From NCBI GenBank assembly GCA_007116635.1, contig SKIB01000134.1, positions 1 to 38,805 on the forward strand: a stretch of DNA of 38,805 nucleotides, in the 5' to 3' direction. Origin of the DNA: Saccharospirillaceae bacterium. GTDB lineage: Bacteria > Pseudomonadota > Gammaproteobacteria > Pseudomonadales > Natronospirillaceae. This document shows, in pieces, positions 1 through 38,805 of this stretch (its first letter is position 1; each line of letters opens with the position of its first letter). Below the pieces are notes generated by a model. The model did no database searches and had not been told where the DNA came from. It was given only the letters and a program-made list of their open reading frames with translations. A program made the translations under genes and the position numbers.

Positions 1-73
1 ACTCAGAAGTGAAACAGCGCATCGCCGATGGTAGTGTGGCATTCGCCATGTGAGAGTAGGTCATCGTCAGGCT
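1..73 (+). rRNA. rrf: 5S ribosomal RNA, 3' part (5' end outside window)
   Basis: The first bases match the conserved middle and 3' half of bacterial 5S rRNA: CTCAGAAGTGAAAC, then GCCGATGGTAGTGTGG and GAGAGTAGGTCATCGTCAGG. The 5' half lies before the window. The 3' end is placed at about 73, where the strand that closes helix I ends, and is accurate to a few bases. A strong terminator follows at 85-116, so this is the end of an rRNA operon transcribed rightwards. The 16S and 23S genes should lie just upstream, outside the window. Confidence 0.95.
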
Positions 74-84
74 CTTAAATGAAG

Positions 85-116
85 AAACCCGTAAGCGCTG
101 CTTGCGGGTTTTTTTT
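85..116 (+). terminator. Rho-independent terminator of the rRNA operon
   Basis: A 12-bp stem (arm 85-96, AAACCCGTAAGC; opposite arm 100-111; one G-T pair) with a 3-nt loop runs into eight consecutive T residues at 109-116. It sits 12 nt after the 5S rRNA end. Confidence 0.93.
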
Positions 117-219
117 CGTCTCATCGACGGTGGTGCATTTAACAGGCCAAGCCATCCCACGTCCAGTCGCTGGATCTCATGATGTTTGGTGTCAATGGCT
201 ATTGAGGTTCCCCAAAAGA

Positions 220-293
220 CCCTGCGACTTCGCGCAGGGTGACAGGGACATTTGCAGGGTGACTGGGAGCTTTGCAGATTAATTGGAACTGGA
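220..293. repeat. Hairpin plus 20-nt imperfect tandem repeats in the rRNA-ndh gap
   Basis: A 7-bp inverted repeat (CCCTGCG at 220-226, CGCAGGG at 233-239) runs into a 20-nt unit starting GCAGGGTGAC at 234-253. The unit is repeated at 254-273 with three changes, then as a decayed third copy at 274-293 that keeps GCAG and TGGA. The rest of the 117-340 gap shows no gene; the open frame across it is a chance reading. Such repeats behind rRNA operons may be mobile or recombination-prone short elements, but function cannot be inferred here. Confidence 0.6.
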
Positions 294-340
294 GAAAATA
301 GTTTTTTTATCTGCTGCTAACCATAGTAGTGTCCGTGGTC

Positions 341-1636
341 TTAATGCAATTTTAGTTTTGGTTTAAACACCCGGTGAAGACGGTCACTCATGGCAATGAC
401 AATAGCTCTCGGCCAGCCATAGATGGCGGCCTGATGCATACGGTATAGTGACACATACATCAAACGAGCAATCCTGCCTTCAACCTTTAGCGACCCCTTA
501 GAAAGATTGCCCATTAGCGTGCCAATGGCACTGTATTGGCTGAGGCTGACCAAAGAGCCATGATCTTGGTAAATGAATGGCTTAGGCTGATGCCCCTTGA
601 TGATCAGTGGCAGTTGCTTAGCCAGGTGGCTGGCCATTTGATGCGCGCTCTGTGCTCTTGGTGGCACGTATTTATCTTGACTTTGTGGGCAGGCGCAGCA
701 GTCGCCCAGGGCAAAAATATTACCATGACTGATGGATTGCATGGCCGAATTTACTACTAATTGCTTATTGCGTGTTAATTCGAGGCCGTTCAACTGATTC
801 ATAACATTGCAGCCTTTGACACCTGCAGCCCATACCATCAGTTCGGCATTGATTTGCCTTTGATCAGCAAGTTCCACCATGCCTTGACTGGCAGAGGTAA
901 CCCTTGCATTTAGCTCGACCTTGATATTAAGCTCTTTTAATTCAGTTAGAGCCGCAGCACTGATGCGTTCGGGCAGGGCAGGCAGTAGTCTTGGACCTGC
1001 TTCCAGCAGGCGAATGTTTAAGTGCTCTGGTTTGAGATTTTTAAAGCCATACTCTCTTACTACCTCAGCAGCATTAATCAGTTCAGCGGAAAGCTCTACG
1101 CCAGTGGCACCGCCACCAACGATGAGGATATCCACACTACCCTGAATGCCATTACCTATTTGGTTATCTGCGCGAATCATGGCGTTAACAAATTTTCGAT
1201 GGAAGCGAATGGCTTGGCGTAGGTTATCTAAGAAAATGCAATGTTCTGCTACACCATCAGTACCAAAATCGTTTGTGGCGCTCCCAATGGCGAGCACTAG
1301 ATAATCATAATTGAGTGTGCGCTCAGGAAGCACCAGTTGGTTGCCATCATTGAGAGCTGCAAGTATCAGTTGGTTTGAGTCTGGTTGCAGGGATTGCATT
1401 TCTCCTAGTATAAATTGAAAGTGGTTGCGCCTGGCCAGTACACGATAACTCACTTCATCAATGTTGGAATCCATAGCCCCTGTTGCTACTTCGTGTAATA
1501 AGGGTTTCCAAAAGTGAGTTGGGTTCTTATCCACTAAGATGACTTCAATTTTGCCCTTTCTACCGAACTTTCGTCCAAGACGTGTAGCAAGCTCAAGACC
1601 ACCTGCACCTCCGCCAACAATAATAATACGTTTCAT
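341..1636 (-). CDS. ndh: Type II NADH dehydrogenase (NADH:quinone oxidoreductase, non-proton-pumping)
   Basis: This is a peripheral membrane flavoprotein that passes electrons from NADH to the quinone pool without moving protons. Two Rossmann folds are visible: the N-terminal FAD motif GGGAGG at residues 8-13, and a second nucleotide motif, VGGGATGVELSAEL, near residue 180 for NADH. The FAD-contacting stretch FALGDC lies near residue 310, as in the NDH-2 family. The length, 431 aa, is typical. The ATG at 1636 is chosen because TAGGAGA lies 8 nt upstream and the FAD motif then follows at once; a 9-codon longer frame is possible but has no better start signal. It lies 209 nt downstream of mrpG on the same strand, so it may be read from the mrp promoter or its own. 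A 6-bp inverted repeat (CACTAT/ATAGTG, 1661-1678) sits just ahead of the ribosome site. Confidence 0.9.
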   Translation of the reverse strand: MKRIIIVGGGAGGLELATRLGRKFGRKGKIEVILVDKNPTHFWKPLLHEVATGAMDSNIDEVSYRVLARRNHFQFILGEMQSLQPDSNQLILAALNDGNQLVLPERTLNYDYLVLAIGSATNDFGTDGVAEHCIFLDNLRQAIRFHRKFVNAMIRADNQIGNGIQGSVDILIVGGGATGVELSAELINAAEVVREYGFKNLKPEHLNIRLLEAGPRLLPALPERISAAALTELKELNIKVELNARVTSASQGMVELADQRQINAELMVWAAGVKGCNVMNQLNGLELTRNKQLVVNSAMQSISHGNIFALGDCCACPQSQDKYVPPRAQSAHQMASHLAKQLPLIIKGHQPKPFIYQDHGSLVSLSQYSAIGTLMGNLSKGSLKVEGRIARLMYVSLYRMHQAAIYGWPRAIVIAMSDRLHRVFKPKLKLH

Positions 1637-1845
1637 AGACCAGTCTCCTAAAGTTAGCGCCACTATAGGTCAATAGTGACCTGTGTTACTAGCCCGCTAT
1701 GTCAATGACTCGGCCACTGTTACTGAGGTCCAATTTGCTATGTTCCATTGATAGCTATCCAGATCATTATTGATGCTTTAAAGGTTTGAACTATGCATAA
1801 ACCTTGGCTAACTAGGGTGTCAATTAACTGGGCACCTAAGGATTA

Positions 1846-2187
1846 TTACTCAGAATTATGCTCTTTAAACTCGTCTTCAAAGTCGTCTTTGATGGTGCCT
1901 TCCCATTTATCGATACCCACCACATAGCCGGCTCGGGCGATAGCATGGGCTGCAACTGGTGCGGTCATGATGATAAATACCATAACAGCCACTGCGCGCG
2001 CTGTGATACCAGGCTCTGAATAGGCCGCTGCTACGGCAAAGACCATTAAGCCTGAACCCAGAGCCCCCGCTTTACTGGTGGCATGCATACGGGTCAGTAG
2101 GTCTGGCATTCTCAAAAGACCAAGAGCAGCAAGAAACATCAGTGCTGCACCGGTAAACAAAAAGAAAGCAGTGAGGAAGTTAGTCAT
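1846..2187 (-). CDS. mrpG: Mrp-type Na+/H+ antiporter subunit G
   Basis: A small membrane subunit of the multisubunit monovalent cation/proton antiporter. It is 113 aa with three predicted membrane helices. The family stretch GLLRMPDLLTRMHATSKAGALG is split here around residues 23-44 and is the diagnostic PhaG/MnhG signature. The C-terminus is acidic and cytoplasmic. The reading frame is open upstream to 2334, but that extension only overlaps mrpF; the ATG at 2187 gives the normal family N-terminus, overlaps the mrpF stop by 8 nt, and fits translational coupling. It is the last gene of the mrpA-G operon. It has been proposed that MrpE, F and G support assembly or activity of the large A and D subunits. 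Confidence 0.9.
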   Translation of the reverse strand: MTNFLTAFFLFTGAALMFLAALGLLRMPDLLTRMHATSKAGALGSGLMVFAVAAAYSEPGITARAVAVMVFIIMTAPVAAHAIARAGYVVGIDKWEGTIKDDFEDEFKEHNSE

Positions 2188-2449
2188 CTCGGTGACCTCC
2201 GCGTTCAAGGAAATGCGCCATGCCAATAGCAGCAATAAAAGATACCAGAGCCAACACAATGGCCACATCAAGAAATGCCGTGGCCCCTGTATCCACCACA
2301 TAGATGGCAATAAAGCCAACCAATAAGGCGGCAATCAGCTCCAGGCTGACCACACGGTCTGGTAAAGAAGGGCCAACAATTAAGCGGTAAAGCGCGATCA
2401 GCATGGCAAAGGAAAGAGTGACATAGCAAACTAAGATAACGCTACTCAT
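2180..2449 (-). CDS. mrpF: Mrp-type Na+/H+ antiporter subunit F
   Basis: About 89 aa with three hydrophobic helices. The segment YRLIVGPSLPDRVVSLELIA is the MrpF/PhaF hallmark, with the PDRVV turn between helices one and two. The start is ambiguous: an ATG at 2464 is in frame, but a GGAGG lies inside that extension, 5 nt before the ATG at 2449 and 2 nt before another at 2452, so 2449 is preferred. With this start the gene overlaps the mrpE stop by 8 nt, the same spacing as mrpF-mrpG, which suggests coupled translation. It acts in the inner membrane as part of the antiporter complex. Confidence 0.88.
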   Translation of the reverse strand: MSSVILVCYVTLSFAMLIALYRLIVGPSLPDRVVSLELIAALLVGFIAIYVVDTGATAFLDVAIVLALVSFIAAIGMAHFLERGGHRDD

Positions 2450-2927
2450 CATAGCCTCCGACAAGATTTTTTATTCGGGTTTCAAGAGCAGCAAATTCAC
2501 GCAATTGTTTTTCCTCATCTTCAAGGTACATCACATGTACATAAAGCCATTGCTTATCAGGACTGACGTCCAGTGTTAAAGAGCCAGGTGTGACCGTGAT
2601 CAAATTACCAAATAAGGCAATTTGCGTGTCGGTTCTAAGGCTGAGTGGAATTTTCAACACCGCTGGCTTCATTAGATGCTTTGGCGTTACGATGTCATAG
2701 GCGACTTTAATATTAGCCACGATCAGGTCATAAAGAAAAAATATGACAAAATGTATTGCCGTTGGCACCTTATAAAAGTAAGGGCTAAAACTTGGATGCT
2801 TTCGTACGCAGAATAATAAAATGAAGTAGCCAATGATAAAGCCCAGGACAAAGCTACCAAGGTTGTAGTTGCCATTGAGCAGTACCCAAAGTACTGCTGC
2901 TAACATATTCCAAGCCAATGCTCGCAT
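2442..2927 (-). CDS. mrpE: Mrp-type Na+/H+ antiporter subunit E
   Basis: 161 aa. Two or three N-terminal membrane helices (about residues 5-75) are followed by a cytoplasmic domain with the motif LFGNLITVTPGSLTLDVS (about 105-122), which is the recognised core of the MnhE/PhaE family. The start ATG at 2927 follows AGGGGAA at a good distance and begins 3 nt after the mrpD stop. MrpE is an accessory subunit in which loss usually reduces but does not abolish antiport in studied systems. Nothing unusual is seen. Confidence 0.92.
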   Translation of the reverse strand: MRALAWNMLAAVLWVLLNGNYNLGSFVLGFIIGYFILLFCVRKHPSFSPYFYKVPTAIHFVIFFLYDLIVANIKVAYDIVTPKHLMKPAVLKIPLSLRTDTQIALFGNLITVTPGSLTLDVSPDKQWLYVHVMYLEDEEKQLREFAALETRIKNLVGGYDE

Positions 2928-2930
2928 GTT

Positions 2931-4430
2931 TTATTCCCCTAGAACGGCCTGAATGTAATGGTGCGGATGTAGCAACTCATAAGCTGCTTGTTGGGCGTAC
3001 TGGAAGAAGAACTCAGCTGCTAAGCCCATGCCCAAACTTGTAACAGCCAGGAATGTAACAGGAACCCACATCCAATAGGCTTGACCAGTCAATCTTGGCA
3101 TTGGGCTATCCTCGCTGATTTCAGGTTTTTTGCCCCAGAAGGCATAAGACCAGATTTTCAGCATTGAGAATAGCGTTAGCAAGCTGACGGCCACGGCGAA
3201 GAACAATGTCCACCAATCTCGTTCAGCGACAATGGCACTGATGACTATGAACTTAGCAAAAAAGCCAGACAGAGGCGGTAATCCAGCCAGTGACAGAGCA
3301 GACAATAAGAAAAAAATTGCCAGCCACGGGCTGTCTTTGTACAGACCGCCTAGCTTTTTCAGCTCATAACTGCCTCGTTGATAATAGATAATGCCGCTGA
3401 TAAAGAATAGGTTCGTTTTCACGACAATATTGTGAATGATGTAGAAAATACCACCTGCGATGGCTAGTGGGCTGAAAATGGCCAAGGCCACCAGCATATA
3501 GCCAATCTGACTGATAATGTGTACCGACAGAATCCGGCGGATCGACATCTGCGCTGCTGCACCCAGTACCCCAATCACCATGGTAAGAATGCCCGCCCAA
3601 AGAAGAATGCTATGGTGGGTAAAGTCCAAGTCTTGGGTAAAGATTAGGGTGTAGAAGCGGAACAGCACATAGACCCCAACCTTGGTTAAAAGGCCTGCAA
3701 ATACTGCGGATACCGCCACCGCCGGGGTGTGATAACTGGCTGGCAACCAAAAGAACAGCGGGAAGGCGGCTGCTTTAATACCAAATGCGACCATGAAGAG
3801 CATGGAAACAATAATGATTAAACGCTGATCTTCAATGGCCTGTAATTTAACCGCCACATCGGCCATATTCAGTGTGCCAACCATGCCATAGAGCAAGCCT
3901 ATGGCCGTAAGGAACAAGGCTGAAGAAAGTAAATTCATGGCCACATATTTTATGGCACCTCGTAGCTGGGCTTTTTCGCCACCCAGAATCAGCAAGCCAA
4001 AGGAGGCAATCAGCATGATCTCGAACCAAACATAAAGGTTAAAGATGTCGCCGGTGAGGAAGCTGCCCATCACACCTGCTACCATTAGGTTGAGCAGAGG
4101 TAAGTAGCCATAGCGTAAGCTGGTTTTGCTTTGGCTGGCCAGGGAGAAAATCAGCGTGCCCAGATAGATAATGGAGGCAATTAAAACCATGCTCATGGCC
4201 AGAGTGTCAGCTACTAGGCTGATACCAAAGGGGGCTTGCCAACCCCCTAATTGCAGTACCAATATGCCAAGTTCAGCGTGCAGGGCAAACAGCCAAACAG
4301 CGCTCAACATCACTAAAACAGCTGACAGAATACTTAGGTAGGTTTGCAATCTGGGCTGAAACCAAAAAACCATGCATAGGGCTCCAGCCAGCATCGGCAG
4401 AGCAATGGGTAGAAGTACGGCTTGCATCAT
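2931..4430 (-). CDS. mrpD: Mrp-type Na+/H+ antiporter subunit D (NuoM/N-like)
   Basis: 499 aa, about 14 membrane helices, of the proton-conducting transporter family shared with complex I subunits NuoL/M/N. Visible features are [21 protein letters not shown] (about 127-147), carrying the conserved membrane glutamate, and then [41 protein letters not shown] and [14 protein letters not shown], carrying the lysines and histidines of the ion path. The gene starts at tandem ATGs (4430, 4427) that overlap the mrpC stop. MrpD with MrpA is thought to form the cation- and proton-translocating modules. Length and motifs are complete, so the protein should be functional. Confidence 0.95.
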
Positions 4431-4777
4431 TCGCTGTCGTCCTTAAGGTTGTTCATGTCGTCAACGCCTATCACTTCATACACTCGGTGAATCAGTACCA
4501 CTGCAAAAGCAAGCACACCAAAACTAATAACAATGGCGGTGAGAATAAGGGCTTGAGGTAAAGGATCGGCCACCAGTTGATCCGGTACGATACTACCCTC
4601 TGCAATAAGTGGTGGCGCTCCTCTTCTGAGTGGTCCGGCAACGGTGAAGATTAGTAAGTTAGTTGCATTGGCGAGGATGATCAGGCCCATTACTAATTTG
4701 ATGATTGAGCGGCGCATCATCATATAGATTGCACCTGCGTACATACTACCAATGAGAAATGCCATAATAAGAATCAT
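4427..4777 (-). CDS. mrpC: Mrp-type Na+/H+ antiporter subunit C (NuoK-like)
   Basis: 116 aa with three membrane helices. It is homologous to complex I subunit NuoK. The stretch [21 protein letters not shown] near residues 28-48 and the [20 protein letters not shown] segment near 73-92 are the recognised MnhC/PhaC signature. It overlaps mrpB by 4 nt upstream and mrpD by 4 nt downstream, so translation is likely coupled across the operon. It acts in the inner membrane as a core piece of the antiporter. Confidence 0.93.
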
Positions 4778-5202
4778 GCGTCCTCCGATTTTGCCAAGGC
4801 AATGATGATGGTCGTGACTGTGCCAAGCACCACCAAATAGACACCAATATCAAACAACAAGGGAGTTGAAAGCTTTAGTGTGCCAAGGTTGCCAAGGGCA
4901 ATATAAAGCCATTGAGCTGTGAGAAATTCTTGGCCAAAAGCCAATGCAATGAAGCCAGCAATCATGGCCAGTAGCAAGCCAACGCCCATTAGGATCCGGC
5001 TATTAACCTTCAAGAACTTTTTGGTGCTATCGGCGTCGAAGGCAAAAAGGTACATAGAGAATGCACTGGACGCCACCAAACCAGCAATAAAACCGCCTCC
5101 AGGCTCGTCATGGCCGCGAATAAGCAACGAAATGGAGAACAGCAACAGTAGGGGCACCATGATGGCCGTTGCGGTACGAATGATTAAGGAGTACGAAGAC
5201 AT
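4774..5202 (-). CDS. mrpB: Mrp-type Na+/H+ antiporter subunit B
   Basis: 142 aa with four membrane helices. The motif [21 protein letters not shown] (about 26-46) is the signature of the MnhB domain. The gene begins at a TGATG junction, overlapping the mrpA stop by one base. In many proteobacteria the A and B proteins are fused; here they are separate, as in the seven-gene Bacillus-type operon. It acts as an inner-membrane subunit between the NuoL-like and NuoK-like parts of the complex. Confidence 0.93.
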
Positions 5203-7478
5203 CAGGAGAGCTCCCTTGGTTGACGGATCATGGCATAAATACCGGTGGCGGCAATGGCCAATACGAATAGCTCCCCTAGGGTATCCAGGGCGCGGTAGTC
5301 GACCAGAATAACGTTTACCACATTGCGGCCCTTGGCGATCACATAGCTGTTTTCGATCATGTAACCGGAGATGCTTTCGTAATAGTGGTTACCAGACACC
5401 AGCAGAATGAACATCAACATCATAAAGCCAATGATGATGGAGATGCCGGCATCAAACCAGCGTTCTTTAATTGAGCTGTAAAGTTGGAACCTAGGTAGTC
5501 TAAAGAGAACCAATACCAGCAGAATAACGGTGAGGGTTTCGATTAACACCTGAGTGATGGCAAGATCCGGTGCGCTGAAGAAAACGAACAACAGAGCCAC
5601 TGAGAAGCCGAGCGCACCTAAGGCAGCAACCGCACCCAAGCGTTGTCTGGTGAGACAGGTATAAAGGCCAGCAAGGAAGGCGACACTGACCACCGCTAAT
5701 TCGTGAATTTTCCATTCGCCAAGTTCTAACTCAGGCAAACCTGGCCAGTGGCGCATAGCAGCCCAGCCAACCAAGCCTAGAGTGACCAGTGCCATTACCC
5801 ATATATCGCGTCTCAGATTACCACTTTGCATGATGTCACTTTGCCATTTAGCAAAGGCCAGTAGCTTCTGCCAGAAGGTTTCCCACATCATCTCTGGGCC
5901 GTATTGACCCAGTTTCTCGATCCAATCGACCGTTTGGCTGCGAGTGCGTAGCCAGAGGTAGCAGAGACAACCCAAACCTAGGGCGGCTAGGCTAACCAGA
6001 AGTGGGATATTAATGCCATGCCATAGGCTGAGTTTAACACTCAACTCAGCACCCATAACATTGCTGGCCGCTTGAGAAAATATAGGGTTCAGCAGCCAAG
6101 CCAGCAAACCAAGGCCCAACGACAGGCTGGCCAGCACCATGGTGCCTAACCTGAGGCTTAGAGGTGCCTCATGGGGTGCATGGGGCGTATCCTTGAATTC
6201 ACCAGTAAAGGGCAACCAAGCGACTTTCAGCGCCGCGGCCACAATGAATATCGAACTGATGGCCACCAGCAACAGTACCAGCCAAGACAGCAGGGCCGCT
6301 TCTAACAGAAATTCTTTACCAATAAAGCCCAGTAAGGGAGGTACGCCAGCAAAGGATAGTGCGGCGATTAGGGTAAAGGCAAAGGTGAGAGGCATTTTTT
6401 TACCCAGCCCGCCCATGGCAAACACATTGCGCGTGCCGGTTTCATGATCGATGGTGCCAGCCGCCATAAAGAGTGCGCCCTTGTACAGGGCATGAGCAAA
6501 GAGAAAGACCACAAAAGCACGCATGGCATAGTCGCTACCGATGCCTAGCAGCATGGTCAGGGTGCCGAGTGCCATCAGAGTGGAGTAAGCCAGAATGCGC
6601 TTGAGATCGGCCGAGAAGGCAGAAAAAGCGGCGCCCATAAACATGGTGGTGCCGCCCAGCAGCAGCAGTGACCAGAACCATAGTTCAGTGCCTCCCAGCG
6701 CTGGATTTAAGCGAGCCAGAAGATAAATGCCGGCCTTAACCATGGTGGCTGAGTGCAGGTAAGCACTGATGGGCGTGGGAGCTGCCATGGCATTGGGCAG
6801 CCAGAAATGCAGTGGGAACTGCGCCGACTTGCTGAGCGCACCAATTAGGATCAGCACCAGAATCAGGCTGTAATAGGGGCTTTCTTGGATGCGGTCCGCT
6901 TGTGACAGCAGGTATTGAATATCGTAACTGCCACCGACCTGAGCCAGCAAAATCATACCCGACATCAAGGCCAAACCACCAGCAACGGTCACAAGTAGAC
7001 CCTGAAGGGCTGACTTTTTCGATTTTTCTTGCTCGAAATGGTAACCGATCAGTAGGTAGGAGGTGACCGAGGTGAGCTCCCAAAAGACGAACAGACTAAT
7101 AAGGTTGTTGCTGGTGACCAGCCCCAGCATGGCGCCCATGAAGATCATCAGAATGGCCAGCAGTCGGCCAAGGTTCTTTTCGCCCTTGAGGTAGCCACTG
7201 GCGTAGAACAGAATGAAAAACCCGATGCCGCTAATCAACCAGACAAAGATCAGGGCTAGGGCATCCAGATGTAAAGACAGTTGAATGCCAAGGCTGGGCA
7301 CCCATTGCCAATACTCTTGATAAAATTGCCCCTGATGAACGTCAGTATAGAACTGGCTGAACCAGAGAAACACCACTGCCACCCAGGCCATCAGCAGGCC
7401 AACACTCAGTTCAGGCCGTATGCGATATAACCAGGGTGTCACCATTGCAAGTAAGAAGCAGACGAAAATAACCGCCAT
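5202..7478 (-). CDS. mrpA: Mrp-type Na+/H+ antiporter subunit A (NuoL-like)
   Basis: The largest antiporter subunit, 758 aa, somewhat shorter than the roughly 800 aa of the Bacillus protein. The N-terminal two thirds resemble NuoL: a helix with the key glutamate in LFVFWELTSVTSYLLIGYHF (about 131-150), then SKSAQFPLHFWLPNAMAAPT, ISAYLHSATMVKAGIYLLAR and LKRILAYSTLMALG with conserved lysine and histidine residues. The C-terminal part holds the MbhD/MbhE-like helices, including FSAPDLAITQVLIETLTVIL. The start ATG at 7478 has only a modest AGGG ahead of it. It heads the mrpABCDEFG operon. The complex exports Na+ (or K+/Li+) in exchange for H+, giving salt and alkali tolerance. The stretch upstream shared with the 7657 gene has a TTGACA on this strand (7558-7563) but no convincing -10. 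Confidence 0.95.
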   Translation of the reverse strand: MAVIFVCFLLAMVTPWLYRIRPELSVGLLMAWVAVVFLWFSQFYTDVHQGQFYQEYWQWVPSLGIQLSLHLDALALIFVWLISGIGFFILFYASGYLKGEKNLGRLLAILMIFMGAMLGLVTSNNLISLFVFWELTSVTSYLLIGYHFEQEKSKKSALQGLLVTVAGGLALMSGMILLAQVGGSYDIQYLLSQADRIQESPYYSLILVLILIGALSKSAQFPLHFWLPNAMAAPTPISAYLHSATMVKAGIYLLARLNPALGGTELWFWSLLLLGGTTMFMGAAFSAFSADLKRILAYSTLMALGTLTMLLGIGSDYAMRAFVVFLFAHALYKGALFMAAGTIDHETGTRNVFAMGGLGKKMPLTFAFTLIAALSFAGVPPLLGFIGKEFLLEAALLSWLVLLLVAISSIFIVAAALKVAWLPFTGEFKDTPHAPHEAPLSLRLGTMVLASLSLGLGLLAWLLNPIFSQAASNVMGAELSVKLSLWHGINIPLLVSLAALGLGCLCYLWLRTRSQTVDWIEKLGQYGPEMMWETFWQKLLAFAKWQSDIMQSGNLRRDIWVMALVTLGLVGWAAMRHWPGLPELELGEWKIHELAVVSVAFLAGLYTCLTRQRLGAVAALGALGFSVALLFVFFSAPDLAITQVLIETLTVILLVLVLFRLPRFQLYSSIKERWFDAGISIIIGFMMLMFILLVSGNHYYESISGYMIENSYVIAKGRNVVNVILVDYRALDTLGELFVLAIAATGIYAMIRQPRELS

Positions 7479-7656
7479 AAAGATTGGCCCTATAAGGAAG
7501 GAGTTACAAAAGTTTATTTTAGACTAGCAGCCGCTGAAAAGGATTAAAAGTGTTACTTGTCAAAAGTCAGTTCGATTTACCTGTTCGGTACATGGCATTG
7601 TTGCTTTGCCAGTATTCTGCTTTAGACTGACTAGAATAGTTTGTAGAGAAGTTCTT

Positions 7657-8973
7657 ATGTCATGGTCATTCCTGCACAAATTCCGTACTGACGATCTCTT
7701 GGCAGCCAAGAGCGCATGGCTAGCCTCTTGGCGTACTAGTCTAGCCGACTATAAGGCATTGCCTGAATTGGTCATTAGGCGTTACTTTCAGGATGGTTGT
7801 GCTGGTTTGGCAGCCAGCCTAACTTATACGACCTTATTTGCCTTGGTTCCACTCTTTACCCTGTTGGTGTCGATTTTTAGTTTATTGCCAGAAAGTGAGC
7901 AGTATCAGCAGCAGTTAATCGAGCCTTTGATGTCTTTTTTAGTGCCGCAGGTTGGGGAGGTGGTGCAAGAGTATCTTCAAGCCTTCAGTGTTAAAGCTAG
8001 CCAATTGACTGCAATGGGCTTAGCAATTTTATTGGCTACCTCAGTCTTGATGATCTACAACATTGAGCAGGCATTTAACAGGATCTGGCGAGTAAGGCGA
8101 AGCCGAAAAAGTCTGTATGCCTTTATGTTGTATTGGACCTTTTTATCCCTTGGCCCCATTCTTATTGGCGCAACCTTGGCCTTGTCTGCAAGCCTATCGA
8201 ATCTTGCATGGTGGTTAGATTTGCCCTCTGTGGTGAGTGCTTGGCAACTTTGGCTCGCAAGAGGTTTGGAAGTGTTAGCCTTTACCCTATTGTATTGGGT
8301 TGTACCCAATCATGGGGTTCGGCTGCGTTATGCTCTGGTCGGAGCTCTGCTGATGACAGCCCTTTTTGAGGTCGCGAAGTGGTTATTTGCTTTTTTCATT
8401 CAAAACTTCCCTTCTTACGAATTTATTTACGGTGCTTTTGCTGCCATCCCGCTGTTCCTTTTATGGGTATATTTATCGTGGCAAATGATTTTACTAAGTG
8501 CGCAGCTCGTGGCCGTGCTTGATTTGGGTTTGGTGCATCATAAAAGCTCACCTCCCATACCCCTGGCCTTGCAACCTGTAATGGCGCTGTTAGTCTTGTG
8601 GCAACACTTTAATCAGCAGCAGGGTGTTTCCGAATATAGTTTGCGTCATTACTGTGGTTATCCAAAGTTAGAAGAGTGGAACCAGGTAATGTCATGGTTA
8701 AGAAAGCACTGGATGGTTCAGGACGCCGCAGGGCAGTGGCGATTAGCTGCTAACCCCCATCAGATCAGTGCTAGTCATTGGTTGCAGACTTTGCCTTGGC
8801 GCCTACCCTTGGCCGAAGAATGGCCTGCCAGTATGCAAGGCCTTACGGATCTAAGATTGCAGGTGCAGGAGATTGAGCAGGCTCAGAAACAGCTCTGGCG
8901 GGGTAGCCTGGCAGAGCTGTTGCAATCTCAGCAGTCTTTACTGGCTAAGGATTCTCTGGTTGGCAACCGCTAG
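7657..8973 (+). CDS. YihY/BrkB-family inner membrane protein
   Basis: 438 aa with six predicted membrane helices in the first 300 residues. The stretch AGLAASLTYTTLFALVPLFTLLVS and, later, FPSYEFIYGAFAAIPLFLLWVYLSW are typical of the YihY/BrkB family (formerly mis-named ribonuclease BN); each is cited only in part here. The C-terminal 130 residues are soluble and look winged-helix-like (around ALLVLWQHFNQQQGVSEYSL), as in the longer members found in Pseudomonas. The biochemical role of the family is not established. The open frame reaches back to a TTG at 7606, but the ATG at 7657 preceded by GAGAAG gives the normal N-terminus. The last 36 nt overlap the convergent gene at 8938. Confidence 0.87.
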   Translation: MSWSFLHKFRTDDLLAAKSAWLASWRTSLADYKALPELVIRRYFQDGCAGLAASLTYTTLFALVPLFTLLVSIFSLLPESEQYQQQLIEPLMSFLVPQVGEVVQEYLQAFSVKASQLTAMGLAILLATSVLMIYNIEQAFNRIWRVRRSRKSLYAFMLYWTFLSLGPILIGATLALSASLSNLAWWLDLPSVVSAWQLWLARGLEVLAFTLLYWVVPNHGVRLRYALVGALLMTALFEVAKWLFAFFIQNFPSYEFIYGAFAAIPLFLLWVYLSWQMILLSAQLVAVLDLGLVHHKSSPPIPLALQPVMALLVLWQHFNQQQGVSEYSLRHYCGYPKLEEWNQVMSWLRKHWMVQDAAGQWRLAANPHQISASHWLQTLPWRLPLAEEWPASMQGLTDLRLQVQEIEQAQKQLWRGSLAELLQSQQSLLAKDSLVGNR

Positions 8974-9690
8974 GTTGTTAGCCATTGAGCGCATTAACTC
9001 AAGTACTAGGTTGGGGCTGGTTTTGATGAGGAAGCTAAACTGACTAGCAGGTACAGCAAGTACGGTACAGTGAGTTCGAGCGATAACCGAAGCGGTACGT
9101 TTTTCCTCATTTAAAATAGAAAGAGCCCCAAAGATTTCACCGGCAGTAACCTCTGCTAGGTTGGTGCCATCTCGAATAACCTCTACTGTACCTTCGGCCA
9201 AGGAGTAAACAAAATCAGGATCTGAATCTTGTTCGATGATTGTCTCACCTGGCTTGTAGAATCGATATTCTGGGCTGCTTCTGCCTTGATCTGGGCTGAC
9301 TTCGGCTATTAATAGTGTCTGCAGGCCAGGCCAGGCTTGAAGCAATTCAATCCAAGTGGTTAATAACTCCCCTTGGAGCTGTTCAATTGGCATGGTATAG
9401 ATGTCACAGGAACCTTCTGCGCGAAGAGAGAAATCATTAGGCAGGTTGCAAATTGGGTCGCCTGGTTCCAAGGTTAATAGGTGCTTTGAGCGCCAGTAAA
9501 GGCGTAAAAAACCCGAGTTCAGAACTTTTAAGTCAGCAGGACCGTTGTCATTAAGTTCCAAATACTCGCCAGCCTGACAGCGTACAGCTGTTACCTCTTC
9601 TGGTAACTCAGCCCGTAGGCGGTCAATTAAACGATGTACATAAATTTTATATTCAGCAAAGGCCGGCGTGCTTTCGTATAGTGGTATCAC
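8938..9690 (-). CDS. Cyclic nucleotide-binding-domain protein without DNA-binding domain
   Basis: 250 aa. Residues about 140-235 form a Crp-like beta-barrel: FYKPGETIIEQDSDPDFVYS, then LAEGTVEVIRDG, then AGEIFGALSILNEEKRTASV, where the phosphate-binding cassette of a real cAMP site (GE-x-x-ALL followed by R and S/T) is partly preserved as FGALSILNEEKRTAS. Residues 35-120 look like a second, degenerate barrel. After the cNMP domain the protein ends in one helix, so there is no helix-turn-helix and it is not a Crp/Fnr transcription factor. The start is a GTG with GAGGAT 6 nt upstream. Its 3' end overlaps the YihY-family gene. Related orphan cNMP-domain proteins exist in marine gammaproteobacteria, but their role is unknown; ligand and partner cannot be named. 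Confidence 0.82.
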   Translation of the reverse strand: MIPLYESTPAFAEYKIYVHRLIDRLRAELPEEVTAVRCQAGEYLELNDNGPADLKVLNSGFLRLYWRSKHLLTLEPGDPICNLPNDFSLRAEGSCDIYTMPIEQLQGELLTTWIELLQAWPGLQTLLIAEVSPDQGRSSPEYRFYKPGETIIEQDSDPDFVYSLAEGTVEVIRDGTNLAEVTAGEIFGALSILNEEKRTASVIARTHCTVLAVPASQFSFLIKTSPNLVLELMRSMANNLAVANQRILSQ

Positions 9691-9705
9691 TGATCAATCC
9701 TCAAT

Positions 9706-9733
9706 ATTGTGCCAACTACCATTGTGCCAACTA
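9706..9733. repeat. 15-nt tandem duplication between alkB-like and cNMP-domain genes
   Basis: ATTGTGCCAACTA occurs at 9706-9718 and again at 9721-9733, a perfect 13-nt direct repeat with a 15-nt period. It lies 15 nt before the GTG start of the minus-strand cNMP-domain gene and just beyond the stop of the alkB-like gene. It may be slippage or a pair of regulatory half-sites. Confidence 0.6.
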
Positions 9734-9734
9734 A

Positions 9735-10337
9735 CTAAGTATAGCGCATCCTGAATGTAAGGCTGATGCGTGTTCCTGGGTGGCTGCGTAGCGAACGTTT
9801 AGGCAGAGCATGCAACCAATGCTGTTGCATGGGTGCAGGCATGTATAACAGACTACCATGTTCTAAGCGAATCGAAAAATAGCTTTTTCGGCTTTGCTTT
9901 TCTTTGATCAGTAGATCTCGATCTTGGCCAAGAGATATAATGGCAACATGTGCCTTGGGCCCTAGCTCTGGCTCATCATCGGCATGCCAGCCCATGTGTT
10001 CTTGGCCATTTTGATAACGATTCAGCAAGCAGGAGTTGAATTGTTGTTTAAGGTCTTGCTGAAGCCATTGCTTCAGCTGCTCAAGCTCATTTGGCCAGCC
10101 TTGACTATCAAGCCGCTGATGAGAGTAGGTGTAGGGCGCTTGGTTGTTAGACATCCAGGCTTGTTTTCTGGGGATTTTGTGAGTTTTGCCGAACATCTTT
10201 ACCCAGCCTGACAGCCAGCTGATCTCATGTTCAAGCATTATTTGCAGTTCAGTGGCTTGGGCGGGTTCGAGCCATTTTTGATAATAATGGCAGGGTCCGA
10301 TTAGTTCAGGGAGTCTAGAGTTAGAATTAATTCGCAT
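9735..10337 (-). CDS. AlkB-family 2-oxoglutarate/Fe(II) dioxygenase (ALKBH2/3-like)
   Basis: 200 aa. The family reverses 1-methyladenine and 3-methylcytosine lesions in DNA or RNA by oxidative demethylation. The iron triad is clear: H118 and D120 in GWHADDE, and H176 in the HWLHALPK stretch. R190 and R196 in RISLTFR are the 2-oxoglutarate-binding arginines. The substrate-lid sequence NRYQNGQEHMGWH is that of the ALKBH2/3 subgroup rather than E. coli AlkB itself. The ribosome site before the ATG at 10337 is weak. It stands alone, with no ada or alkA next to it. Another gene in the same direction follows at 9690, only 44 nt downstream, so co-transcription is likely. Confidence 0.92.
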   Translation of the reverse strand: MRINSNSRLPELIGPCHYYQKWLEPAQATELQIMLEHEISWLSGWVKMFGKTHKIPRKQAWMSNNQAPYTYSHQRLDSQGWPNELEQLKQWLQQDLKQQFNSCLLNRYQNGQEHMGWHADDEPELGPKAHVAIISLGQDRDLLIKEKQSRKSYFSIRLEHGSLLYMPAPMQQHWLHALPKRSLRSHPGTRISLTFRMRYT

Positions 10338-10537
10338 TTATTCTGAGTTCGCTGAGGTAGTATGTTTAAAAAATAAACGAACATGAATGAATTAAATTTT
10401 ATTTACGAGCCTATAATGTGTGCTGGTTCAAGTATATTGCACAAACTGCAGGTCATGCCAAGTCATCTGTGCAATCTTGGTTTATAACGATAATGAATGA
10501 AGTTAACACACAGGGCCAAAACGATGAGGAATAGGAC

Positions 10538-11077
10538 ATGACCAAGTTGGTCTGGGCTTTAATTGATAAGCTTACTTTTTTTGCTGCTGCTTTATTAGGG
10601 ATGCAGGTGCCTATGTGGTTGGTGCAATATAAGCAGAGGCTGGGGGGGCAGTTGGACGAAGCAAGTTTGCACCTTTCGCGGTATCAAAGTATTGCTGATA
10701 CTCATACCTCAGGCGACTTAACACAACTCATTAATCAATTTCGTGTTTCAGCAGACCCTGCCACTCGAGATACTGGTCATGTCATTTGGCAACTACATGA
10801 CCGGGTGGAAGATCTGGGTCGGCAAATGGTTGCCTTGGACCAATCGAACATCTTTCAGCAGTTATTGCATCTTGGGCGTTATTTTAATCCCGATTTGGCT
10901 CAGGCGACCCTGCATGACTTTCAGCCTGGCTTGGTGTTGAGTTTAGATGCGCTGTTGTTAGCAATTATGTTTGGTTTGTTTGTGTCAACGGTGCTCTATA
11001 GTGTTCGTATGAGTGGTTCATGGGTATACGATAAGCTAAATTATCGACGTATGCCTTCACGCTTGCGTCGACAATAA
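10538..11077 (+). CDS. DUF2937-family membrane protein
   Basis: 179 aa. One membrane segment lies at the N-terminus (about 10-28) with the GMQVPMWLVQYKQRLGGQLD motif that I associate with the DUF2937 family; a second lies near residues 130-155. The segment between is polar and helical, probably periplasmic or cytoplasmic coil. The family has no assigned function. The start ATG follows GAGGAATAGGAC, a good ribosome site. The 200-nt gap to the divergent alkB-like gene holds a TATAAT at 10412-10417 that could be a -10 element, but no good -35. Confidence 0.72.
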   Translation: MTKLVWALIDKLTFFAAALLGMQVPMWLVQYKQRLGGQLDEASLHLSRYQSIADTHTSGDLTQLINQFRVSADPATRDTGHVIWQLHDRVEDLGRQMVALDQSNIFQQLLHLGRYFNPDLAQATLHDFQPGLVLSLDALLLAIMFGLFVSTVLYSVRMSGSWVYDKLNYRRMPSRLRRQ

Positions 11078-11178
11078 GTGCTTGGTTTCGGGCGGCTCGC
11101 CCCTTGAGGCGTCCAATTCAATCTTCATTTCGTTTGTTTTCTGCTGTCAATGGCCTTGGGTTGCAAATAGTAACCTTG

Positions 11179-11193
11179 TGACAAAATTTGTCA
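11179..11193. promoter_or_regulatory. Perfect palindrome TGACAAA-A-TTTGTCA upstream of small gene
   Basis: TGACAAA (11179-11185) and TTTGTCA (11187-11193) form a perfect 7-1-7 palindrome. The half-site TTTGTCA recurs at 11221-11227, overlapping the -35 hexamer of the proposed promoter. The layout looks like a repressor or activator operator pair, but no regulator can be named. Confidence 0.5.
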
Positions 11194-11221
11194 TTTTCTT
11201 GCCATAATTCTCGTTCAAAGT

Positions 11222-11250
11222 TTGTCATTGTTCACAATTTGTTATAAGAT
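11222..11250 (+). promoter_or_regulatory. Putative sigma-70 promoter of the 63-residue gene
   Basis: TTGTCA at 11222-11227 and TAAGAT at 11245-11250 are separated by 17 nt. The -35 is one base off TTGACA and the -10 matches four of six. Initiation near 11257 would give an approximately 110-nt leader to the ATG at 11366. No other open frame uses it. Confidence 0.5.
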
Positions 11251-11365
11251 GCTGTTCAGATTTTCGACAAAGCATTGAAAAACAATAACAAATCGATGGT
11301 CAAATTGACCAATCGTGAACAAAAGCAATGAATGGGTTAGCCACTAACCAGCTAAGGAGACAGTT

Positions 11366-11557
11366 ATGTTTGATAATCTAATTGAACGCGAAATGGCCAA
11401 TTTGGAAGATCACAAGCTGCATCGCTACAGTGATTGCTCTGAAACCAAGCGCAGCAATAACCATCGTAAGTTAGCCGCTCGTCGCGCCATTGAAGATCAC
11501 CTGGAACACAAGCGCTTGCGCCGTGAGTTTTGGGAGTCTCAGGTTGAAATGATCTAA
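11366..11557 (+). CDS. Small charged protein of unknown function (63 aa)
   Basis: 63 aa, rich in Arg, Lys, Glu and His, with no membrane segment and no cysteine pairs. The second half, KRSNNHRKLAARRAIEDHLE and KRLRREFWESQ, reads as a continuous amphipathic helix. The AARRAIEDHLEHKRLRRE stretch reminds me of the small PA3496-type proteins of pseudomonads, but this is memory of a pattern and not a firm match. Support for a real gene is good: AAGGAGA lies 9 nt before the ATG, a promoter and palindrome lie upstream, and the gene has its own space. Function unknown; nucleic-acid or ribosome binding is only a guess from the charge. Confidence 0.7.
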   Translation: MFDNLIEREMANLEDHKLHRYSDCSETKRSNNHRKLAARRAIEDHLEHKRLRREFWESQVEMI

Positions 11558-11563
11558 TCTTGG

Positions 11564-11602
11564 ACAAGCTAATGACTTGGCCAGTCTAGTCGTTAGACTT
11601 GT
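11564..11602. terminator. Stem-loop between convergent genes (possible terminator)
   Basis: Arms 11564-11576 (ACAAGCTAATGAC) and 11589-11602 pair over 13 bp with one bulge and one G-T pair, around a 12-nt loop. It lies between the stop of the 63-residue gene and the convergent 3' end of the next gene, whose stop falls in the loop. There is no T-run, so function as a Rho-independent terminator is uncertain. Confidence 0.4.
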
Positions 11603-12398
11603 GCTGTTGGATGATCCCTTGATAGCCACTGCGAAAGTCAGCATATTGGCAGCGAAACCCCAAATCCTGTAATTTGCTGCTGTTGATGATTTTGCTGGCT
11701 TTGCCTGATGGTCGGTTGGTGATCTGAGGGCTGCCTAATTGCTGGCTAAAGTATTGATCCAATTCCGATCCCAGCGTTGCCCTGCCGTCATAGCCTATCA
11801 GTAGCCTGGGTAAATCATGCCCATCTAGCCATTGCTGGCTCAACCAGAACAATAGCGCACTGGCGTCCTCGCGATGCATTCTATGACTGTGTTGGTCCAG
11901 GGCAAGCAGGCCTTGTTGCCAGCGCCGGATCAGCCAATCACTGCCGCCATAGAGGCCAGCAAAACGAACAATGCAAACCTGCTGGTGTGCTTGCTGCAGG
12001 CATTGTTCGGCTTGCAGCAGAATTTTGCTGTTGGTGCTCTCTGGCAGGGCTTCAACCTCTTCGTTGACCAAGCCAGTTTGCCCCCAGACGCTGGTGCTGG
12101 ATACCCAAATCAATTGCTTTGCTTGCAGTCTGCCCTGTTTAATGGCTTGTGCAATGCCTTGGGCGCACGCTAGGTAGCTGGCGCGATACTCTTGTTCGCT
12201 GCGGCCATAAGCGCTGATGGTAATCAGGGCAATACTGGCCTCAATTCGCTGCGGCCAAGGTTGGCGCAAATCGAAGTTCAGCAGCCTAGGGTGCTGCTGG
12301 CTACGGGAGATGCCTAGCCAATCCAAATTGGCCTGATCCAATAAGGGGCTTACCCCTTGCAACAACTGGCCATAGCCCATCAGTAATACAGATTTCAT
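11586..12398 (-). CDS. YeeZ-like NAD(P)-binding Rossmann protein (extended SDR / epimerase-like)
   Basis: 270 aa. The N-terminus MKSVLLMGYGQLLQGVSPLL is a beta strand plus nucleotide-binding glycine turn of atypical form. QLIWVSSTSVWGQTGLVNEE (about 108-127) is the usual SDR active-site strand, but the catalytic YxxxK pair is not obvious (the Tyr is replaced around STSVWG), as is common in the YeeZ-like subgroup. VCIVRFAGLYG (about 156-166) is a recognised epimerase-family strand. The substrate is unknown and it may not be an enzyme. The ATG at 12398 follows AAGGAT at 6 nt. The neighbours in both directions are unrelated. Confidence 0.75.
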   Translation of the reverse strand: MKSVLLMGYGQLLQGVSPLLDQANLDWLGISRSQQHPRLLNFDLRQPWPQRIEASIALITISAYGRSEQEYRASYLACAQGIAQAIKQGRLQAKQLIWVSSTSVWGQTGLVNEEVEALPESTNSKILLQAEQCLQQAHQQVCIVRFAGLYGGSDWLIRRWQQGLLALDQHSHRMHREDASALLFWLSQQWLDGHDLPRLLIGYDGRATLGSELDQYFSQQLGSPQITNRPSGKASKIINSSKLQDLGFRCQYADFRSGYQGIIQQHKSND

Positions 12399-12470
12399 GG
12401 TTATCCTTGGTGCCTCAGGGGCTTTGCTTTAAACTATTGGCCTTTATTTTAGGTCAATTAGGGTCGGGCA

Positions 12471-13031
12471 GTGAAAAAACTCTTGGGTTATTCGCTCATA
12501 CTGCTGTTGTTTGCGCTCTTTGTTTGGCGGCAGTGGCCAAGCGCGGATCGCTCTGTACAGTTCGCACATGCACAAGACTTGGATCAGCACCTAAGTCTGG
12601 TGTTTGAAGGTCGAGCCAAGGTGGACCAGTTGGTGCGTGACGATCGGCAATCCACTGCTTTAACCCACAACAGGCGTCAGTTATTTTTGTTGGCTCAGGT
12701 GCTGGTGTTGCCAGAATTAGCCGACCCAGAGGCCAATGAGCAACAGCTTTGGCGCGAAATGGCCAAGATCATCGCCGAGGACGAGCAGGTTTGGCAACAG
12801 TCCGCTCGGTTCGTTGCTGCCCCTAGCATCAGTCAGGCGGTGGCCTATGAGCTGCATCAGCCGGCCGTTAACCCCGGGGAGCGCGAGCGCTGGATGCGGG
12901 TTTGGCTCTGGCCCTATAGCAATCGTATCTATAAGGTGTCTTCGGTGCACGATGGTTCGCAGCAGGCCATTGGCAGGCAGTCAGAGTTTGAAAATTTGCT
13001 GCGTTGGCAGGCGAAAGCCGTGCAAAATTGA
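12471..13031 (+). CDS. Hypothetical membrane-anchored protein (186 aa)
   Basis: I do not recognise this protein. It starts at a GTG (12471) after a weak AGGG. Residues 4-20 (LLGYSLILLLFALFVWR) form a single membrane anchor or uncleaved signal; no lipobox cysteine is present. The remaining 165 residues are polar and rich in Gln, Glu, Arg and Trp, probably periplasmic. There are no cysteines, no repeats and no known motif. It lies 56 nt upstream of mnmG on the same strand, but a TATAAT sits in that gap, so mnmG may have its own promoter. It diverges from the YeeZ-like gene. Confidence 0.6.
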   Translation: MKKLLGYSLILLLFALFVWRQWPSADRSVQFAHAQDLDQHLSLVFEGRAKVDQLVRDDRQSTALTHNRRQLFLLAQVLVLPELADPEANEQQLWREMAKIIAEDEQVWQQSARFVAAPSISQAVAYELHQPAVNPGERERWMRVWLWPYSNRIYKVSSVHDGSQQAIGRQSEFENLLRWQAKAVQN

Positions 13032-13041
13032 TGGCCATGGG

Positions 13042-13047
13042 TATAAT
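13042..13047 (+). promoter_or_regulatory. Possible -10 element of the mnmG promoter
   Basis: A perfect TATAAT lies 41 nt before the mnmG ATG, in the gap after the 12471 gene. No hexamer close to TTGACA is found 16-18 nt upstream, so strength is uncertain. The sequence around it (GGGTATAATAGCC) is G/C-rich downstream, a discriminator type often seen on growth-rate-controlled genes. Confidence 0.45.
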
Positions 13048-13087
13048 AGCCGCCCCAGTGTTGGTTGTTTTTTAGACAGAGGTGCGG

Positions 13088-14974
13088 ATGCAGTTCCCAA
13101 GAGAGTTTGATGTCATTGTCATAGGTGGCGGCCATGCCGGAACCGAAGCGGCCTTGGCCAGTGCGCGCATGGGCGCTGCAACCCTGTTATTAACCCACAA
13201 CATCGAAACCGTGGGTGCCATGTCCTGTAACCCAGCCATTGGCGGCATTGGTAAAAGCCATCTGGTGCGCGAAGTGGATGCCCTGGGCGGTGCCATGGCT
13301 CGAGCTACCGACCTAGGTGGCATTCAGTTTCGCGTGCTCAATTCGCGCAAAGGCCCTGCGGTGCGAGCCACTCGCGCCCAAGCAGACCGTGCCCTGTATC
13401 GCGCCGCCATTCGCCAGATCGTGGAAGCCCAGCCCAACCTCTTTATTTATCAACAGGGTGCCGATGACCTGATTGTCGGGCAGCAGCAGGTGTTGGGTGT
13501 GGTGACCCAAACGGGCATACGCATCCGTGCCAAATCGGTGGTGTTAACCGCTGGCACCTTCTTAGCGGGCAAGATCCATGTTGGCATGGATAATTATCAG
13601 GGCGGTCGCATGGGCGATGCGCCAGCCAATGCTTTGTCGCAGCGTTTACGCGAGCTGAATCTGGCCGTGGGTCGCTTAAAGACCGGCACCCCCGCCCGAA
13701 TCGATCGTCGCACGGTGGATTTTTCGGTGATGGAAGAGCAGTGGGGCGACACCCCTATGCCAGTGATGAGCTTTATGGGGCGAGTGGAAGACCACCCGCA
13801 GCAGGTTTGCTGCTGGATCACCCACACCAATGACAAAACCCATGACATTATCCGCAATAATCTGGATCGCTCGCCCATGTATGCTGGCGAGATCGAGGGT
13901 ATCGGCCCGCGTTACTGCCCCTCCATTGAAGACAAGATCGTGCGCTTTGCCGACAAAGACAGCCACCAGATCTTTGTTGAGCCAGAGGGTCTGACCAGCT
14001 ACGAGCTGTACCCCAATGGCATTTCCACCAGTCTGCCCTTTGATGTGCAGGTGGATTTTATTCACAGCATTCGCGGTTTTGAAAATGCCCACATTACCCG
14101 TCCTGGTTACGCCATTGAATACGACTTTTTTGATCCGCGCGAGCTAACACCCTGGCTGGAAAACAAACAGCTGGCCAACCTGTTTTTTGCTGGCCAGATC
14201 AACGGCACCACAGGCTACGAAGAGGCCGCGGCTCAGGGCTTGCTGGCTGGCGCGAATGCCGCCTTGCGCGCTGCTGACATGCAGCCTTGGTACCCAGGTC
14301 GCGAACAATCCTACATTGGTGTGTTGGTCGATGACCTGATCACCATGGGCACCAAAGAGCCCTACCGCATGTTCACCAGTCGCGCCGAATACCGCCTGCT
14401 GCTGCGAGAAGACAACGCCGATCTGCGCCTGACCGAACAGGGTCGTCAGCTGGGCTTGGTAGGGGATGTTCAGTGGCAGCATTTCTGCCAGAAGCGCGAA
14501 GCCATTGAACTGGAACATCAGCGCCTGGCCACCACCTATATTTCGCCTCTGCATCCGGGCTTAGAGGCCCTTAATGCCAAGTTCGAGCGGCCATTAAGTA
14601 AAGAATCCAGCTTGCTGGACATTCTCAAACGCCCAGAATCCAGTTATCAGGATGTGGCCAACCTTAAGGGCGAGCCGGTGGCCAATGTCACCGAGCTGGT
14701 GGCGGAGCAAATCGAGATCAGTGCTCGCTATCAGGGCTACATTGCTCGCCAGCAGCAAGAAATCGAGCAGCTGAAAAAGCACGAGCAGATGAGCATTCCG
14801 CTCGATTTTGATTACAGCCAGCTGCCCAGCTTGTCGAATGAGATCCGGCAAAAATTACAGCAAGTGCGCCCTGCCACCTTGGCACAGGCCGGTCGTATTC
14901 AGGGTGTTACGCCTGCAGCAGTATCCTTGCTGCTGGTACACCTGAAGAAACATCAGCTTTCAAGGGTCAGCTAA
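13088..14974 (+). CDS. mnmG: tRNA uridine-34 5-carboxymethylaminomethyl modification enzyme, FAD subunit
   Basis: 628 aa. With MnmE (not in this window) it installs the carboxymethylaminomethyl group at C5 of wobble uridine-34 in tRNAs reading split codon boxes. The FAD dinucleotide motif GGGHAG is at residues 13-18; [21 protein letters not shown] and the stretch with [13 protein letters not shown] follow, as in all MnmG. The two functional cysteines are expected in the CCWITHTN and [13 protein letters not shown] segments, both present. The C-terminal helical domain for MnmE and tRNA contact is complete. ATG 13088 is chosen over an in-frame GTG at 13082 because AGAGG lies 5 nt before it. It overlaps rsmG by one base (TAATG). 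Confidence 0.97.
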
Positions 14975-15636
14975 TGCAAACAGTCTCCTTTGTGCAAGAG
15001 GACGCCGAAACCTTATTAAGGCAGGGTGCTGAGCAGCTAGGGCTGGCGCTCAGTAGCGAGCAATTGGCGCAACTGCTGGCCTACCACCAGCTGTTAGTGA
15101 AATGGAATCAGGCCTATAACCTCACCGCGGTGCGCGACCCGCTGGAAATGGTGCGCCGCCATCTGGTCGACAGCCTATCGATCTTGCCCTATCTGCAAGA
15201 CCTGCCAACTGGCAGTCGAGTGCTGGACGTGGGCAGCGGCGGGGGTATGCCCGGGGTGATGATGGCCATTATGCGCCCTGATTTGCAGTTGGCCATGCTC
15301 GACAGCAATGGCAAAAAAACTCGCTTTCTGTCACAGGTTAAACTCAGTTTGGCCTTATCCTTTGAGGTGTTGCATCAGCGCTTAGAGCACTACCAGCCAG
15401 AGCAGGGCTACGACTTAATTAGCTGTCGGGCTTTCTCTAGTCTGCCAGACTTGGTAAATTGGTCGCAGCAATGTTTGCAGCCTGAGGGTGCCTGGTTGGC
15501 GATGAAGGGTCAGGCGCCAAGCGAAGAGCTGGCCAACCTACCCAGTCATGTCGTCTTGGACTGGTTGCAGCCGCTGCAAGTGCCCTATGCCGATGGCGCT
15601 CGTCATCTGGTGCGCTTGGTCTTTGCCAAGGGTTAG
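14974..15636 (+). CDS. rsmG: 16S rRNA (guanine-527-N7)-methyltransferase
   Basis: 220 aa, S-adenosylmethionine-dependent. It methylates N7 of G527 in the 530 loop of 16S rRNA; loss is known to give low-level streptomycin resistance. Visible are the N-terminal KWNQAYNLTAVRDPLEMVRRH motif (cited in two halves in the family) and the SAM-binding loop VLDVGSGGGMPGV (about 75-87), then the catalytic-domain strand YDLISCRAFSSL. Length is as in the family. It is translationally coupled to mnmG through a TAATG overlap, the usual arrangement, and is followed at 23 nt by parA. Confidence 0.97.
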   Translation: MQTVSFVQEDAETLLRQGAEQLGLALSSEQLAQLLAYHQLLVKWNQAYNLTAVRDPLEMVRRHLVDSLSILPYLQDLPTGSRVLDVGSGGGMPGVMMAIMRPDLQLAMLDSNGKKTRFLSQVKLSLALSFEVLHQRLEHYQPEQGYDLISCRAFSSLPDLVNWSQQCLQPEGAWLAMKGQAPSEELANLPSHVVLDWLQPLQVPYADGARHLVRLVFAKG

Positions 15637-15659
15637 AACATTTTTTATGAGGAATCATC

Positions 15660-16436
15660 GTGGCTAAAACCATTGCCGTTACCAATCAAAAAGGCGGCGT
15701 CGGCAAGACAACCACGGCCATCAATCTGGCGGCATCGCTGGTGGCCGCTAAGCGTCGTGTCCTGTTGTTGGACCTGGATCCTCAGGGCAATGCCACCATG
15801 GGCAGTGGTGTGGCCAAGGATGAGGTGGATCAGTCATCTTATGAGCTGTTAATCACGGATGTTAGCGCCAAAGACTGTAAGCTGGTGTGCCAAGAGTCCG
15901 GCTATGATTTGATCGGTGCCAATAGCGACCTAACCGCGGCCGAGGTCGAGCTGATTCAGGTCATTGGCCGCGAGCAACGCCTAAAGTTGAAGTTATCATT
16001 GGTGCAGTCAGATTACGATTTCATTATTATTGATTGCCCTCCTTCATTGAACCTGTTGACTGTGAATGCCATGACTGCCGCCGATTCGGTGTTGATTCCG
16101 GTGCAGTGCGAATACTATGCCTTGGAGGGCTTGGCCTCCTTAATGGAGACCATCAAGCAGATTCAGCAAATGGTCAACCCACAGTTGGTGATTGAAGGTA
16201 TTTTGCGCACCATGTTTGATGCTCGAAACAGTCTGGCCATTGATGTGTCACGTGAACTGAAAAGCCACTTTGGCGATCAGGTGTTTCGTACCGTTATACC
16301 GCGCAATGTACGTTTGGCCGAGGCCCCTAGTCATGGCTTGCCGGTGTTGCATTATGATCGCAGTTCTAAGGGTGCATTGGCCTATTTGGCCTTGGCGGGT
16401 GAGTTAATTCGACGTTGCGCCAAGGTTACAGCCTAG
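15660..16436 (+). CDS. parA: Chromosome partitioning ATPase ParA (Soj)
   Basis: 258 aa. A deviant Walker ATPase that binds DNA without sequence specificity and drives segregation of ParB-parS complexes. The deviant Walker A is KGGVGKTTT (about 11-19), with the signature lysine K11 and K16; the Walker A' strand gives DLDPQGNATMG (about 38-48) and Walker B is IIIDCPPSLNLLT (about 122-134). There is no N-terminal helix-turn-helix, so it is the chromosomal type, not a plasmid type Ia. The start is a GTG at 15660 with GAGGAA at a suitable distance. It forms an operon with parB (gap 14 nt). A parS-like 16-mer lies inside it at 16244. Confidence 0.96.
   Translation: MAKTIAVTNQKGGVGKTTTAINLAASLVAAKRRVLLLDLDPQGNATMGSGVAKDEVDQSSYELLITDVSAKDCKLVCQESGYDLIGANSDLTAAEVELIQVIGREQRLKLKLSLVQSDYDFIIIDCPPSLNLLTVNAMTAADSVLIPVQCEYYALEGLASLMETIKQIQQMVNPQLVIEGILRTMFDARNSLAIDVSRELKSHFGDQVFRTVIPRNVRLAEAPSHGLPVLHYDRSSKGALAYLALAGELIRRCAKVTA
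16244..16259. promoter_or_regulatory. parS-like site within parA (degenerate)
   Basis: TGTGTCACGTGAACTG matches the conserved bacterial parS 16-mer TGTTTCACGTGAAACA at 12 of 16 positions, including the perfect 8-bp core TCACGTGA. In other bacteria parS sites occur inside or near parAB close to the origin. No better copy was found by eye in the rest of the window. A degenerate right half makes binding uncertain. Confidence 0.35.
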
Positions 16437-16450
16437 TTTAAGGATTGGAA

Positions 16451-17329
16451 ATGAACGCAAAAAAACGCGGCCTAGGCCGTGGTCTTAATACCCTGATTTC
16501 ACAAACAAAGCAAGACGTGAGTGTGCGGGATCAACAGGGTGAGCAGAACAAAGACCTAATGGTGCTGCCGGTGGAGTTCCTGCGCCCAGGGCAGTATCAG
16601 CCCCGTAAGTCCATGGTGCCAGAAGCTCTGGAAGAGCTGGCGGCCTCGATCGCTAAGCATGGAATTATGCAGCCCGTGGTGGTGCGCCAGTTGCAGGGCG
16701 AAAGCTATGAGATCATTGCCGGTGAGCGCCGTTGGCGCGCCGCTCAGCAGGCGGGCTTAGATAAGGTTCCAGTGTTGATTCGTGAGGTCAGTGACCAAGA
16801 CTGCTTGGCCCTGTCGCTGATAGAAAACATCCAGCGTGAAGATCTTAACGCCATGGAAGAAGCCCTGGCTTTGTATCGTTTGCAGCAAGAGTTCCAGCTA
16901 ACTCAGCAACAGATCGCCGACTCCGTGGGTCGTTCCAGGGTGGCTGTTGCCAATTTGTTGCGTTTGTTGAATTTAGACCCTCAGGTGCAGCAAATGTTAC
17001 AGCAGGGTCATCTAGATGCTGGTCATGCCAAGGCGCTGCTGGCCTTGTCAGCAGAAGAGCAACTGCGTTTAGCAAAGGATGTGGTGGCTAAACAGCTTAG
17101 TGTGCGACAAACTGAGCAGTTAGTGAAATCAGCACAGAAGCCCAAACAGCAGGTTGCTAAGCCCTTGGATCCAGATATTAAGCGTTTAGAGTCTTTGATC
17201 AGTGAGCGTTTTGGTGCTCAGGTGGTGATCAAGCATGATTCTAAGGGTAAGGGGGTGCTCAGCATTCGTTACGGCTCGTTAAATGAGCTTGATGCCATCT
17301 TGGATCGTGTTAAGGTGTCAGCCGATTAG
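16451..17329 (+). CDS. parB: Chromosome partitioning protein ParB (Spo0J)
   Basis: 292 aa. It binds parS, hydrolyses CTP and spreads as a clamp. The N-terminus keeps the ParA-stimulating peptide KKRGLGRGLNTLI (about 4-16). The CTP-binding boxes include QYQPRKSM and GERRWRAAQQAG (the arginine-rich GERRxRA box). ENIQREDLNAMEEA (about 119-132) precedes the helix-turn-helix LTQQQIADSVGRSRVAVANLLRLL (given here as the family HTH, about 144-167). The C-terminal dimer domain ends the protein. ATG 16451 is preferred to an upstream TTG since AGGA stands 6 nt before it. Confidence 0.96.
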   Translation: MNAKKRGLGRGLNTLISQTKQDVSVRDQQGEQNKDLMVLPVEFLRPGQYQPRKSMVPEALEELAASIAKHGIMQPVVVRQLQGESYEIIAGERRWRAAQQAGLDKVPVLIREVSDQDCLALSLIENIQREDLNAMEEALALYRLQQEFQLTQQQIADSVGRSRVAVANLLRLLNLDPQVQQMLQQGHLDAGHAKALLALSAEEQLRLAKDVVAKQLSVRQTEQLVKSAQKPKQQVAKPLDPDIKRLESLISERFGAQVVIKHDSKGKGVLSIRYGSLNELDAILDRVKVSAD

Positions 17330-17388
17330 TTGTCATGAGTAACCAGTAGTGCCAAGCCCTTAACTCGGTAGTTGGCGTTAAAATTGGC

Positions 17389-17405
17389 ATTACAAAGGTT
17401 GTAAT
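17389..17405 (+). promoter_or_regulatory. Hairpin displaying the atpI ribosome site in its loop
   Basis: ATTACAA (17389-17395) and TTGTAAT (17399-17405) form a perfect 7-bp inverted repeat with an AGG loop. The only Shine-Dalgarno-like AAGG of atpI lies at 17395-17398, in and next to this loop, and the ATG follows 4 nt after the stem. The structure may tune atpI translation, or it could be an operator. Confidence 0.45.
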
Positions 17406-17409
17406 TCGC

Positions 17410-17778
17410 ATGCAGTCCAGCGACTTAACAAAGAAATTTGTCCCACTTTTACTAATTGCATTGATTAGCCTCTTGATTAGTATGATTTCTTTGTTAGTAT
17501 CTCCTGACATAGGTCAATCTATTGTTCTGGCAACCTGCCTTTGGTTGCTGCCTAACCTATGGTATAGATGGCGTGGCACGAAACACAGCGGCTCTGATGA
17601 TGCCGATCTGTTAGCCAAAGATTTTTATAGTGCAGTGGTGGGCCGTTTTGTGTTGAGCATGATGCTCCTAGCCGCACTGCTACTAAAAGTTGAAGATCTA
17701 CAGTACTGGTCATTTTTTACAGTCTGGTTTTTGTTGTTGATCTTACAGCCTCTGGTTTTTATTAAAGTTGATAAGTAG
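17410..17778 (+). CDS. atpI: ATP synthase subunit I
   Basis: 122 aa with four membrane helices (about 10-30, 33-50, 75-92, 98-117). It is the first gene of the atp operon, 80 nt after parB. Subunit I is a small membrane protein proposed to assist c-ring assembly and Mg2+ handling; it is not part of the finished enzyme and is poorly conserved, so recognition rests on size, topology (a polar loop with acidic residues between helices two and three, SDDADLLAKDFYSAVVGRF) and position. Translation start ATG 17410 follows a weak, hairpin-embedded AAGG, which fits the usual low expression of this gene. Confidence 0.85.
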   Translation: MQSSDLTKKFVPLLLIALISLLISMISLLVSPDIGQSIVLATCLWLLPNLWYRWRGTKHSGSDDADLLAKDFYSAVVGRFVLSMMLLAALLLKVEDLQYWSFFTVWFLLLILQPLVFIKVDK

Positions 17779-17802
17779 CCAACTCCTTGGCTTGAGGATT
17801 AG

Positions 17803-18630
<828 letters not shown>

Positions 18631-18672
18631 TATTTTCCTTAACTAACCTTAACTGAAACTTGGAGTCCTACC

Positions 18673-18888
18673 ATGGAAATTTTCGCTGTTGCTATCATCC
18701 TTAGTGTTGCTGCATTCTCAACTGCCTTTGGCTTTGCCCACCTTGGTTCAAAGCTGCTTGACAACTGCGCGCGTCAACCTGAGATGGCATCTAACCTGCA
18801 AACCAAAACCTTTATCATGGCCGGTCTGTTGGATGCGGTACCCATGATCTCTGTAGGTCTGGCAATGTTGATTCTGTTCACCATGTAA
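18673..18888 (+). CDS. atpE: ATP synthase Fo subunit c (divergent helix 1)
   Basis: 71 aa, two helices, forming the proton-driven rotor ring. The loop ARQPEM (about 33-38) and the second helix AGLLDAVPMISVGL are conserved; D54 is the proton-binding carboxylate (E. coli D61). No Na+-type Q/E-S-T-Y residues are seen, so H+ coupling is expected. It is shorter than the 79 aa of E. coli at both ends, and helix 1 is unusual: positions normally occupied by glycine hold S, A and S (SVAAFSTAFGFAHLGSKL), and a histidine (H23) lies where isoleucine sits in E. coli. TGGAGT precedes the ATG. A 13-bp hairpin follows the stop. Confidence 0.93.
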   Translation: MEIFAVAIILSVAAFSTAFGFAHLGSKLLDNCARQPEMASNLQTKTFIMAGLLDAVPMISVGLAMLILFTM

Positions 18889-18896
18889 TCTACTCA

Positions 18897-18932
18897 ACAC
18901 AAGCGCGTATTTTACGCGCTTGTGTTTGTTTT
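18897..18932 (+). terminator. Strong hairpin after atpE (attenuator or mRNA stabiliser)
   Basis: A perfect 13-bp stem (ACACAAGCGCGTA at 18897-18909, complementary arm 18913-18925) with a TTT loop runs into TTGTTTTG. It begins 8 nt after the atpE stop and ends 27 nt before atpF's ribosome region. It looks like a partial Rho-independent terminator or 3'-end protecting stem that would raise the amount of c subunit, needed at 8-15 copies, relative to later subunits. Confidence 0.7.
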
Positions 18933-18959
18933 GCCTGACAACGACAGAGGAAATAGCCG

Positions 18960-19430
18960 ATGAACATGAATCTGACGCTGCTCGGTCAAACCATTTCATT
19001 CTTTATATTTGTTTGGTTTTGCGTCAAATATGTGTGGCCACCCTTGACCACTGCGATGCAAGAGCGTCAAAAAAAGATTGCTGATGGTTTGGAAGCGGCA
19101 GACCGTGCCAAGCGTGACTTGCAAATGGCACAGGAAAAAGCTGGAGACACCCTTAAAGACAGTCGTGCACAGTCCGCACAACTTCTTGATGAGGCCCATC
19201 GTCGTTCCGCACAAATGATCGATACCGCCAAAGAAGAAGCCAAGGCGGCAGCAGAAAAAATTGCTGCCCAAGCCAAGGCTGACGTGGATGCGCAAATCGC
19301 CACAGCTCGTGAGCAATTACGTGCTGAAGTCAGTCGTTTGGCTGTACTGGGTGCTGAGCGAATCTTGCAAACTGAGATCGATGCCGCTAAACATGCCAAG
19401 TTGGTTGACGACCTGGCTGCCAAGCTTTGA
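18960..19430 (+). CDS. atpF: ATP synthase Fo subunit b
   Basis: 156 aa. One N-terminal membrane helix (about 6-25, [20 protein letters not shown]) is followed by a long charged, alanine-rich helix (about 30-155) that dimerises as the peripheral stalk. The stretch [20 protein letters not shown] is the conserved membrane-exit motif. Length equals that of E. coli. AGAGGAAATAGCC lies ahead of the ATG at 18960; a second in-frame ATG at 18966 is possible. It follows the atpE hairpin and precedes atpH by 12 nt. Confidence 0.96.
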
Positions 19431-19442
19431 TAGGGGGTGACT

Positions 19443-19979
19443 ATGGCGGAAATTAGCACCCTAGCTCGACCCTATGCTCGAGCGGTTTTCCATTCCGCAG
19501 ACGAACAGCAAGCCTTGCCTCAATGGTCTGAAGGCTTGTCACTTTTAACTGCTTTGGTTGCACAAGATAGAGTTCTTGAGCTGATAAACAGCCCTGACCT
19601 GAGGCCCTCTGATAAAGCACAAGCATTATTGGCAGTGGCCGGTGAGCAGTTGACTAGTAGCCTGCACCCCTTGATTGAGGTGTTGGCTGAGGCAGAGCGA
19701 TTAACGCTACTGCCGGAAATTCGTCAGCAATTTGAAAGCCTACGCGCTGAGCGTGAAAACCGTGTGCCAGTCCAGCTTGAAACAGCAATGGCGCTCAACG
19801 ATGAACAGATTAAACTCCTAAGCACTAAGTTGGAAAAGCGTTTTGCTAAGGCCGTCGACATCAAGGTTGTGGTTAAACCAGAGCTTATAGGTGGTGTCAT
19901 TATCCGAACCGAGCAAGAAGTCATTGATGGCTCGGTTCAGGGGCGTCTGCGCAATCTTAGCCAAACTTTTAGTGTTTAA
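19443..19979 (+). CDS. atpH: ATP synthase F1 subunit delta
   Basis: 178 aa. It joins the b-subunit stalk to the top of the alpha/beta hexamer. The N-terminal six-helix domain starts [13 protein letters not shown], and the C-terminal segment [20 protein letters not shown] with [11 protein letters not shown] is the family signature. ATG 19443 is preferred over the GTG at 19437, because AGGGGG lies 5 nt before it and the protein then begins MAEIST as usual. Gap to atpA 14 nt. Confidence 0.95.
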
Positions 19980-19993
19980 TTGAGGGAAAGAGC

Positions 19994-21538
19994 ATGCAGC
20001 AACTGAATCCTTCTGAAATCAGTGAAATCATCAAACAGCGAATCGCCAAGCTGGATATTGATGCAAAAGCACAAAATCAAGGCACCGTAATTGGTGTTTC
20101 TGATGGTATTGTGCGTATTCATGGCTTAAATCAAGCCATGTACGGCGAAATGATTGAATTTGAAAATGGTCAATTTGGTATGGCGCTTAACCTTGAGCGT
20201 GATTCCGTAGGTGCCATTGTTCTGGGTGACTACAAAGATTTGGCCGAGGGTCAAACCTGTAAGTGTACGGGCCGCATTCTTGAGGTGCCAGTGGGTCCTG
20301 AACTCCTGGGCCGTGTGGTTGATGCTTTGGGTAACCCCATTGATGGTAAAGGCGAAGTAAATACTAAGCTTACTGACGCCATTGAGAAAGTTGCACCAGG
20401 TGTAATTGCACGTCAATCGGTCGACCAGCCGGTACAAACCGGTTATAAAGCCGTTGACGCCATGGTGCCAGTGGGTCGTGGTCAGCGTGAGCTGATCATT
20501 GGTGACCGTCAAACCGGTAAAACCGCCATGGCCGTTGATGCCATCATTAACCAAAAAGGCACAGGCATTAAATGCGTTTACGTGGCCATTGGTCAAAAGC
20601 AATCCACCATTGCTAACGTGGTGCGTAAGCTGGAAGAGCACGGCGCTCTGGATCACACCATTGTGGTTGCCGCCTCGGCTTCCGATCCTGCTTCCATGCA
20701 GTATCTAGCTGCTTATGCAGGCTGCACTATGGGTGAGTACTTCCGTGATCGTGGTGAAGACGCTCTGATCGTTTACGATGACCTGACCAAGCAAGCTTGG
20801 GCTTATCGTCAGATTTCTCTGTTGCTTCGTCGTCCACCTGGTCGTGAAGCCTACCCTGGTGATGTATTTTACCTTCACTCTCGTTTGCTTGAGCGTGCAG
20901 CTCGTGTCAATGCTGAGTATGTTGAGGCGTTCACCAAGGGTGAAGTGAAGGGCAAAACCGGTTCATTGACGGCCCTGCCCATCATTGAAACTCAGGGTGG
21001 TGACGTATCGGCTTTCGTACCAACCAACGTGATTTCCATTACCGATGGTCAGATCTTCTTGGAGTCTAGCCTGTTTAATGCTGGTATTCGTCCTGCAATG
21101 AACGCTGGTATTTCGGTTTCTCGTGTAGGTGGCTCTGCTCAGACCAAGATCATCAAGAAGTTGGGTGGCGGTATCCGTTTGGCCCTGGCTCAGTACCGTG
21201 AGCTGGCTGCCTTTGCTCAGTTTGCTTCTGACCTTGATGACGCAACCCGTAAGCAATTGGAGCACGGTCAGCGAGTCGTAGAGCTGATGAAGCAGGGTCA
21301 ATATGCACCCTTATCAGTTGCTAATATGGCGGTTTCTCTGTTTGCAGTAAACGAAGGCTACTTTGCGGATCTTGAAGTGAAGCAGGTGCAGTCTTTCGAG
21401 CGTTCATTGCATGCCTTTATGGCCAGTGAATATGCTGAATTGATGAATAACATCAATAGCACGGGCAGTTACAACGACGATATCGCAGCTGAACTAAAGG
21501 CTGCAGTGGATCGTTTTAAAGCAACACAGAGCTGGTAA
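19994..21538 (+). CDS. atpA: ATP synthase F1 subunit alpha
   Basis: 514 aa, non-catalytic nucleotide-binding subunit. The P-loop GDRQTGKT spans residues 170-177; [35 protein letters not shown] and the arginine-finger region with [20 protein letters not shown] follow in standard order. The arginine that completes the catalytic site of the neighbouring beta subunit lies in the [10 protein letters not shown] segment. Length and order are standard. A GC-rich stem-loop follows the stop, before atpG. Confidence 0.98.
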
Positions 21539-21544
21539 TCATGT

Positions 21545-21562
21545 GACCCGCTTAGGCGGGTC
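21545..21562 (+). other. Intercistronic stem-loop between atpA and atpG
   Basis: GACCCGC (21545-21551) and GCGGGTC (21556-21562) form a perfect 7-bp stem with a TTAG loop, 6 nt after the atpA stop. No T-run follows, so it is more likely an RNA-processing or stability element than a terminator. Confidence 0.55.
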
Positions 21563-21581
21563 CTAACCAAGGGGCTGACAA

Positions 21582-23851
<2,270 letters not shown>

Positions 23852-23863
23852 AGGAGAGTTCTC

Positions 23864-24286
23864 ATGGCAATGACGGTTCGTTGTGACATTGTCAGTGCTG
23901 AGCAGCAGATCTTCTCCGGCTTGGTTGAGATGGTGGTTGCTACGGCTCAAGAGGGTGAGATCGGTGTTTTACCTGGTCACACTCCTTTGCTGACGCGCTT
24001 GAAGCCTGGCCATATTCGTGTGACCAAACAGCATGGTGTGGAAGAGTTATTTTATGTGTCCAGCGGATACCTAGAGGTTCAACCGCACCATATCAGTGTA
24101 CTTGCTGACACTGCTTTACGTGCTGATGATATTGATGAGCAAGCAGCTAAGGCGGCCGTCCAGAAAGCTAGAGATACTTTAGCTTCAAGCGAGCCAACCG
24201 ATGCTGATTATAATCGCATGACTTTACAATTGACTCTGGCCATGGCTCAGTTGCAAGTTGCTCGTGATGTTAAGCGTATGAAGTAG
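23864..24286 (+). CDS. atpC: ATP synthase F1 subunit epsilon
   Basis: 140 aa. The N-terminal beta sandwich starts [20 protein letters not shown] and contains [19 protein letters not shown], the family signature, and then [20 protein letters not shown]. The two C-terminal helices that can insert into the hexamer and block ATP hydrolysis are present. It is the last gene of the operon; 12 nt separate it from atpD and a strong terminator follows. Confidence 0.96.
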
Positions 24287-24304
24287 TGGCAACACTGACT
24301 CATT

Positions 24305-24328
24305 AACCCAGCTTCGGCTGGGTTTTTT
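24305..24328 (+). terminator. Rho-independent terminator of the atp operon
   Basis: AACCCAGC (24305-24312) and GCTGGGTT (24317-24324) form an 8-bp stem closed by a stable TTCG tetraloop, running into six T residues at 24323-24328. Confidence 0.95.
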
Positions 24329-24394
24329 CGTTTTACAGCCTGCAAATTTATGCAAATGAACTAAGCTTTGAGTGATCTTCATGGGAAAAAGAAA

Positions 24395-25279
24395 ATGAAG
24401 CTGAAAGTTTTAGTTGCAGATGATGCGAGTTTTATTCGTGATCTAATCAAACGAACATTGAGGCAGCACATGCCCTTCACCGAGGTTGTAGAGGCTGTCA
24501 ATGGTAATAAGGCTCGTGCACTATTAAAAAAGGATCAGTACCATTTAGTACTCTGTGATTGGGAGATGCCTGAGGTAAGCGGTTTAGAGTTACTTGAATG
24601 GCTAAGGGCTTATGAACAAGAAACAGGTGCGGATAAGACGCCCTTTGTCATGGTTACAAGCCGCGGTAGCCGTGATCATGTGGTTAAAGCAGTACAGGCT
24701 GGCGTTAATGATTATATTGGCAAGCCTTTTACAGCGGAACAGCTAGTCAGTAAGGCAATGAAAGCCTTGCATAAGCATCGTAAGTTGATTCAGCAAATTA
24801 TGGCCGGTAAGGTAAGTAATACTAATAAAGTGGCATCTGAACAACAAAGCCTGCTAACTGCTAAGTCCAGTTCTCCACAGTTACCTAGCTCTGCACCCAG
24901 CCAGGCTGCCAATCCTTTGTTAGCCGCAAGTGCTAGTAATACTTTGGTGGCTAAGGCTGCACCATCTCAGACCAAAGCCAGCGCTAAAAAGGTAAGATTT
25001 AGAGTTGGCAAGGAGGTGCAAGAGGCCGATTTGCTAGACATCAGTTTAACTGAAGCTATCCTTGTGGCGCCGCGTTATGAGCCAGCAGAGGTACTGGTTC
25101 AGGCAGTGTTAGATATTCCCTTCGGTAAGGAAGAAGAGCTGTCTCTAAATTGCCTCATCTATGGCATCCAGGCAGAACAAAAACACCTTGATGCCAGCAA
25201 ACTAAAGATACGGCTACGATTAATTGATCAGGACGCTGATAAGCTTAATCGCTTATCTTTGCATTTAGCTCGACCATAG
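24395..25279 (+). CDS. CheY-like response regulator with PilZ-like C-terminal domain
   Basis: 294 aa. The receiver domain (1-120) has the acidic pocket D9-D10, phospho-acceptor D55 (LVLCDWEMP), T88 and K110 (GKPF), so it should be phosphorylatable. After a Ser/Ala/Gln-rich linker (about 125-200), the last 90 residues (VRFRVGKEVQEADLLDISLT onward) look like a PilZ-fold beta barrel, but the c-di-GMP RxxxR motif is missing and the DxSxxG motif is degenerate (DISLTEA), so ligand binding is doubtful. No histidine kinase or chemotaxis gene is adjacent; the convergent phoR is PhoB's partner. The ATG at 24395 is preferred to a TTG 27 nt upstream. The last 35 nt overlap phoR tail to tail. Output could be motility or pilus control, but this is a guess. 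Confidence 0.75.
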   Translation: MKLKVLVADDASFIRDLIKRTLRQHMPFTEVVEAVNGNKARALLKKDQYHLVLCDWEMPEVSGLELLEWLRAYEQETGADKTPFVMVTSRGSRDHVVKAVQAGVNDYIGKPFTAEQLVSKAMKALHKHRKLIQQIMAGKVSNTNKVASEQQSLLTAKSSSPQLPSSAPSQAANPLLAASASNTLVAKAAPSQTKASAKKVRFRVGKEVQEADLLDISLTEAILVAPRYEPAEVLVQAVLDIPFGKEEELSLNCLIYGIQAEQKHLDASKLKIRLRLIDQDADKLNRLSLHLARP

Positions 25280-26561
25280 GCTGGGTTAGTGTTAGAGGAA
25301 AGACCGCACTGAAAGTACTACCTTGATCAAGTTCAGAGTCTATCTGTAGCTGAGCATGATGCAGCTGTAGTACGTGTTTAACAATTGCTAGTCCAAGGCC
25401 TGTACCACCTGTTGCTGTGGCACGTGATGAATCTACTCGATAAAAGCGTTCGGTTAACCTAGTGATGTGGTGTGGCTCAATGCCAATGCCATTGTCTTGA
25501 ACGGCTATGACTGCATGATCCCCTTGAAGTGACCAGCTGATTCGGATCATTCCCTGCTCTGGGGTGTAGTGGACAGCGTTGTAGACCAGGTTTGAAATAG
25601 CACTTCGTAACTCATTTTCATTGGCCAATAACCCCAGTTTTGTCTCTATCTTAACCTCAATCTGATGCTGTTTAGCATCATTAAGTTCCATGGCATCCTC
25701 TGCAATCTCGGTAAGGAGCTTCTCTACATCTACCAGGCTTTGCTCCTCAGCACGTATGTCTGAATCTAGTCTAGTCAAAACCAACAAATCATTGACCAGG
25801 TTATTCATCCGTTCAGTTTGCTGTTGCATTTGTTTTAATGCACGTTGGAATACAGGGCTTAACTGATCACTGTAGTCCAGCATGGTTTCTAGGTAACCAC
25901 GGAAAACCGTTAAGGGTGTTCTTAGTTCATGGCTGGCATTGGCAACAAAGTCTTGTCGCATTTGTTCAAGCTGTTTGAGTCGAGTGATGTCTCTTGCCAG
26001 TAAAAGCTGCTCATTCTGATTGTACTGCACTAGTGTCAGCTGTAATAATCGCTGAGCATCATTTGGTGCCTGTATTTGAACATTTGGGCTTGGGTTTTGC
26101 AGAAATGCCAAAAATTTTGGATCTCGAAGCAAAAAAGAAATTAACTGGCCCTTATCACCCTGCTTTAAACCCAGGAGTTGTTCTGATGCTTGGTTCCACC
26201 AGTCGATATTCCCCTTGCTGTTGAGCATGACAATGCCATCTGGCATGGCTTGGGCACTGTTCTTGACCCGTTTTAGGGCCTGAACCAATCGTTCAGAGTC
26301 CCGCTGACCCCGCTTACGAATGCTGTACAGCAGATCAAAGATTTGCCCCCAAAGCCCCTTGGCCTCGGGTGGCTCGGACTGTTTGCCCTGATTTAACCAA
26401 TGGTATAAACGCCATTGCTGCCATTTTAGACGCGCGACATAGAGCAATAAAACAACCAAGGCCAAGTAAGAGCCCCAATCCGTAAGCCAGCTAAGCAACA
26501 GCAGTGACAGTGCAATGAGCAGTAAATGGCCAAAGTGTTTGCGTAGATCTCTTGGATTCAT
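25245..26561 (-). CDS. phoR: Phosphate regulon sensor histidine kinase PhoR
   Basis: 438 aa. Two close N-terminal membrane helices (about 10-45) come first, without a large periplasmic domain, as expected for PhoR, which senses phosphate through the Pst transporter and PhoU. A PAS domain lies around 95-190 (PDGIVMLNSKGNIDWWNQAS). The phosphorylation site is H211 in the family motif NASHELRTPLTVFRGYLETM. The ATPase domain shows the N-box NLVYNAVHYTPE, the G1 box DNGIGI and the G2 box GTGLGLAIVKH. It starts 1 nt after the phoB stop, so translation is likely coupled. Its 3' end overlaps the convergent response-regulator gene by 35 nt. Confidence 0.93.
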   Translation of the reverse strand: MNPRDLRKHFGHLLLIALSLLLLSWLTDWGSYLALVVLLLYVARLKWQQWRLYHWLNQGKQSEPPEAKGLWGQIFDLLYSIRKRGQRDSERLVQALKRVKNSAQAMPDGIVMLNSKGNIDWWNQASEQLLGLKQGDKGQLISFLLRDPKFLAFLQNPSPNVQIQAPNDAQRLLQLTLVQYNQNEQLLLARDITRLKQLEQMRQDFVANASHELRTPLTVFRGYLETMLDYSDQLSPVFQRALKQMQQQTERMNNLVNDLLVLTRLDSDIRAEEQSLVDVEKLLTEIAEDAMELNDAKQHQIEVKIETKLGLLANENELRSAISNLVYNAVHYTPEQGMIRISWSLQGDHAVIAVQDNGIGIEPHHITRLTERFYRVDSSRATATGGTGLGLAIVKHVLQLHHAQLQIDSELDQGSTFSAVFPLTLTQPMVELNAKISD

Positions 26562-26562
26562 T

Positions 26563-27264
26563 CTAGGCCTTGCCAGCCGATTTAGCCGAGAATCGGTACC
26601 CTGTGCCGCGAACAGTTTGTACTAGATGCATGAAGTCATCCCCCAGCGCTTTGCGCAAGCGACGAATATGTACATCCACCGTACGTTCGTCGACATAGAC
26701 ATTACCACCCCATACCTGGTCCAAAAGCTGAGAGCGAGTATAGGCCCGTTCCTGATGGCTCATGAAAAATTGTAGCAGGCGGTATTCAGTGGGTCCTATT
26801 TCGAGTTCTACTCCATTTCCTGTGACGCGGTGACTGGCAGGATCAAGCCTAAGACCATTGACGTCAATGGGTTCGTCAATGCCAAGAGGGGTAGTTCGCC
26901 TGAGTACGGCTTTCAAGCGTGCCACCAACTCTCTGGGTGAAAATGGCTTAGTGATGTAATCATCGGCACCAGCTTCAAGGCCTTGAATTTTGTGATCTTC
27001 TTCCCCTTTAGCAGTGAGCATGATTATGGGTATTTCATTGGTTAGGCTTTCACGTTTAAGCCTTCTTGCTAGTTCGACACCACTGATGTTTGGCAGCATC
27101 CAATCGAGTAAGATCAGATCGGGCTTTTGGTCAACAATGATGGAGTGTGCGGTACGGGCATCCTCTGCTTCCAGGCTGTGATAGCCAGCCATTTCCAGAG
27201 CTGCGGCGATCATTTCACGAATTGGGGCTTCGTCGTCGACGATTAGGATGGTGCGGCTTGACAT
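26563..27264 (-). CDS. phoB: Phosphate regulon response regulator PhoB
   Basis: 233 aa. The receiver has D10-D11, phospho-acceptor D54 ([13 protein letters not shown]) and K106 (TKPFSPREL). The C-terminal winged helix contains [20 protein letters not shown], then [20 protein letters not shown] and HIRRLRKAL, which match PhoB closely. It activates genes for phosphate capture under phosphate limitation by binding Pho boxes. ATG 27264 is chosen since GAGGAT lies ahead of it and [14 protein letters not shown] is the family start; ten further upstream codons are unlikely. A Pho box about 50 bp upstream suggests autoregulation. Confidence 0.95.
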
Positions 27265-27312
27265 GGAATTATCCTCATCCAAGTAGGTTTGCACTGATTG
27301 AAGCGCAACAAT

Positions 27313-27330
27313 ATGACAGCGTTATGACAG
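27313..27330 (-). promoter_or_regulatory. Pho box upstream of phoB
   Basis: On the minus strand CTGTCAT occurs twice (27330-27324 and 27319-27313), separated by AACG, giving the 11-nt period of a Pho box (known pattern: two CTGTCAT/CTGTAAT-like repeats with a 4-nt spacer). It ends 48 nt before the phoB ATG, where it can replace the -35 element. A further CTGTCATAT in the opposite orientation lies at 27342-27350, overlapping the ubiA stop. Confidence 0.8.
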
Positions 27331-27344
27331 CCTTCATCTCCCTG

Positions 27345-28208
27345 TCATATTAGTGATGGCCAAAAGCTGACCAGTATTGAGGTAAATATAATCAAACCAC
27401 TGTAATTATTAGCGAGAAATGCACGAAAGCATCGCTCGCGACTGCGATTGCGGGTGAAATGCCACTGCCAAGTAAAATGGCTCAGGGTTAGGATTAGGCC
27501 GATATAATAAGGCCAGGCAAGCTGAGTATAGAGGCCATAGAGTAATAAAGAGCAGAGCATTAACATTTGCAAGCAGAGAACAATGGCTCTATCTGCTTGG
27601 CCAAAAAGTATGGCAGTGGATTTAACGCCAATTTTCAAATCATCATCACGGTCAACCATGGCGTACTGTGTGTCATAGGCTACCGTCCAGAGTGCATTGG
27701 CAATAAACACCAGCCAGGCAATCATTGGCATCTGGCCAGACTGAGCAACAAAGGCCATGGGAATGGCCCAAGAAAAAGCTAAGCCAAGCACGAGCTGAGG
27801 CAGATGGGTGTAGCGCTTCATGAAGGGATAGATCATGGCCAAGGCCAAGGCCGGCAGGCTCCAAAGTAGCAATAAGGGCCCCAGCAGGAGCACCAGCATC
27901 AAGGCCAGTGCCAACAACAGCAGCAAGAGGTTGCGTGCCTGGCTGAGGCTGAGCATGCCAGTGACCAAGGGCCGGGCCTGGGTGCGCTTAACATGACCGT
28001 CCACATGGCGATCTGCTAAATCATTAGCTACACAGCCGGCAGAACGCATTACCAGTACGCCCAGGCTGAATATGATCAGGTTAAACAAACTTGGACTACC
28101 TTCAGCAGCTAACCACAGCGCCCAATAAGTTGGCCAAAGTAATAATAAGCTGCCGATAGGGCGATTGAGACGGGTGATGGCAATTATGGCTGGTAAATTA
28201 GGGAGCAT
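27345..28208 (-). CDS. ubiA: 4-hydroxybenzoate octaprenyltransferase
   Basis: 287 aa, inner-membrane prenyltransferase with about nine helices. It attaches the polyprenyl chain to 4-hydroxybenzoate in ubiquinone synthesis. Both aspartate-rich motifs that bind Mg-diphosphate are present: NDLADRHVDGHVKRT (about 67-81) and DTQYAMVDRDDDLKIG (about 180-195). The start used is ATG 28208 (MLPNLPAI), which overlaps the ubiC stop by 11 nt; a TTG 30 nt upstream is in frame but less likely. It follows ubiC and precedes phoB-phoR on the same strand, the layout also known in Pseudomonas. Confidence 0.95.
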   Translation of the reverse strand: MLPNLPAIIAITRLNRPIGSLLLLWPTYWALWLAAEGSPSLFNLIIFSLGVLVMRSAGCVANDLADRHVDGHVKRTQARPLVTGMLSLSQARNLLLLLLALALMLVLLLGPLLLLWSLPALALAMIYPFMKRYTHLPQLVLGLAFSWAIPMAFVAQSGQMPMIAWLVFIANALWTVAYDTQYAMVDRDDDLKIGVKSTAILFGQADRAIVLCLQMLMLCSLLLYGLYTQLAWPYYIGLILTLSHFTWQWHFTRNRSRERCFRAFLANNYSGLIIFTSILVSFWPSLI

Positions 28209-28701
28209 GAAGCATAACTCGCGGATGAAAGCGTTCAATAACCATGATGGGCTTGCTTTGTAGGAAAAAAATGGATAAGCGCTGCCACAGATCGCCAGAC
28301 TTATAAGCCATGGGTTGTGGGCGATTGCAGCCTAAGCTGAAGAGTAGGCTACCAAGGGGTGCAGGTCGCTGCAAGCGCAACCTTTTGTTGGCCTTGGTTA
28401 GACTGGTTAAGGGTAAAAGGCTCATCGCGTTCACCAAGACGCCATGCTGGTCTTTGAGAAAGACATGTCGTTCAATGACTTGACTACGAAGGTGGATGCC
28501 CATTAACAAGCACTCACTGGAGCTGGCCACACGTTGGCCCTCATGAATTAGTTGTAATTCAATACGGCCAAACTGTTGTCGTAATTTTTTGGTTAATGAG
28601 CTGGTATCAAAAAGCCAATTACGCTCAGTGGCTGAGAGCTCGTTAAAGTGTTGGGCTGGTCGCCAAGGGCCCTTAATAATCTCAGAAGACATCATTTGCA
28701 T
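28198..28701 (-). CDS. ubiC: Chorismate pyruvate-lyase
   Basis: 167 aa, soluble. It converts chorismate to 4-hydroxybenzoate and pyruvate, the first committed step toward ubiquinone, and hands the product to UbiA encoded next to it. Recognition rests on family length, the GPWRPAQHFNELSATERNWLFDTSSLTKKLRQ-type N-terminus (cited in its first half only as GPWRP...LFDTSSLT), the central VIERHVFLKDQHGVLVNAMS strand and coupling to ubiA. The start could be ATG 28701, 28695 or 28692; AAGG at 7-8 nt before 28701 favours the first. Confidence 0.88.
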   Translation of the reverse strand: MQMMSSEIIKGPWRPAQHFNELSATERNWLFDTSSLTKKLRQQFGRIELQLIHEGQRVASSSECLLMGIHLRSQVIERHVFLKDQHGVLVNAMSLLPLTSLTKANKRLRLQRPAPLGSLLFSLGCNRPQPMAYKSGDLWQRLSIFFLQSKPIMVIERFHPRVMLHAP

Positions 28702-28864
28702 GAGTTGGCCTTAGTTTTTCAAACTTTTTCGCTTTGATCACTTGACGCTCTCCACAATCCATAAAAGAATGGATGCCAGTGCTGCACTAACTAGGGAGCC
28801 TAAGTCTCCATAGTATGCGTTAGCTACCCGAACGAGACAAATAAATCACTAAGGAAACAATAAA

Positions 28865-29140
28865 ATGCGTAAACCTGAGTTAGCTGCGGCCATTGCCGCT
28901 AAAGCCGAAATCAGCAAAGATAAAGCTGGTGAAGTATTGAATGTAGTCTTGGATCAAATTGTCAATGCTTGCATTAAAAGGGATGGCCTGACACTTGTGG
29001 GCTTTGGCAGTTTTCAAGTTAAGACTCGCAATGAGCGTCAAGGTTTGAACCCAAAGACCGGCGAGCCTATCACCATTCCTTCCGCCAAGGTGGTCAGCTT
29101 CAAGCCCGGCAAAGCATTGAAAGACGCAGTGAACAGTTAG
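28865..29140 (+). CDS. hup: DNA-binding protein HU
   Basis: 91 aa. A histone-like dimer that bends DNA without sequence specificity. The N-terminal helices KPELAAAIAAKAEISKDKAG are followed by the conserved GFGSFQVKTRNERQGLNPKT arm and PSAKVVSFKPGKALKDAVN, typical for HU rather than IHF. TAAGGAAACAATAAA precedes the ATG. The A/B isoform cannot be decided. A bidirectional terminator follows. The 163-nt gap to ubiC presumably holds divergent promoters, none of them clear. Confidence 0.96.
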   Translation: MRKPELAAAIAAKAEISKDKAGEVLNVVLDQIVNACIKRDGLTLVGFGSFQVKTRNERQGLNPKTGEPITIPSAKVVSFKPGKALKDAVNS

Positions 29141-29153
29141 TTTTAGCTGTTGT

Positions 29154-29183
29154 AAAAAAACCAAGCCTGGGCTTGGTTTTTTT
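29154..29183. terminator. Bidirectional Rho-independent terminator between hup and ssb
   Basis: A7 plus CCAAGC (29154-29166) pairs with GCTTGG plus T7 (29171-29183) around a CTGG loop. Symmetry gives a T-run on both strands, so it can end hup (plus) and ssb (minus). Confidence 0.93.
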
Positions 29184-29213
29184 ATGTCTCAGATATTTAG
29201 TCTTGGCTTAAAC

Positions 29214-29891
29214 TCAAAATGGTATGTCATCCGACCAGCCATCATCAGGGCTGCTGGGTTGAGTGGGCTGTTGCGGGCGGTTAGGCTGCTGAGCCGGGGC
29301 GTTTTGCCAGGTCGGCTGCTGTGCAGGTTGTTGTTGCATAGGTGGTTGCTGTGCAGGTTGCTGTTGCATGGGCTGCTCAGGGGCTTGTTGTGCCGGCGGC
29401 TGTTGAAAATTAGGCTGCTGTGCCGGTGGTGGATTGTTGTAGGCTTGCTGCCTAGGTTGAGCACTGGGCTGACTGAAATTATTTTGATTTTGATTTTGCC
29501 AGTCGTTGGCGCCCTGCTGCCAATCGTCTTGCGCTTGGTAGCCGCCCTGATTGTCGCTTTTGCTACCAATCATCTGCATTTCATTGGCAATGATGTCGGT
29601 GCTGTAGCGGTCTTGGCCGTTTTGATCCTGCCATTTGCGCGTCTGCAAGCGGCCTTCAACATAAATCAGGCTGCCTTTGCGCACATATTGATTAGTAATT
29701 TCCGCCAATTTGCCAAACATGGTCACGCGGTGCCATTCGGTTTCTTCACGGCGGTTATCGCCTGAGCCGGAAACGCTGTTGGTGGCAACGCTGACATTAA
29801 TTACAGAAAGGCCAGAGGCCGTGGCTTTCATTTCGGGGTCCTGGCCCACGCGGCCAAGAACGATGGCTTTATTAATGGTACCTTTCGACAT
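29214..29891 (-). CDS. ssb: Single-stranded DNA-binding protein with Gln/Pro-rich linker
   Basis: 225 aa. The N-terminal OB fold (1-110) begins KGTINKAIVLGRVGQDPEMK and keeps VATN, WHRVTMFGKLAEI and YVEGRLQTRKWQDQNGQDRY. The C-terminal tip DDGWSDDIPF is the canonical acidic peptide that recruits repair and replication partners. Between them is a roughly 100-residue disordered linker, unusually rich in Q, P, A and N, longer than in E. coli (178 aa in total), with repeats PMQQQPAQQP encoded by two near-identical 30-nt units at 29314-29373. The antisense open frame across this linker is a composition artefact. It is divergent from uvrA, as in E. coli, but no LexA site was seen between them. Confidence 0.95.
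   Translation of the reverse strand: MSKGTINKAIVLGRVGQDPEMKATASGLSVINVSVATNSVSGSGDNRREETEWHRVTMFGKLAEITNQYVRKGSLIYVEGRLQTRKWQDQNGQDRYSTDIIANEMQMIGSKSDNQGGYQAQDDWQQGANDWQNQNQNNFSQPSAQPRQQAYNNPPPAQQPNFQQPPAQQAPEQPMQQQPAQQPPMQQQPAQQPTWQNAPAQQPNRPQQPTQPSSPDDGWSDDIPF
29314..29373. repeat. Tandem 30-nt repeat inside ssb linker
   Basis: Units at 29314-29343 and 29344-29373 differ at about four positions. They encode two copies of a Gln/Pro decapeptide in the SSB linker and are in frame, so copy number could change by slippage without breaking the gene. Confidence 0.75.
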
Positions 29892-30071
29892 AAGAGAGCT
29901 CCTTTAGCTGAGCGAAATATGGCTAGCATCATACACCAGCCGGTCCTTAATGGCAGTAGTTTGCTGTAACTGCTGCCGGACTTTAGTCTAGGTGAAGTCT
30001 TGGGTTTTCGCAATCCAGCTAGGGCTCTAAGCAGGCCTGAGCCTAGGCAGGCTATTTGCTGCTCGTTAGCG

Positions 30072-30077
30072 TATAAT
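30072..30077 (+). promoter_or_regulatory. Possible -10 element of the uvrA promoter
   Basis: A perfect TATAAT lies 37 nt before the uvrA ATG used here. The overlapping ATG at 30076 therefore cannot be the translation start if this is the promoter. No good -35 or LexA-type CTG-N10-CAG box was found nearby. Confidence 0.45.
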
Positions 30078-30114
30078 GCCCCATTCGCTCAACCCCAACT
30101 CGGTAGCCAGAGTC

Positions 30115-32979
30115 ATGCAGCAGATCGTCATTCGCGGAGCCCGCACCCACAACCTGAAAAACGTTGATCTTGATTTACCCCGTGATAAGTTAGTGGTGAT
30201 CACTGGGTTGTCAGGTTCGGGCAAATCGTCCTTGGCCTTCGATACCCTTTATGCCGAGGGGCAGCGCCGCTATGTTGAAAGTTTGTCAGCCTACGCGCGC
30301 CAGTTTTTGTCGATGATGGAAAAGCCGGACGTGGACCATATTGAGGGCCTGTCGCCTGCCATTTCCATTGAGCAGAAGTCCACCAGCCACAACCCGCGCT
30401 CCACCGTGGGCACCACCACTGAGATTTACGACTACTTGCGCTTGCTCTTTGCTCGGGCTGGCGAACCGCGCTGCCCGGATCACGACGAACCTCTGGCAGC
30501 ACAGAGCATTAGTCAGATGGTGGACAAAATCCTTGCCCTGCCAGAGGGCAGTAAAATGATGCTGCTGGCACCCTTGGTGCAGGGGCGAAAAGGTGAGCAC
30601 TTACACCTGTTTGAGAAGTTGCGCGCCGAGGGCTATGTTCGGGTTAGGGTCAATGGTTTGGTTTGCGACCTAGACGATGTGCCGACGCTGGATAAACAAA
30701 AAAAGCATGACATTGAGGCGGTGATTGATCGCTTTAAGGTGCGTGATGATTTGGCGCAGCGTCTGGCGGAAAGCCTGGCCACGGCCCTTGAGCTGGCCGA
30801 TGGCGTGGCCAGGGTGATCAGTATGGATCAGGAACAGCAGCTGCCAGAGCTGCTGTTTTCCAGCAAGTTTGCTTGCCCGGTTTGTGGTTACTCCATCCCT
30901 GAGCTGGAACCGCGCATGTTCTCCTTTAACAACCCTGCTGGCGCTTGCCCGAGTTGCGATGGTTTGGGCATTCATCGGTTCTTTGACCCTAAGCTGGTGG
31001 TGCGTGACCCTGGCCTGAGTCTGGCTCAGGGGGCCATTAATGGCTGGGACAGGCGCTCGGTCTATTACTTCAGTTTGCTCGAATCCTTGGCCGCGCACTA
31101 TGGCGTTGACATCGATTTGCCCTTTGGCATGCTGGCCAAAGATTTCCAAAAGAAGGTGCTCTATGGCACTGGCAGTACCAGCATTCGCTTTCGCTATGTC
31201 AATGCTCGCGGTCATCTGTACGAAAAGCAGCACCCTTTTGAGGGCGTGATCCCTAACCTAGAGCGTCGCTTTCGCGAGACCGAAAGCGAGGGCGTGCGTG
31301 AGGAGCTGAGTAAATACATGTCCGAGAGCCATTGCCCAGACTGTGACGGCTCCAGATTGAACAAAACCGCAAGGCATGTGTGGTTGGCGAATACTAACTT
31401 ACCTCAGATTGCTCACATGTCGATCGGCGAGGCTAAGCAGTGGTTTGCCGACCTGAGCTTGCCGGGCAAGGCAGGTGAGATCGCCCAACCCATTGTGCGT
31501 GAAGTGGCCCTTAGGCTAGGCTTCTTGGTCAATGTGGGTTTGGATTACCTCAGTTTGGAGCGCAGCGCTAACACCCTGTCGGGCGGCGAGAGTCAACGCA
31601 TTCGCTTGGCCAGCCAGATCGGTGCCGGTTTGGTTGGTGTGATGTACATTCTGGATGAGCCGTCCATTGGCTTGCACCAGCGAGATAACGATCGTCTATT
31701 GGCCACCCTGATGCACCTGCGAGATCTGGGCAATACCGTGCTGGTGGTCGAGCATGATGAAGACGCCATCCGTCGCGCCGACTATGTGTTGGACATTGGC
31801 CCGGGAGCTGGGGTGCATGGTGGTCGGGTAGTAGCCCAGGGTACGCCGGAGCAAGTCATTGCTAACCCGCAATCCCTTACTGGCGACTATTTGTCTGGGC
31901 GCAAGGCTATTGAAGTACCTGCCGAGCGGCATAGCGACAAGGGCTTGCCTAGGTTGCAGGTCTTGTGTGCCAGTGGTAATAATCTCAAAAACGTTGATCT
32001 AAGCATTCCTGTGGGCTTGTTCACCTGTGTCACGGGCGTGTCCGGCTCGGGCAAGTCGACCCTGATTAACCACACCCTTTACCCCTTGGCAGCCACCGAG
32101 TTGAACGGTGCCACCACCCTGCAGGCCGCGCCGCACAAAAAAGTATTGGGCTTGGAGCATTTCGACAAGGTGATCGACATTGACCAAAGCCCCATTGGCC
32201 GTACCCCGCGTTCGAATCCGGCCACCTATACCGGCATCTTTACCGACATTCGTGATCTTTTTGCTGGCACTCAAGAGGCCAGAGCTCGGGGCTATGCCTC
32301 AGGGCGCTTCAGTTTTAATGTTAAGGGTGGTCGCTGTGAGTCCTGCCAAGGCGATGGCGTAATCAAGGTTGAGATGCACTTTTTGGCCGACATCTATGTG
32401 CCCTGCGATGTTTGTCATGGCCAGCGCTACAACCGTGAAACCCTGGAGGTGTTGTACAAGGGCAAAAACATTCATCAGGTACTGGACATGACGGTCGAGG
32501 ACGCGCTGGCCTTTTTTGCTGCCGTGCCCAAGATCGCCCGTAAGCTGCAAACCCTAATGGACGTGGGCCTGAGTTACATCAAGCTGGGGCAGAACGCCAC
32601 CACCCTGTCGGGCGGTGAGGCGCAGCGCATCAAACTGGCCAAAGAACTGGCCAAGCGTGACACCGGCAAAACGCTCTACATCCTCGATGAGCCCACCACT
32701 GGCCTGCACTTCCATGACATCAAGCAGTTGCTTGAGGTGCTGCATCGCCTGCGCGACCATGGCAATACCCTGGTGGTGATTGAACATAACCTGGATGTGA
32801 TCAAAACCGCCGATTGGATCATTGACCTTGGGCCTGAGGGCGGTAAGGGTGGCGGCACCATTGTCGCCACTGGTACGCCAGAGCAGGTCAGCGAGCAGTC
32901 CAATTCGGTGACCGGCCCCTTCTTAAAACAGGTGTTGGACAGCGCCAAAGCCTTGGCAGATCAGCGTCAGGCCAGTTAG
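30115..32979 (+). CDS. uvrA: Excinuclease ABC subunit A
   Basis: 954 aa. DNA damage recognition ATPase of nucleotide excision repair, acting with UvrB. Two ABC modules are present: Walker A GLSGSGKS (about 31-38) and GVSGSGKST (about 643), signatures [14 protein letters not shown] and [14 protein letters not shown], and the Walker B strands [12 protein letters not shown] and [12 protein letters not shown]. Zinc modules are visible as CPVCGY...CPSC and CESCQGDG...CDVC. The start [20 protein letters not shown] aligns with E. coli UvrA; a longer frame from 30076 is rejected because it overlaps the likely -10. The ribosome site is weak. Divergent from ssb. Confidence 0.97.
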
Positions 32980-33096
32980 TAGGCTGGCAGCGGCTAGTGG
33001 AAAAGGCATTGATGCGGATCAGCTAAGGTAGCAGATTGGTAGTAAATGTGGTGGCAAATTACGGCATTTCGCAGTATGCTGCGCAGGCTTTTGTAA

Positions 33097-34458
<1,362 letters not shown>

Positions 34459-34521
34459 TTGGCTTGGCCGCTGGCCTTATTGGGCAATGACAGTGGCCAC
34501 TTTCCTGATTCGGATACCCAG

Positions 34522-34549
34522 AATGCCAGCCAAGTGCTGGCATTTTTTA
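34522..34549 (+). terminator. Rho-independent terminator of eno
   Basis: AATGCCAGC (34522-34530) and GCTGGCATT (34536-34544) form a 9-bp stem with a CAAGT loop, then T-run TTTTTTATT. The stop codon of the convergent histidine kinase gene lies in the tail. Confidence 0.93.
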
Positions 34550-36877
34550 TTGCTGATGCTCTTGCAGGGGTAGGCGTATGCAAAAGCGGCTGCCTTGTTC
34601 ACTGCTTTGACAACTGATGCTGCCCTTGAGCAGACTGGTGCACTGCTGATGCACCCAATACAGCCCTAGGCCATTGCTGCCCTTGCCAAATTGGGTGGTG
34701 AAGAAGGGATTGAAACACTGCTCCTGAGTGCTCTGACTCATGCCCTGACCATTGTCGCTAACTTGCAAAACCAGGTCTGGCCCTTCGATCAAAGCGGTCA
34801 ATAGAATTTTGCCCTGCTGATTGGCGCTGAAGGCATGTCTGAGGCTGTTTTCCAATAGTTGCTGCAAGCATTGCTCAATAATGGCGCGATAGCTGATCAG
34901 CCGTAACTCTTGGCTGGGCGATTGAAGTTCGAACTTCAGGTTGCTGTGTTCCGATTGGCTGAGTTGCGCTTGGAACAGCTCTTGGCAACTGTGCAGCATC
35001 TCGCTCAGGGTAAAGAGCTCAATGCTTGGTTCTCGACTGTTGCTGAGTAAATCTTTTAGCTGTTGAATCAGGCTGCTGGCTTTGGCAATGTTGCGTTCCA
35101 TCAGTTCGTGGCTTTTCAGGTCTTGCTCTAAGAAGGTGGCCAGCGATTGTTTGCTTAGCCGCTGCTCATGGAAAGCGGTAATCAGCTGCTGCACCTCGGC
35201 CAGGCTGCTGCTGTTGGCCAGTAGCGCATTGCCCAGAGGCGTGTTCATTTCATGCGCCAGCCCAGCCAGCATGGTGTTCAGGTTTTGCATTTGCGTTTGA
35301 TGCATCAGCTCGTGCATGGCCTTTTCCAGCTCGGCAGTGCGCGTGGCTACGCGTTCTTCCAGCTCGTTGTTGAGCTCGGCGATCTGTTTCATGTCTTGCT
35401 GTCGGGCTAGGTTTTCCATAGCGGTGTTGACAATCATGGCCAACTGATTGGCTAAGTGACTGTCTTGAATGTGCCAATGCCTGGCCTGATGCTGCTGACT
35501 AAAGAGCAGGAGTCCTTTGATGCGATTAAAGGCTTTGATGCCTTGCAAAAAGATGGATTGGGGCGGCTCAGCAAAGACCTGAGTCAACCAAGATTTGCAA
35601 GCACGATGATGTTGCGCCAGATGTGCTGGAATGGATAGGCCTTTATCAAACATCAGCAGGATTTCAGGATCGTTGATCACCAGATGCATCTGCTCGGGGT
35701 CACTACTGGCCAAGCAAATGAAGGCCTTGTCTTGCTCATGAAAGTGCCAGAAACTGCAATGATCGGACTTGATGATTTGCAACCCATGAGCAATGGCCTG
35801 CTGCAAAATGGCCTGCTCGATGTTGAGTCCAGGCAGCAGTTGATTATGCAAGCGCACCAGCAGGCGCTCAGGGCTGGCCTGTAACTCGGACAGGTCATCC
35901 AGCACCTCGGCGATGATACTAACATCAAAGGTTTTGATCTCTGCGCCATGAGCCTGCTGCTGTTGCAAGGCCTGCAAGGCGGCTGGCGCGTCTTGATTTT
36001 GCTGACAGACCTCGGCCAGCATGCCATAAAGGCGTTTAAGCATATGGTGTGACTGGCAGTCATAGGCATAACCAATGGCGATCTCCAGCAGTTGCTGGGC
36101 GCTGATCAACTCCCGTTTAAGATGGGCAATGCGGGCATTAAAGCCGTAAACATTGGCTAAGCCCCAGTAGTCCTTGGCCTGCTCGCAAGCAGTGGCCGCT
36201 TTGTCCAATTCCTCCTCGGCTTGAGGGAGTTGGTTTTGTGCGATCAGTAATTCCGCCAGCCGGTAGTGCGCGGCACCTATGTCTTCCGGGTGGGATATGC
36301 GCTGAGCAAAGTCGTAGCTCAGTCGGTAACTTTGCTCGGCTTCCGCATAGGAGCCAAGTCGGAAGTAGTTAACGCCCAGGCTCAGGGCGACCCGACAAGA
36401 CAGCCAGTCGTCTTTGATTTGCAGTGCGCGCTGCATGGCTTTTTGGCCAATCTTGATCGCCGAATGGTGTAGGTCCAGAGCATCGTAAATCTGGCAGATG
36501 CCGAGCTTGGCTTCCGTCCAGCTTAGGTCGCAGCCTGCTGCTTCGGCGGCGTCTAAGCATTGCGCCCATAGCTGCATGGCCTTGAGGTAGTCGGCTCTTG
36601 TGTAGTGAGCGCGGCCTAGCCAGCGCAAAATATGGGCTTCTTCCAAGCCTAGGCCTTGGTTTTGTGCCGCTTGCAAACATTCAAGCATTAAACCCAAATC
36701 CGAATCACGATTGCCTCGTACATCTAAGACCCTGCCAAAATACAGGCCCAGCTTAGCAAGGCTGGCAAAGTCTTTTTCATCCCGAGCGAGATAGATGGCG
36801 GTAAGGCAGAGCTCTGGCGCCCGCTCACGCTCATGTTCACTGAGGTATTGAATTTGCTCGAAGCTGATCTCAGGCAT
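34547..36877 (-). CDS. TPR- and GAF-like-domain histidine kinase (orphan)
   Basis: 776 aa with no membrane helix, so cytoplasmic. Residues 1-320 are helical tetratricopeptide-like repeats (for example AAHYRLAELLIAQNQLPQAE). About 340-495 resembles a GAF domain (LLPGLNIEQAILQQAIAHGL start). A coiled coil (about 500-535, ELNNELEERVATRTAELEKA) leads to the histidine motif GLAHEMNTPLGNAL, H542, of the type where a polar residue replaces the usual arginine. The ATPase domain has LENSLRHAF (N-box), DNGQGM and a GNGLGL-type G2 box (GSNGLGLYWVHQQC). No receiver domain or response-regulator gene lies next to it. The ATG at 36877 follows GGGGTGG. It diverges from the photolyase-like gene with 93 nt between starts. 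A signal is unknown; a light-linked role is only speculation from the neighbour. Confidence 0.88.
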   Translation of the reverse strand: MPEISFEQIQYLSEHERERAPELCLTAIYLARDEKDFASLAKLGLYFGRVLDVRGNRDSDLGLMLECLQAAQNQGLGLEEAHILRWLGRAHYTRADYLKAMQLWAQCLDAAEAAGCDLSWTEAKLGICQIYDALDLHHSAIKIGQKAMQRALQIKDDWLSCRVALSLGVNYFRLGSYAEAEQSYRLSYDFAQRISHPEDIGAAHYRLAELLIAQNQLPQAEEELDKAATACEQAKDYWGLANVYGFNARIAHLKRELISAQQLLEIAIGYAYDCQSHHMLKRLYGMLAEVCQQNQDAPAALQALQQQQAHGAEIKTFDVSIIAEVLDDLSELQASPERLLVRLHNQLLPGLNIEQAILQQAIAHGLQIIKSDHCSFWHFHEQDKAFICLASSDPEQMHLVINDPEILLMFDKGLSIPAHLAQHHRACKSWLTQVFAEPPQSIFLQGIKAFNRIKGLLLFSQQHQARHWHIQDSHLANQLAMIVNTAMENLARQQDMKQIAELNNELEERVATRTAELEKAMHELMHQTQMQNLNTMLAGLAHEMNTPLGNALLANSSSLAEVQQLITAFHEQRLSKQSLATFLEQDLKSHELMERNIAKASSLIQQLKDLLSNSREPSIELFTLSEMLHSCQELFQAQLSQSEHSNLKFELQSPSQELRLISYRAIIEQCLQQLLENSLRHAFSANQQGKILLTALIEGPDLVLQVSDNGQGMSQSTQEQCFNPFFTTQFGKGSNGLGLYWVHQQCTSLLKGSISCQSSEQGSRFCIRLPLQEHQQ

Positions 36878-36970
36878 GTACCACCCCTAAAGAGTCTTTT
36901 TAAAGCATAGCAGCAATTATGATCAGCGTTGTTTCATTTTCCGCGCATCCACTGATAGGGGGTAAGCCTT

Positions 36971-38434
36971 ATGGCTAAGCAGCCCATCGTGATTGTTTGG
37001 CTAAAGCGAGATCTCCGATTGACCGATCACCAGGCGCTAACGGCCGCCGTGCACAGCGGCTATCCAGTGTTGATCTGCTACTGTTTTGAGCCTTGGCAGC
37101 AACAGGACCCGCATTTTGCTGCACGCCACTGGCGCTTGGTGGTGCAGTCGCTGCAGGACCTGCAGCAACAGTTGCAAGCCAAACAGCAACGGCTTTGGGT
37201 GTTCGCCTGCGACTTTAGCCAACTGCTGGCCACCTTGGCGCAAGCCTTTGAGCTAAAGGGGCTGTACAGTCATCGTGAGATTGGTCTGGCCAACAGTTGG
37301 GCCCGTGATCAGGTGGTGGCCCGCCAATGTCACGCCCTTGAGCTTCCGTGGCAACAGTTTTGGCAGCAGGCGGTGCGTCAGGGGTCGCAGGCGCGCAAGG
37401 GTTGGCAAGCCTTTGCCCAGCATCATTGGCAGCAACCTCTATTGCCCATCCCTTGGGCCGAGATGCGCACCGTCACTCAGTTACCAGACAGCTTGACCGA
37501 ATTACGGGTTAAGCAATTGCCCAAGGCTTGGTTGCGGCCCGATCCAAGTATGCAGCAGGGCGGGGAGACTCAGGCCTGGCAGCGATGGGCTTGGTTTGTG
37601 CAGCATGGCCTGAGCCGTTATCGTTCGGCCATCAGTAAGCCTGAGCAAGCGGAGCAGTATTGTTCACGGATGTCGGCCTTTCTTAGTTTGGGCAATCTGT
37701 CCATTCGTCAGTTGCATCAAGCCTTGGCAGCGCACCGGGTCAGTGGCCGTAAGGCCTTGCAGTCGCGCTTGGCTTGGCACTGCCACTTCATGCAGAAGTT
37801 TGAATCCTGTGTACGCATGCAGTTTGCGCCCTTGAATCTGGGTTATCTGCCTCTGTTACAGGCTCAGCAACAGCAGCAGCCGGAAGCGCGATTGAAGGCA
37901 AACTTTCAGGCCTGGGCTCAGGGTCGTACAGGCTACCCCATGGTGGATGCCTGCATGCGTTCCTTGTGGCAAACCGGCTACTTGAATTTTCGCCTGCGCG
38001 CCATGTTGGTCAGCTTTGCTTGCCATCATTTGGCCCTACCCTGGCAATGGGTGGCGCAGCACTTAGCGCGGCTGTTCTTGGACTTTGAGCCAGGCATTCA
38101 TTATCCACAGATCCAGATGCAGGTCGGGTTGACCGGCTTTAATACCCTGCGCATCTATAATCCAGTGCAGCAAAGCCTTAAGCAGGACCCAGAGGGGCGT
38201 TTTATTGTCCGGTACTTGCCTGAGCTGGCTGACTTGCCGCCGCCCTTGCGTCATCAACCCTGGACCATGGGGCCACTGGAGCGTCAGTGGTATGCCTGGC
38301 CTTTGGATTACCCAGAGCCAATGGTGGATCACCTACGTACCGCAGAGCAGGCGCGCAAACGATTATGGCAATGGCGAGCCTCGCTGCAGGTACAGCGAGC
38401 AGTGCCGGAGTTGTTGGCCCAGCAGGTGGATTAG
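36971..38434 (+). CDS. Cryptochrome/photolyase-family flavoprotein, atypical
   Basis: 487 aa. The N-terminal alpha/beta antenna-type domain starts VIVWLKRDLRLTDHQALTAA (about 7-26), the photolyase family signature. The FAD domain shows GRTGYPMVDACMRSLWQTGY (318-337), then NFRLRAML and RIYNPVQQ (394-401), so the fold is complete. Compared by eye with E. coli PhrB, key residues differ: the CPD-contact N341 is F340 and M345 is A344, and the segment FEPGIHYPQIQMQVG holds no tryptophan where W382 and W384 should be. The W359 equivalent (W358) and D372 equivalent (D371) are kept. It may be a cryptochrome or a repair enzyme of another subclass. GGGGG precedes the ATG. It is followed by DUF2256 and a second photolyase-type gene. 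Confidence 0.82.
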   Translation: MAKQPIVIVWLKRDLRLTDHQALTAAVHSGYPVLICYCFEPWQQQDPHFAARHWRLVVQSLQDLQQQLQAKQQRLWVFACDFSQLLATLAQAFELKGLYSHREIGLANSWARDQVVARQCHALELPWQQFWQQAVRQGSQARKGWQAFAQHHWQQPLLPIPWAEMRTVTQLPDSLTELRVKQLPKAWLRPDPSMQQGGETQAWQRWAWFVQHGLSRYRSAISKPEQAEQYCSRMSAFLSLGNLSIRQLHQALAAHRVSGRKALQSRLAWHCHFMQKFESCVRMQFAPLNLGYLPLLQAQQQQQPEARLKANFQAWAQGRTGYPMVDACMRSLWQTGYLNFRLRAMLVSFACHHLALPWQWVAQHLARLFLDFEPGIHYPQIQMQVGLTGFNTLRIYNPVQQSLKQDPEGRFIVRYLPELADLPPPLRHQPWTMGPLERQWYAWPLDYPEPMVDHLRTAEQARKRLWQWRASLQVQRAVPELLAQQVD

Positions 38435-38485
38435 CCAGTGTCGCTGGCCAGAGGATTTGCTTAGGCCATAAGAACCAAGAGCCCC

Positions 38486-38526
38486 GAACCCTATAACATA
38501 AGCCCTTAACAGAAGCCCTAACGAAG
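38486..38526. repeat. Degenerate AAGCCCTTAACA-type repeats before DUF2256 gene
   Basis: Three similar units of 13-15 nt (starting GAACCCTATAAC at 38486, AGCCCTTAAC at 38501, AGCCCTAACG at 38514) occupy the 105-nt gap after the photolyase-like gene. They are imperfect; function unknown. Confidence 0.4.
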
Positions 38527-38539
38527 AAGAAATAGCCAG

Positions 38540-38710
38540 ATGCACCATAAATTGACCCTGCCCAGCAAACTATGCCCGGTGTGCCAGCGTCCCTTTGTGT
38601 GGCGCAAAAAATGGGCTAAGGTCTGGCCTGAGGTTAAGTACTGCAGTCAGCGTTGTCGCCGCCAGGGCGGATCAGTCACCCCCACCAACACCCCCTCCAA
38701 GGAGGACTAA
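38540..38710 (+). CDS. DUF2256-family small cysteine-rich protein
   Basis: 56 aa; start ATG 38540, stop TAA 38708-38710. Four cysteines in two pairs, CPVC (about 12-15) and CSQRC (about 35-39), with the central [20 protein letters not shown] segment, are the DUF2256 hallmark and suggest a small zinc-ribbon-like fold. The family is commonly found next to cryptochrome/photolyase genes, as here. A specific role is not established. No clear ribosome site precedes it beyond GAAGAAGAAA. The stop region holds GGAGGA, which serves as the ribosome site of the next gene 4 nt later. Confidence 0.88.
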
Positions 38711-38713
38711 AGC

Positions 38714-38805
38714 ATGAATGTCGCCGAGCTGTTTGATCAGGCGGGCCAGCAACCCGTGCGCGAGCTGCGCTTGGTGCTGGGCGACCAGCTCAATGAGCAG
38801 CACTC
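38714..38805 (+). CDS. FeS-BCP-type photolyase-related protein, N-terminal fragment (cut by window end)
   Basis: Only 30 codons are in the window: a start ATG preceded by GGAGGA at 7 nt, and an N-terminus ending RELRLVLGDQLNEQHS. The LRLVLGDQLN strand is typical of the photolyase-related family that carries an iron-sulphur cluster (PhrB-type bacterial (6-4) photolyases and CryB). The gene begins 3 nt after the DUF2256 stop, so co-translation is likely. The cluster cysteines cannot be seen because the gene is truncated at the window edge. Confidence 0.72.
   Translation, partial: MNVAELFDQAGQQPVRELRLVLGDQLNEQH

Follow-up and report, generated by a model that had tools for sequence, protein, structure and literature searches.

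The photolyase-like gene and its neighbors

The window, by which we mean the whole stretch of 38,805 nucleotides of bacterial DNA that was analyzed, has as its last complete photolyase gene an open reading frame at positions 36971–38434 of the + strand (stop codon included). The gene begins with ATG, has no internal stop and encodes a protein of 487 amino acids, P0001. A Pfam scan of P0001 finds a DNA_photolyase domain (PF00875; E 4.6e-24), followed by an FAD_binding_7 domain (E 4.4e-59). The protein is basic, with 51 lysines and arginines versus 33 aspartates and glutamates. No model was reached in an NCBIfam scan of P0001, the best being crypto_DASH with 151.9 bits versus a cut-off of 317.

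Directly downstream on the same strand is a DUF2256 gene (38540–38710, +) that encodes a small Cys-rich protein of 56 amino acids (Pfam PF10013, E 2.8e-21). It is followed by the first bases of an FeS-BCP-type photolyase gene (38714–38805, +; Pfam DPRP, E 1e-63), which is cut by the end of the contig. The last 121 bases of the window (38685–38805) are identical to the first 121 bases of contig C113, which carries the whole FeS-BCP-type gene (520 amino acids). This identity is probably an assembly overlap, with the gene cluster continuing on C113. Upstream of the photolyase-like gene is a divergent TPR/histidine-kinase-like gene.

The genome to which the window belongs is 2.51 Mb in size and 97% complete. 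Also encoded in it are L001, a class I-like enzyme in which the canonical SWQW motif is present, and L003, a DASH-like protein of 421 amino acids with a score below the DASH cut-off. In the phylogenetic trees described below, L003 groups near DASH with the DASH-like protein of a relative in the same family (L008:3097-4410), on a branch that is very long. On contig C27 (L176:699-1628), there is another DASH-like frame, shortened to 310 amino acids, the FAD lobe of which is missing a stretch; L003 lies on a different contig. This shorter frame is perhaps a remnant or comes from a second strain in the bin.

Predicted fold

An AlphaFold2 model of P0001, made with an alignment of 68 rows, has a mean pLDDT of 95.7 and a pTM of 0.94, and VIA-align gives Z-scores of 35–39 to solved photolyases and one DASH cryptochrome. 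The complete fold that a preliminary description of this gene had proposed from the letters is therefore borne out by the model. The structures matched by Foldseek and VIA-align include class I, class III, DASH and (6-4) enzymes and cryptochromes, and none of the chains among the 50 matches listed by each program is more than 27% identical to P0001. The best PDB sequence match is the Synechocystis DASH protein (1np7), which also has the top profile score among the solved structures; the lowest-scoring PDB matches listed (2xry and others) are presumably class II photolyases. The two domains in the right order, together with the photolyase fold, place P0001 in the photolyase/cryptochrome superfamily. 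As judged from the model and the alignments, the protein has a complete photolyase fold and conserved FAD-site residues, with a rebuilt active site that is uniform in the examined rows.

Residues around the flavin and in the lesion pocket

The reference for the residue comparisons is E. coli PhrB, taken from an annotated record and aligned with MAFFT; crystal numbering equals the Met1 numbering minus 1. The comparison covers 135 rows of the subclass to which P0001 belongs, including the query (132 of them less than 95% identical to each other), and 48 class I and DASH rows, in which E. coli PhrB is present twice, 46 are less than 95% identical and 41 were named DASH by score and not by the NCBIfam model. 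The subclass rows fall into group A (113 rows with the query) and group B (22 rows). Both groups were defined by their BLAST score to P0001, which makes the residue counts partly circular; therefore, the trees and an E-value gap, both presented below, carry the claim of a subclass.

Glu274, Asn341, Met345 and Trp384 of E. coli PhrB are presumably the lesion contacts that class I enzymes use on CPDs, Glu274 being the catalytic one. The catalytic Glu274 is replaced by Arg266 in P0001 (37766–37768, +), and this place is arginine in all 135 subclass rows and glutamate in all 48 class I and DASH rows. Asn341 is replaced by Phe340 (37988–37990, +; phenylalanine in 135/135 subclass rows, asparagine in 48/48 of the others), Met345 by Ala344 (38000–38002, +; alanine in 127 and serine in eight of the 135 subclass rows) and the substrate-stacking Trp384 by Met383 (38117–38119, +; methionine in 135/135, versus tryptophan or tyrosine in 48/48). 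Asn378, which we take to be the residue facing the flavin N5, is replaced by His377 (38099–38101, +), and here, histidine is present in 135/135 subclass rows and asparagine in 48/48 class I and DASH rows. To our knowledge, an Asn, Asp or Cys facing N5 is treated as near-universal in the photolyase/cryptochrome family. The combination of R266, F340, H377 and M383 occurs in all 135 subclass rows and in none of the 48 class I and DASH rows. Three further residues, I376, Q380 and Q384, are also fixed in 135/135; the class I and DASH rows have E at the place of R266, N at F340, S/A/V/T at I376, N at H377, N/S/G at Q380, Y/W at M383 and I/L/V/A/S at Q384.

The tryptophan triad is also affected. Its first member, Trp382, is replaced by Ile381 (38111–38113, +), and none of the 135 subclass rows has a tryptophan or tyrosine at this place (F in 59, I in 28, L in 25, M in 10, V in nine, A in two, and T and C in one each), while tryptophan is present in 48/48 class I and DASH rows. 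The middle member is retained as Trp358 (E. coli W359; 38042–38044, +; tryptophan in 134/135 subclass rows). W306 is absent as well, its counterpart in P0001 being uncertain (Gln297 or Glu305, depending on the alignment), and so, Trp358 is all that is left of the W382-W359-W306 chain in P0001. Because the first triad place has neither Trp nor Tyr, the canonical photoreduction cannot run as it does in E. coli. In triad mutants, FAD is known to remain in its reduced form inside the cell. Tryptophan or tyrosine reaches a frequency of at least 85% in the 135 rows at W269, W315, W358, Y217 and some N- and C-terminal columns that are common to other classes; columns of this kind that are new to the subclass include Tyr378, which adjoins His377, and Tyr396.

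The FAD site itself is retained, with Y217 in 133, R233 and S235 each in 134, and R343 and D371 each in all of the 135 subclass rows. R341 and R394, which are aligned with R342 and R397 of E. coli PhrB (both functional residues, we assume), are also present in 135/135. Two other places, R226 and R278 of E. coli PhrB, which we take to be contacts to the DNA backbone, are Ile221 and His270 in P0001.

The preliminary description, which aligned the protein by eye, had reported F340 and A344 in place of N341 and M345, the lack of tryptophan at the W382 and W384 places and the retention of W358 and D371 (E. coli W359 and D372). The MAFFT alignment agrees with all of these, and it adds the replacements of E274 by R266 and of N378 by H377. 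Residues regarded as lesion and flavin contacts differ from those of E. coli PhrB and are invariant across the clade, which makes a change of substrate plausible.

Two trivial explanations were considered and rejected. An alignment artifact is ruled out because three MAFFT alignments, made separately and each including E. coli PhrB, gave the same residues, and the codon of His377 is read directly as CAT. A decaying pseudogene is ruled out by the open frame and by residues that are fixed across phyla.

Comparison with known classes

The class I and class III CPD photolyases have the same fold as P0001 (VIA-align Z of 35.3 to E. coli PhrB, 1dnp, and 37.2 to Agrobacterium PhrA, 4u63) and both of its Pfam domains, and they have the Trp277 and Trp359 places and the FAD salt-bridge residues in common with the subclass. 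However, the subclass has E274R, N341F, M345A and N378H, has lost W382 and W384, and forms a separate clade. P0001 has Arg/Phe/Ala/Met where the class I lesion contacts on CPDs are Glu274/Asn341/Met345/Trp384, and it is thus not a class I enzyme by its contacts; the class III enzyme of Agrobacterium (4u63), which has E, N, M, W, N and W at six places of the comparison, lies outside the clade, and so, P0001 does not qualify as class III. The CRY-DASH proteins (Synechocystis 1np7) also have this fold, and a DASH gene is sometimes a neighbor of the subclass gene. Unlike the subclass, the DASH rows have E274, N341, N378 and W382 in 41/41, with Q at 345 and Y at 384. These differences and a score under half of the TIGR02765 cut-off (151.9 versus 317 bits) set P0001 apart from CRY-DASH.

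The FeS-BCP prokaryotic (6-4) photolyases belong to the same superfamily and occur in the same gene cluster as the subclass. The preliminary description had listed them among the types with which P0001 might group. However, their N-terminal domain is DPRP (PF04244) and that of P0001 is PF00875, and the FeS-BCP enzyme is a separate gene next door. The eukaryotic (6-4) photolyases and animal cryptochromes have His at 341, where P0001 has Phe340, and the one Drosophila row is outside the clade; the plant cryptochromes have Asp at the N5 place, where P0001 has His377, and the one CRY2 row is outside the clade as well. As for class II, the comparison was by model, and the phr2 model gives P0001 39 bits versus a cut-off of 550.

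Some published work bears on these comparisons. The bifunctional CPD/(6-4) photolyases of the PhrSph98 type are also an unusual bacterial subclass with a changed pocket residue; however, in the accessible part of their description, they are another subclass, with Glu, Asn, Met and Trp retained (E310, N384, M388 and W381), where ours has Arg, Phe and Ala and has lost the triad Trp, so the two are set apart by that description (PMC9649867). A survey of 186 sequences in seven subfamilies describes the triad, in its accessible portion, as characteristic of all subfamilies except class II, and its table of residue pairs, presumably for the 345/384 places, gives H/W, M/W, Q/Y and V/Y, with a blank for plant photolyase and no Ala/Met in the part available (PMC7560933). 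A study of 20 bacteria names no such class in the sections that are accessible (PMC9498864). According to the available excerpt of another report, Phr1 of marine Synechococcus gives E. coli light-dependent survival of UV-C (PMC9426592), and the haloarchaeal Phr1 is described as a protein of unknown function in the available text of two papers (PMC10052015, PMC5626843). We found no biochemistry on the subclass in the open-access literature.

Phylogeny and distribution

Two trees were made, both quick searches with SH-aLRT support only and a midpoint root. In the first, with 76 rows, groups A and B and one Marinobacter protein form a clade with an SH-aLRT of 100. The second tree, to which class III, Sulfolobus, Drosophila (6-4) and Arabidopsis CRY2 proteins were added, has the same clade (43 rows, SH-aLRT 99), within a wider clade of 47 rows that includes haloarchaeal and cyanobacterial proteins (SH-aLRT 99); in this tree, group B, DASH and class I are not each one clade. 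The four solved references in the second tree fall outside the wider clade, and in each of them, place 382 is Trp and place 378 is Asn or Asp. The subclass is thus separate from class I, class III, DASH, a (6-4) photolyase and a plant cryptochrome (SH-aLRT 99–100), and the poorly studied subclass that had been predicted for P0001 has a clade of its own. A gap in E-values is also seen among 293 genomes of one bacterial order, 78 of which, including that of the window, match P0001 at E 3.4e-58 or better; the next best match is at 2.8e-41.

A search of GTDB genomes with the peptide patterns WHCHF[IMV]Q and KRDLRLxDH gave at least 586 loci, of which the best 80 are considered here; the conservation of the two pattern stretches is biased by this search, and R266, F340, H377, I381 and M383 lie outside of them. 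These best 80 of at least 586 loci come from Pseudomonadota (43), Bacteroidota (35), Bdellovibrionota (one) and an unplaced genome (one). Plasmid records add relatives in Alphaproteobacteria and in Deinococcus (Deinococcota). The records name the proteins "deoxyribodipyrimidine photo-lyase", "FAD-binding domain-containing protein" or, in Deinococcus, "uracil-DNA glycosylase". From the sequences, the subclass is a widespread and apparently unstudied branch with the same flavin-site replacements throughout, and it probably still acts on DNA, with altered chemistry.

The sister lineages, from haloarchaeal plasmids (L142, L185) and Nostocales plasmids (L177, L178), combine the same Arg/Phe/Ala at 274/341/345 with Trp382 and with either Asn or Asp at 378. 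They are apparent intermediates, as far as their residues can tell. If the root lies outside the wider clade, this would imply that the change of the pocket preceded the gain of the His and the loss of the Trp, both of which would have occurred on the branch leading to groups A and B.

A few relatives outside these sets deserve mention. The protein of Marinobacter adhaerens plasmid pHP-187 (L141:1995-3512), which is not among the 135 rows, is very divergent and on a long branch; it retains His377, but the places of F340, W358 and M383 are Met, Ser and Val, respectively. In a Pseudorhodobacter protein (L184), also outside of the 135, both the W269 and the M383 place are occupied by Leu. The relative in one genome of the order (G148, contig C2:96106-97538) is split into two frames, either because the copy is broken or through an error in sequencing. 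Among viral contigs, a pattern scan identified a single partial relative of the subclass, 39% identical, on an IMG/VR contig (L189:70-918). Phage records contain no close match to P0001, the best being 31% identical over about half of its length.

Genomic company and fusions

The subclass rarely occurs alone. Among the carriers in the bacterial order, an FeS-BCP protein (PF04244) is encoded by 31 of 32 group A genomes versus 10 of 32 genomes without the subclass, and a DASH protein above the NCBIfam cut-off by 27 of 32 versus six of 32; these two counts cover group A only, and the 32 comparison genomes of the same order were hand-picked and not random. A class I photolyase is present in 31 of the 32 group A genomes, the last of which (G247, 70% complete) has a fragment only, and in 40 of the 41 group B genomes, with none clear in G143; the class I count covers 73 of the 78 carriers. 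In 18 genomes of the named loci, the number of FAD_binding_7 matches is three or four in 17 and two in one Bacteriovoracaceae genome.

The commonest neighbors of the subclass genes are photorepair genes. Clustering places an FeS-BCP-type gene in 35 of 81 loci (the best 80 of at least 586 and that of the window), one member of the cluster having been checked with Pfam, and no signaling gene is among the commonest neighbor clusters of the same 81 loci. Of the best 80 of at least 586 loci, 16 have a DASH gene immediately upstream and one has it immediately downstream; most have no directly adjacent DASH gene. A DUF2256 gene, recognized by a sequence pattern, is directly downstream in 25 of the same best 80. 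In Salinivibrio and Tritonibacter, DUF2256 follows the subclass gene with no FeS-BCP gene in the stretch that was fetched, and the small Cys-rich protein may be a partner of the subclass photolyase. DUF2256 frames are located at 38540–38710 in the window, L138:9574-9735 and L136:4142-4279. In Duffyella, a group B relative adjoins a chemotaxis receptor gene, with no repair gene beside it; this is one case.

Three Deinococcus plasmid proteins (L135:2998-5271, L187:2992-5313 and L186:2947-5265) have, in one frame, a photolyase-like part of group B and a C-terminal domain of the uracil-DNA glycosylase (UDG) superfamily. The domain was found in each of the three that were scanned with Pfam (E 1.7e-16 to 2.3e-15), out of seven Deinococcus rows among the matches listed, all of which are annotated as uracil-DNA glycosylase. 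The three fusions have the same residues as P0001 at the places of R266, F340, A344, H377 and M383, and they lie in the sister group B and not in group A, to which P0001 belongs. No further Pfam domain is present in eight other full-length members (P0001, L100, L009, L138, L139, L137, L136 and L141), and none of these 11 proteins has a signaling domain. A search of the open-access literature gave no paper on a photolyase-UDG fusion.

Possible functions

The reading that we favor, with a probability of about 0.5 and mainly from sequence comparisons, is that the subclass is a specialized DNA photorepair enzyme for a lesion or a DNA state on which the class I, FeS-BCP and DASH enzymes of the same cell act poorly. 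The protein would bind FAD in the usual way, as suggested by the conserved FAD-site residues, would still bind damaged DNA and would use light to undo either a photolesion or damage that lies in a special DNA context. With the electron relay beside the flavin missing, FAD would have to be kept reduced in the cell by other means or photoreduced via another route, and His377 could act as a proton donor or stabilize the flavin in its reduced or radical form. The UDG fusions of sister group B in Deinococcus point to a single repair path in which uracil in DNA is also encountered. The fixed pocket suggests that the enzyme still selects a definite substrate, and both the light-driven repair enzymes that accompany it and the UDG fusion favor DNA as that substrate. 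Some observations point the other way: the losses of E274, N341 and W384 remove what we take to be the class I contacts to CPDs, the R226 and R278 places are changed, and the Duffyella relative has no repair gene beside it. The carriers nearly always have a class I CPD photolyase as well, and so, the loss of an ordinary repair role would be tolerated.

A narrower version of specialized photorepair, which we regard as improbable, is that the substrates are dimers with cytosine or its deamination product uracil. Glu274 of class I acts on the thymine N3-H, and the cytosine ring offers an acceptor N3/O2 face, which Arg266 might meet; His377 would be the proton donor at the flavin, and the enzyme would work with cell-reduced FAD and have no need of the tryptophan chain. 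The Deinococcus fusion could then split the dimer by light and remove the uracil before it leads to a C-to-T mutation.

The protein could also be a CPD photolyase of ordinary function that repairs the same dimers by means of different but workable contacts, possibly when the DNA is single-stranded or the light is of another color; the tryptophan chain would be dispensable since FAD is already reduced in the cell. The complete fold and FAD site, the name deoxyribodipyrimidine photo-lyase in part of the RefSeq plasmid records and the adjacent DASH gene in 17 of the best 80 of at least 586 loci (DASH being active on single-stranded DNA according to the literature) would fit such an enzyme. We consider it doubtful, however, because the replacements of Glu274, Asn341 and Trp384 are each fixed in 135/135 and Met345 is always replaced by Ala or Ser, which is unlike drift, and because nearly every carrier tested already has a class I enzyme; the Ala/Met specificity pair is also missing from the accessible part of the PMC7560933 table. 

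That P0001 is a bacterial cryptochrome, a light or redox sensor that has lost DNA repair and in which His377 tunes the flavin redox cycle for signaling without a tryptophan chain, seems unlikely to us. The loss of the substrate-pocket residues and the changed N5 partner, in which plant CRY2 (Asp) likewise departs from photolyases, are compatible with a sensor, as are its nearly constant status as an extra copy beside true photolyases and the chemotaxis receptor gene in Duffyella. However, the lack of signaling domains and of common signaling neighbors in the proteins and loci listed above, the Deinococcus UDG fusions and the fixation of Arg341 and Arg394 all argue against it. The accessible part of PMC5241685 reports that a Vibrio cholerae mutant without three family members, which may be of other subclasses, retained blue-light transcription; this makes a regulatory role in such bacteria less probable from the outset. 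V. cholerae VcCry2 is called DASH in that paper, and the subclass is absent from four genomes that were examined as V. cholerae candidates. We give still less credence to a light-independent DNA-binding or redox helper with a structural flavin, which would, for example, pass lesions to excision repair. The loss of the photoreduction residue next to FAD and the glycosylase fusion would be understandable for such a helper, but the N5-facing residue and its surroundings are fixed, seemingly beyond the needs of a structural flavin, and the protein keeps the company of light-driven enzymes.

As to the three possibilities raised in the preliminary description, a different photoreduction route is supported by the first triad place, and another substrate remains plausible from the fixed contact changes. 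The sensory role is less supported, in view of the photorepair neighbors, the three UDG fusions and the 11 members without a signaling domain. We therefore return to specialized photorepair as the preferred reading.

Conclusions

The finding is real and general, in that an unusual flavin site is fixed in a widespread clade that is recorded under uninformative names. The clade has a fixed His and no Trp at two places where, respectively, Asn, Asp or Cys facing N5 and Trp next to the flavin are treated as near-universal in the family. Since the sister lineages retain the Trp with the same pocket, the order of the changes can be tested by mutation, and the Deinococcus UDG fusions are a direct lead to the substrate.
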